From assembly GCA_018902385.1 (NCBI GenBank), contig JABSSW010000003.1, forward strand, positions 992,001 through 1,056,000: DNA of 64,000 nt, in the 5' to 3' direction. Source of the stretch: Physcia stellaris. Its lineage: Eukaryota > Ascomycota > Lecanoromycetes > Caliciales > Physciaceae. The notes below the pieces were generated by a model. The model saw only the letters and a program-made list of their open reading frames with translations. It did not search any database and was not told where the DNA came from. The position numbers and the translations under genes are program-made. This document shows, piece after piece, positions 1 to 64,000 of the stretch (within the stretch, counting starts at the first letter, position 1; every line of letters starts with the position of its first letter).

Positions 1-2052
1 AGCGGCATGTTGCTTTGATGGAACTCTTGGTGTTGATATTGCCTGTCGATGATGCTTGGGTGATTGCGGAATGTCGTATTCTTCTTTACCACCCATTTTT
101 CGACCCTACGTCGTTTTCCCTCAAGCTTAGAGTAATCTGCCGCCAACAAGGGGGCAAGTAGCCCTTGGGCATGCCATGGCTCCTTGAAATCCCCGTTCCC
201 GTCCCAGGCCTTCATGTTGGCGGTCAAGTCTTTCCGTATAACTCTAAACAGCTCCTGAATGTGTTTGATGCCGTACGCTTTGCAGCCAAGGTCATTGACG
301 GCATTCGCCGGATCTTGCAAGCAAAGTAAATATGGCTTCTTTGGATCTAATTTTCGCAATGTATCAATGCCTTGTAATACAGGATCTTGCATGCTTGCTA
401 TTTTGTCCTCTGCCGATATTTTGCCTCGTGTCTTTTTAAAGGTCCGAGGCGGATCCGGCGAGAATCCAATTCTATAGAGATTGGCGTTGCCGTAAAAATC
501 TAAAATATGGAGAAAATGACCGACAAGGTCATTTTGGGCATATTTACCAGACGCATGCTTGAGAGCATTGACAATCATCATCAGAGTGGAATACGAACCA
601 AGCCCGCCTTCATGAACAATGTTTAAATGTCTTATATGTAGCGCTGAGCGGAAGAGGATATACAATGGCCGAAGTGTTGGGAAGTCGGCCTGGTAATACA
701 TGGAGTACTCCCGACTAGCCTCGTGGGAAGAGGAGAGCGTCTGGAGCTCAACTCTGAAACGGGTCTTGGTATGGATTGCCTTGATGATTGGCACACGCGC
801 ATGAATAAGTTCAATCTCTTGAAATTGGGAGGACCTATACAAGGACCGATAGATCGCCCACAAAGCGCTACGTCCGGCCTTTCGAGCCAAAGGTCTGGTC
901 GAGCTGGGCCCTCGTTCTAGAGGAGATTTCTCTAGATCAGGGAACGAAAGCGTGAAGTCAAAATCTGACAAGCGGTCTGCCAACCCAGTACTGTGCGAAC
1001 CAATAGGGATCAGGGGATTTTTGGGATACGTCCTACAGACAATAGACTTTACTTCCATGGTAAACAGCCTCGCGGCCTCCTCCTCGACGGGATTCATTTT
1101 CATGTACTTTTCATACGCTATAATCTCATCATGGAGACTAAAGAAAAGGCTATTAGCAAATGAGGTATGATGAGAATATAAAGACTAACCGGCGTGAAGA
1201 GGGCACCTCCTTGCTTGCCTTTTTCGCTGTAGCGAATGTGCCCAATCCATCTAACCACAAACATTTGTTTACTTTCATTTCTGAGTTGAAATCACCCCTT
1301 GGGTGAATGTACATTGCCTTGTACTCTTGTATCTCATGAAGGGCGCTTCCTTTTATGTTCCTCCAATATTGCTCATTCTGGATTGAATCTGCTGGCCAAT
1401 GCTTATCTCGATGGACGTCTTCGTTTGGATCCCTCTGATGTCCTCCTGTCTTGTGCTTCTCACCATGACTGTTTCCTGCGACCTCGCTCGGTGTACCAAT
1501 GCCACCATCATCGGAGTGTTTGATCCATGGCAAAGGAAGTAATGGCTTTGCAGCGACTTCAGCACCTTGTTCGTCAATCAGGTTTGACCTATCTTCTTTC
1601 TGCACTGCCGATGTTGAAGATGTAGCCACACCATCTGCCAATGGATTTTTGAATGGCGGTTCCCAATTTGCCTTCTGATTTAGCTTCCGTACGATCTTCG
1701 CTCTATTAGTGGCTCGGTGAGCCTCAAGAGTGGCAGATAGGTCGTCAATAAAGACATCTTTTGCTTCCTCATGTTTAACCCTCAGGAGTTCGCGAAACTC
1801 TTCGTCCAACGCTCGGGACAGATCATCGGGTGAAGAGCCTGTAGGGCCAGCGTCGGAAGTCGGGACCGTTGCATCTTGACTGGGCGTTTGCGAGTAGGAA
1901 CGTGCCCGAGCGGTATGATCCCTTGTAGGCCAGCGACCCGATAAAAGGTGGATGGATGAGCTCAGTTGACGATATCTGGCAGCTGTCCAGACACTGCTAC
2001 AGCAGAAACATATTGTGCGATGATGCATGTATCTCACATCGTGGCTGGTCAA
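1..2052 (-). CDS. Mitochondrial-type non-canonical poly(A) polymerase / nucleotidyltransferase (3' end outside window)
   Basis: Two exons on the minus strand, 2052-1190 and 1137 to beyond base 1, are joined by a 52-nt intron (1189-1138; donor GTTAGT, acceptor TTTAG). The frame stays open to the window edge, giving at least 666 residues. The first ~60 residues are Arg/Ser-rich with almost no acid, like a mitochondrial presequence. Around residues 327-345 lies the nucleotidyltransferase signature GSHSTGLADRLSDFDF (GS followed by D-x-D). Further on, PIIKAIHTKTRFRVELQ occupies the third-carboxylate strand, and LRPLYILFR...GGLGSYSTLMMIVNALKH resembles the PAP-associated central domain of the Cid1/Trf4/MTPAP family. 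Family knowledge implies addition of A or U to RNA 3' ends; a mitochondrial location is inferred from the N-terminus only. The third catalytic position reads Glu, not the usual Asp. The start could also be the second Met, eight codons later. Confidence 0.82.
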
Positions 2053-3643
2053 CTATCTAGGCTCATGATTCCTTCCCGGACAAGGCATTGATGACCTCTA
2101 ATGCAGCTGTATTTTACATACCATAAGGTAGGTCGCACTGTGTGTTTTACTAGGCCTTGCGCTAAGGTATCATACCACGGTACCCTGTAATCCGTATGAA
2201 GGCCCTTATTGCTCTGAGCTACTACTCGAGGACTCTTTGACATTAGCTGAATTTCATCAATCGGAATCGACTGTTCAGCTACGATGGCGACTTTTGCACC
2301 ATCTCGATTGCACACGGAAAGGTTATTCAAGACAACTCACTCGCCCTGGACAGGCCTCCACGCTACTCCGGACGAGCACGGGGTAATCACCATAACCCAC
2401 TTCATGAATAGACGGAGAGTCTGTGGGGTGAAAGGGCCTTTGCGACTCATCTTGCTCCGCGGCCGGGTCTCGACGTGTTCACAGCAATTCTTTGCCCACG
2501 TTTGTCAGGGGCAAGTGACTTGCTCTTTCTAGTGGTGTCGACTCTCAGCCATCAACTAGCTGTTTGGGGTGTAGGCTTGTAGAATATGGAGTACCGAGCA
2601 CGGAGGTACCGAGACAGTAGTGCGCAAGCTATCATCAACTTTTGTCTACCATGTTCTACAAGGAGGACATCAAGCTCAAATGGCTTATTGAGAGAATAGG
2701 ATGATCCTTCGCTCTATGTCAATCCTAGTCCTTGGATGGTTTCTGTCCATTATTCCGAGAGGTCAACCATTATCCATGGGCTGGCACTGCCAATTGACAT
2801 TGGGCTTCCCAAGGTTGAATTAAACTTTCCACCTTAAGGATCTTATCCATGTATTGATATGACAAATTGCCCGCTGGGGAAGGGAACACAAGAGTGTGAC
2901 ATCCGAATCGAGTTTCCTCTATTCCATATTGTCCCAACGTGGGAAATTGCCTTCTTGAGTCCCTAGGCTCAGTACATTATGCTCCATGGAGAAACCCACC
3001 ATGTGAGGTGGTGTCTGGCCGTGGAATGCCTGTGGATAAAGAGGTTGCCAAGGAGTCTTTAGCTTTTCCGTACTCTAGTCAAAGTAGGAATGCCTGTTTC
3101 ATTGATTTTGTTCATACATTGGAAAGAGCAGACAAAGAAGAGTTGGAACGAGTCGACGATTCACTGAATCTGTCTAGAGGTCACATTCTGTTGGATCAGT
3201 CTTCCCCGCTTCTAATAATACAACTATGCAGAAAGGTGGCATTAAATATGTAGCTAAAGAGCTGTCAGGCCTTGAATAAATGCCATGGATGACCCTGCTC
3301 CGAAGTAGGGAATCTGTGTTGTAGGATTGTTACCTATTAAGCCGGCAATTTCCGGGCCATAGTGGGTATTCTTCCGACACGGGATCACTTAAGCCTGACA
3401 AAGACTTCATCAATTCATATTTCGTTTCTTCACTTCAAACCTTCTTCCTTACTCCCTCATCTCACATTCCCTCCAATTTGGTATCGTCCACCAACTAAGT
3501 TCATCCCCGTCTTCCAATTCCTAGCATTTGCCATTCGTACACAATTCTGTTCTACAAAATCAATCTGTAAGTAAGACGATTCGTTGTGTCGTACTTCTGG
3601 GCCGTCACATCGACTGAGACCGAGACAGAAAACCAAGATCATC
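2053..3643. other. Intergenic, no supported gene
   Basis: Open frames of up to 104 codons (for example 2939-3253 plus and 2330-2049 minus) show no domain, no splice-compatible extension and no compositional support. The last ~150 bases are the probable 5' leader of the secreted-protein gene that follows. Confidence 0.5.
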
Positions 3644-4548
3644 ATGAAGATCACGGTGATCCTGCAGGCTGTTGGCCTCGCCTCTATGCTTGGTAGCCAA
3701 GGCATGGCATCTCCTGCCACGACTGATGGTAAAGCCGTGGGCTTGACTGAGCGTACTGCCTGTAAGCCGTCCTTCTACTCATTACTTCCTCTTGCACGTC
3801 TCCGGCGGGCCGGCCGTTGCGCATTTTCTTCTTACTGGTAGGCTGCAGACAGGCCATGGCCCTAGGTTGTCTACCGTCATCGTTTGATGATAAAGTGGCA
3901 GAAGGTGGGAAATCAGACGTGGTTTTCCGAGCAACATGCAAAATCCCGAATAAAAGCTTACAAGTGTGTCCGTAGTACTCGAGGCGGCCAAAGAAGCTGC
4001 CGAGCTGGAGAAGCGTCGATATGTGCCCATCATTCAAGGAATCGATGGCGTCTATCAGTACTCCTCTGAGCAATTGGCTGCTCAACTCGTGGGCGCTGCC
4101 ACTTCTCTCCAGCAGCTTAAAGATGGATGTACCTACGCTCCAGCTTTCACCAAGCGCCTTGCAACGCAGCATATCAATACAACCACCATCACCGATACCA
4201 TTTGCGCCGCCGCCAAGATGCCCGCTCTCTCGACCAACGAAGACGTTCTCAACAAGACTGCTGAGGCTCGCACGCGCGTCTGGATCGTGACAGCTTTACC
4301 TGCCTGTGGCTACAACTTCAACAAGCTCTGCAACCTCATCGACATCGATGGTGCTAACTCTGTCGGTCTTGGTAAGTAAACATTTGAGCCTTCACTTGCC
4401 CTACTGTACATTTTTTCGAGTTGCAGTGCTTGTTCTTACAAGAGACCCGAGTCTCAAACTGTCAGATCTCTCTGAAAGATAAGGCTGACTTGAGATCTGC
4501 ACAGATGGAGCTTTCGTCAAGAATGAGATCTGCGGTGTTGGTGGATAG
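3644..4548 (+). CDS. Small secreted cysteine-containing protein (unknown family)
   Basis: The model has exons 3644-3761, 3976-4371 and 4505-4548 (185 aa). Splices are GTAAGC...TAG and GTAAGT...CACAG, both phase-consistent. The N-terminus MKITVILQAVGLASMLGSQG is a textbook signal peptide, followed by a short pro-like stretch ending in LTERTA. The mature part is helical and Ala-rich (LLEAAKEAAELEKRR) with spaced single cysteines (DGCTYAP, DTICAAA, PACGYNF, KLCNLID, NEICGVG) and one NTT glycosylation sequon. I do not recognise the family. It is probably extracellular or wall-associated. The 3' end is ambiguous: an acceptor at 4426 gives another short tail ending at TAA, and a strong-looking intron (GTATGT at about 4559) lies just beyond the chosen stop. 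Intron 1 is also unusually long (214 nt). Confidence 0.6.
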
Positions 4549-5515
4549 ATTGGAGAGGTATGTTAAACTAGATGATACACACTGGTCTTTTAAACGTTTC
4601 TATACTAAGGAGTGATGCAGTGCTATCAACAGCAAAACCATTGGAGGGCTCGTGCGTAACATCTGGTCAGTAGCATGGCTATGATTCAGATGTTCCATCA
4701 ATGTTGCTGTTGAGGTTATTTCCGTCTAGGTGGTCCTGGCATTACTTTCGTGTAGATGATGTTCTTCTGTGCTCCCAGGTGGCGTGCACTACTGGAGTAG
4801 AGGCGTAGCAACCGATAGCGAGATCAAAAAGCAACTGCTCTCATCCAACATCCCCAACTTTTCGTATTCCATGCAATCAAAGTGATATTACAGCCAAGTA
4901 GCTCGGGCTAATGGCCATCATGGTGTAGCTCTATAACACTACACTGGTCCACACATCCAGACGCTTCTGCGGCACGCAGCAGGGAGATGCTGCTCTTCAC
5001 ATGTAGAAACCAATATTCAGACGATCATATGATCGCATGCTACAAAGCACCAGGAGTCGGAGGCACGGTCCCTCATCCAAGCAAAAAATTGCTGGACTAA
5101 GGCAAGTATCCGCTGTCACAGCACTAACGCAAATCCTGCAGGAGCAGAAGCTGTAGCTGTCAAGCGGACACTTATGCACTACTATCACAAGAACGAGCCC
5201 AAAACGAGTGGACGGTGCCAACCTTGGTCAGGTACGAGTACAGTACGGGGACCTGGAAAGCCACCGGAAAAGTACCGGCAGCCAACACACCCTCAATCCA
5301 GACTAGCGTGGTGCCTGTCCCGACTGGCACAGACCAGTGCTCGTACTACTGACGAAATCCGACAAACTTAGGGGGAGAAACCTCGTTTTGCAAGCCTGCT
5401 ATCACAAAGGTACGTACCTTAAGTACGTACCTCTACCTAAGGACCACCTCACACCAATTCGAGAATCGAGATCCCCTTCCCCACCGCCTCTCCCCTCCAC
5501 AAAATCTGCTCAGCG
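4549..5515. other. Intergenic between the secreted-protein gene and TFB5
   Basis: No supported gene. The distal part becomes pyrimidine-rich (about 5440-5515), a typical fungal promoter and leader composition directly before the TFB5 ATG. A short GTACC/TACGTAC-rich stretch lies near 5405-5435. Confidence 0.5.
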
Positions 5516-6023
5516 ATGCCGAAAGCAACCAAAGGTTTCCCCTCCCCACGTTCTCCACCCCCACCCTCTTCTTGCCTCTCTTCCCCCCAACCTCTACACC
5601 TAGCTAACATCTCTCGACCAGGCGTCCTCGTGGAGTGCGATCCCGCCATAAAAGCCATAATCCTCAAAATTGACCAAGAGCGGCACGAGTACATCATCGA
5701 AGACCTCGACGATACGCATCTAATGGTCAAGGACTCGATGGTGCGGGTGCTGAAGGCGAGATTGGATGAGGTGAGTTCAGGCGCGTGTGTTGGAAGGGCG
5801 GGAAGCGGGCTGCTGGGAGGGAGGCTGGAGGAGGGACATGTTTCCATCGCTGTGGGAAAGGGGAAGGGGAAGAGAGAGGGGAGGGGAGGGGTGCGTCTGA
5901 GGACTTCTGGTTGTGGGAAGGGGGAGGATGGGTTTTGATGCGGTCGGTGCTGATCTCTCTTTACAGGAGCTGAAGAATGCCGTCTCGTATCCTGACGAGG
6001 AGGATGATTCGGATCGAGGGTGA
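5516..6023 (+). CDS. TFB5: TFIIH subunit Tfb5 (TTDA/GTF2H5 homologue)
   Basis: Three exons, 5516-5534 (19 nt), 5622-5770 and 5967-6023, give 74 aa, the normal size for this subunit. The core reads GVLVECDPAIKAIILKIDQ, then a HEYIIEDLDDTHLMVKD segment; both are diagnostic of the Tfb5/TTDA fold. The tail is acidic (YPDEEDDSDRG). The ATG is forced by the tiny first exon MPKATK, whose final G pairs with GC at the acceptor to rebuild Gly7. Introns are 87 and 196 nt with clear GTGAGT and TTACAG sites. In the family, Tfb5 binds Tfb2/p52, stabilises TFIIH and stimulates the XPB helicase in transcription and nucleotide-excision repair, in the nucleus. The second intron is strikingly G-rich on the coding strand. 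Confidence 0.95.
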
Positions 6024-6607
6024 AAGTTTTGCGGACGGTACTACGACGTGAGATACATGATGTGTGCAGCATCCATTCGGTCAGCTCGGATTTGAAGTGT
6101 GGGCAAGGAGCTCTGAAGCAATGGCCGACATGGGATGGTTCAGGGGATATACGACGACGAGGTAGATTATGATGTCCATGCCGACAATCTTAATGACCAA
6201 TCGAGTAGGAGGGTTGGTTAGGAATATCTTGACTACGAAAACGTAGCAAGAGAGATGAAGTCGAGGTGTGAGGTAGAGATTTTTAGGCCTCTTCTGAAAT
6301 TCTGATCCAGATACAGAATTTCAGGCTCCGTGTAGATTAGATACAGATTGTTTTTAACCAACTAACCAACAACATACTTATGCACATCATATCTTCCTTT
6401 GACCGTGCCCTGTTCCGTCCAAGCGGCCGAGCTCAAATCCTTCATGAACCTCCATCAACGCTAGCCATTGCGCGATCTTCGCCTCCTTACAGGAGGAGCA
6501 AGCTCATCAGTACTGGTATGAAAACGACAATCCCTCCCCTCTATATTCTCTAAATAGAAAATGCCACAAAACTCAAAAGCCCGTCGTATGCTCGTATCGT
6601 AGCTGCT
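6024..6607. other. Convergent intergenic region
   Basis: This lies between the 3' ends of TFB5 (plus) and the DUF3455 gene (minus), so it holds two 3' UTRs. No ORF of note. An inverted pair around 6285-6330 (TCTGAAATTCTGATC / CAGAATTTCAGG) could form a hairpin. Confidence 0.4.
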
Positions 6608-7367
6608 TCATGCGTAAAACCAGTACTGCGCGGCATATTGTACCTGTATCGCCGCCGGCTGGTGTTTGCAAGACTTAGGTGCCTTTCCTTTGACCGTCTG
6701 TACGCGGTAGACGGCCTTCAGCGTGCTCGGTGCAACAGCGGTCAGTTGTAGCCAGTCCACCCCAACGCCATGGGGTGCAGTGATGGATGCAGCTTTCTTG
6801 CCGGAGAGCAAACCCTTCTTGCCGAGGTCGAAGGTCGGTACTCCTGCCGCGGTGAAGTAGTGGTGACCGCAGGCGTGTATGCTGGAGTTGGAGACTTGGT
6901 CGAAACTGTAGTTTATCAAGTAGCTGGGTAATTGGTTGAGGATCTTCATGACTTTCTTGGGAGGTAGCAGCGGTATTAACGGCGTAACGTCGAGAAGCTC
7001 CGCGACGGCGCCGATCGCTTTCGGTGCTGCTGTTGAGCCTGGCTCGCAGGTATAGTTCTGGGTTCCTCGTCCGAGAGTCAGAGCCTTGAGGGTCATGCCT
7101 ACGGGCGCTGGTAATGATGCAGACCCTGTAGTATTTGTGTTAGGATCAGAATACCCATTGATCTGTGCTTGTTGGAATCGTTCCCATCTGCAAGGCTTTT
7201 AGGAAGTGTGATATAGACTTACCATTGGATAACGTCGGCGAGTACTTGCTCAGGTCGACCGGGCCTGCCTTTGATGGTCTTCTTGGATTGTGCCCTTCAA
7301 CAGAAGACAGTAGCGTGAAAGCTATGACGGTGAATGTGGCGAGAAGAGAGCGTAGTGAGAGAGCCAT
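6608..7367 (-). CDS. Secreted DUF3455-domain protein
   Basis: Exon 1 is 7367-7223 and exon 2 is 7167-6608, with a 55-nt intron (GTAAGT; acceptor CAACAAG chosen because the later CACAG breaks the frame). The product is 234 aa. Residues 1-24, MALSLRSLLATFTVIAFTLLSS..., form a signal peptide. The rest matches the fungal DUF3455 pattern: a PAPVGM...AL.LGRGTQNYTC motif, a middle ACGHHYFTAAGVPTFDL segment and a C-terminal GVDWLQL...VYRVQTV block ending AQYWFYA. Predicted N-glycosylation sites are NTT, NYT and NSS. The family is abundant in filamentous ascomycetes and secreted; its biochemical function is not established, so none is claimed. Confidence 0.85.
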
Positions 7368-8790
7368 CTCGATCAACGACGATGACTTGATCGGACGAAA
7401 GTAATTGAATGTTGAATGCTGATACTCCGGACACAATTATAAATGCTCAAAGAAACTGAAGAAGGGAAGAAATATGAGGAGAACCGTAATATGAGGCAAA
7501 AGCGCGGCTTCCACTTGACGTTTGGATAGCCCGCAATTCAAGTGGAGAACGAGATTCTTAAGACAAGGTAGCGATTTAGATGTTCTTGGTTCCAAAACGA
7601 AGTATGTCGATGCGACTGTTGCCAAACACACAGGAGAAGCGGCAGAGGAGATACTTGGGAGTTGTATGAAACTACAATGAAGCCGTGAAACCGACCTTGA
7701 ATGTAAATGAGAGGCAGGGCGCGACTATCGGCATCTGCAGGGCTGCCTCAAGCGAAAACTAAAATTGCACTCATCTTGACATGCAGGTTCGGACTATTAG
7801 CAACAGTTGAATTCGTGCTAATCATCGTTGTACAGATCTGTAAATAGACTTTCTGCAGGATTCGACACCAATACCTTCACAGGCTTTCTGATATAGCTTC
7901 CAACCTGGCTCAATATCGAATGTTACAGGCCTGCCAAACAAGATTCATATCAGCAGGCTATCGAGGTTCGGTGGATGGAAAACTTCAAGATTGTTCGACG
8001 AGGAGGGGGCACGGACGCTCCGGCTCTCAAACACACAAACTCTGAAGATCTGCAGCTGGACCTTTCCTCTGACCTCAAACGCGGCGTAGGCTTTTCATCC
8101 GAGCCAGTGACACGCCCAAGTTTGTGCTTCCCGGCGCCTCCCGCCCCGTCTCCCTCGGCCTCATGGCCCCTTGAAGGAATGCGGTTTAAGCCTATCTGGT
8201 TACAGATCGATTCTGATTATTTGTTGCCCTCTCTTCCAACCTCGAAACCAACTCCACGGAAAAAGGCGGAAATCAGATATCGTGGTCTGGCACTCAGTAA
8301 GCATATTTCAGAAAGTTCGCTCTGTGTCCAGCTAGAGAACAAGTATTTTCTTCGCTGCAAGCAAGTCCCAGTCGCACAGGCATGCCTTGTTGGCGGTCAA
8401 TGATTGGGTCCGGACTGCATCACCATCATACGTAATTCATCACTTACAGCAGATCGACCACGCTTTCTATCACCCTATGTTCTCCCTGTCCAAGGCGTCC
8501 AGTCTTGCACACTCGAGGGAGTTCACTTTATCTCACCCCTGAATCCTAATTCCGGCAGAAAGGAGATCAATGAGATCGAATCGACACCGTCGTTAACTCA
8601 TGAGTAGAGGTATTTGAGATGCCAATATTGATACAAGAGAAGCAAAGAAGCTACCGATTCCAACGCCGCGCTGTGCTCGGATCAGTAGGATCAACACAAT
8701 AATACATCTTTGCCAGCCACCATCCGATCTTCAGACCCGAGCATCTTCGCCTTCTGTAGTTCCCGGGTCTGTGACTATCCGGCATTCAGC
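7368..8790. other. Intergenic, upstream of the DUF3455 gene
   Basis: It contains the promoter of the minus-strand DUF3455 gene and the 3' flank of the PRELI gene. A 142-codon plus-strand frame (7975-8403) exists, but it has no recognisable domain and no good gene structure, so I do not call it. Confidence 0.45.
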
Positions 8791-9567
8791 TCACTGCAAC
8801 TGTTTCTGAGAGCCATCCGGCCCAAAAGCTTCTTCGTGATCCTGTCTCATCCCGTCGAGTACACCCACAAGTCCACCCTGCCGTAATCGATCAAGAACGA
8901 CATTCATGCCGTCCTTGCTTTTCGCTAAAGCCGCTCGCGTTCTCCGTAACCCCACCCCTTCAATGCTGCGTTGAAGCGACTGAGTGGACCATGTCGAAAA
9001 GAAACCTCTTCGGGCTGATGCATCCTCATCTGACGACCCAGAGGAGCTACCTGACATGTCGTTCTTCCTGCGCAGCATCTTGGCCTGGCCGTACTTCGAA
9101 AGGAGCGTTGTAGTTGTAGTGACGTCTGTACCTTCACTTCTTGGGAAGTCGACCAGATCTTTGATGGAAGGCCGTTGATTTACTTGCATATCAGGCGCTC
9201 GTTTGTATATTTGTTTCTCAACAACGCTCAATATGCCAGTCCACTCGAGGTTCCTTGTTTCTGTCTTCATCCATCCTTCCTTAACATCAACCACACTGGT
9301 TTCTAGGACATAGCTTTGGCCCGCATCACTACTTGCACCTAGGATTCCTTTTGGAAGTAGCTTCAGTACCGTCGGAGGTATCTTCGATCGCTTAAGATGC
9401 AAGCGCGTTGTGCTGAGCCTTTGGGTTTCTGGGTCAAATTGACGGTCGATGACATCCGTAGAAAGCACGTGCCTTGCATATGGATTTGGGTAGCGGAGAA
9501 AGTAGGCTAGGCTGACGGCTGGGAAAGAATAGTCGTAATTAAAGGAGCTTTCGTAGAATTTGACCAT
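8791..9567 (-). CDS. PRELI/MSF1 (Ups-family) mitochondrial phospholipid-transfer protein
   Basis: Single-exon frame of 258 aa from the Met at 9567. The frame opens 13 codons earlier (9606), but family members begin with the strand preceding the conserved FLRYPNPYARHVLSTDVID block, so MVKFYESSFNYDYSF is the natural start. Other hallmarks are TTRLHLKRSKIPPTVLKLLP, YVLETSVVD and the MKTETRNLEWTGILSVVE strand. After the PRELI domain (about residues 1-175) comes a Ser-rich linker and a basic C-terminal helix. Ups1/Ups2 proteins, with Mdm35, shuttle phosphatidic acid or phosphatidylserine across the intermembrane space; which paralogue this is cannot be decided from the sequence alone. Confidence 0.85.
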   Translation of the reverse strand: MVKFYESSFNYDYSFPAVSLAYFLRYPNPYARHVLSTDVIDRQFDPETQRLSTTRLHLKRSKIPPTVLKLLPKGILGASSDAGQSYVLETSVVDVKEGWMKTETRNLEWTGILSVVEKQIYKRAPDMQVNQRPSIKDLVDFPRSEGTDVTTTTTLLSKYGQAKMLRRKNDMSGSSSGSSDEDASARRGFFSTWSTQSLQRSIEGVGLRRTRAALAKSKDGMNVVLDRLRQGGLVGVLDGMRQDHEEAFGPDGSQKQLQ

Positions 9568-10059
9568 AATCGAGATATTGTTGGATTCATGGGAGGCTAC
9601 CGTCAAGATCTTGGTGATAAATCAAGATGATCCAGTCCGCCTCTCCGCTTTCCCCATATGCTAGCGCGCTTGGCGTATCGAGATGTATCTTTGCTTTTTA
9701 GCGGTAATTTAGGGTTCTGAGTCAATAATATCTCACTCTGAATTACATGTCACTGATGTCAGCACTAATGACCGCTTCGTTGATATCACAAGCTCTCCAA
9801 CTTCAAGTAGTGGCCTTCCAACACTTGTCAGCTTCGATCTGCGTTCTAAGAACGGATCTCCCCAGTGTAAAATTGGGTCTCAAGAGCAATATCATACGAT
9901 CTACTGCACCTGGTCATATCGCATCCAGGAGCTTCCCACTAAACGGTGGCAAAACCACGCCATCGTTGTTTGTCACCTGCCCCTAATCACTGTTGAAGAA
10001 AAGTTCAATCTTCCAGGTAAATCAGCGGTCTCGTCCGTACACCACCTGTGTCGCCTACA
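9568..10059. other. Bidirectional intergenic region
   Basis: This separates the divergently transcribed PRELI-family gene (minus) and tryptophanyl-tRNA synthetase (plus), so both promoters should lie within ~490 bp. No supported coding sequence. Confidence 0.5.
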
Positions 10060-11522
10060 ATGGCAGCAGTTGCAGAAGTACCAGATGAGCCCGGCCAGCC
10101 GCCAGCGTTGACGGCCTTATCCCTGGCTGAACAGTCTCAAGCTAAGACTAAAGAGCAAATTATCACTCCCTTTGACGTATCTGGAGGGCTCGATGAGCAT
10201 GGGAAGCCAGTTGCTATCGACTATAATAAGCTTATAGATAAATTTGGCTCGCAAAGAATTGACAAGCCTCTCCTTGAACGTTTTGAAACGGTTACAGGCC
10301 ATAAAGCTCATCGGTTGCTTCGGCGAGGGTTGGTTTTTAGTCATCGAGATCTTTCAGTGATACTAGACAAATACGAGAAGGGTATACCGTTCTTCTTGTA
10401 CACCGGCAGAGGACCAAGTAGCGACAGCATGCATGTCGGACACACTATCCCTTTCGAATTTACTAAGTGGGTCAAGTAGTCTTTACGCGATCTTACTCTA
10501 CTAAGTCAGTGACTAGATACCTACAAGACGTCTTTAATGTACCTCTCGTGATCATGTTGACAGATGATGAAAAGTTCTTCCATAGTGCAAAGCTCACTCA
10601 GAAGGAATGCCGGAGATTCGCGATGCAAAACGCCATGGACATTATTGCGATAGGATTTGATATGAAGAAGACCTTTATCTTTGCAGATAGCGAATTCACA
10701 GAGAGCGCCTTTGCCGGGGCATTTAATGAGAACGTTCGGGAAATGGGCAAGCGAACCACCGCGAATCAGATACGAGGGACATTCGGTTTCACAGACAGCA
10801 ACAATATCTCTGAGTTTCATTTCCCAGCAATGCAATCGGCGACAGCCTTTGCGACCAGCTTTCCATTCATATTCGGCTACGACACTAAGAAGGTCTCGAA
10901 AGTTCCTTGTCTAATTCCTTGTGCGATTGATCAAGACCCGTATTTCCGCCAATGTCGAGATAACGCTCCGCGACTCAAATTGCCCAAACCGGCCATCATC
11001 CACACTGTTTTCCTGCCCTCTCTAAGGGGTAGCGAGTCAAAGATGAGCGCCTCAGACGTAGAATCGAGTATTTTCTTGAGTGATACCGACAAGCAAATTA
11101 AGAAAAAGATCGGTCAGGCCTTCTCAGGGGGTCAAGAGACTCTAGAAGAGCAGAGAGAAAAGGGTGGCCGAACCAGTGTCGATGTTCCATTTCAATACCT
11201 AACATTCTTTTTGGAGGATGACGCAAAATTGGAAGAGTTACGAGCAGACTACGAAAGTGGCAAGATTACGAGCGGCGATATGAAAGCTGCATGTACGAAG
11301 GAAATGCAAGCTTACGTTTCAGCTTTTAGGGAAAGGCGGAAAGCCGTGACAGAGAAAGTCCGAGGGGAGTTTATGAGACCGCGGCAACTGCAATTCACAG
11401 GCATGCCGTCCGACGAAGAGCAGACAGCTGCGAGGAAGTCAAAATTTGCAGCTCTACTAAGCTCGCTGTCACTGGACGACATTGAGTTCCTTCGTCAGGA
11501 AAAACTCAACGAGGGCAGCTGA
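10060..11522 (+). CDS. WRS1: Cytoplasmic tryptophanyl-tRNA synthetase
   Basis: Exons 10060-10466 and 10517-11522 give 470 aa. The 50-nt intron uses donor GTGGGT and acceptor GACTAG; this choice rebuilds FTKYLQDVFNVPLVI, the family's usual FTKWLQDVF. Class I signatures are both present: the HIGH-like SSDSMHVGH and the KMSKS-like SKMSAS. LTDDEKF, GFIFGYDT-like SFPFIFGYDT and CAIDQDPYFR are typical of eukaryotic/archaeal TrpRS. The N-terminal extension is short, with no mitochondrial presequence, so this is the cytosolic enzyme that charges tRNA-Trp. Its stop lies only 53 bp from the stop of the convergent ABZ2 gene. Confidence 0.95.
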
Positions 11523-11575
11523 CACACACCTCGTTCTTCTGGGGTTCTTGAACAAGTAGCTACATACTCACACAC

Positions 11576-12448
11576 TCACGACGGCCAGAGAGCGTGCACA
11601 GGCCAAGTTGGCATGTTTGTCACAATGCCAACGCCCCAACCTCGAGCACCGTTACTTAACCAAACAGCTTCCCCCATCAGGACGTCGGATCTTGTCAGAT
11701 TTCTCTCTACGCACAGCCCTTTCTCAAGTGCCCATCTCCTCGTCGTGCCTACATTGCCACCTGCATTCACTGGTGGAGTGACCCACTGCCCGTGACGGAG
11801 GAAGTAAGGCGTGGTGATGCTCCCTTCCATGATCTCATCTTTATCATTGACCACAAGTATTTCTGCAATCGTCCCTGGGCCTACCGATGCATGCTCATGA
11901 GGGATACATGCCCGGACCACGTCATACGTTGACCTATGTGTTGTTTTATGTCGTGTATGTAACGAAGGGATACTTTGTATAGGTGAAAGGTACAAGCACC
12001 ACGTTACTGGCACTTTGGATACGTCGGGCATGCAAACAGGTAGAGTGGTGGGCATCAAGTGTTCCATTTGGACTTTCGGTACCTCGTTCGATGATACTGT
12101 CAATTGTCCGTCTTGCGACAACAGTACTCGAAGCTTATAGCTCCTCTCCTTACTCCAAGTGTCGGCTGTAGCGGTCGAGCTCACATGGCTATCTAAAACA
12201 TTGGTCAAGTACGCTAAACCGGTGGAACCACTCAATGTGTCCTTGGCCGTGTCCCAACCAAAGTCCTCTGCTGCTGCCAGAAGGCGTTCTTGATGATACG
12301 CAAGCATGTAGTACACGGATGAGAATGGATTATTTGGATGATTTTGCAGTTGGGGATCCCATCTCAGAGATGTCATAATACTCCAGGGATCGGAGGAACT
12401 AGGTATTACAGGGAAAGGCATAAATAGAACAGAACTATGAGCGTTCAC
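11576..12448 (-). CDS. ABZ2: 4-amino-4-deoxychorismate lyase (PLP class IV)
   Basis: Intronless 290-aa frame. Fungal Abz2 hallmarks are visible: an N-terminal SLRWDP with YYMLAYHQERLLAAAEDFGW, the RHKTTHRSTYDVVRA segment whose Lys is the expected PLP Schiff-base residue, and the late EILVVNDKDEIMEGSITTPYF and GTTRRWALEKG blocks of the class IV aminotransferase fold. The enzyme releases pyruvate from aminodeoxychorismate to give p-aminobenzoate for folate synthesis. The start is uncertain: Met1, Met10 or Met25 are all possible, and Met10 keeps the conserved N-terminal region with least extra sequence. It overlaps nothing and is convergent with WRS1. Confidence 0.9.
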   Translation of the reverse strand: MNAHSSVLFMPFPVIPSSSDPWSIMTSLRWDPQLQNHPNNPFSSVYYMLAYHQERLLAAAEDFGWDTAKDTLSGSTGLAYLTNVLDSHVSSTATADTWSKERSYKLRVLLSQDGQLTVSSNEVPKVQMEHLMPTTLPVCMPDVSKVPVTWCLYLSPIQSIPSLHTRHKTTHRSTYDVVRACIPHEHASVGPGTIAEILVVNDKDEIMEGSITTPYFLRHGQWVTPPVNAGGNVGTTRRWALEKGLCVERNLTRSDVLMGEAVWLSNGARGWGVGIVTNMPTWPVHALWPS

Positions 12449-12990
12449 ACTCTCCCCGGCTAGACAGTGGTGCTTTCAAGCTGAGGACTCTTTTGAAAGC
12501 CTACTGATTTCTTCCTATTAATGTTCGCCGTTGCGTCTTCGTTCAGGGGTGACTTCCACCAAACTTGGGGGGATTGAGACTAAAGGGGAAGTAGATAGTA
12601 CACCCAGGATATGGCATACTGTAGCATAGGAAGTATCACTGAGCCGCGTAAATTGAATATGTCGCCCAGTCTTGGCTTTTTGATGACACTTACGAGTGGA
12701 GTTTTTGCAATGCCTCCTGTCTAGCGCATATAGTGCAAACACCAGGCTTAGCCTTCATTAGCGTGAACTCGGAATAGCCGACATCCAAGCTCTCACCTTA
12801 TTCGGCGAATTATGATAAACTTTTGGAAAGTCTGCAGAGAGCTGTTCGCCTCCATCGATCAAGCTACAACACGACGATTCCTTCATCGTTTTTGCTCTGG
12901 TCCACTCCTACCGTTAATAATTTCCATTTTCTTTCTATGCATGACCATCTTTAATCTTCAGCTGCTGCTTTCCCCCACCCATCGCGCAGT
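12449..12990. other. Bidirectional intergenic region
   Basis: Divergent promoters of ABZ2 (minus) and TOM70 (plus). The plus-strand end is pyrimidine-rich just before the TOM70 ATG. No supported gene. Confidence 0.5.
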
Positions 12991-15114
<2,124 letters not shown>

Positions 15115-15885
15115 GACGTATCCAACAGCTGCCCTTCATTCTCCCGGAGTATTCTGTGCTCGTTTCATCGTACTGCGTACATCTAATGAGCAATTTGTTC
15201 TGTACCTAATTCTCCACTTTCGATTGGCCCAAGTGGCCGAGCCCCCCCGATAATGGCAGCGCTTCCCTACCATGCCGAGCCACGTTGTACCATAGATAAT
15301 TGACACTGTACAAGATCATGATGTTTGGGTTTTCGCGTATGATCTAGCGGTCTATGGCTGTGGTTTTCTCTTGATGAATCCTGGATCACCCAGTGAGTAA
15401 TCCATGTTAGATCCATTGCGAAGACAATAACAGAGACTGCCAGTGATTTCGGTTTCATTGTGTCCTTGAAACTTCTAGAGTCTTTGGAGATTGCACCTAG
15501 ACTCCAAATCCACATACCTTGTATCTCAAATCCTCGTCATTGCGCTTCTAGAAAAGTCCAACCACGCGGCGGGCTACCGTAAAAGTGGAGGTGCTCTTTC
15601 AGGTTTAGCGTGTTAAATTATTTATCAAGAAAATTCCGAAAGACGTCAACAATTTCATCATACTGTAACAGCATCGTGATCCCCACAAACATCCACTTGG
15701 TGCTGGTCATCTAATCCTGAGATATGCCTTAGTAATTCAATCACTCCCCTTTTGCCGCGCGGGTATCTGTCTTCGCCCGCCGTGGCTGCCTGGCATCGCG
15801 CCACTTACCCGTCGTCTCAGCAGCTGCTTGACCGTAGTCTGTCAGTCTGCTCTGTTGCTCGGTCCACCCCTAAACCACTGCCAAC
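15115..15885. other. Intergenic between TOM70 and the CASC3 gene
   Basis: No supported gene. It holds the TOM70 3' UTR and the promoter and leader of the next plus-strand gene. Confidence 0.5.
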
Positions 15886-18011
15886 ATGGTGGGTCCGAGG
15901 AGGAAGGGACTGATGAGGAGCAGGAGACGGATAGATGATGATGGTGAAGAGGAGGAGGACGGTTCCCTTGTTGTTGGGGCTGAGGATGATTCACTGAGCG
16001 AGGCTAGCGACGCGGACGATGACGCGGATGCGGAAGGCAGTGATGACAGCGAGAGCGACCCTCCAGAGCGAAGCGAAGCCAAGCCAAAAGCTACCGGTAG
16101 ACGCTTAGCTGCTCAAAAACGGAATCAGGGAACATCGCCGGTCAAGCCTTCCCTCGACAAGGTCATGGCCGAGACGGAAATCATGATGAACGGTTTGCGG
16201 TTCTCCGGTGATGTAGACGAGGGAGAGGAAGTCAACTTTGAAGACATGGATCACGAATCCGAACAACCATCGGAGCAGACCCTGCCTTTGAAAGATGCAC
16301 CCTCAGTCGTCCCGCCCGCGAGCTTTGGGGAGAGAAGACGGCGAGAACATGAAGAGTACAAAAAGAAGCGTGACGCAGATCCCGCTTTTGTTCCCAACCG
16401 TGGTGGGTTCTTCATGCACGATCATAGGTCTGCTGCTGCTGGTCAAAATGGTTTCAGGCCCTTCGGTCGAGGTAGAGGCAGAGGTAGGGGAGATGTGCCA
16501 GGACTTCCTCAATCGGCTGGGTAAGCAGTACATCACACATGTTTAGCCTCACCTGCTTATTGCTCTACAGCCGTGCATCACACTCAACGGGCCCTGCGGA
16601 TGCCCCTTGGGCCCACGACCTGCACGAGACTGTCGCTCAACCGGAGGTCCAGACATCTATCAACCAGCCAGGACCAGCCATGCCTCTAAGCCAACGAGAT
16701 CAGTCTCGAATACCGACAGCAAAACAGCAACCGCCTAACCGGTCCTTCTCGAGAAGCATTAGGCTAGGCAACGTTCAAATAAGGGTGTTCATGGCTGGCA
16801 TGCCGGAGCCTATCACAGTTCCAGCTATGCCTGTTTACTCTCACACCCGTCTACCGCATCATCGACCGCCGCTTCGACGTGATAAGCCTGTACGAATTTC
16901 GATTCCCGACATGCAGATCAGATACATATTCCCTTCTGCCGATCGGTCTTTCATCTTCATACCCAGAGCACTACGGCCTAATCAGCAAGGATTTGGCAGA
17001 GTCAGGGGCCGTGGGAGTTTCAGTGGAGGCTTCGCTGGTTTCTCTAGCCGAAGGACTAGTGCCTACGCTGGCAGCAATTACTCACCAAGCGTAGCGATGA
17101 GCAGAAGGTCATCGTTGGCACGAGAGATGTCAGCCGATGCCCTTATCTCTCCAACAGGCTCACGACCACCGGTAGCAGTGACAGAGCCTAACAAGCCTGT
17201 CGTGCGTCTACCGCCATCCGCTGAGCAAGCCCAAGGTCAGATTACAGCAGTGGGTGAAGCAACTGCCAGTGCCACTATCAATCTACCAGGACCTGTATTT
17301 TATCCGCCGCCACAAGACCCTACCTTCCGCGAGAACCGGCCTGTGCCTATCCCCATGCATCAGCCGCGACCGCAGAAGACTGTCTCTGTCGCAGATATCG
17401 AGTCTCCTGCTTTCAATCCGCCCCAACAACAACAGCAGCAGCCGTTTCACCAACAAGTCCCTGTTCAGGTTCCAAATCAGCTCTACCAACCCGAAGTATC
17501 CTTGCACCCTCATTCTCGCCATCCATCTCATCCAAGCCAGGCGTCTGGTGGAACCCCTCTTTCTCAAATTCCCGAACGAGCAATCCATGCACAACCTTTC
17601 CAGCCATATCCTTACCAGCAAGCGCCAATTTTCTATCCACAGCAGTACCCGCCACCATTCTACTACTTTCCACCCCCGGATGCGAATATGGCGCCGCAGC
17701 CTTCCGCCACCGCACCTGCTTTCGTGCCTGGTCAGCAGTACGCCTACCCCCTGCCGGTAATCCCACAGATTCCGGTGGCACCAGCAGAACCAACGTCACA
17801 GCCTGGCACAGTTGCGCATGAGAGCAATGGAATGGTTTACTACTACGATTCATCTCAACTCAATGCTGGTACGGACAATAGTCAGACCTATCCAACCCCA
17901 CCATATAGTATGCCGCCAAATGTCGGCATGGTCGGAGCTGGCGGGATGGCTACTCCACCAGTCCAATTCTTCCCACCGCCCACGACAGGGCCCTACTACC
18001 CTCCTCAATAG
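15886..18011 (+). CDS. CASC3/Barentsz (Btz-domain) protein, exon-junction-complex type
   Basis: Exons 15886-16520 and 16571-18011 (50-nt intron, GTAAGC...CTACAG) encode 691 aa. The N-terminal third is acidic and Arg-rich. The Btz/SELOR core is clear: DPAFVPNRGGFFMHDHR, an RGRGRGRG run, and, just across the intron, ADAPWAHDLHE. This is the segment that wraps eIF4AIII in the exon junction complex. The remainder is low-complexity, rich in Pro, Gln and Tyr, with a short Gln run, typical of mRNP proteins. The function (EJC assembly, mRNA localisation or decay) is inferred from the domain. A strongly Asp/Glu-rich block occupies about residues 18-60. Confidence 0.88.
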
Positions 18012-18912
18012 GCTATTGAGCTCTCTTGGTCAAGCCCTTTCTTTGGTCCTTTGCTTTTAGCGAGCGTGTGATGCATTTGCAAGCGTGCGACTTATACCTC
18101 TTTAATGGGATTTCGACTCTTGTATAAATGCCGGCGGGCTCGAGCGTTGGGGATTTGGCCCTCAGCGCTCAGCACTTTTTCCATTCGATTTCTCTCTTGG
18201 TAATACTCTTAACGGGGACAGGCTACTCAAATTGCAGAATCTACGAAAAGGCCTTTTGAGTGTGTTTTGATAGCGAGGGTGGCTTCTTTGTAATTTACAT
18301 AGGGACTAGATTGATTCGGACGCTTTCTAGATCGGTCCAAGAGAGATGACATTCTCAATCACGGACGTAAACACAGACAGTGATGAGTGTCCAATAGAGA
18401 GACCTCTGTACAGCTAAAGCTTGAAGGTGATGACTGGTGATACCAACCTGCCAGAGTCACGGACTCGTATGCCTGTATCGAGTCCCTACTCGCATCCCTG
18501 ATAGAATCACACTTCGACCATAATACTTACAGCTAGCAGTAGTCTGCCAGTGAGTTTCGGAGGTTTTCTTGAATATCCTGCCTGAGAAAGTGGTGTTTAG
18601 CCATTATTGTTCTGCGGGTTGGAGGAGTCAGCACGAACCCTGAGTGTACTTAGTCTAGGCGGCAAGTAGCTCGTCACCTCAACTGGTGCCCCTCCCTTCT
18701 CTTTCCAACCTCACCATCACGCATCCAAATACTCCTTCTATCATCAGATATCTATTGCATGCCATTTTCCGTCAGGATATCATAGTCGCTCCAGAGCTAC
18801 TGTTTCATTGCACTCTCGACTCCCGTCGCTCAAAGCCGAGGTCGTAAGTCCACCCCTAGGTCTCCCCACAGCATTCGTCATCAGCCTCACAGCTCAAGGC
18901 ACGTCTGCCATC
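18012..18912. other. Intergenic, probable long leader of NBR1
   Basis: No supported gene. The final ~250 bp are C/T-rich and probably contain the NBR1 promoter and 5' UTR. An in-frame upstream Met exists at 18808, but it adds no conserved sequence. Confidence 0.45.
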
Positions 18913-21720
18913 ATGTCGAGTACCAATCCGGCTCCGTCTCCGGATACTCCTATTACTATCAAGATAGCCCTCAGTAACGGCGAGAATCGTCGTTTTAAGC
19001 TTGCTCTGAGGGAACTTGGAGCAAACACCCTTCCTGACAAGGTACGTTTCACGAGTCAGCCTAAGCCTTGAGGAAGGCGAGCCCTTTTCCCAAATACCTA
19101 CCCCATACGAGATTGGATATTGTATCAAACATTCCATCGAGTCTACAAGCCATGTGCTTATGCTGACAACATGGTTATAGCTCCGATCCTTGCTAGCCGT
19201 TCCCTTAAGCCAAACCGTTACCTTCGAGCGATTCTCAGACAGTGCTTCAGCCTACGTCAAGCTTGATAGCAACAACCCAGCAGTCTATAAGCAGCTTTAT
19301 CGCGCTGCCAAGGCAAAGCTCAAGCTCAGAATTCGGGCCGTCATCACCGACAACCCAACGATGACAGCCCCCGTTACACCGCCAGTCCTGCCTATGCCCG
19401 AGCTCTGCCGAACATCGCATTGCTCCCTTGCGACCCCTACTACGGAGGAGGCGCTCAAAGTGAACGCTTTCGAGAAGCTGATGCGTACACCATCCTACTC
19501 CCTTACACATGTTTCCCAGAGCTCGGCCCTTAGTGGCGGGGGTGTTCAGCGAAGCCCATACTGCTACACCAGTCCTCCAGACCTAATACCAGTGTCAAGT
19601 TCAAAAGAGGCCTTTGCAGAGTCACTGGGCCTTGGCCTACCAAAGGTCGAGGCAAAGAAGGAAAGCCATGAGGAAGCGCCAATTCCTCGCTACTTCTCCC
19701 CTCGTCGTGAGGATTGCTACGCCGAACTTGCGAGTCTGTCCTCGAAAGATAGCAAGGCTACCCTTCGTAACCCCAGTCTGCCATTTTCAGCCCCAGGAGC
19801 CTCCTTCACCATTTGCTGCAACAGCTGCGATGCTCCAATTCCGAATACCCATTACCATTGCAGCAAATGCGATAACGGCGACTTCGATCTCTGCGAGACC
19901 TGCTATGACAACTCAATCCGCTGTAATGGCGACGACCACTGGTTGGTGAAAAGAGACGTCAAGGATGGAAAGGTCACATCAAGCTCTACTGAGACTATCG
20001 CACCCAAGAAATCAATTGCCTCATTCTTCGATGTTAAAAGCGACTCCACACCAACTGAAGCTACGAAGGAAATTCCAGGTGCATTTACACAGGAAATCAA
20101 AGAAGCCTTCCAGCACCCACTGGATTTGAGCCGCACTTGCAACTCATGTGTCACTCGTAAGTGTCGTCCGTTGTTATTCGTTGTATCTGTGTTGACAATC
20201 GCAGAATACGACGAATCTAATTTCGTTACCTGCACGGAGTGTGAAGACTACGACCTGTGTATTGCTTGCCATATCGAGAATCGCCATGGACATCACCCAA
20301 GCCATGCCTTCATGCCCGCTTCTGAGCAGACCACACTCAATATGTTGGCCAGTAAGCTTCTGGCTCCTGGTCGTAACGTCCGCCACCATGCGATCTGCGA
20401 CGGATGTAACAAGGTATGTTGATCCCGTGCTTGATCAGACAGCTCATTAACAGCATTTAGGATATCGCTGGTGTTCGCCACAAGTGCCTGAACTGCCCAG
20501 ACTGGGATTACTGCTCCAGCTGCGTCAAAAGTGCCGCTCGTGACCATCCCGGTCATCGCTTCGTTCCGCTTTACGAAACAATACCAAATCCGTCAGCACG
20601 TCTCCAGCGTCATTACGGTATCCATTGCGATGGCCCTCTTTGCGCAGACAAGAATACCTATATTGTCGGTGATCGCTACAAGTGTGCGGTGTGCCACGAC
20701 ACCGATTTCTGCGCCAACTGCGAAGCTCTTCCTACACATGATCACAACCGAACACATCCTCTCATCAAGTTCAAGACTCCGGTAAGGAACGTGTCCGTAA
20801 CGACTCTTGGCGAGAAGGATAATGGCGAACACTCATACACCGTTGGCGATCGTATGCCACAGACAAGTTCGAAAGCCACAGAGACTAATCCAGCGGCACC
20901 CTCGGCAAACGCTGCGACTCAAGTACAAACTGTAGCCGATGTCACTCCTACTGAGCCGACCAAGATTGAGCCCAAGTCTGAGCCTCAAATACCTAACATT
21001 GAGCTCCAAGCGCATTTCCTCCGTGATGCCGTTGCTGATGGTTCTGTCATGTCCCCAAGTCAGCAATTCGAGCAAGTCTGGACCCTCCGTAACCCCGGTC
21101 CTCACGCTTGGCCTGCTGGCTGTAGTGTCCGCTTCGTTGGTGGCGACACCATGTTCAATGTCGACCCCAACCATCCTTCCAACGTGAGCGATATACTCAA
21201 AGCTACAGAGAGCAATGTCACAGAACACGCTGTCGAAGCTGGGGAAGAGGTCAAATTCACTGTCGTCATGCGCGCATCCGAGCGTGAGGGCAAGTCCATC
21301 TCCTATTGGCGCCTCAAGGCTGCCGATGGCTCTCCTTTCGGCCACAAGCTGTGGACCGACATCAACGTTTGCAAAGCTGAACCGGCTGTCGCTGAGATTA
21401 AGTCCGAAACACTCGAGAAAGCAGGAAGTCAAATGATATTCCCCAAACTGGAGAAGGAGTCTCCCGTATCCAGCACGCATGAGGCAATGTCAACAGAGCG
21501 TGTCACTGTTCCTGATGCCACCTACCCGGGTCATGAAACCGATACCATGTCCAATACCCCTGACAATGGCCGTGGCGAGGAAGAAGCATTGATCGATGAG
21601 GTGGACAACCTCGACCTTAGTGACAGCGAGACCGATGATGGCTTCCTCACCGATGAAGAGTACGAGATGCTGACAGCGAGTGAGGACGAGTTCAAGGAGG
21701 CGAAGAACGGAAAGAAATAG
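18913..21720 (+). CDS. NBR1: Nbr1-type selective autophagy receptor (PB1, four ZZ fingers, FW domain, LIR)
   Basis: Exons 18913-19041, 19181-20156, 20205-20413 and 20461-21720 give 857 aa with consistent phases. A PB1-like domain spans about residues 15-95. Four ZZ zinc fingers follow, near 254-300 (CCNSCDAPI...CSKC), 360-405 (CNSCVTQYDESNFVTCTEC), 429-475 (CDGCNKDIAGVRHKCLNC) and 489-540 (CDGPLC...YKCAVC). The Nbr1 four-Trp (FW) domain lies at ~622-725 (FEQVWTLRNPGPHAWPAGC). The acidic C-terminus contains EEYEML, a good Atg8-interacting motif, at about 839. The architecture is that of fungal Nbr1, which tethers cargo to the autophagosome or vacuole. Introns are 139, 48 and 47 nt. Confidence 0.92.
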
Positions 21721-22996
21721 GTTTACAGAACAAGGGAAAATTATGGCCATGGAGAAGCGAATCGGCCAAGTGTAGGAGGTTTTTACATGCAATGGGCACA
21801 GATTGACACAAACGAAGGCGTGGAGGAGAGAAAAGGTAGGTAATAGAGAGTTACAGGGGAACAGCTTTTTTTTCTTTTATTTCTTAATTTGTTATCATCA
21901 TGGCTATTTCTTATGATCCCAATATTTTTTGCAGCTCTGCGGCTTGGAGGGGGGTATGTATGCTTCGGTTTATCAAGTTCCTGCTTACCTCTACGCGGAA
22001 GAAAGGCATGTCTTATTTCAGATGAGCTAGAATTGGCTAGCTAGCCTGCTCCTTTGGTAGAATGATGATGACAGAAATCTCTCCCCTCTTTTATTTGAAT
22101 GATGCTGTTGTTAATTACCTTATTCTCTTGCTTCGAGCTCGGCTTTGTTTTAGCTTCCGATGGTCTTCCTACCTCATATTTTTGCCTGCGTCTGTAATGA
22201 TACGCTGCCCCTAGGCTTGCTAAATATTTGATTCCGCTCTCCTTCCCTCTACTCTACGCCCTCCTCATCCTCTGACAAGGTCACGAACTTCCTACCTAAT
22301 AATAATCTTCCACCACATTCTTAACAGCGCCCCCCCAACCAAAACCTGTCCAACCGAAAAACCCATGATTCCGACTATCAAGACGTATCTCCACGCTTTT
22401 AACACCGGCTTGTAACCTCCACAGCTTCTACCCAAATCCAATCTCTATTTTTCCATTCCATTTCCGCACTCTCCATCACAGAGTCCTGAATAGATACTTC
22501 TTCGCGGAATTTTCTCCCTCCTTAGATGGATTCACAAACAAGCTCTGGGTACCTTGGATCGATACGACCTAGGATAGATAGAGTGTATATTCAGAACAGC
22601 CACGACGATCCAAGAACGATCGATATATCCGTTCGTATATATGGCATAGATCTCCAGAAGGTAGAGCCTCTCGACACGAAGCCCACTGTGCGTATGTAAG
22701 TAGAGCACCAATTCTCTGACGTTGGTGAAGATGAAGAGTCCATCCCCAATCAATAGAAACTAGCCTTCAATCCATAAGTAGGTTCTACTTGCAAGAGGGT
22801 TAGAACTACCAGCACTGACCAACGACTTTAGGAGAGAAAGGAAGCTTTGCCCGAGCAAGAAACCTCGCTAAAAAAAAGAAAAACTCCTATGCCTTGATTC
22901 CATGAGTCCAAGCACACAACCTTTCGCCGGGGTATCGTAGTAACCTTATTCCCCCCTTACAAGCACTCCACCCCAAGCGCCACCCCGTTCCCGTAT
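21721..22996. other. Convergent intergenic region
   Basis: 3' flanks of NBR1 (plus) and the aspartic protease (minus). It has a T-rich stretch near 21867-21885 and pyrimidine-rich tracts around 22230-22480. No supported gene. Confidence 0.5.
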
Positions 22997-24515
22997 CTAC
23001 TCGCGCTGCACAGCACCAAATCTCGTATTTCCTTGGTCGAAGATCTAAGCCCCACATCAGCAATGCACTCTCCCTCCTCCCTTCCCATTTCATCTCCAAG
23101 CAGAGACAGGGAAGTGGGATCAAGAACTCACAGCATAAACACCCTTCAACCACGTATCCCCCAAGATATCAAAGCTCAAATCGCCGCGACTCTGGATCCC
23201 GCCGTAACTCATCCCGTTGCCTGCGTCCGCGAAGGCGAGATCTTCTTTGTTGACGCTGAATTCTTTGTCGCCCACTATTTCGTAAGAGCGTGGAGTTAGC
23301 TTAGTTTCAATCTCGGGGTGGAGGATTGGAGCTGAGATTAGAGATGTGGGAAAGCTAAGAAAGGGGTGTTGATTACGTACCTGCGAAGCTCACGACGGGA
23401 AGCTTATCTGTGGCAGTTTCGGTTGGGAAGATGTAACCCTGCTGCGTCGAGTCGTATTTGCTGCCCGGGATGGCATCGTAAATCTTCCCGCAGATGGAGT
23501 CGTCGATGAGGGCGAGGGTGGTGCCTGTGTCAGCAATGGCGGTATTGTCGGTACGAGGGTACTGTTTCCCGGCTATGGTGACCGTGGCGCTGTGGAACTG
23601 CCAGAAGCCCTGCGAGTTGTCGATGGTAACGTAGTATGGATCTTGGCCGCCTAGCGAGGCCTCGTCGATGTAGCCAAAGGTGTAGAAGGACTCTTTGCGG
23701 TCGGCGTTGTCGGTGGCTTTTGTAGTGCCAAGGTGGCAGGTGAAGAGCTCTTTGCTTTTCGGGATGTCTTCTTGAGCGATCATGTTCTCGACCGGGGTGT
23801 CCACCTGTTTGGGTTTGACGGTGTTGATCTTGCCAAAGGCGAGACCGAGCAATCCGTCACCTACACCTGTCTCGAATTGGGTGGACAGGGTATCGGCGAG
23901 CTCGATGGCTTGGTCCTTGATAATTAGACCGCCGATGTTGATATTGTCGGTGCCCACGGTGCCTGAAGCGGAGGAACTATCGCCATAGGAAATCTTCCAA
24001 GTGGAGCCATCGGAATTCTTGAAAGTGCTGGACTTGCTAGGGTCATAGACGACGTGCCCCTTGGTCGAAGTGGACTTGGGCAATTTTGTAGACCAGACCC
24101 AGAGGTCAGCGGAGCCGGTATCGAAATCGAGCTTTAACTTTTGGCCCGGAGTGCCGATGGCTACTTCGCAGAGATACTCGACATCGTTCTGCTCGTCCTC
24201 GGCTGGCACCTCTCCCACCTGGTCGTTGCTTCCTTTCTTTTGGAGGACACGACGCATGTGGGTTCTGCCACCGATAGGCTGTTGGGCACCAATCTTGCCT
24301 TGGTGCTGCACCTTGTTTCTAATATCTCGGAGTTAGCATTCCAGGCCGGGGTAAAGGTTGGATTGCGAGGCATAAAAGACGTACCCTACAAAGTATGGTC
24401 CCTCTTTGGTAGGGGCAAAGTTGTACTTTTTGAGAAGGTAGACATAGGACTTGGGACCAGAACGCTGGTATTTGGGATTATGGATGAGGTTGACTTTGGT
24501 AAGATTGCTCGTCAT
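22997..24515 (-). CDS. Pepsin-family (A1) aspartic protease
   Basis: Four exons on the minus strand, 24515-24385, 24318-23381, 23274-23132 and 23044-22997, give 419 aa; introns are 66, 106 and 87 nt. Both catalytic motifs are intact: FDTGSADLW and IADTGTTLAL. The flap region is ISYGDSSSASGTVGTD. The end is standard for the family: DILGDTWLKGVYA joined to IFDQGNTRFGAVQ. The propeptide includes YVYLLKKYNF and GPYFVGNKVQHQG. Oddly, the N-terminus (MTSNLTKVNLIHNPKYQRSG) is not a signal peptide, although the family is normally secreted or vacuolar. Either an upstream signal exon was missed or this is an intracellular form. Confidence 0.92.
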
Positions 24516-25437
24516 GATCGCGGTTCGATGAGAATGGTTCGAGAAGTACGAATGATAGACAACGTTACGCTTGCGTCTTGTACTGATGAGTTGAAGAATG
24601 GGGAGTATCGAGAAGAATGCTTGAGGATGTAAGGAAAGGAGGAAGAAGGAAGCAGAGGGGACGAGTCATGTTATAGAGGAAAATGGTGGCGCATGGCAAC
24701 GAGTACCTACCTGCCTTATTTGCAAAAGAAGATAAGAGGTTGAGACAATCAAGGGGTCGCGTGATAGTGAATGGCTTCAAGTAGACACCATCAAGGGATA
24801 TTTGGACAAGTCAAGCTTTCCAACTGACGCTTCGGACCGCGTCAAGGGCCGCTCAGAGCAGCTGATCGTAGCTGCCTTGAGATGCTTGCTGCAACTCCAG
24901 CCACAGCTATTATTGATATCATGCACTGCTTGCTCTCCCAACAATAACCACATGATCCAGCCCCTCTTTGTTTGTGCCAGCCTCGTGTTACTACCTTGGC
25001 CATGGTGACGCTCCTACTGGCTCTCGATAGCGGTGGCGAGCAAATCCGTGAGTATCAGTATGTAGGCGAAGCAGGCAAGGAAGAGTTGGTTACCGAATGA
25101 CGTCGTGCGGGCGCTTCGCTTTGTTCCCTGGCACGTGCTTCACCTCTCAATCACATGGAATGCAAAGAGGTCCAGGTGGACACAAATCACACAATGAACC
25201 TCGAGGACATCCCGATGGAGGCTTTCAGCCCGCTTTGAGCCTACTTTGCTGGAAAGATATCTAATTAACAGAGCCATGTAGATATGCCAATAGCATGCCG
25301 CCTGGATTCAACGCGATAGATGTGCATCTCTCCATAGATATGATGCCATCAACAAACAGTGATTGCCAACCCTCAATAAATCAACTCCACAACCAACTTT
25401 TTGGACCTCAAACGCCGCCATAGTAGCCTTATCTATC
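24516..25437. other. Intergenic upstream of the aspartic protease
   Basis: Protease promoter side and the 3' flank of the remodeller gene. I looked for a missed signal-peptide exon in the minus frames and found none convincing. No other gene is supported. Confidence 0.45.
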
Positions 25438-28400
25438 TCAGGAAGGCGACATTCCCTTAAGCCCGTTGCTGCCTGAAGCATCCCTAATCCCATTCACTGC
25501 TTGCTTCTCGTGCCCTCCTCTGCCAGGAGCCAAGCCATTGAGATGTGGATCGCCGTTTGCGAGCTGAAATCCGTTCGACATCGCGTATGTCGAATACCCA
25601 GCCGCCGGTTGCGGGCTCAGGATCCCAAACACCCCTCCGTTCATCCCTCGAGGCATCACACCTGTCGCTGCAGCTTGAGCCGGGCTTCCTCCTGTGTGCG
25701 TGTTTGCAACAGCTTGTGTCGCTCCAAATCCTGCCTCTTGTTGGGCCTTCTGTTCCTCCAGTCGCTTGCGTCGAGTCAAATCGCCAATGATGCCCACAAC
25801 GTACTGCTTGGCTAACTTCTTCTCCACCGCAGGCTCTGTGCTTTGCTTCAAAGCCTCCAACATTCGTCGACATTGCGTCAGTGAACTAAGATGCGGACAG
25901 GTACGGAAATGACCGTAATGAGCAATGCCACAAAGAGGACAGTTTTCGACTCCAGCATGCTTCAGCGGACAGTGTCCCACAGGGTGCTGCTTACTGCAAG
26001 CCAGGCAGGCTACAGGCATAATATTCTTGTCTACCTCATTCAGTGGTTGTAGTGGAGCAGACGTAACATGCGATGTCGATTCAGACAATCCATCCACCGT
26101 TGGAGCAGGAGAGAGTTTCACACGTTTGAAAGTGCGGCCTACAAAAATCAGTCCATCAAATTTCGCTCATGCCGGAAAAGAAACTCACTTTTCGCTGGAG
26201 AGATCTCGCTAGTGAAATGACTTCGTGAGCCTCGCTGTCGACTGCTGGGTTGCAGTTCTTCTACGTTTACCACCTCAGTCTCATTGCCACTGTCCTCCTC
26301 TTCCACTTCGCTCGCGACTTTCTCTTCCTGGAAGTCGGTATCGCTATCTTCCTCTCCAAAGGCGGCCACGCGTTTACTTGGTGAAGATGCCCCTGGTACG
26401 TCGCGACTTTCAGAAGCATAATCCACGGTCTGTAAACATTAATAAAGCCAAGGCTGGCAGCATGACTGGACAAGTACTCACTTGTCTCACACGCTTTCCC
26501 CTACCCAAGGCTTGCTCCCTCGCCGCGGCCTCACGTGCTACTTCTTCCTCACGTTCCTTCAGGATCTTCTCCCAAATCGAGGGATCGGGCGTGTTGGAGT
26601 CGCTCTCATCGACGCCGAGTGAGTCTTCCAGTCTTCCCTTCTCGTTTGCCCACACTCGAGCGAAGCTGAATTGTGATTCTGCGGAATCGTCTTTGCCAAT
26701 AGAGGTATTCTCGACCTGGCTGCGATCAAGTAGTTTGTCCACCGATGGTGAGTCGTATCGGATGTCATCCGCTTCATCATGAAACAGTGCGTCGGCGCCG
26801 TGACGCAGAATCGACTCAACATCCATGCCCGCATCATCTTCTGCGTCCATCTGTTCAATGAGGACATGATCCAAAGCCATCTTCTTTTTGCCGATCTGCA
26901 TTATTTTCTCTTCGGCCGTGGAGCGAGTGGTCAGCTGAAACACCAAAACCTTCTTTTTCTGTCCAATTCTGTGTGCCCGAGATAGGGCCTGAATATCTTG
27001 GTGAGGGTTGAAGTCAGGGTCGAGTATGATAACAGTGTCGGCAGTGGCTAAATTGATCCCAACCCCGCCTGCACGAGTTGAGAGGAGAAATGCGAAGAGA
27101 GGTGAGTTGGGGGCATTGAATTCATCGATTCGCTTTTGCTTCTGAAGGGAACTCAGACTTCCGTCGAGTCGCTGGTAAAACAGGCCGAGGCCGTCGAGAA
27201 AATCTTCTACAATGTCCAACATATCCAAAAATTGGCTAAAAATGAGTACTCGATGACCCCGTTCCTGTAATTTCGGCAACATGATCTCCAAAAGCTGAAG
27301 TTTAGATGAAGCATCAACCAGATTGCGATGAGATATGACGGGGTTCGTGCTTTTCTCCTCAATCTCTCGACTGTACACGAATGGATGGCACAAACATTTT
27401 CGGAGCTGCATGAGAATATTGTTGAGGTTTGCCCGTTCGGTCTTTTGGAGCCTTGCAGCACCACCGAAGATGGTCTTGATCAGGTCTTGATTCTTGGCTA
27501 GTATGGACTTGTAGAGTTTCTTTTGCACGATTGTCAATGTGACTGGGATGATTATCTGAGCCATTGACGGTAAGAAGTCGAGGACCTGAGCTTTAGTACG
27601 GCGTAGGAAAAAGGGCCTTAAAAGCTCATGGAGTCGGGGAACGTTATCCTTGGTCAATTCCTCGTACTCCACTTCCAAGTTTTGTGCGTTGATTGAAGCA
27701 TCTAAGAATTGGAGAAGATTAAACAATTCTCGAGGATTGTTCTGCAGTGGAGTCCCGGTGAGTAGAAGCTTGAAGGGAATTTTAAGGGCATTAAGAGCTC
27801 CATAGAGCAGGTTTTTATCATTTTTGAGTCTCTGACCTTCATCGACCACAAGTCCAATCCAATTGACACCTCGAAACGTTTTGCGGAATTCGTCATCTTG
27901 GGCAGCATCGTATGACGTGACGACAACGTGACACTTGAGATCTTTAGAAGGCAGGTGGAAGAGCTCATGCTTGTACGCAAGCTTCTTCGCCTCTGCAGAG
28001 CCAAAGTACGTCACGACTCGTAAAGCCGGAGCCCATAGCTTGATCTCGCGTCGCCAATTTGCGCATGTCGAATTAGGGACCACGATCAAAAATGGCCAAC
28101 ATCCATGGATCTTGAGGGTTGCGAGAAAGCCAATCACCTGAATAGTCTTTCCAAGTCCCATCTCGTCGGCTAGAATGGCATTTTGCTTCTTATGCCATTG
28201 ATAGTAAAGCCAATTGAGTCCCTCGAGCTGATACTTCATCAATTCACCCCCTGTCAGATTCGAAGGCTGGGTTTTAATTTCGATGTGCTTCGCAAAGTCT
28301 TGTCCGCGCAGCTTCGAGATGTAGTTGTTGAGTGAGGGCTGCTTTGGGAGATGGATATAGCGTGCAGAGACCCAATCATCATAGGCTATCTTGAAATCAG

Positions 28401-30544
28401 CCCATCGGTCCAAGTCGTCTTGCCTTGGTGGGTCTTCCCAGACTACATCATCGTAACCAAGGCCCTTGAACTTAACGAGAGCTTGTTCAACCTCCTTGAT
28501 TCGTGCTTGATCAATCTTCTCGCTGTTTGTTTTGACGACATTAGTGTATTTCACGTCAAAGATGATGTCGACACGCAAATAGTCTTCGGGAATAGCGTCC
28601 TCGGTTGTCAATTTGAGAGTATCATCTCTCTTTCCGAAAGCCTTTCTCATCGAGGCCGCTGTGACCCCCCAGACCCATGCACCCGGCATCCAGGTACACT
28701 TGAAATGGGAAATCTTCCTCCACCTGACAAGGTACTCCTTATCACTCTCGTTGATCACTGCATTGGGGTTGTATTCGGTAGCGCTGATAGGTCGCCAAGC
28801 TATGAGAGATTCGACTTCACCTAGTATCGTGGAGCAGTCAAAGCACGTCCATTGTCGCGAGTATTCACCGAAGCGCCTTGCAGCCAGATCTTCATCACTA
28901 AGGCCTTCAGGCTCCATAGCTGTGCTGTCCATTTGAGGTAGGTGATGTAGGTGAAATCCACGATAGCAATTGGTGCAGCGGAATAGGATGTTTTCCACAT
29001 TATTAATCAATTCTGGGGAAACATCTGTGATGGGATCTTCGCCGTCATTGTTCTCCCTGGCCTTCTGTTCTTCACGTGTCGTTTTGCGGGCACGAAATGG
29101 TTTCGTCGAAGCCCCTTTTCCTCTGCAAACTTGACAACTTCCCTGCTTTGGCGCTGAACGGTCTTTCTGGTAGGCGACTTCGATGCATCGACGGCATTGA
29201 AGCACAAAATCTTGATCCTGGATTTTGGTAACCAGATGCTCGCGAGTGTTCCTTGTTCCAAGACATCTCTGATGATAGGACAGTGTACAACCTTGACAAT
29301 ATATCAAACTTCCCTTTTCCTCGTTACTGCCTAATTCGTTGCAGGTATCACAATACTGGCTGTGTCGAAGACGGAACTCGTTGTCTTGCGGCAGCAGCTG
29401 GAAAGCCTCCTTTACACCCACCACCTTAGGCACGCCCTTGCCAGCATCCACTTCAGGAATATTATCTTCACTGAGCTCTTGGAGGTCATTGACAGGACGT
29501 CTCGCACGCCCAGACCGTCGTGCACCCTCATGATTAGATGCGTTAGCGTAAGGGCGAATTTTCTCGCCTCTTTTCATTCTTCGCTGGCGGGGACCTTTGT
29601 CGCTACTTTCATCGTCGATTTTGAGCTCAACCGGAGGCTCCTTGTAATTTGGCCTGATAGCCGTTCGCCTGGAGCGGTTGCTTTGCCTGTAAGTCCCCTC
29701 TGAAGTTCCGCTTGCAGATACCGAGTCGTCATAGTGTGCTTGTCGTCCCTTCATTTTTGGCTGACTGAGTTTCAGCTTTTTGCGTACAGGAGCAGCATTT
29801 CCTGTAGCTAGCTCGTCCGAGGACATATCGGAATCTATGACCTGCACTGCTCTGTTCGCTCCTCTTCGAGGCTGCTCTCGTCTTCGGACAGGCTTTACGG
29901 ACTCTGCGGAAGAAGAGGAATTTTGGTGTTCTTGCTCTTGCTCGAAGCGGTCTAATGCAGCGCTGCCGCCATCAAGCTTGTGAAGTTGGGAGTAACTCAC
30001 CTAGAAAAAGTAAGTAAAACGTTAGAGCGCTCGCCTCTGAGATTAAGAAATGCCGATCTTTCAATGGTCACTCATGTTCGGAATCTCTCATTCGCAAATG
30101 ATATGAATGGAGACTCGGAACGATACTGCGACCTAGTCGAGCCATCGTCTCTTGATTCTGTCATGGCACTCATTTCGTCGAGGGGTGAGTGGAGCTTGGG
30201 TTCCGCAAAAGCTGGTCACTCACAGTGAATTCGCGCTCGTCCTGAAATCTCACTAAAAACTTGGACCCTTGCGACCCCACTGACTTTATCACTTCATCGA
30301 CGGTATTGTCTTCATAGATGACGTATTCCCACGGTCGCTCAACCTGAGGCACAACAACCGCGAATGCCTGCGGGGCTTTAGTGGTGGATGGCACAGGTGT
30401 CGGGTCCGGCGATAGAAAGAGTGGTGAGTACGAGTTATCAGGGGCAGCGTCAGGTAAATTCTCAGCCGGACTCCGAGGTCGCTCTGTTGGACGAATACCA
30501 TCCTGAGCATATGATACTTGCCCGTCGTCGCTGGATCCAGTCAT
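25438..30544 (-). CDS. mit1: Mit1/CHD-like chromatin remodeller (PHD fingers, chromodomain, SNF2 helicase)
   Basis: Four exons, 30544-30224, 30000-26482, 26429-26189 and 26138-25438, give 1593 aa; all junctions are phase-consistent. A PHD finger lies at about residues 323-385 (CDTCNELGSNEEKGSLIYC...C) and a second, divergent cysteine cluster from ~400 to 490. A chromodomain-like segment (EYLVRWRKISHFKCTWMPG) is near 527. The Snf2 ATPase core has LADEMGLGKT (~724), DEGQRLKN in place of DEAH (~814), LTGTPLQNN and RAHRIGQ (~1122). The C-terminus carries a Cys/His cluster, CLACSKQHPVGHCPLKH then CPLCGIAHYGHFRTCPHL. The order matches fission-yeast Mit1 of the SHREC nucleosome-remodelling complex, which acts in heterochromatin. 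The start is the first ATG after an in-frame stop. Confidence 0.9.
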
Positions 30545-30875
30545 TGCGAAGGCTTCGGGATAGAAAGGTCTTGCTGGTGCCAAACCCTGAAATCAAGCCA
30601 TGACCTCTGGGGAACAAGTAATGACAATTGAGACTTGGGCATGCAACCGCAAAAAGTATTTATCGCAACTTCACGTACGTGGGAGGATAAATCAAAGCAA
30701 ATAAAATATCTAATGAAACGCGCTTCAAACGGACGCGCATTCCCTGACGTGCCATTAGTTCTGCTTGTAGGGTTCTTCGGCCCGAGCCTTAAACGAGCGT
30801 AACATTAGTTTTCAGTAAACTTGGAATTTCTTTCCTCTCAAGGCGAGCACAGGTCGGCGCAGACAGTCAAAAGTA
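30545..30875. other. Bidirectional promoter region
   Basis: A 331-bp gap between divergent mit1-like (minus) and MRM1 (plus) genes. No coding content seen. Confidence 0.5.
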
Positions 30876-32810
30876 ATGAAAGAAGCCATTCGCTCACTCG
30901 CTCAGCCTGTCTACCGAATAATTTTTCCAGCAAGACGACTATCTCGCTCTTCCTATAGAGCAGCGATTTCCACTAATTCGGCAATTCATCGTGAGCTGAG
31001 AAAGTCAAGATCCGCTGTAGGCAGGGTTTCACAATTCCCTCGTCGCGATGGACAGCGAACGGAACGTCCTGGGACTAGGGAGTCACGCGAGACGACAAGG
31101 ATCCCAAGACCAAACCATGCACACAAACAAGACGTGGAAGATATGAGGGAATCAGCGAGGATCAAGGAGTCAGCTAGATCTCCCCGACAACAGATTTACC
31201 TTGAGGGAGGCCGAAAACCCTCTGCTCGCTTTGACCGACTGCCTTCAGATGCAGGGGATCGATGGAGAGGTGAAAGCAACGCTAAGCGGAGTATAAGAGC
31301 TACGGATCGGTATGCTAAAGACAAATCGCCTTCATTCGCTGCGCCGGCATCTGACAGACTCAATCGAGCAGCTCGGCGTGCCGCGATCTTTGGGCCTGGT
31401 GACACACCACCACAACGAGATCGTGAAATCAAATTTGATCGGAGCACCCCCCGATCCAGGACCCCATCCAGCGAGCGAAATCCTCGTTATTTGGTACCAT
31501 GGCATGAAGTCCACCCTCAGAGACAAGTCTCAGAGAGACCACTGTCAAAGGCTACTGTCTATGATGACCAGTACGACGAAGGTTCGGAGAGTATACCGCG
31601 CCTCAATTTTCGCTCCAACAGCTCTGGTGATGACGGCCGAGGGACTGGAGGCAGAGAACGGCGCTACTTCGCACGATCGTCGAAAGATGGGAATGAAACC
31701 TCAGATGTACCGGTGTCCATACCTTATACTACACCCGCGTCCGATTTTCTGTACGGAACATCCGTCGTGAGCGCAGCTTTGAAATTCAGCTCGAGAAGAT
31801 TTTACAAATTCTATTGTTATTCCGCGCCAGACAGAGTTAACGTCAGTCAGGATGCTGCAATGTGTAAGCTTGCTAGCTCAAGAGGTGTAGAAGTGAAGCG
31901 AGTCCAAGGGGAATGGATGCGAGTTATGGACAAGATGAGTACAGGAAGGCCGCACAATGTAAGTGCATCTGGGTTTAAGTTCAATTACTTCACTTGCTAA
32001 CAGCGAGAAGGGCTATATTCTTGAGGCGTCTCCATTACCGAAGCTTCCAGTTACTGGGCTTCAGTCTGCCGAAAAGCCTTTCGAGGATTTTTACGCTAAT
32101 CTAGACCATCAATCACGTGAAGAAGAAGCTATTAACGGAAGGGATGGGAGGATCGAGTACAGCCCGCCATTTGCTAGATGCCCTGTTGTGCTCATGCTAG
32201 ATGGAGTAGTAAGTTTAGAAGCTGTATGCTTTGCCCTCCCAGAACTCTTGACTAACATCAAATCCAGATCGATCCAGGGAACCTTGGAGCTTTGCTGAGA
32301 ACGGCCCACTTCTTTGGAGTAGATGCTGTCGCAATCTCAATCCGCAATTGTGCACCTTTCAGCCCAGTCGCTCTCAAGGCGTCTGCTGGAGCATCGGAAA
32401 GCCTGAAGATCTTGTCTGTCAGCCATCCAGAGAACTTCGTAGATGAATCGCAGAAAAATGGCTGGAACTTCTATGCCTCAGTCGCTCCTGGCGAGAATGC
32501 TAAGATCAACAAAAGGCGACCTTATTACTCCACTTCGAACATTGAGTGTCCTGCCACAGCACATCCCACAGTCCTAATGCTTGGGGGTGAAGGTGAAGGT
32601 CTTCGAGACAACCTCCGAAAGAGAGCCGATTATGTGATCGGGATTGAAGGGCAGAGAATTGGTCAAGGGGGCGTAGATAGCCTGAACGTCAGCGTCGCTG
32701 CTGGAATCTTGTGTGAGGCGTTCCTGAGAAAACCCTCGGGTCGAAAAACTCTACTACAGTCTACGATGGCTTCAGAGCCCGTATTTAATGCCCAGAACAA
32801 CCTGTTCTAG
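30876..32810 (+). CDS. MRM1: Mitochondrial large-subunit rRNA 2'-O-methyltransferase (SpoU/TrmH family)
   Basis: Exons 30876-31958, 32008-32208 and 32268-32810 give 608 aa; introns are 49 and 59 nt with GTAAGT donors. The N-terminus MKEAIRSLAQPVYRIIFPARR is a good mitochondrial presequence, followed by a long Arg/Ser-rich linker. The catalytic SpoU domain has IDPGNLGALLRTAHFFGVDAV (motif 1), VLMLGGEGEGLRDNL (motif 2) and GQGGVDSLNVSVAAGIL (motif 3), the elements of the AdoMet trefoil knot. Upstream, GYILEASPLP is typical of Mrm1. The yeast homologue methylates a 21S rRNA guanosine in the peptidyl-transferase centre. The fungal protein is longer than yeast because of the disordered linker. Confidence 0.93.
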
Positions 32811-34508
32811 GCTTGCATCATTGCCTTTCAGCTTCACTGGGAACTCATCGAGAACGAAATTGGGCGGTCTTAACGATCGATCCATGATCTACTGTTGTTT
32901 TTGTGATTGTATCATCGACAATGTTTCTCGCCTATCAGGTTTCACTTACGGTAGTGACGCCAATTCCCAGATTACTATTATCATTATTATTATCGTTAGC
33001 ATTGTCTCAACGTCAATATCCTCTTTCAGCAATCCTTCAATTCCATTCTCGTGTCTGGGTAAGTGGCAGAAATCCGGAAGCTACTTCAAAGTGAAGATAC
33101 TTTTCACTTGGTGGCTCCATTCTTGATGTGAATGTAGAATCTTGTCCGTTGCTTAGGACTTGAAGTCTGTAGCTGAACGATTCTCGGTGCTTAGGAAGGT
33201 GCCTTAACCAGCAATCACGCCAAGAGTATCAGTGGCGACAGTGCGACTCTCATCTGGATGAGACGGTACCCTTTGGCATTTTAGATCGCAGCTGCTCTAC
33301 CCCGGAGAATGTTTCGTCAAGATAATGCTAGCAAACATTGATAGATTGATCAAGCACAATAAGTACCTATCACAACGGAGTAGTCTATAGGACTTGATCG
33401 GGGGAAGCTCCGGAGGGGTCCTGAAGAAAATGCTTAGAGATGTGATCATCACTGTAAAGAAAGACTGAAGAAGACGTCACAAACTACTAAGAAATTCACT
33501 ATCAAGCAGCCGCACTACCACAACTATCTGTTCACTAGAGCGACCCACTCTCGTGTTGAGATTCCACGGTTACAACATTACAAGTGTCATTAAGCTGACC
33601 AGACTGACCATATCTATAAGACAGGACACAAGAGCCTCTCTCGAGCCCTATCATTGCTTTGTATACTAAGAGTATTGATCCGTTCCCGACAAACAAGATT
33701 GAGAAACTTTCGGGTAGCGAGAGGGAAGCGATTTCCAACGGCTACTTGCAGCAACTTGCAGGAACTCACTTGTGTTCACCCGTTGGAATTCTCCTCCAAC
33801 CGTACGCAGGTTACTAGAGGCCCTTAAGGCTGCATACAAACAAACCAAGGTGAATCGTCACGATCCTAGGTTGTGTTAGCAACCGTGAACGTTCAGGGTA
33901 GGCTTCATATATTCATTCCCTACATCACTGAGTAACGAAACGATGACTAGTCCATGAACGATCAATGAAGAGCTACCAATGAATGCTTTCGCCTCAAGGA
34001 ATTACCGACCATACCTACTACATATAGCAAACTTTGCCACCGAGTTTTCCTTCCATCTAACTATCTCCTTCCCTCTTTTAAGTCTTCGCATATCAATAGT
34101 GCACCTCCCCTTTAATTACCTCAGTAACAAAGCAACCTCAAGCTATAAAGGTCAAAACGACACGGACACCTACACCAACACTGGCATAAGGTGAAGATCA
34201 AACCCTATGCAGTTTTCGGCACGTGACAGCTGATGATTGTCTTCAATGTAGCAATTTGGTTCCAGGTACCGAGCAGTGAAGTATTTATTGCTTGCTCCTC
34301 ATCTTCTCTCTTAGACTATTTTCGGTATCGACAGCAGGTCACACTCCATCAATCACACGCAGAGTAGTTATAGCTCTGACTTACGCCTCGTCGCGCCCCA
34401 AAATTATACGAAAAATTCGCATTCGAACCTTGACGATACAGAGCAAAGGCCAATACGATCGCATCTTACTAAATTCATCGAGCTATCGACGGATTCTTGA
34501 AAGCAGCA
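32811..34508. other. Intergenic, 1.7 kb
   Basis: No supported gene. ATT-type trinucleotide runs occur near 32970-33000. A stretch at about 33550-33900 is reminiscent of a degraded LTR, but no second copy or boundary repeat is visible. The last ~200 bp are probably the leader of the CCCH gene. Confidence 0.4.
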
Positions 34509-36179
34509 ATGCCGGACTCGCCTCGCCCTCAATTCTTCGTGGCCCGTGTTGACGGGAGCTTGACGCCTATGATTGCCGTGGACGAGCTTCCTTCGTCCTT
34601 TCGCATTGTGGGCGTGCCGGCCACTATCACTCCAGCTGGCACCCAGAATATGATTAGTCTTGGCCTCCAAGAGCGTAGTAACCAACGCTATGTGGTGGAA
34701 TCAACTGAACAGACTCTTGCTGCAGTTACTGCGAAAGAGGTCGTTCTTGAACAGCAACAGGAGGCAACCATGGTCCCCAAGAAGGAGCCCGTAAAGACGG
34801 GAGATGGTGGTGTCAAAGAATCGGGTAGGAAAGAGATTGAACATGTGGTGGCGGAGCCATTGAAGGCCGGAGAAAATGTGAGCAAAGGATGGGAGAAAAT
34901 GGGTTTCAGTGGTGATCAAGGCCAAGTGGTTGACGAGAACAAGGCAGAACGGCCTACTTCTCAGTTGGTGGAGTCGTGGCGGAAGAAGGTTCACACGGAT
35001 ACTCTCGTGAACGACAATCGCCTGATTGCTGCTATTGGCGCTGAGAATGCGAAGAATAAGGACGATGAAATTGATTCTGCCGGAAAGGATTCCAAATCAT
35101 CCCATGAATCCCCCCAGCAGGAAAATTTGCCCTCGAAGGCAGCGTACGGTGGTATGGGCACTAGGGGAACACTGGGCAAGAAGGTCTATTGCACACATTG
35201 GATCCGCTGGGGCGAATGCGACTACACTCAACAAGGCTGTCTTTACAAACATGAAATGCCGGACGAGGATAAATTGCAGGAGATTGGTATTGCGACTTAC
35301 CCTCGCTGGTACCGCCTCGCCAACCCAGAAAAGTTCAATGGGGTGACGGACGGCCCTGAATGGCACCGTCGTCCTGGGCCTGCACCTACTGATCAGCTGT
35401 GGAGAGGCCCTGCACCTTCACGCCCTGTTGAAACACAAACTTTCGAAGACTTTCGCTCGAATGCTCGCCCAGGACCTTCGCCAGTCCCTCGTCAGCCGTT
35501 TAGTCCTCCTAATCATACCTCTGGCCCTGTAATCTTTGCTTTCGATCCTAATGCTAATACTTTTCATTCCTTTGGAAGCTTTGGTAACTTCCGGAGCGGC
35601 TACACTCAGCAAGCTCCCCGTCAATCCAATCGCACACCAATCCCTCGTGTAGCGACCATCCAGCCGCCTTTTGTTCGTCAGCAGCGCCCAGCAAACGCAA
35701 GCGAGCAATTTACCTCCGGCAAATCCGCGCACGATCTCACGCCTGCTGGTGTTTCAACAGCTAAAGTCACCGAGATCTCTGAGGACGCTCCTACCGGTTC
35801 CAAATTTTCTCCTCCCAAATCGAGTCCTAGCCGCGCCGCGACCACTAATGGCAATCACACAACCGCCAACTTCAAGGTGCAGCAATCTCGTCCCCAGTAC
35901 GCTCAAGGCCGCCAAACCCTGAATGAGGCGTATCGGCCTTTGACGCCATCCCCAGCACCTTCCCAGTCAGCTGCCGGAAATGGAGGCGATGCTGGTAGTA
36001 CCGTACAGAACCACTACGTGCCTCTTCCGACGCCTCCGATGCGACATAGGAAATTCTTCGTGCCCGCTGGCGAGTCGCCGTACGTACAGAATGGCGGATC
36101 CGAAAAGGAGATCACTAACGCGGAGAAAGGGCCTAAAGACGTTAATCGTATGACGACGAACATACTCGTCGATGTTTAA
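34509..36179 (+). CDS. CCCH zinc-finger protein (fungal C-x8-C-x6-C-x3-H type)
   Basis: Intronless 556-aa frame from the first ATG at 34509. The N-terminus (PQFFVARVDGSLTPMIAVDELP) and the segment FRIVGVPATITPAGTQNM are well-formed and precede a charged low-complexity linker. A single CCCH finger near residue 225 reads C-THWIRWGE-C-DYTQQG-C-LYK-H, followed by IATYPRWYRLANPEK, as in the uncharacterised fungal C-x8-C-x5-C-x3-H family. The rest is Pro/Ser/Gln-rich and probably disordered. CCCH fingers usually bind RNA; a role in RNA metabolism is inference only. Confidence 0.82.
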   Translation: MPDSPRPQFFVARVDGSLTPMIAVDELPSSFRIVGVPATITPAGTQNMISLGLQERSNQRYVVESTEQTLAAVTAKEVVLEQQQEATMVPKKEPVKTGDGGVKESGRKEIEHVVAEPLKAGENVSKGWEKMGFSGDQGQVVDENKAERPTSQLVESWRKKVHTDTLVNDNRLIAAIGAENAKNKDDEIDSAGKDSKSSHESPQQENLPSKAAYGGMGTRGTLGKKVYCTHWIRWGECDYTQQGCLYKHEMPDEDKLQEIGIATYPRWYRLANPEKFNGVTDGPEWHRRPGPAPTDQLWRGPAPSRPVETQTFEDFRSNARPGPSPVPRQPFSPPNHTSGPVIFAFDPNANTFHSFGSFGNFRSGYTQQAPRQSNRTPIPRVATIQPPFVRQQRPANASEQFTSGKSAHDLTPAGVSTAKVTEISEDAPTGSKFSPPKSSPSRAATTNGNHTTANFKVQQSRPQYAQGRQTLNEAYRPLTPSPAPSQSAAGNGGDAGSTVQNHYVPLPTPPMRHRKFFVPAGESPYVQNGGSEKEITNAEKGPKDVNRMTTNILVDV

Positions 36180-36923
36180 GGCTTCCGAGGCGGATATGAG
36201 AAGTCGAGGAGCCGAGCAGGTAGAAAAATGGTGATGGATGATTGAAGGTGGTAGGATTGATGAAAATGGATAGACTGATGATGCATGCGAGTTTTGACTG
36301 ACGATGAGCGAAAGCATTGATAGATGAGGATGTGGCCTGCTTGCATTAGTTGAGACCTCCATGGTGTGGTGCCTGTTGTCTGACCTGCTCTCCTAGTGCC
36401 ACGATGGACCTTAAATAAATAGAACATCACAGATCTAGCTAAGGTATTATTTAGAGACTGACTCTGCTTAGGCAAAAGTACTCAATAGTGGCAGGAAGGA
36501 CAGAATACTTGAATACCAAGAAACCCTTTTGCAAGCACCCTACCGGATTACACTGATGCGGCTCGTAACCTTTCAAATTGATCTTCATACGTGACATTGT
36601 GCGCCTCGCTCTGCCGCACACCTACTAAGAAAGCCCAGGTTATCCATTCGGCTTTGTCGAAATTTAGCTTCCCTAAATCCTGTGCCTCTAGAGCATCCCT
36701 ACCTTATAGCCTGAACCACGATTGGTATGCGTTGCTGGTCATGCTACTTTCCTCAGGCACCGATCTACGTAAGTCGGTGGCCGAGCTCCATCCTCGATGG
36801 CGGTCTGGGGGGCGATAATGATCATGCCTTTCTGGAGGCTGATATGAAAGACCATGTCTCGGCTAATTCGGGTTTGTCGAGTTTATGTTAAGGGATAAAA
36901 CTGGTTGACCATTTGGTCTCGTC
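36180..36923. other. Convergent intergenic region
   Basis: 3' flanks of the CCCH gene (plus) and the tyrosine phosphatase (minus). Short ORFs here are unsupported. Confidence 0.5.
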
Positions 36924-37504
36924 TTACTCAGGTGCCACCGCGTCCTTGAGCACCTTCTCAATAAATCCATTCGAAAACCTTGTCAACTGCTGATAGGCAA
37001 TCTCAAACCCGTCGATCGCTCCAAAGTACGGATCTCCCACTTGCTCGCCCAGCTGCCCTCCAAAATCCCCAAACAACATGACTTTCGCCATTTTCGCATC
37101 TGTGCCAGCTTTTACCACTCGTTGCTGGACCGCTTCTAGCGCGTATAGATTGTCTCCGTCCATTGCCAAAATATAGTCGAATTTGGTGAAATCGCTGGTG
37201 TGGACTTTGCGTGCTACGTGATCGTAGTCTACAATACCGTTCTCCTCCAAAGTAGCTATGGTCCGTTGGTCGGGGCTGCAGCCTTTGTTGTAGGACGACG
37301 TCCCTGCGGAGTCAATCTTTCCAATCCGGGGGTTGGAAATGGTGAGTGAGCGAAAAATGCCTTCAGCCATGGTTGAGCGACCTGAGGATGTCAGCATTGG
37401 GATATCGCCCAGATCGTAATGTTCGACGACTTGCATATGTTGCCCAAGCAGACGAAGAGAACTGAGACTGGCGCAACATTGTCTGTTGCTGCAATTGAGC
37501 TCAT
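36924..37504 (-). CDS. LTP1: Low-molecular-weight protein tyrosine phosphatase
   Basis: Exons 37504-37435 and 37381-36924 give 175 aa, normal for the family. The first exon encodes MSSIAATDNVAPVSVLFVCLGNI plus one base of the next codon. The intron (53 nt) has a GC donor (GCAAGT) and a TCAG acceptor, and splicing creates TGT, so that the P-loop becomes CLGNICRSTMAEG (C-x5-R-S). Downstream are SAGTSSYNKGCSPDQRT, KFDYILAMDGDN and the general-acid loop GDPYFGAIDGFE. The nonsplicing frame lacks the catalytic loop, which forces this model. Cytosolic enzyme with broad phosphotyrosine specificity. It is divergent from the chitin synthase gene, 487 bp away. Confidence 0.93.
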
Positions 37505-37991
37505 CACGCGCGATCAAGACGGTCTTAACAATGACTCTTGAGAACCCTTGTCTGTGTCCACTATGAGCGCATCATTAATGATTCTGGATCGAGCATGCAC
37601 CCTGTCGCGGAAACGGAGCGACTATTCACTCCGCGCTTCGCTATACGGAATCCTAGGGGGTTCTCGTGGCTCACTCGAGTCAGTTTTGTATCTATTTTAG
37701 GCGACGGGGAGTGGCTCGGGCCCGTTTCCGGGCTGATCTCTTATTTACACGCTAGGCTCGAAATAAGCAATCAGCCCAATGCTGACGCGGAGTGAATTGC
37801 GAGGCTCGACCCCGTATGAGTGCATATCCTATATTATCATGCTGCCCTGCTATCCAGAGACTTGTTGACTTCACAGGCGTTCAGGGAAACAATTCTCTTT
37901 GTGCGCTTGCGTCCAAACCTAAACCGTCTCGCATTCCTCGCTTGAACTCCTGCAGATCTCCAGATTCGAGGATAAAGAAAGGCACGGCACC
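37505..37991. other. Bidirectional promoter region
   Basis: Shared upstream region of the phosphatase (minus) and chitin synthase (plus) genes. No coding sequence supported. Confidence 0.5.
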
Positions 37992-40900
37992 ATGAGCTAC
38001 AACCGTATAGGTATGTTGAACGACGAGCCCGAAACCTGCTTCAAATTCACTGCGTACTTTAGCGCCTAAATCACGGCTTTTGAAGGAATAATGCATCACC
38101 TAAAATCAGATGGGCTAATCCCTAGACTCCTTTAGATTACTCTGGTCAGCAGCCAGAAGACGACGACTACCACAATCCCCCAACGGCGATGGATCCACGG
38201 AATGCACATCGTACACCTTCGCCAGGGCAGCCTCTACATGGGTACCAATTGGAAGATGGCCCCTATAGACCTCAGCAGCAACCGCTGCAAATACCGATGG
38301 GGCCAGGGGACAGACTTGCCGCACAGCCTACATATTCCGTGGAGAATGTAGAGAGCTCGTACCACCACAATGAAGCTTATGAGCAACATCATCCTACGTC
38401 AGGGCCAGGCTACCAGTATGCGAGCAATGATTATGCAATAACGCCCGAAGAACATCACGACGCCTACTTTCAACATCCTTACGAGCCAGAATCACGGCCA
38501 GGACGCCCTTTGGGCCACCAATATTCGCATGAAACACATGAGTACCACGATGACAATGATGAAAGACCCATCCTGCAGCCTGACAATCCATACGGACCAA
38601 ATCCACACCTTCAGCCTGAGTACGATGATATCGAGGATCGTTACGATGCGCCTGCCCCAGGAGCCACACCTACCCCAGCACCGATCAGGCGGTGGAAAAC
38701 CGTCAAGGAAGTGCAACTATTCAATGGCAATCTAGTCCTCGATTGTCCCATACCCCCAAGACTTCTCAATCAGGTTCCGCATGCGACACCTCCAGAGCGT
38801 GATGAATTCACACATATGAGATACTCTGCTGCCACTTGCGATCCAGCTGAATTCTACGAGAACCGCTTTACATTAAGACAAAGGTTGTTTGCGAAGCCAA
38901 GGCCTACTGAGCTGTTCGTTGTAATAACAATGTATAATGAGGATGACTTTCTGTTCGCCCGTACGTTGATTGGTGTGTTCAAGAACATTGAGCATATGTG
39001 CGGACGGACAAGTAGTAAGACCTGGGGCAAGGAAGCTTGGAAAAAGATTGTCGTCTGTGTCGTCAGCGATGGTCGTGCAAAGATCAATCCGCGGACAAGG
39101 GCTGTCCTAGCAGGTCTTGGTGTATATCAAGACGGCATCGCGAAGCAGCAGGTGAGCGGGAAAGATGTTACGGCTCATATCTACGAATACACCACACAAG
39201 TAGGTCTGGAATTGAAGGGCAAGACGGTGTCTATTAAGGCCAAGGGAGCCACGCCAGTGCAGATGCTGTTCTGTCTGAAAGAGAAAAACCAAAAGAAGAT
39301 CAATTCGCACAGATGGTTCTTCCAGGCATTTGGCCGAGTGCTAGACCCGAATATCTGCGTCCTTCTAGATGCTGGAACAAAGCCCGGCAGAGACTCCATA
39401 TATCAGCTTTGGAAAGCCTTCGACCTGGAACCGATGTGTGCTGGAGCTTGTGGCGAGATCAAAGTCATGTTGAGCAGTGGCAAGAAGCTCATCAATCCCC
39501 TAGTTGCTACGCAGAACTTTGAATATAAAATGAGTAATATCCTGGACAAGCCACTGGAGTCTGCATTTGGCTTTATATCAGTCTTGCCGGGAGCGTTCTC
39601 GGCCTATCGGTACATTGCTCTGCAAAACGACAAGACTGGGAATGGGCCCCTGGAGAAGTATTTCGCTGGGGAGAAAATGCACGGCGCAAATGCTGGTATC
39701 TTCACAGCTAACATGTACTTGGCTGAGGACAGAATTCTCTGTTTCGAGCTGGTCGCTAAACGAAAGTGTCGATGGATCCTACAATATGTGAAATCTGCTA
39801 CGGGTGAGACAGACGTTCCTGACACCATGGCGGAGTTCATCATGCAGCGGCGACGTTGGCTCAATGGCAGTTTCTTTGCCGCGGTCTATGCATTAGCACA
39901 CTTTTACCAGATCAATAGGACCGATCATAGCTTCATAAGGAAGCTGATGTTCATGTTGGAGTTTGCATACCAAACGATCAATATGATCTTCGCCTGGTTC
40001 GCTATCGTAAGCTTATCCCAAACGTGGGCGGAGAGGATTAACTGACAGTATCTAGGGTAATTTCTTTCTGGTCTTCCGTATACTTACAACATCTCTTGGT
40101 GACAAGGATCTCTTGGGTACCACAGGAAACGTCTTGGGCGTTGTTTTCGAATGGCTTTACCTGGCAACTTTGCTCACCTGTTTCGTCCTGGCACTCGGAA
40201 ACCGGCCGCAGGGATCCAATAAATTCTACATGACGATGGTCTACTTCTGGGTAACGCTCATGCTTTACCTGGTCTTCGCCTCCGTTTTCATCACAGTCAA
40301 ATCCATACAAATAGAAACAAAGGATAAGACGTTTGAAGTGGCCGATCTCTTTAAGAACCAACTTTTCTTCACGCTCATCGTCTCTTTGGCCTCGACCTAC
40401 GTCCTTTGGTTCGTGATATCATTCCTCTTCTTTGATCCATGGCATCTCTTCACTTCATTCATACAATACCTCCTCCTCACCCCGACATATATCAACATCC
40501 TCAATGTATACGCTTTCTGCAACACCCACGACATCACTTGGGGTACCAAAGGGGACGATAAGGCTCCGAAACTTGAAGTGGCGAATTTGAAGCCGGGTGG
40601 TAAAGTCGACGTCAATATTCCACAAGACGACGGCGATCTGAACGCACAGTACGAAGTGGAGATGCGGAAATTTGCAGAGAAGGCTCCTAAGGAGGTCAAG
40701 GTCGTTAGTGAAGCCGAACATCAAGAAGATTACTACAAAGGCTTTAGATCGGCCGTCGTGCTCGTATGGATGTTCTGCAACTTTGCGCTCGCCGCGGTGG
40801 TATTGAGTACAGCTGGGCTGGAAAGAGTGGCGGTAAAAAGCGACGCTACTCAAAGAAGTACAATCTACATGGCAGTGGTTCTTTGGAGTGTGGCTGGGTT

Positions 40901-41042
40901 GAGTCTTTTCAGATTCTGTGGGGCGGTATGGTTTTTGATCGTCAGGCTGGTAAGTCGTGCACCTCGCTTCACTTTGCTCTACCTATCCTATCCTTCAGAA
41001 GCCATCAATTGCTGACTTAAGGCCTAGTTCCGCGGCGTCTAA
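37992..41042 (+). CDS. Chitin synthase, division 1 (class III-like)
   Basis: Exons 37992-38010 (19 nt), 38136-40006, 40056-40949 and 41028-41042 give 932 aa. The N-terminal ~200 residues are Gln/Pro/Tyr/His-rich and disordered. Then come the CHS N domain ([17 protein letters not shown]) and the catalytic GT2 core: [46 protein letters not shown] and [12 protein letters not shown] (about residue 577). Six to seven C-terminal membrane spans follow, and the last exon encodes only FRGV, the usual C-terminus. [20 protein letters not shown] resembles class III enzymes; class I is the alternative. It polymerises UDP-GlcNAc into cell-wall chitin at the plasma membrane. The exon sizes match the conserved fungal gene structure. 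Confidence 0.95.
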
Positions 41043-41469
41043 CTGCCATTTGCATGATATATGGAGTCTGCGTCATTTGGGAAGCAAGCATCAAGCGTGG
41101 AATGTATTGGTTTTCTGTGTCCAAAATACCCCATGTATTCAATGCACAGCGTCTGTGAGCGATGTACGTTTTGCGTGGTACTTAATCATTTACAAAACCA
41201 TTGTACGATCTATGAAAACCTCGTATGAATCAGGTTGAGGCCTATATGCTTGCTTAGAGGTATGCGTTTGATTTCATTATTCGAAGTCTGCATATTCTAA
41301 ACCGTGCTTTGGAAATCGACTAAGCCACGAGGAGGTTGGCATATGTAAAGGGCTGAGCGGCTTCGGTCCGCGACTGCCTCGGAAATTTTTGACTTCGTAA
41401 TTCAGTAATCTCTTGAATGCCATGGAGATGCGGCGTCATCAGTGAACGGTCGTAAAGCGGCATCTTATA
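41043..41469. other. Intergenic between chitin synthase and UTP15
   Basis: No supported gene. Contains the chitin synthase 3' UTR and the UTP15 promoter. Confidence 0.5.
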
Positions 41470-43068
41470 ATGGCTGCTCCAGTAGTGCCCCTTCAGCCTG
41501 TCAAGCTTCCACCAGGTCCATCACCTCTTACGCCTGAGCAGACCTACTGGCGGACCTTCAAATCTCAGCAATTAATCCCTTCTACATCGAATAATCCTAT
41601 AACCAACATCTCCTGTCCGCTCCCTCCACTCAATGCGCTCTCGCAACCCTCGGACCTTTTTACTGTCACCAGTGGAACGCGAGTCAATTTCTTCTCGATC
41701 CGAACGCGAAAGCTTGTCAAGAGTATCAGTCGCTTTGGGGACACTGCTCACGGCGCAGAGATACGTCGCGATGGCCGTGTTATGGTCGCCGGAGATGAGA
41801 CTGGGACCATTCAAGTCTTTGATGTTAACACAAGAGCGATCTTCAAGACGTGGAAAGAACATAAACAGCCAGTATGGACAACGAAGTTCTCTCCATCCGA
41901 CCCTACCGCTCTCATGAGCGCGAGCGACGATCGGACGGTAAGGTTGTGGGACTTGCCAAGTCAGATTAGTACGACTAAATTTGTTGGCCATCAAGACTAC
42001 GTTAGATGTGGCGGCTTCATGCCAGGACAAGCCTCCAGCCTTCTTGTCTCAGGTAGCTACGATCAAACCGTTAAGATATGGGATCCGAGAGCACCAGATA
42101 GCGCTGTCATGACCTTCAAGCATGCTGCACCAATCGAGAGCGTCGTCCCCATGCCTTCCGGAACCACCATATTGGCCGCGGCTGACAATCAGATATCTGT
42201 TTTAGATCTCGTAGCAGCACGGCCTTTGCAGATGCTACAGAATCATCAAAAGACGGTTTCTTCCCTGTGTCTTGCGTCGAATGATAGTCGACTTGTCAGC
42301 GGAGGGCTGGACGGGCATCTCAAGATATTTGAGGTCACAGGATGGAATGTGGTCGCGGGATCAAAGTATCCTTCGCCCATTCTGTCCTTATGTGTCGTGG
42401 GCTCCGGGCAAAATCGTGAAGATAGACATTTGGCTGTAGGTATGCAGTCTGGGGTGCTGTCAATCAAAACGAGACTGTCGGGGCAACAGAAGGTTAACGA
42501 GAGGGAAAGGCAAAAGGAGATGCAAGCACTCATTGAGGGTAAAATCGAAGAATACGACAAGAAGACGGCGAAAAAGAGACCAAAGGGATGGGAGAAGCGC
42601 TTCCGCGGCCGAGACTTTACGGGTGAGGGAGCGGACATTATTATTGAGGGCAACCCAGGTGCAAAAAGGAAAAAGGAGAAGCCATGGGAGTCGCTGCTTC
42701 GGAAAGGGAAATACGCCGCCGCTCTTGATAAAGTACTCGAAAACGGTCACCTGGCGGAAACGATTACGCTTCTGACGGCTTTACGACATAGGTCAGCGAC
42801 ACGGACGGCTCTTTCTGGGCGAGACGAAGTCTCCCTTCAACCGATCTTCAAGTGGATCTGCAAATTCATCGTAGACCCCCGCCATGTCAGCCTGTGCGTC
42901 GATCTTGGTATGCTCATCCTTGACATTTACTCCCAGCATATGGGCGAGTCTCCCCCCATCGACCGCCTGATGCGTAGGCTACATGCAGCTGTTCGGAATG
43001 AGGTCGAACAAGCGCAGATGGCGTGCCAGACGAAAGGCATGTTGGGACTGCTTGTCGAAGCATACTGA
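41470..43068 (+). CDS. UTP15: SSU processome WD40 protein Utp15
   Basis: Intronless, 532 aa, close to the usual size. The N-terminus contains TPEQTYWRTFKSQQLIP. A seven-bladed WD40 propeller follows: blades end in IQVFDV, VRLWDL, VKIWDP, ISVLDL and LKIFEV, preceded by GHQDYVRCGGF-type GH motifs. The C-terminal UTP15 domain begins near residue 370 (KPWESLLRKGKYAAALDKVLENGH) and ends in MLGLLVEAY. It is a t-UTP/UtpA component needed for rDNA transcription and early 18S rRNA processing in the nucleolus. Confidence 0.95.
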   Translation: MAAPVVPLQPVKLPPGPSPLTPEQTYWRTFKSQQLIPSTSNNPITNISCPLPPLNALSQPSDLFTVTSGTRVNFFSIRTRKLVKSISRFGDTAHGAEIRRDGRVMVAGDETGTIQVFDVNTRAIFKTWKEHKQPVWTTKFSPSDPTALMSASDDRTVRLWDLPSQISTTKFVGHQDYVRCGGFMPGQASSLLVSGSYDQTVKIWDPRAPDSAVMTFKHAAPIESVVPMPSGTTILAAADNQISVLDLVAARPLQMLQNHQKTVSSLCLASNDSRLVSGGLDGHLKIFEVTGWNVVAGSKYPSPILSLCVVGSGQNREDRHLAVGMQSGVLSIKTRLSGQQKVNERERQKEMQALIEGKIEEYDKKTAKKRPKGWEKRFRGRDFTGEGADIIIEGNPGAKRKKEKPWESLLRKGKYAAALDKVLENGHLAETITLLTALRHRSATRTALSGRDEVSLQPIFKWICKFIVDPRHVSLCVDLGMLILDIYSQHMGESPPIDRLMRRLHAAVRNEVEQAQMACQTKGMLGLLVEAY

Positions 43069-44068
43069 GCTGCAAGTATCTGGAGGACTAAAACGACTGA
43101 CTCTATGGATCTCCCTCATTGAACTCCATCTTTTATTGCACGGGAAGCATTGCGATCATTGAAGTCCGGTCGCTGTCAAGAGAGGAGAGCTTCTTACTGA
43201 TAACAACAGCCTACCGCCACTGTTAGCGTTACTTGCGGAGAGGTATGCACGTGGAGAATACCACGGAACGCGAAGGCAGAGGGACGCGCCGGTACCAATG
43301 GAAGATGTGAGTCCTTCTCTGTTCTCACTTGATAAGGGCAGGATAGCTAATTAGAGCTAGAGGACTAGCTACGACGTTGCGCACGCAACGCTCACCAGCA
43401 TTCGACGAGGCGAGACATTACAGACACAATATGGTGATGGATGGAGGTCTCGTAGATGCTTCGCCTCCGCCATTATGTCTATGATTCAATTCCTCCGTAA
43501 GAATTGGGTCAAAGTTGAGGAAACATCTTCCGAGTACACAGCGTGCAGTGGTCCCATCTCTTACCTCACTCGCCGCAAGGAGATGGCTAGTTATGTACTC
43601 ATGGTATCCCCTTTTGGAACGATAGATGCTTGTAGTCAGTGAGACTTTATCTATGGAATAGATCCCGTTCTTGAGTCGGGTTGCCGCGCGTTCACATTAC
43701 TTTGGCGCTCAATCTTACCCAAGGCTAAATCTGTCGTACTACTGCCTGATGCACAGATAGTATACGGTATGTCTTCGGCATCAGAATCCAAAAGCGGCGA
43801 GAGGAAGGATCGCGATGATATATGCAATTATTGAAGCATTTGAGGAGTTGTTTCGGCTCCTCAAGCAATATGTTGATTTCTGTATTGCCTCACTGCCTGC
43901 GCTGCTAACCAATGAACCCTCATGCATAATCCGTAAATCCTCATACAATCACTCCAAGTACTAAAGTCTTCATGCTCTAACCCTCTCTTCCTCTCCAGTC
44001 CAATAACCCAAATACCACGAGAAGCGTCCAGCGCCTCCACCTGCACATCTCTATATCCTCCGCCTCAC
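43069..44068. other. Intergenic, 1 kb
   Basis: 3' flanks of UTP15 and of the minus-strand glycine-zipper gene. No ORF, RNA gene or repeat that I can support. Confidence 0.5.
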
Positions 44069-44653
44069 TCATCGACTATCCCGGCTCCGACTCCTGCTCC
44101 TCCTCTCCCGACTCCGATCCTTCTTCTTCCCATGCTCCTTCCCGCCTATCGCGCCCAACAAAGCCCCGCCGATCGTCCCTACTCCCGGCCCCAGTAATAC
44201 ATCGCCCAATAATCCCCCGGCACCGGCGCCGATGAAGCTATTCTTCGTCTCGCTGCTCCGCCGCTTCTTGTCATCTGATCTGTGATGGTGGTGGTGTTTA
44301 TGACGGTGTTCTCGCCGCGGCGAAGGGGTGCGTTCGTAGCGCTCGGGCGGATATGGCTGCTGGGGCTGGTACGGTTGTTGCGGGTAGGCGTGCGGGGAGT
44401 GCGGGGTGTAGTAGTGCTGGCTGGGGCGGTAGGGCCATGGTGCGTGGTATTGCGGGGCGGGCGGGGGGTAGTATGGGTCCTTGGAGATGGGGTAGTGGGG
44501 TTGAGGATGCGGTTGGTAGGATGGTCTGGGAGAGGCGGAGGGTCGAGGTGAGGCTGATGGTTGGGGGGAGTGCGATGGGGCGTGGGTTGTGTATGGTGGT
44601 GGAGGTGGCTGGGGGAAGGTGGATGATCCTTGGAAGTATTCTTGCGCTGCCAT
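44069..44653 (-). CDS. Proline/tyrosine-rich glycine-zipper protein
   Basis: Intronless 194-aa frame. Residues 1-110 are dominated by Pro, Tyr, His, Ser and Gln (PQPPPPPYTTH, PYQPQQPYPPERYE), followed by a His run and a basic stretch. A single glycine-zipper segment, FIGAGAGGLLGDVLLGPGVG then TIGGALLGAIGG (about 138-170), looks like the Rick_17kDa-type glycine-zipper seen in many small ascomycete proteins. The C-terminus is an RS/KD tail (KKKDRSRERRSRSRSRDSR). The glycine zipper can insert in or pack against membranes; the function is unknown. It is the last gene before the AT-rich island, with its ATG only ~250 bp from the island border. Confidence 0.75.
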   Translation of the reverse strand: MAAQEYFQGSSTFPQPPPPPYTTHAPSHSPQPSASPRPSASPRPSYQPHPQPHYPISKDPYYPPPAPQYHAPWPYRPSQHYYTPHSPHAYPQQPYQPQQPYPPERYERTPSPRREHRHKHHHHHRSDDKKRRSSETKNSFIGAGAGGLLGDVLLGPGVGTIGGALLGAIGGKEHGKKKDRSRERRSRSRSRDSR

Positions 44654-44898
44654 TTTGTTGATGTTGTTATTGGGGGAAGTCGAGGCTTTGGTTTGATGTT
44701 GTATGGATGGTGTAGGATTGCAGCTGAACAGATTATATATCGCCTTCGGTCTTATCTCCGTGATTCTATTTTGGGCAGCAGATGACTCGCCGCTGACGTT
44801 GGGAAAGATCTACTGATCATCGCGCGTGATCCGCCGGCTGTTGCGGCTCCGAGTGAGTGGTTCTAGGCGGTGGCGTGCTTAGCCTAGGCGCCCAGACG
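44654..44898. other. Promoter of glycine-zipper gene up to island border
   Basis: Normal base composition until the target-site duplication at 44899. No gene. Confidence 0.5.
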
Positions 44899-44902
44899 AC
44901 CT
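44899..44902. repeat. Left 4-bp target-site duplication (ACCT)
   Basis: ACCT lies immediately outside the terminal repeat starting TGGCTCGCC at 44903, and the same ACCT follows the inverted terminal repeat at the right end (61788-61791). Confidence 0.55.
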
Positions 44903-45483
44903 TGGCTCGCCATAGGATTAAGAATTGGGACACGCTAGTCCCGATCGGGTACTTAGCGGCCCCTCAACCAGAACACCATAACAATATATACATTATTCGT
45001 TATTACCAGCTCAATTACCAACCCGTCATAGCTCCTAGACTGTCAATACAGTCCTGTAATCTTTGAGGCATGCTGTGTATCTGTGCGTTAATGAAATTGT
45101 ATGTAATTTTGTGTTTTCAAGTTCATTTCAATTCTCGTATCATTTTTTCGTTCGTTTCGCATGCTGTATTGATCAAATGTTTGTGTAATACGTTTCAGCA
45201 ATTTTTTATTGAAATTAAATCAAATGATTTCGCACAATTGAAATAATATTTCAAATCATGAATTTTTTTTCAAATTCGTACGTTGTTTCTTTGATCAATA
45301 TCATGTGACGAATCACGATTTTTTTTCAATACGAAATTTTTTTTTTGCGTTAATCATTTCGCAACGTCGTCAAATCGTTTCAATACGTTGATGTATTTTT
45401 GTTGAATTGTCACTATTCGTAAAATACATTTTACTATTTGTAAAATTTTTGACAGTGTCAATTTTCGAATCGTTCATTCGATA

Positions 45484-45530
45484 ATCGATAATTTATCGAT
45501 AATTTATCGATAATTTATCGATAAATAAAA
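45484..45530. repeat. Tandem ATCGATAATTT units near MULE end (outer, left arm)
   Basis: An 11-bp unit containing the palindrome TTATCGATAA is repeated about 3-4 times just inside the MULE terminus. The inner MULE end in the same arm (about 49041-49078) has a shorter run, and the right arm has matching runs at about 57605-57638 and 61165-61208. These could be transposase-binding sites. Confidence 0.6.
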
Positions 45531-46723
45531 TTCAGAATTTTCGCATTGCAACATTCAGATAATCAATCAAGCATTCATGAAATATTCATATTTTCGCAAT
45601 TTTTAATTTTTCAATCATCGAATCAAAACGACGAAAAAATTAGATAAAAAAAGATCGTGACGAAATCACGAAACGAACAAAAAAATGAAAAAAAAAACAA
45701 ACAAAAAAACGAGTAAAAAACAACGAGTAAAAAAAGAAAAAACGAAAATATGACGCTAAATTCAAAAAAAAAACATGATATGTTTCGAAAAAATCAAAAA
45801 AACGAGATTTTTGAAACATGTTATGTTTGCGATGTGATCAAAAAACGTGTATTTAACATGCGAATAAATTTTTCACAAAAAAAATGAAAATTTGATGCGC
45901 AACACATCAAAAGTTGATTCATAATTTGAAACGTTTTCGTCAAATTTTTGTCAAAAATTTTACAAATAATAAAATGTATTTTACGAATAGTGACAGTTTA
46001 TAATATAAAAATATTCAAACATTTTTTTTGCAAATTTCTGTTTATATTTTAACGAAATTATATGTATTTTGATTACGATAATAGTTTCGTGTCATTATCG
46101 TAAATATCATTGAACGTAAATTTTAAACATTCATGTTTCAAAACGATTTTTTTAGCATTACGTATCGTTTTAATTGACGTTGTAACATGTTGTAACGTTG
46201 CAAATTATTGTCGTAAATAATTTAAAACGTGACAAAATATTGTAACGTGTGTTTTCGTTATCGTAATTTTATTAAAACGTTTGTTTTTTATTTAGATTGT
46301 CATTATTCGTAAAATACATTTTATTATTTGTAAAATTTTTGACAAAAATTTTGTGAAAAACGTTTCAAATTAAAAATCAATTTTTGATGTGTCGCGCATC
46401 AAATTTTCATTCTTTTCGTGAAAAATTCATTTGCATGTTAAATACACGTTTTTTGATCACATCGCAAGCATAACATGCTTCAAAAATTTCGTTTTTTGAT
46501 TTTTTCGAAACATATCATGCTTTTTTTTTGAATTTAACGTTATATTTTCGTTTTTTTTCTTTTTATTCGTTGTTTTTTACTCGTCTTTTTGTTTGTTTTT
46601 TTTTCATTTTTTTGCACGTTTCGTGATTTCGTCGCGATTTCTTTTCATTTGATTTTTTCGTCGTTTCGATTTTGTTGATGTCGAAAAAATAAAATCGTTT
46701 TGAATTTGATGTGAAACGAATCA

Positions 46724-48945
46724 TTAATTGTACATTTGATTTGAACGAAATGTTTGCGACGAAAACGAAATCGCATCGAAAAAAAAAAAATCGAAATAAA
46801 AAATTGAAAAAAATCGAGTCATCGAAAATTCGAAATATGAAATAAAAAATCGAACAAACGTAAAAAAAAATCGAATAAACGTAAAAAAAAATCGAATAAA
46901 AAAAAATTGATTGTTCGATATTTGCATTTCGTCGTCGATAAAATCAACGATTTCAACATATTCGAAAATTGAAAAATTTCGTTATGTATTATTTGTCGAT
47001 GTTTTCGTTGATTTTTTGTTGTTTTTTTGACGATTGAGTGCATTTCTGAATCGTTTTTTCGATTTCGTTATTCGAAAATTCTGTATCAATAATAAAGAAT
47101 TTTGAATTGATGTTTCGTTTTTTTCGTTTTCGTCAACATTGACATATTCGTCAAATTTTTGATAATGTCGTGCAAATTTCTTGAAACGTCAATGAAAATG
47201 CACGTCGATCAATTTCAAAATTTCATCGTTTGTCGCATCGATCAAACGTTTTTCGATGATATGAACACAAAACAATCTCATAATACGTTTGAATACGTTC
47301 GTACAAAAAAATAATGTAATGTTTTTATTTTGTGCATTCAACAATCGTTTGTAATGATCGTCGATTTTTTTCAAAACAAACGAAATCACGAAAACGATCA
47401 AATTTCGATACAAAAACTTTTTGAAATTGTGAAAAATTCGTTGTTTGATTTTATCGATAAATATTTGATAATTATCACGTTGACGATCACACAATTCGTC
47501 GAAATTCTGTATTATTTTACGAAAATCGTTTGTAAAGTTTTCGAATTGATTTTTGAAATCATGATTTTGCTTTTCGAATTTCGAAATAATTGTATTATCG
47601 AAATGCATCAAAAAATTGATTCAAATTTTACATCATTTTCGTTTTTTCGACATGATTTCGTTGTTCAAATATTCACAAATGATCGAATTTTTGTCGTTGT
47701 ATTTGTTTTAAAATAATTGTCATTGTAAATTCAATTTTTGTTCAATCGAAACGTACAAAATCGAATGTATGTCATTCAATTTTCGAGATTTTTTTTTGAT
47801 TTTTTCATCGAAAAATTCAATTCAAATTTTTTTGATTCGAAAATATTTTTTGCATTTGTTAAATATGTTGTTTTCGATGTGTCAAACGCACAAAATGTGT
47901 TTAACATTCGATGATATTTCGTTTGCGATAATTGAAAAAATATTAAATTCATCGTTTGACAATCATATTTCAAATAAAGAAATATTCAGATGTTTGTATA
48001 AATTTTTGTAATACTGAATGAGTCATTGATAATTTTTCAATTTTTTTTTTTCAACAAAATCATGTTTGCGTAAAAAAAAATGTTCAAAATCGTCGTTTTT
48101 GTATCGATACAAAAAAACATTTTATAGCGATTGATTTTGTAAATACAATTCAACAACATGATTTCATCGTTGATTCGTAAAATGTTCATAAACGTTCGAT
48201 TGATTCAAAAAAAATGAATAATTTTTTGAATCATTGAATTTTTATTGATTCGTACAAATTATTTCGTCGAATCATTATGCAATTGTACGTTCAAAATTTG
48301 TATGAAAATCATGTTTTCGAATTTCATTTCACGTATTTTGATCACAACGTTGTAAATATTTTTCGAATTTATTTCGAAATTGTTGAAATTTTCATTATCG
48401 TACTTTTCACGAATCGAAAAAAGTATTTTTTTCGATGCAATGTTTTTACGATGTAATTCGATTATGTGAATTTTGATTTTTTTTGTCATGAAATATTGAC
48501 GTAATTTTGTATGATTGTTTTGATTCAAATTTTCGTGATTGTGCGTTTCATTCATAATTTTTTCAAATTTTCATTTGTTGTTTTCGATAAATATGTTATA
48601 AATTTTGAAAAAACATTTGATTCGTTTCGAAACGATTTTTCGTTTGTTTGTATTAATATTTTCGATTTCGTCTTTTCGAATACATCGAAAATAAATTTTG
48701 TTTTTTAAATTTTTTTTATCACGTTCAATGTTTTTTTTAATGATAAAATAGTCATGTTGTTTCGAAAAATCGTTGAAAATTTTTTGTATTTCATGTTCGA
48801 AATTGTACATTTTTCTCAAAAATGATGAAAACATAAAACGTTCAATGAATTCGAAATCGATGACAACGACGACGAACAAAAAATCATTGAATTCGTATTC
48901 ATGATCGAAAAATAGAAAAACGTTTTCGTCATCGATGACAATCAT
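46724..48945 (-). pseudogene. MULE transposase remnant, left arm
   Basis: Mirror copy of the right-arm MULE transposase, broken into the frames 48945-48571, 48555-48259, 47611-47189 and 46927-46724. The N-terminal piece shows the FAR1-like zinc-binding region (IYFRCIRKDE...RIKCFFKIY). A stop between the first two pieces sits where family members have Trp (TGG to TGA). Confidence 0.8.
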
Positions 48946-50253
48946 TTGACGTGATAATGAAAAAATTAATTGTTGCGAAAATATCGATATTTCATGAATG
49001 CTTGTTTATTTGAATGTTGCACAACGAAAATTTTGAAATTTATTTATCGATAAATTATCGATAAATTATCGATAATCGAATGTGCGATTCGAAAATTGAT
49101 TCTGTCAAGAATTTTACAAATAATAAAATGTATTTTACGAATAATGACAATTTTTTGTTGTGTCATTTTATCGTTTTGATTCGTGAACACGTAATAAAAA
49201 TACAATTTGAAACGAAAATTGTAATTCACAACAACTCAAACGTGCAATCGTTTCTTGTCTTTTTCGTCCGGTTCCGTGTAATGCTGTACGTTTTTGAGCA
49301 TGATACGACGAGCTCGACCTGTATAGCATTAGTTTGATATTGATACATCAATCATGTAATTTACCAGGTTTTCGTGCAACCAATTGACGTTGCGTTGAGC
49401 CAAAACCTTCGTGATGCTCGTCACTAAACAGTACTTTATATCAATTTTTTGAATTCGATCGTAATCGTAACGTTTTTTTGTTGAAATCAACGCGTTTCAT
49501 TGCGATATCGAAATTTTTGATTTTTTTAATAAATGATAAACGCTTGTTTCATTGCATGACAAAATTAAAAATTCGTTGTATGATTTGATTTTTGATTTTT
49601 GTATCAATTTCGATATCAATTGTATTTCAAAACAAATTTTCGTCGTTTGCAGTGTGTTTTGTAATAAATTTCGAATTAGTTTGCTGTTTATGAAAAATAA
49701 AAACTTCGAAAATATTTATTTTCGAATAATTTATCGATTTAAGTTATTTGAACATTTGTAAAATTCGTATCAATATTTCGTAAATCGTTAATATTTGAAT
49801 CATTACGTTTTGTACGATCGAAATTTTTCAATATTTCGTATTCACGTGATTTGAAAACGCTCATAATACGAAAAATTTCGTGTTTATCGAGTCGAAAAAA
49901 TTGTATTTGTTTTTTCGAAAAATAATCAAAAATATTTTTAACTTTGCAACGATGAAAAATATCGTAATGATGTGAATTTCGTAATATATTATTCATGATT
50001 ACGTGTATTGAATAAACAGCGTGTGACGTGAAAATGTATTGAAATTGAAAATGTTTGATTATTCGAATGAAAATATCAATGAAAAACGAACATTGATCGA
50101 TGTCGTTAAATATTCGATCGAAATTAACGTGTTTCAATTTTTAATTTTATGACGAAATTGATTAAATGTAAAAATTTGAAATTTTTACACATAATATAAT
50201 TTTGATTTGTCATTGATTCATTTTCAATCGCAATTTCATAAAATTTTGCACAA

Positions 50254-53000
50254 TTGATCGCAATGTCGTTCAGATGTTTGATGAAATGTCACAACATGAT
50301 CGAAAAATTTCAAAATTATTTTTACGACACATTCAAAATATTTACAATTCAATGTCGAATTTTCAAATACAATTCAAAATCAAATTTCGTTCATTTCGTT
50401 GTCGTCGTTTTTCAGTTTTTGTTTTTCGAATCGATTTTTCAAATGAATTGACATAAATTTATTTTTTGTTTTGTGTTTTTCGAAATTTCATTCGATCGTT
50501 GACGTTCGTTTAAACATAACAAATCAAATTCAATGTTACAAAAAAAACGAAACAAAATCAAACGACATTTTTTGCGAATTTTCATTTTTAAAAATCTGTT
50601 GCGATGACGAATGAAATTGTTTTTTCAATGATTTTTGCAAAAATCATGATACATCGTCATTTTTTCAAGACATTTGCAAAAACAAAAATTTCAATTCAAA
50701 AAATTGTTTTTCGTTTTGCAACAAAAATGAATGTTTGCATGTGTAACAAAATGCATTTTGATCGAATTTTAAATGATTTTAGCGAATTTACAGAAATGAA
50801 TCGATGCGATGATAACAATTGATGCTGTGCAAACGTTTCAAATCAAAAAAATGATAATAATGATTGTTGTGATCAAAATTCGATTTCATTCGAATTTTTT
50901 CGTTTTTCGCTGTTCAACGTGTGAATGAACAAAATTCGATTTCAATAATCAATTTCGCATTTTTCTCGTTTTTTCTCGTTTTTATCAATTTTTTTATGTT
51001 TTTTTCAATTTCATCAAAATTTGTGCAAACTAAATTCATTTCAGCAAAAAATTTTACGAGCACAAACGTTATTTCAATATCAACGAAAATCAATATCTCG
51101 TTTGTTGAATCAGACGATTTGAATACAAATTTTAAAATAAATATAAAAATCGCAATGTTTGTCGTTGCGATATTTTTTGCGACATTTTTGTTTTTTTTTT
51201 TTTACAAAATCGCAAACACAAAAAAATTTTTCAACAATTTCGAATATAAACACAATTCGATTCGAAAACAAATACACAAAATCAATCGATGTTACACAAT
51301 ATGCAAAAAAAATATGACGAAAAATTAAACGCATGAAAAAATCACGAATTTGTAAACGCAAATCATGAAAAACATGAATTGAATAAATTGATTCGACATG
51401 AAATGAACGACAATGACATGTCGCAATTGAATGAAAAATTTGAAAAAAAATAACAAAATTGACATTCGTTGTGTAAAAAATGAATTCGAATTCGACAGAA
51501 ATTTTTGACAACATTGTTGTTGAATTTAATTGAAATTTTGATTTGATATTCATGATCACATTCGTGAACGTAATTTTTTTATTTTCGTGATATTTTAATA
51601 TTGAATCGACTTGAAATAAATATTTTTTGATTTGTTAAATGTTTAAACGAAATTTTCAAAATTAATATTAATGAATTTTTTACGTTTTGAATCGATTGCA
51701 AAAACGATTTCGAAACATGATTATTCGATTTCGAAACAAAATCGAAATCAAAATTTCATTCATATTATATCACGATGAACATTCAAATTTTGTTTGCAAA
51801 CGAAAAAATAATTTTTACGATTAATCAATTTGTTTGCGACATTCGAATTCGATCGCATAAAATACGCATCATCGATGCAAAATCGTTTACGCATTTTGTT
51901 ATTTTAATTATATTGTTGAAAAAAATTCGATTTCAAACAATCATTGAATTACGAAAATTGCAAACGATGAAATTTTAATTTGATTTTCGAACAAATATTG
52001 AAATTACGTGAAATGTCGCGACAATGAAATGAATGAATTTTTCGCAACATTATTAAAAAATTTCGAATTTTTTGACGAATTAATTTAAATCAATTATATT
52101 ATTGATTGTTAATGCGTATTGAAAAAATTACAATGCAAAACATCATCGTAAAAAATTTGAAAAAATTCATTTGATTTAAAAAAAGTCATTAACAATGTAA
52201 TTTTCGTTTTGTGAAATTATTGACAAAAAAATTGTTCGAATTCGAATATATATCAAATTTGATTTATTTTTTTTCATTAATACATGAACATATACAAGTT
52301 CGTCTCGTTGAAATTCACGTAATTAAAATATATTTTCGTTCATTTCGTTTTCATATCATCATAATACGTTTGTTGACGACATTTCGAAAAACAATTCAAC
52401 ATTTCATGTGTCGTATTTTTTTTCAACGTTAAACATTATTTCACATCATCATTATTTTTGTACAAACGAAAAAATTCATAATTTTTTTCGTACATTTTTT
52501 TGTTGCGAAAATATTGTTTTTTTACGTTTCAACGCAAAAGTAATCATGACGTTGATCGAATTGTCATTCGCAAAAAAAATAACAAAAATACATTCGTTGT
52601 GAAAAAATTTATGATATTTGACACGAAAAATATGAATGTGACATGTAAACAGCAATTTTTCATGTTTTTGATTTATTTCGACAAAAATAAATTTTCAAAA
52701 ACGTATTTTATTCATGAATATTGCATAATTTGATAACAAATCATGAAAAATTTTTTGAATATCACGAATGCACGTCAAAAAAAAACGTTTTTGAATGACA
52801 ATGTAATGTCGAAAAACACGATTAAATTGATTAAAAATTTGCGAATTCATCATTCGATATCAATCGAACATGTGATTGATTATTTGTACGTAACACGTGT
52901 TCGTTTCGATGAAAAATCGACACATCATTTGTCGCATTATGTTTTATACGTTTTCGTTTTTTTGTTTTTTTTTCGATTTTGTGTTTGCATTTACACATAA
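50254..53000 (+). pseudogene. Unidentified inner module, left arm
   Basis: A string of plus-strand frames (50274-50456, 50604-50822, 50921-51328, 51775-51978, 52211-52432, 52743-53000) points toward the centre. Each is mirrored on the minus strand of the right arm with few differences, so this is likely one decayed gene or element. I do not recognise a family. Conserved-looking pieces include FANEKIIFTINQFVCDIRIR and EHVIDYLYVTRVRFDEKSTH. Extreme composition makes Phe, Ile, Asn and Lys dominate, so the residues seen are partly mutation products. Confidence 0.45.
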
Positions 53001-53089
53001 ATTTTTTTGATTTGATATTTGACTTGAAAACGTTTTATTTTTTTGTTGTTTTCAATTACTAAAACATTGTTCGTGTTTGCGCATTTTCA

Positions 53090-53586
53090 TCGTGCGTCAA
53101 AATTCAAGATTGATTAATTTTTATACAAAATGAATTTCAATGATTTACAATCAGATTTTTCTAAAAAAGGCAATTTCTTTGCTGTATCAGATAAACATAT
53201 CGAAAACAAAAGCGATTTTGTCAGTTGCGATGCTGATGACAGCGTCTGTATTGAATGATGATATGAAAAGAAAAAAAAATCTTCGAAAACATTGCGAGAA
53301 ATGAAAATCGAATTAAATCGAAAAATAATTCAAACGACGAGAAAAGCAATTCAGTCAGTCTTGTTGAACTTTTCACTCAACGAGCATTTTACATTCAAAA
53401 CTTTTAGACGAACAAGAAGTCGCAATTTCAATATTTGAACGAAACGCGTGAGAAAAAATTCTACGAACATCGACGAATCTGAATTCGAAAAAAATGAAAT
53501 CGACGAGTTGAGTTCGAATCAAATAACAAGATTCAGAAATATCAAAAATTGACATTATTTTGAAAAAAAGTTTTCAATTTGCGCTG
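53090..53586. other. Single-copy central loop, unmutated
   Basis: This is the only part of the island without a mirror copy. Unlike the arms it contains many AG, CT and GG dinucleotides (for example AAAAAAGGCAATTTCTTTGC and GAAGTCGC) and looks like ordinary AT-rich DNA. It has a 42-codon plus frame (from an ATG at about 53130, MNFNDLQSDFSKKGNFFAVS...) and a 60-codon minus frame (53555-53373). Neither is recognisable. Confidence 0.75.
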
Positions 53587-53675
53587 TGAAAATGCGCAAA
53601 CACGAACAATGTTTCAATAATTGAAAACAACAAAAAAGTAAAACGTTTTCAAATCAAGTATCAAATCAAAAAAAT

Positions 53676-56426
53676 TTATGTGTAAATGCAAACACAAAAT
53701 CGAAAAAAAAACAAAAAAACGAAAACGTATAAAACATAATGCGACAAATGATGTGTCGATTTTTTATCGAAACGAACACGTGTTACGTACAAATAATCAA
53801 TCATATGTTCGATTGATATCGAATGATGAATTCGCAAATTTTTAATCAATTTAATCGTGTTTTTCGACATTATATTGTCATTCAAAAACGTTTTTTTTTG
53901 ACGTGCATTCGTGATGTTCAAAAAGTTTTTCATGATTTGTTATCAAATTATGCAATATTCATGAATAAAATACGTTTTTGAAAATTTATTTTTGTCGAAA
54001 TAAATCAAAAACATGAAAAATTGTTGTTTATATGTCACATTCATATTTTTCGTGTCAAATATCATAAATTTTTTCACAACGAATGTATTTTTGTTATTTT
54101 TTTTGCGAATGACAATTCGATCAACGTCATGATTATTTTTGCGTTAAAACGCAAAAAAACAATGTTTTCGCAACAAAAAAATGTACGAAAAAAATTATGA
54201 ATTTTTTCGTTTGTACAAAAGTAATGATAATGTGAAATAATGTTTAACGTTGAAAAAAAAATACGACACATGAAATGTTGAATTGTTTTTCGAAATGTCG
54301 TCAACAAACGTATTATGATGATATGAAAACGAAATAAACGAAAATATATTTTAATTACGTGAATTTCAAAAAAACGAATTTGTATATGTTCATGTATTAA
54401 TGAAAAAAAATAAATCAAATTTGATATATATTCGAATTCGAACAATTTTTTTTGTCAATAATTTCACAAAACGAAAATTACATTGTTAATGATTTTTTTT
54501 AAATCAAATGAATTTTTTTCAAATTTTTTCACGATGATGTTTTGCATTGTAATTTTTTCAATACGCATTAACAATCAATAATATAATTGATTTAAATTAA
54601 TTCGTCAAAAAATTCGAAACTTTTTAATAATGTTGCGAAAAATTCATTCATTTCATTGTCGCGATATTTCACGTAATTTCAACATTTGTTCGAAAATCAA
54701 ATTAAAATTTCATCGTTTGCAATTTTCGTAATTCAATAATTGTTTGAAATCGAATTTTTTTCAACAATATGATTAAAATAACAAAATGCGTAAACGATTT
54801 TGTATCGATGATGCGTATTTTATGCGATCGAATTCGAATGTCGCAAACAAATTGATTAATCGTAAAAATTACTTTTTCGTTTGCAAACAAAATTTGAATA
54901 TTCATCGTGATATGATATGAATGAAATTTTGATTTCGATTTTGTTTCGAAATCGAATAATCACGTTTCGAAATCGTTTTTGCAATCGATTCAAAACGTAA
55001 AAAATTCATTAATATTAATTTTGAAAATTTCGTTTAAACATTTAACAAATCAAAAAAATATTTATTTCAAATCGATTCAATATTAAAATATTACGAAAAT
55101 AAAAAAATTACGTTCACGAATGTGATCATGAATATCAAATCAAAATTTCAATTAAATTCAACAACAATGTTGTCAAAAATTTTTGTCGAATTCGAATTCA
55201 TTTTTTACACAACGAATGTCAATTTTATTATTTTTTTTCAAATTTTTCATTCAATTGCGACATGTTATTGTCGTTCATTTCATGTCGAATCAATTCATTC
55301 AATTCATGTTTTTCATGATTTGCGTTTGCAAATTCGTGATTTTTTTATGCGTTTAATTTTTCGTCATATTTTTTTTGCATATTGTGTAACATCGATTGAT
55401 TTTGTGTATTTGTTTTCGAATCGAGCTGTGTTTGTATTCGAAATTGTTGAAAAATTCTTTTGTGTTTGCGATTTTGTAAAAAAAAAAACAAAAATGTCGC
55501 AAAAAATATCGCAACGACAAACATTGCGATTTTTATGTTTATTTTAAAATTTGTATTCAAATCGCTTGATTCAACAAACGAAATATTGATTTTCGTTGAT
55601 ATTGAAATAGCGTTTGTGTTCGTAAAATTTTTTGTTGAAATGAATTTAATTTGCACAAATTTTGATGAAATTGAAAAAAACATAAAAAAATTGATAAAAA
55701 CGAGAGAAAACGAGAAAAATGCGAAATTGATTATTGAAATCGAATTTTGTTCATTCACACGCTGAACAGCGAAAAACGAAAAAAATTCGAATGAAATCGA
55801 ATTTTGATCACAACAGTCATTATCATCATTTTTTTGATTTGAAACGTTTGCACAACATCAATTGTTATTATCGTATCGATTCATTTTTGTAAATTCGTTA
55901 AAATCATTTAAAATTCGATCAAAGTGCATTTTGTTACACATGCAAACATTCATTTTTGTTGCAAAACGAAAAACAGTTTTTTGAATTGAAATTTTTGTTT
56001 TTGCAAATGTTTTGAAAAAATGACGATGTATCATGATTTTTGCAAAAATCATTGAAAAAACAATTTCATTCGTCATCGCAACAAATTTTTAAAAATGAAA
56101 ATTCGCAAAAGATATCGTTTGATTTTGTTTCGTTTTTTTTGTAACATTGAATTTGATTTGTTATGTTTAAACGAACGTCAACGATCGAATGAAATTTCGA
56201 AAAACACAAAACAAAAAATAAATTTATGTCAATTCATTTGAGAAATCGATTCGAAAAACAAAAATTGAAAAACGACGACGACGAAATGAACGAAATTTGA
56301 TTTTGAATTGCATTTGAAAATTCGACATTGAATTGTAAATATTTTGAATGTGTCGTAAAAATAATTTTGAAATTTTTCGATCATGTTGTGACATTTCATC
56401 AAACATCTGAACGACATTGCGATCAA
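53676..56426 (-). pseudogene. Unidentified inner module, right arm
   Basis: Mirror image of 50254-53000, with frames at 56406-56224, 56076-55858, 55758-55345, 54905-54702, 54445-54074 and 53933-53676. It shows the same decayed, unrecognised content, with small differences that can be used to reconstruct mutation order. Confidence 0.45.
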
Positions 56427-57315
56427 TTGTGCAAAATTTTATGAAATTGCGATTGAAAATGAATCAATGACAAATCAAAATTATATTATGTGTAAAAGTT
56501 TCAAATTTTTACATTTAATCAATTTCGTTATAAAATTAAAAATTGAAACACGTTAATTTCGATCGAATATTTAGCGACATCGATCAATATTCGTTTTTCA
56601 TTGAAATTTTCATCCGAATAACCAGACATTTTCAACTTCAATACACCCTCACGTCGCACGTTGTATATACAATACACGTAATCATGGGTGGTATACTACG
56701 AGGCTCACATCATTACGATACCCCTCATCGTTGCAGAGTTAAGGGTGTTTTTGATTATTTTTCGAAAAAACAAATACAGCTTTCTCGACTCGATAAACAC
56801 GAAATCTTCCGTATTATGGGCGCTTTCAGATCACGTGAATACGAAATATTGAAAGGTTCCGATCGTACAAGACGTAATGATCCAAATACTAGCGATTTAC
56901 GAAATATTGATACGAATTTTACAGATGTTCAAATAACTTAAATCGATAAATTATTCGAAAATAAATATTTTCGAAGTTTTTATTTTTCATAAACAGCAAA
57001 CTAATTCGAAATTTATTACAAAACACATTGCAAACGACGAAAATCTGTTTTGAAATACAATTGATATCGAAATTGATACAAAAATCAAAAATCAAATCAT
57101 ACAACGAATTTTTAATTTTGTCATGCAATGAAACAAGCGTTTATCATTTATTAAAAAAATCAAAAATTTCGATATCGCAATGAAACGCGTTGATTTCAAC
57201 AAAAAAACGTTACGATTACGATCGAATTCAAAAAATTGATATAAAATACTGTTTAGTGACGAGCATCACGAAGGTTTTGGCCCAACGCAACGTCAATTGG
57301 TTGCACGAAAACCTG

Positions 57316-57364
57316 GTAAGTTATTACATGATTGATATATCAATATCAAATTAATGTTATACAG
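57316..57364 (+). other. Spliceosomal intron in the Tc1-like transposase
   Basis: Donor GTAAGT, acceptor ATACAG, 49 nt. Splicing joins ...ARKPG to the following DRTRRIML in frame. The left arm has the mutated equivalent near 49318-49363. Confidence 0.6.
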
Positions 57365-57522
57365 ATCGAACTCGTCGTATCATGCTCAAAAACGTACAGC
57401 ATTACACGGAATCGAACGAAAAAAACAAAAAACGATTGCACGTTTGAGTTGTTGTGAATTACAATTTTCGTTTCAAATTGTATTTTTATTACGTGTTCAC
57501 GAATCAAAACGATAAAATGACA

Positions 57523-57530
57523 CAACAAAA
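57523..57530. repeat. MULE target-site duplication CAACAAAA (right arm; partner at 61286-61293)
   Basis: The identical 8-mer follows the far end of the composite, and the mirrored pair is present in the left arm. MULEs normally create 8-10 bp duplications. Confidence 0.65.
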
Positions 57531-57737
57531 AATTGTCACTATTCGTAAAATACATTTTATTATTTGTAAAATTCTTGACAGTGTCAACTTTCGAATCGTC
57601 TATTCGATTATCGATAATTTATCGATAATTTATCGATAAGTAAATTTCAAAATTCTCGTTGTGCAACATTCAAATAAACAAACACTCATGAAATATCGAT
57701 ATTTTCGCAACAATTAATCTTTTTATCATCACGTCAA

Positions 57738-59963
57738 ATGATTGTCATCGATGACGAAAACGTTTTTCTATTTTTCGATCATGAATACGAATTCAATGAT
57801 TTTTTGTTCGTCGTCGTTGTCATCGATTTCGAATTCATTGAACGTTTTATGTTTTCATCATTTTTGAGAAAAATGTACAATTTCGAACATGAAATACAAA
57901 AAATTTTCAACGATTTTTCGAAACAACATGACTATTTTATCATTAAAAAAAACATTGAACGTGATAAAAAAAATTTAAAAAACAAAATTTATTTTCGATG
58001 TATTCGAAAAGACGAAATCGAAAATATTAATACAAACAAACGAAAAATCGTTTCGAAACGAATCAAATGTTTTTTCAAAATTTATGACATATTTATCGAG
58101 AACAACAAATGAAAATTTGAAAAAATTATGAATGAAACGCACAATCACGAAAATTTGAATCAAAACAATCATACAAAATTACGTCAATATTTCATGACAA
58201 AAAAAATCAAAATTCACATAATCGAATTACATCGTAAAAACATTGCATCGAAAAAAATATTTTTTTCGATTCGTGAAAAGTACGATAATGAAAATTTCAA
58301 CAATTTCGAAATAAATTCGAAAAATATTTACAACGTTGTGATCAAAATACGTGAAATGAAATTCGAAAACATGATTTTCATACAAATTTTGAACGTACAA
58401 TTGCATAATGATTCGACGAAATGATTTGTACGAATCAATAAAAATTCAATGATTCAAAAAATTATTCATTTTTTTTGAATCAATCGAACGTTTATGAACA
58501 TTTTACGAATCAACGATGAAATTATGTTGTTGAATTGTATTTACAAAATCAATCGTTATAAAATGTTTTTTTGTATCGATACAAAAACGACGATTTTGAA
58601 CATTTTCTTTTACGCAAACATGATTTTGTTGAAAAAAAAAAAATTGAAAAATTATCAATGATTCATTCAGTGTTACAAAGATTTATACAAACATTTGAAT
58701 ATTTTTCTATTTGAAATATGATTGTCAAACGATGAATTTAATATTTTTTCAATTATCGTAAACGAAATATTATCGAATGTTAAACACATTTTGTGCGTTT
58801 GACACATCGAAAACAACATATTCAACAAATGCAAAAAATATTTTCGAATCAAAAAAATTTGAATTGAGTTTTTCGATGAAAAAATCAAAGAAAAATCTCG
58901 AAAATTGAATAACATACATTCGATTCTGTACGTTTCGATTGAACAAAAATTGAATTTACAATGACAATTATTTTAAAACAAATACAACGACAAAAATTCG
59001 ATCATTTGTGAGTATTTGAACAACGAAATCATGTCGAAAAAACGAAAATGATGTAAAATTTGAATCAATTTTTTGATGCATTTCGATAATACAATTATTT
59101 CGAAATTCGAAAAGCAAAATCATGATTTCAAAAATCAATTCGAAAACTTTACAAACGATTTTCGTAAAATAATACAGAATTTCGACGAATTGTGTGATCG
59201 TCAACGTGATAATTATCAAATATTTATCGATAAAATCAAACAACGAATTTTTCACAATTTCAAAAAGTTTTTGTATCGAAATTTGATCGTTTTCGTGATT
59301 TCGTTTGTTTTGAGAAAAATCGACGATCACTACAAACGACTGCTGAATGCACAGAATAAAAACATCACATTATTTCTTTGTACGAACGTATTCAAACGTA
59401 TTATGAAATTGTTTTGTGTTTATGTCATCGAAAAACGTTTGATCGATGCGACAAGCGATGAAGTTTTGAAATTGATCGACGTGCATTTTCATTGACGTTT
59501 CAAAAAGTTTGCACGACATTATCAGAAATTTGACGAATATGTCAATGTTGACGAAAACGAAAAAAACGAAACATTAATTCAAAATTCTTTATTATTGATA
59601 CAGAATTTTCGAATAGCGAAATCGAAAAAACGATTCAAAAATGCACTCAATCGTCAAAAAAGCAACAAAAAATCAACGAAAACATCGACAAATAATACAC
59701 AACGAAATTTTTCGATTTTCGAATATGCTGAAATCGTTGATTTTATCGACGACGAAATGCAAATATCGAACAATCAATTTTTTTTTATTCGATTTTTTTT
59801 TACGTTTATTCGATTTTTTTTTACGTTTATTCGATTTTTTATTTCATATTTCGAATTTTCGATAATTCGATTTTTTTCAACTTTTTATTTCGATTTTTTT
59901 TTTTTCGATGCGATTTCGTTTTCGTCGCAAACATTTCGTTCAAATCAAATGTACAATCAATGA
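57738..59963 (+). pseudogene. Mutator-like (MULE) transposase remnant, right arm
   Basis: Frames 57738-58112, 58128-58424, 59073-59495 and 59595-59963 line up with fungal MULE transposases. They show a FAR1/WRKY-GCM-like N-terminus (FSKQHDYFIIKKNIERDKKN, IYFRCIRKDE, RIKCFFKIY) and NETHNHE and LHRKNIASKKIFFSIRE, as usual ahead of the catalytic domain. The central DDE region is broken by stops. The C-terminal SWIM-type part follows, ending RLIDATSDEVLKLIDVHFH. The first inter-frame stop replaces the expected Trp. Confidence 0.83.
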
Positions 59964-60685
59964 TTCGTTTCACATCAAGTTCAAAACGATTTCATTTTTT
60001 CGATATCAACAAAATCGAAACGACGAAAAAATCAAATGAAAAGAAATCGCGACGAAATCACGAAACGTGCAAAAAAATGAAAAAAAAGCAAGCAAAAAGA
60101 CGAATAAAAAGCAACGAATAAAAAGAAAAAAAACGAAAATATGACGTTAAATTCAAAAGAAAAACATGATATGTTTCGAAAAAATCAAAAAACGAAATTT
60201 TTGAAACATGTTATGCTTGCGATGTGATCAGAAAACGTGTATTTAACATGCAAATGAATTTTTCACGAAAAGAATGAAAATTTGATGCGCGACACATCAA
60301 AAATTGATTTTTAATTTGAAACGTTTTTCACAGAATTTTTGTCAAAAATTTTACAAATAGTAAAATGTATTTTACGAATAGTGACAATTTAAATAAGAAA
60401 CAAACGTTTTAACAAAATTACGATAACGAAAACACACGTTACAATATTTTGTCACGTTTTAAATTATTTACGACAATAATTTGCAACGTTACAACATGTT
60501 GCAACGTCAATTAAAACGATACGTAATGTTAAAAAAATCGTTTTGAAACATGAATGTTTAAAATTTACGTTCAATGATATTTACGATAATGACACGAAAC
60601 TATTATCGTAATCAGAATACATATAATTTCGTTAAAATATGAGCAAAAATTTGCAAAAAAAATGTTTGAATATTTTTATATTATA

Positions 60686-61285
60686 GATTGTCATTATTCG
60701 TAAAATACATTTTATTATTTGTAGAATTCTTGACAGAAATTTGACGAAAAACGTTTCAAATTATGAATCAACTTTTGATGTGTTGCGCATCAAATTTTGA
60801 TTTTTTTTGTGAAAAATTTATTCGCATGCTAAATACACGTTTTTTGATCACATCGCAAACATAACATGTTTCAAAAATTTCGTTTTTTTGATTTTTTCGA
60901 AGCATATCATGTTTTTTTTTTGAATTTAACGTCATATTTTCGTTTTTTTTTTTTTTTTTTTATTCGTTGCTTTTTATTCGTTTTTTTGCTTGTTTTTTTT
61001 TTTATTTTTTTGCTCGTTTCGTGATTTCGTCACGATTTTTTTTTATTTAATTTTTTCGTCGTTTTGATTCGATGATTGAAAAACTAAAAATTGCGAAAAT
61101 ATGAATATCTCATGAATGTTTGATTGATTATTTGAATGTTGCAATGCGAAAATTCTGAATTTTATTTATCGATAAATTATCGATAAATTATCGATAAATT
61201 ATCGATTATCGAATGAGCGATTCGAAAGTTGACATTGTCAAAAATTTTACAAATAGTAAAATGTATTTTACGAATAGTGACAATT
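60686..61285 (-). mobile_element. Non-autonomous MULE derivative (right arm)
   Basis: About 600 bp. Bases 60686-61075 are the reverse complement of the MULE 3' end (59995-60389), and 61075-61285 are the reverse complement of its 5' end, so the transposase has been deleted. With the adjacent MULE it forms a nested ~0.4-kb inverted repeat around a 296-bp spacer. Confidence 0.7.
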
Positions 61286-61787
61286 CAACAAAAATACATC
61301 AACGTATTGAAACGATTTGACGACGTTGCGAAATGATTAACGCAAAAAAAAAATTTCGTATTGAAAAAAAATCGTGATTCGTCACATGATATTGATCAAA
61401 GAAACAACGTACGAGCTTGAAAGAAAATTCATGATTTGAAATATTATTTCAATTGTGCGAAATCATTTGATTTAATTTCAATAAAAAATTGTTAAAACGT
61501 ATTACACAAACATTTGATCAATACAGCATGCGAAACGAACGAAAAAATGATACGAGAATTGAAATGAGTTTGAAAGCACAAAATTACATACAATTTTATT
61601 AACGCACAAATACACAGCATGTTTCAAAAATTACAAAACTGTATTGACAGTCTAAAAGCTATGACGAATTGATAATTGAGCTGATAATAACGAATAATGT
61701 ATATATTGTTATGGTGTTCTGGTTGAGGGGCCGCTAAGTACCCGATCGGGACTAGCGTGTCCCAATTCTTAATCCTATGGCGAGCCA

Positions 61788-61791
61788 ACCT
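61788..61791. repeat. Right 4-bp target-site duplication (ACCT)
   Basis: Partner of 44899-44902, directly outside the terminal repeat ending GGCGAGCCA. Confidence 0.55.
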
Positions 61792-62808
61792 CCCAACTTT
61801 GGCACTCTTCTAGCTCTAGCCCCTAAGCCCGCTCGGACCCCTTTCCGAATCTGGATCGGACGAGACTGCAGCTGCTGACTGGGTACTGTAATGACTTTAC
61901 CTGATACATTTCCGGCCCCTGGACGTTCAATATCTGGCAGCGGCGAGGTCTAAGCCTCTCCGGCAGATGGCATCCTCAAACTAATCTCCGCTGTGTGCAA
62001 TGATACAACCTGCATTCCGAGGCACATGAAACTCCCCCTAGCACTCGTACCGTATATCTCTATCCCATGGTCTGGTGTGTTGCTATCTTGCCTCTACCTT
62101 AAGACATGGTCACTGACATACCCATGATGACAAAACGCGTACCCGTCTTTGGCACAAAGCATATGAAGCCGACATGAAGATGCCATCATCTTCTGATTTC
62201 GTCCCAAGTCGGGTAATCGCAGATCTGTCAGTGTATCATAAAGATCAGCGCCACTTACTATCAGACCATGGGACACGTGAATGAGGGTGCAATGAGCATT
62301 CGGTAGGTAGTCTTTATCATTTGACCCTTGGAAAATAGGTGCCTAATGAGACAATGAATCAATGAATTAATCAAACAGATGGAAGAAGCCGATGCTCGGA
62401 TGAGGGAGGGCCTGCAGTCAAGTAGCGTACGAGCTCGAGTATCCGATGGTATCTGGAATCTCTGCATGATATAAGTATACCTTTCAAACTTCGAGTCCCT
62501 TAAGGCCCCTCGCAGAGCTACAGGACAAGAATAGATAGCATGGGATGACATTCGAGCTATGGAAACCCCGATCTCATCCTTGCCTACCTCATCACAAGAA
62601 GCGACTTGAAAGAACATAAGCGAACGAAAACCCGACTTTGGAAGAACATTGAGTCTAAAGCTCCGTTTATGGATTCCAGCAACGGGTAATCTGGTCGAGG
62701 AAACGAATGGAAGGCAATTGGTCACTCTTTCTGATCGACTTTGGTCATAGAGAGCGTTTCTCAATTATCGAGAAAAAAATCTCGAACAAAGCGAAACAAT
62801 ATGAAGTT
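61792..62808. other. Intergenic right of the island
   Basis: Base composition returns abruptly to normal. Minus-strand frames of 60 and 167 codons (62276-62094, 62764-62261) lack domains and are not called. Confidence 0.45.
62773..62779 (-). terminator. Pol III oligo-T terminator
   Basis: A run of seven A on the plus strand is TTTTTTT on the minus strand, about 30 nt downstream of the tRNA-like gene. Confidence 0.55.
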
Positions 62809-62965
62809 GTTCAGAGAAGGATTCGAACCTCCGATCTTCGGGAAAGTACGTCTACCGTGCGAGTGTCGAGCTTCAGCTGTCGTTCCGCCGTGAGGCGTCC
62901 CTGTCGCCGTTGCATCTGTCCTCTACCTACGTATCCGATGCGTCAACCAACTACGCCATCTGAAC
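62809..62965 (-). tRNA. Intron-containing tRNA-like gene, anticodon unresolved
   Basis: The 157-nt minus-strand unit has a perfect 7-bp acceptor stem (GTTCAGA / TCTGAAC), a D arm with a consensus A box (TGGCGTAGTTGG, 62958-62947) and a T arm with a consensus B box (GGTTCGAATCC, 62829-62819). A mature tRNA would be ~73 nt, so an intron of ~84 nt must lie in the anticodon loop. The anticodon arm pairs only four bases (TCGG with CCGA) and lacks an obvious U33, so I cannot assign the isotype; it could be a degenerate copy. A poly-T terminator follows. Confidence 0.65.
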
Positions 62966-63917
62966 ATTACGGATAATTGAAGACTTGTTGTTGGATAAAG
63001 TGTTAATTCAGCTGATTCAATTATTTCGGAACAATTGCTCAGGACTAGATGGTCTTGTTCTTCTAGGAAGATCAACCGTCATGCGTAAAAATGGATCAGT
63101 GAATTGTTCTTAATGAACAAGCGTTTGCCGATGAATTTCGAGTGGATACTCCAGCAAGGTCTCTATCCCGTTATCCTTTTACAGGACTTCAAATACAATC
63201 AGAAGGGAAAGGCGTTCACCATAACGAACCTACACTTCATCCGAAAGAAGGATGGATACATGCCCTACTCACGACAACACTCACAAGATTTAGGCAGATA
63301 TTATGAAAGTTACTCGGATAGCACAATGGCAACTTGCCAGGCCACCGGCAGCTTTCAGATCTGTCGTCACAGCCGATAAGTTCTTCATTTGGAACACTAT
63401 CTAATCCACGAACAGAATGACTCATCGAAGCCCTGGCATGAGGGATTGGCACCCATCAAAATCCTTGTCTGAGCGGTCATTGTTGTTCTGCGTGGAAGGA
63501 TTGGGTTACTTGAGAGACCGTAAATCTGAGTGAACCCAGGACAATCTCCCCAACACTGATGCGACCAAGATACAGGATCATATCGGCTGGTTACAAATCC
63601 ACTTGCACTTACCACTTTTGCCATGCCATCTTCAGTTGGCCCGTTACCATACCTGATCTCGGAGACGTGAGCGCAGAGGCGGTGACATCAACTAATCTTT
63701 TGCGTGAATCGCACCTTCTCTTGATCCACCCTCCCAGCCTATGATAAATGAGAATATCGCCACGCCTCCCAACCTTCAATGCACCACGTGCTCTTCCAGT
63801 GTTATCGAATCTATTCAGCATCAATATTCACTAGCAAACACATTAATAACGGGTAAATAAGTACAAGGTCGACTGTTCTTGCTCTACCTCTTCGCTTGGA
63901 ACAAGTTTGCTGAAACA
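62966..63917. other. Intergenic upstream of the edge gene
   Basis: Upstream flank of the tRNA-like gene and promoter of the plus-strand gene at 63918. ORF 63104-63379 is unsupported. Confidence 0.45.
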
Positions 63918-64000
63918 ATGGAACGAATCTGGAACCGCGTAAAGCCTGGCAAAAGGCCAAAGACGCCTTCTCAGGATGAGGAACCCGAATCTTCGAGTGA
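63918..64000 (+). CDS. Start of an unidentified gene cut by the right edge
   Basis: An ATG at 63918 after a pyrimidine-rich leader opens a frame MERIWNRVKPGKRPKTPSQD, followed by an acidic/Ser stretch, that runs to the last base. A basic start then acidic linker is typical of a real fungal N-terminus, but only 27 residues are visible and the family cannot be named. Confidence 0.5.
   Translation, partial: MERIWNRVKPGKRPKTPSQDEEPESSS

Follow-up and report, generated by a model that had tools for sequence, protein, structure and literature searches.

The window analysed here is a stretch of 64,000 nucleotides from a Physcia stellaris contig (JABSSW010000003.1), and it raises the question of which process could have emptied a long island (about 45060 to 61700) almost entirely of CC, CT, GG and AG but left CA and CG in place. 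RIP is taught and sought as a change from CpA to TpA. An earlier note on this DNA, made from the letters alone, had instead proposed a RIP-like process directed at CpC and CpT (CpY, a C followed by a pyrimidine). An inverted repeat of 16.9 kb (44902-61788) forms the island, with arms that are about 96% alike and a spacer that is single copy in the genome. Its parts are as follows:

44902..53089, + strand: left repeat arm, with mutations beginning at about 45080; CpY/CpR 0.07 in 45061-53090
44902..45060, no strand: outer end of the left arm, with no visible mutation; CpY/CpR 1.22
53090..53586, no strand: spacer separating the arms, partly mutated; CpY/CpR 0.34 in 53095-53580
53587..61788, - strand: right repeat arm, with mutations as far as about 61720; CpY/CpR 0.09 in 53587-61600
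55021..55200, no strand: stretch free of CC, CT, GG and AG singled out in the earlier note, used for dinucleotide counts
61601..61788, no strand: outer end of the right arm, only its inner part mutated; CpY/CpR 0.78 overall

The damage begins at 45060-45080 and extends to about 61720; the repeat itself is slightly wider than the limits of 45060 and 61600 first proposed. As a Pfam search with the five island ORFs of at least 150 aa gave nothing above the cut-off, we leave the element in the window unclassified.

The four dinucleotides are indeed missing from 55021-55200 (0, as compared with a mean of 17.5 and a minimum of 6 in 20000 shuffles), and 334 of them occur over 45100-61600, where 200 shuffles gave 2113 on average. 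Runs without any CpY reach 574 bases in the island, but no more than 35 bases in 1-44000. Observed/expected ratios, taken in 2-kb bins (46001-60000 for the island), were 0-0.39 for CC/GG and 0.07-0.30 for CT/AG, while those for CA/TG (1.20-1.51) and CG (2.89-3.84) bear out the claim that CA and CG remain common. TA, described earlier as not especially enriched, is in fact mostly lower than outside, at 0.33-0.50 as compared with 0.47-0.82 in the bins of 1-44000. The index (CpC+CpT+GpG+ApG)/(CpA+TpG+2CpG) is 0.086 in the island and 1.033 in 1-44000, and the classical RIP indices on the island are 0.45 and 1.34.

Comparison of the left with the right arm yielded 277 substitutions and 18 gap columns. 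Every step between the arms had been said to be C-to-T or G-to-A, and this applies to the 266 transitions but not to the remaining 11 transversions. The base following a changed C was T in 162 cases, C in 29, A in 69 and G in 6, as compared with 67, 21, 1005 and 884, respectively, for a conserved C, so CpA was changed as well, at a low rate. The run ACCCCTCA at 56720-56727 illustrates the pattern as the earlier note had described it: in its counterpart in the other arm (49953-49960), the four Cs preceding C or T are changed and only the C preceding A is kept.

To polarise such changes elsewhere in the genome, we used as reference an LTR-retrotransposon copy of normal composition (L042; GC 0.52, normal dinucleotides), set against five mutated copies that bear the signature. 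C-to-T change was found at 1750/1838 CpC, 1410/1669 CpT, 182/1912 CpA and 88/1688 CpG, with the two strands alike, which supports RIP-like mutation aimed at CpY; CpA, the canonical RIP target, is not the preferred one. The 5' base has little effect, the rates being 0.94-0.97 for CpC and 0.84-0.88 for CpT whatever base precedes, in counts where L056 and L062, two loci that overlap, enter twice. A search for 5.8S, in which 39 of 2644 candidates were scored, found one match, a mutated rDNA unit; relative to the Rfam consensus, this unit shows C-to-T at 28/32 CpC, 20/36 CpT, 0/28 CpA and 0/40 CpG. In the alignments of repeats, which the earlier note had named as able to refute its proposal, CpY and not CpA is the main context in close pairs (L008/L009, changed/kept: CpT 106/21, CpA 15/348, CpG 4/320), while pairs about 67% identical hold many CpA and CpG changes as well. 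The other refuting case that it had named, the same composition in an ancestral, active copy, is also disfavoured: one copy of an affected element has an RVT_2 frame free of stops, and its composition is normal. Among the AT-rich kilobases of the loci examined, 72/73 carry the CpY signature and 0/73 pass the classical RIP indices; the loci used for these windows and for the repeat alignments are a non-random sample.

C:G-to-T:A transitions are thus found on both strands of repeated DNA, the 3' base decides, and the damage reaches inverted as well as dispersed copies and an rDNA unit. At 4/4 repeat edges examined, the damage ends 60-180 bases within the edge, so duplicated DNA is hit and the unique flanks are spared; the single-copy spacer, however, is partly mutated. 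Many long, highly identical duplicates are mutated, but CpY bias is missing from two intact pairs, namely L037/L038 (94.9% identity across 3477 columns) and L045/L046 (96.8% across 3197 columns), and the LTR pieces L059 and L066 are without CpY mutation. Not every long duplicate is therefore hit at present, and the present activity of the mutator should be considered uncertain.

In decayed transposon domains, stops are mostly TGA, derived from TGG, rather than TAA or TAG, with TGA/TAA/TAG counts of 250/33/3 in matches to RVT_1, 401/101/3 to RVT_2 and 44/3/0 to DDE_1. It should be noted that all-frame triplets in the island are themselves rich in TGA (0.565, with TAA 0.41 and TAG 0.025), and the TGA excess among stops is thus partly compositional. 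A comparison of aligned codons with an intact copy is free of this bias: TGG became a stop in 52/52 cases (48 TGA, 4 TAA), as against 3/44 for CAA, 3/44 for CAG and 0/24 for CGA. As CpA and CpG are spared, the damage consists mainly of Trp-to-TGA and missense changes and not of CAA, CAG or CGA turned to stop.

The earlier note had also advised a search for RID- and DIM-2-class genes, and both classes are present. The genome encodes two RID-class genes (L001 and L003) with full catalytic motifs, which we assign to RID on these motifs together with known features of the class. Their proteins share 39% identity across the catalytic part, and the diverged second one carries EET in place of EQT in motif VI. 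A DIM-2 orthologue (L002), also with full catalytic motifs, matches 9bap with 608.6 bits (E 2e-181), the next matches being DNMT1 chains at 122.7 bits; we take 9bap to be DIM-2, as the PDB row itself reads only DNA (cytosine-5-)-methyltransferase. A search for APOBEC_N gave no match in this genome and none in control genomes either, and hence carries little weight.

Taken together, we consider it likely that the island arose when an element was duplicated into what is now an inverted repeat, and that it was hypermutated by RIP with a changed target, through a RID-family enzyme reading the 3' pyrimidine. The change of target, CpC and CpT in place of CpA, is directly observed, while from the genes present we infer that the enzyme carrying the preference belongs to the RID family. 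An element would have been duplicated, ending as an inverted repeat, upon which a RID/Masc1-class C5-methyltransferase-like enzyme would act on the paired repeats; its target recognition would take a 3' pyrimidine rather than adenine, and C would be converted to T directly or via 5mC, probably in the sexual phase. A review notes that no methyltransferase activity is seen with purified RID in vitro (PMC13297926). Counted against a RIP reading are the intact pairs and LTR pieces that escaped CpY mutation, the lack of preference for CpA, its usual target, the partly mutated spacer, the CpA and CpG changes in pairs of about 67% identity, and the non-random choice of loci. More tentatively, duplication of RID may have moved the target from CpA to CpC/CpT, with the diverged EET protein as a dedicated CpY mutator, a proposal that we hold as possible but doubtful.

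The mutator might instead be DIM-2, methylating CpC and CpT in heterochromatic repeats with deamination following in mitotic or sexual cells. In Neurospora, DIM-2 spreads between close repeats, which the partly hit spacer recalls, and an orthologue is encoded here. Excerpts from the literature add that Neurospora DIM-2 is said to favour CpT (PMC13297926) and that dim2 raises repeat C-to-T during mitosis in Zymoseptoria, although there CpA is the affected site and CT carries almost no methylation (PMC8016269). As CpC is changed at least as strongly as CpT, and as the damage ends within the repeat edge with no outward spread, we regard DIM-2 as an unlikely agent. Still less probable is that every repeat C was attacked and only CpY lost, with something such as methylation or a bound protein shielding CpA and CpG: the sparing of both contexts agrees with this, but a separate context-free deaminase would be required, which takes more parts than altered recognition, and 5mC, which usually increases C-to-T change, would be expected to raise and not lower it. 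AID/APOBEC-like deamination or dipyrimidine UV damage would account for C-to-T where two pyrimidines adjoin. Such processes, however, depend on the 5' base or act at TpC, and here, in the counts with L056 and L062 overlapping, TpCpA (77/549) and TpCpG (23/609) are low, while ApCpC (506/531) and GpCpT (335/392) are high, so both patterns were rejected and we find this explanation hardly credible. A basidiomycete-type preference for CpG, and with it CpG deamination, was set aside on the CpG counts against L042 and in the rDNA. Low GC alone would suggest that the element had this composition from the start or that the assembly is at fault, which has next to no chance of being true, as L042 is normal and yet has mutated copies, the mutated rDNA unit stems from a known sequence, and a fold-back artefact would not produce 277 arm differences that are nearly all transitions.

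RIP with a changed target resembles the RID-dependent, CpA-directed RIP of Neurospora crassa in its repeat-only C:G-to-T:A change on both strands, its RID-class gene and its varying effect on all copies, rDNA units included; it differs in its CpC and CpT targets, nearly spared CpA, unenriched TpA, TGA stops and negative classical indices. Malbranchea cinnamomea is a possible unusual case. The belief that such a system was not described holds in part: our searches of the open-licence PMC literature turned up no CpC/CpT system that leaves CpA alone, whereas CpT targeting beside or above CpA is published, as seen in excerpts, for Botrytis, Sclerotinia and Magnaporthe (PMC4352252), Anisogramma (PMC10998396), Neurospora Tad1 (PMC2621366), Monilinia vaccinii-corymbosi (PMC8022979) and the controls of PMC7882544. 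Within these excerpts, some such species have two RID-class genes, as here, but no CpC preference is named; the first three papers report CpA changes too, and the last two name only CT-to-TT as dominant. Partial texts likewise describe undepleted CpA in the orbiliomycete Monacrosporium haptotylum, with another dinucleotide preference suggested by the authors, but with raised TpA/ApT and expected TAA/TAG stops, the reverse of our case (PMC3828140); DIM-2-dependent mutation in Zymoseptoria tritici, similarly tied to a C5-methyltransferase but in the CpA context (PMC8016269); and CpG/TpCpG repeat mutation in Microbotryum, also outside CpA (PMC4352252), although in our case CpG is changed less than any other context.

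The repeats of this fungus have thus been struck by a very strong mutator that falls on CpC and CpT and leaves CpA and CpG almost untouched, and a repeat mutator need not act chiefly through TAA and TAG stops. As the usual indices were negative in 73/73 AT-rich windows, surveys relying on indices only could miss such genomes. If a dedicated CpY mutator exists, such genomes would score as RIP-negative in index surveys, and genes would be inactivated via TGG-to-TGA rather than CAA/CAG-to-stop. The contrast with CpA-preferring fungi makes it testable which RID residues govern target choice, and whether the mutating is done by RID itself.

The AT-rich island of the window, in an assembly of 44.0 Mb and 147 contigs, was delimited as follows:

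Positions 44902-61788 of the window (contig C3): inverted repeat whose two arms, each some 8.2 kb long and about 96% alike, flank a spacer of 497 bases.

The GC content of the island is 24-30% (2-kb bins, 46001-62000), as compared to 47-55% in bins 1-44000. CC, GG, CT and AG are nearly missing, while CA, TG and CG lie above expectation. Pieces related to the island are spread over many further contigs, with at least 106 matches (40 of 58 candidates scored). Within the mutated arms, mutation is much lower in three patches (49201-49500, 56551-56950 and 57201-57400); opposite the patch at 56551-56950, the other arm is heavily mutated. The arms also contain a short repeat, to which pieces of about 250 bases on other contigs are related and which may be a small nested element:

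Positions 45934-46009, 49088-49163, 60325-60400 and 61221-61296 of the window: four occurrences of the short repeat, inverted copies among them.

When the arms were compared, 266 of 277 substitutions were transitions. The 3' neighbour of a changed C was T 162 times, C 29, A 69 and G 6, and that of a conserved C was T 67, C 21, A 1005 and G 884 (omitting nine conserved Cs with unequal or missing 3' neighbours). Close repeat pairs elsewhere in the genome show the same context; in pairs of about 67% identity, CpA and CpG changes are also numerous. One partly GC-rich pair presents ordinary divergence overall, CpG being most changed (40 changed, 396 kept); the CpY (CpC plus CpT) signature is present in its AT-rich first kilobase:

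C20:581589-584852 (L027) and C98:1805-5069 (L028): duplicated stretch whose two copies, aligned over 3280 columns, are 93.6% alike.

The direction of change was obtained from two references. L042, an LTR-retrotransposon copy with an RVT_2 frame free of stops, a GC content of 0.52, normal dinucleotides and a 100% identical second LTR, was compared with five mutated copies, L062 being left out because it overlaps L056. C-to-T changes affected 1750/1838 CpC, 1410/1669 CpT, 182/1912 CpA and 88/1688 CpG sites, both strands alike. Among eight aligned loci consisting of an LTR only, six (L060, L061, L063, L064, L065 and L067) are CpY-mutated to varying degrees (in L060, CpC 11/27, CpT 7/27, CpA 2/40, CpG 0/30), and L059 and L066 show no CpY mutation. 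The second reference was the Rfam consensus for rDNA:

C41:44399-47552 (L005): rDNA unit, a mutated pseudogene copy and the only 5.8S-bearing unit found (39 of 2644 candidates scored).

Counting strictly, only at sites with both consensus letters in upper case, C-to-T changes numbered 28/32 at CpC, 20/36 at CpT, 0/28 at CpA and 0/40 at CpG, with 4 CpG sites carrying another letter and 236 of 239 A/T positions unchanged. With all consensus letters included, variable ones too, the contrast is weaker (115/177, 68/108, 12/99 and 27/142, respectively). The 18S part holds an insertion of about 400 bases near model position 1377 of the Rfam alignment, possibly an intron.

A CpY mutator is unable to convert CAA, CAG or CGA to stops; by acting on the CpC of the opposite strand, it instead changes TGG to TGA. 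In the comparison with L042, all 52 aligned TGG codons had become stops (48 TGA, 4 TAA), versus 3/44 CAA, 3/44 CAG and 0/24 CGA. Within transposon domains, stops in RVT_1 were TGA 250, TAA 33 and TAG 3 (150 of 527 candidates scored, giving at least 150 matches, of which 10 lack stops), in RVT_2 401, 101 and 3 (150 of 165 scored, giving at least 137 matches, of which 4 lack stops) and in DDE_1 44, 3 and 0 (10 matches, 1 of them lacking stops). The TGA share of all-frame triplets in the island is 0.565, and the TGA excess is partly compositional.

Genome spread was assessed in 144 non-redundant kilobase windows from the studied loci, island pieces included; it should be noted that these loci are non-random, having been picked by island similarity or from searches for transposons, rDNA and methylases. 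GC fell below 35% in 73 windows, from 29 loci, and 72 of these carry the signature (CpY < 0.6, CpA >= 0.85 and CpG > 1.5 relative to expectation), the sole exception being one L019 window (0.64, 1.33 and 1.45). None of the 73 passed the classical, CpA-based RIP indices. Long intact reverse-transcriptase copies of normal composition also occur, and two pairs with alignments longer than 3 kb have been spared, being free of CpY bias: L037/L038 (C5, C12; 94.9%) and L045/L046 (C8, C42; 96.8%). Their arrival may postdate the last sexual round, they may escape the process, or its activity may be weak at present.

C5-methyltransferases read their site by 3' context, while AID/APOBEC deaminases and UV damage are governed by the 5' base or TpC. 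Here, the 5' base shifts the rate little (CpC 0.94-0.97, CpT 0.84-0.88, CpA 0.07-0.14, CpG 0.04-0.07, counting both overlapping loci L056 and L062). At all four edges considered, namely both ends of the island and of the C11 array, damage stops short of the matched repeat boundary by 60-180 bases. CpY/CpR (CpR being CpA plus CpG) is normal in the outer flanks of the island (1.16 and 1.12) and 0.6-1.2 beyond the right C11 edge. The spacer, which occurs once in the genome, is partly mutated (0.34, versus 0.07 and 0.09 in the arms).

PF00145 gave four matches in three genes. By sequence, L002 is a DIM-2 orthologue whose reading extends past the locus end, and L003 appears to be a RID-class protein with EQT in motif VI, which we take to be the mark of RID/Masc1. 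The third is:

C6:790057-794028 (L001): second, shorter RID-class methyltransferase of 513 aa, whose motif VI reads EET rather than EQT.

L001 and L003 share 39% identity over 307 columns, and by eye the PCQ loop and the C-terminal GN motif are conserved in all three. The DIM-2 and RID-class genes suggest that the assembly is that of a filamentous ascomycete. Our preferred candidate for the mutating enzyme is a RID-class protein, and DIM-2 comes second.

In the available parts of published accounts, CpT is a target beside CpA in several fungi (PMC4352252, PMC10998396, PMC2621366), CT-to-TT changes are said to dominate in Monilinia vaccinii-corymbosi (PMC8022979), CpT-to-TpT is called dominant in control fungi (PMC7882544), and Monacrosporium haptotylum is suggested to differ in its preference (PMC3828140). 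RIPed rDNA of other ascomycetes is described there as mutated mainly at CpA (PMC5555474, PMC7493409). The same portions of the accounts of CpT-type RIP, M. haptotylum and RIPed rDNA name neither CpC preference nor CpA sparing, and a kingdom-wide survey by pattern-agnostic k-mer screen concluded a shared CpA preference (PMC12543289). Among the open-licence papers searched, no CpC/CpT system sparing CpA was found. We rate the system of P. stellaris as a new RIP variant, RIP-like in its working but distinct from canonical CpA RIP.
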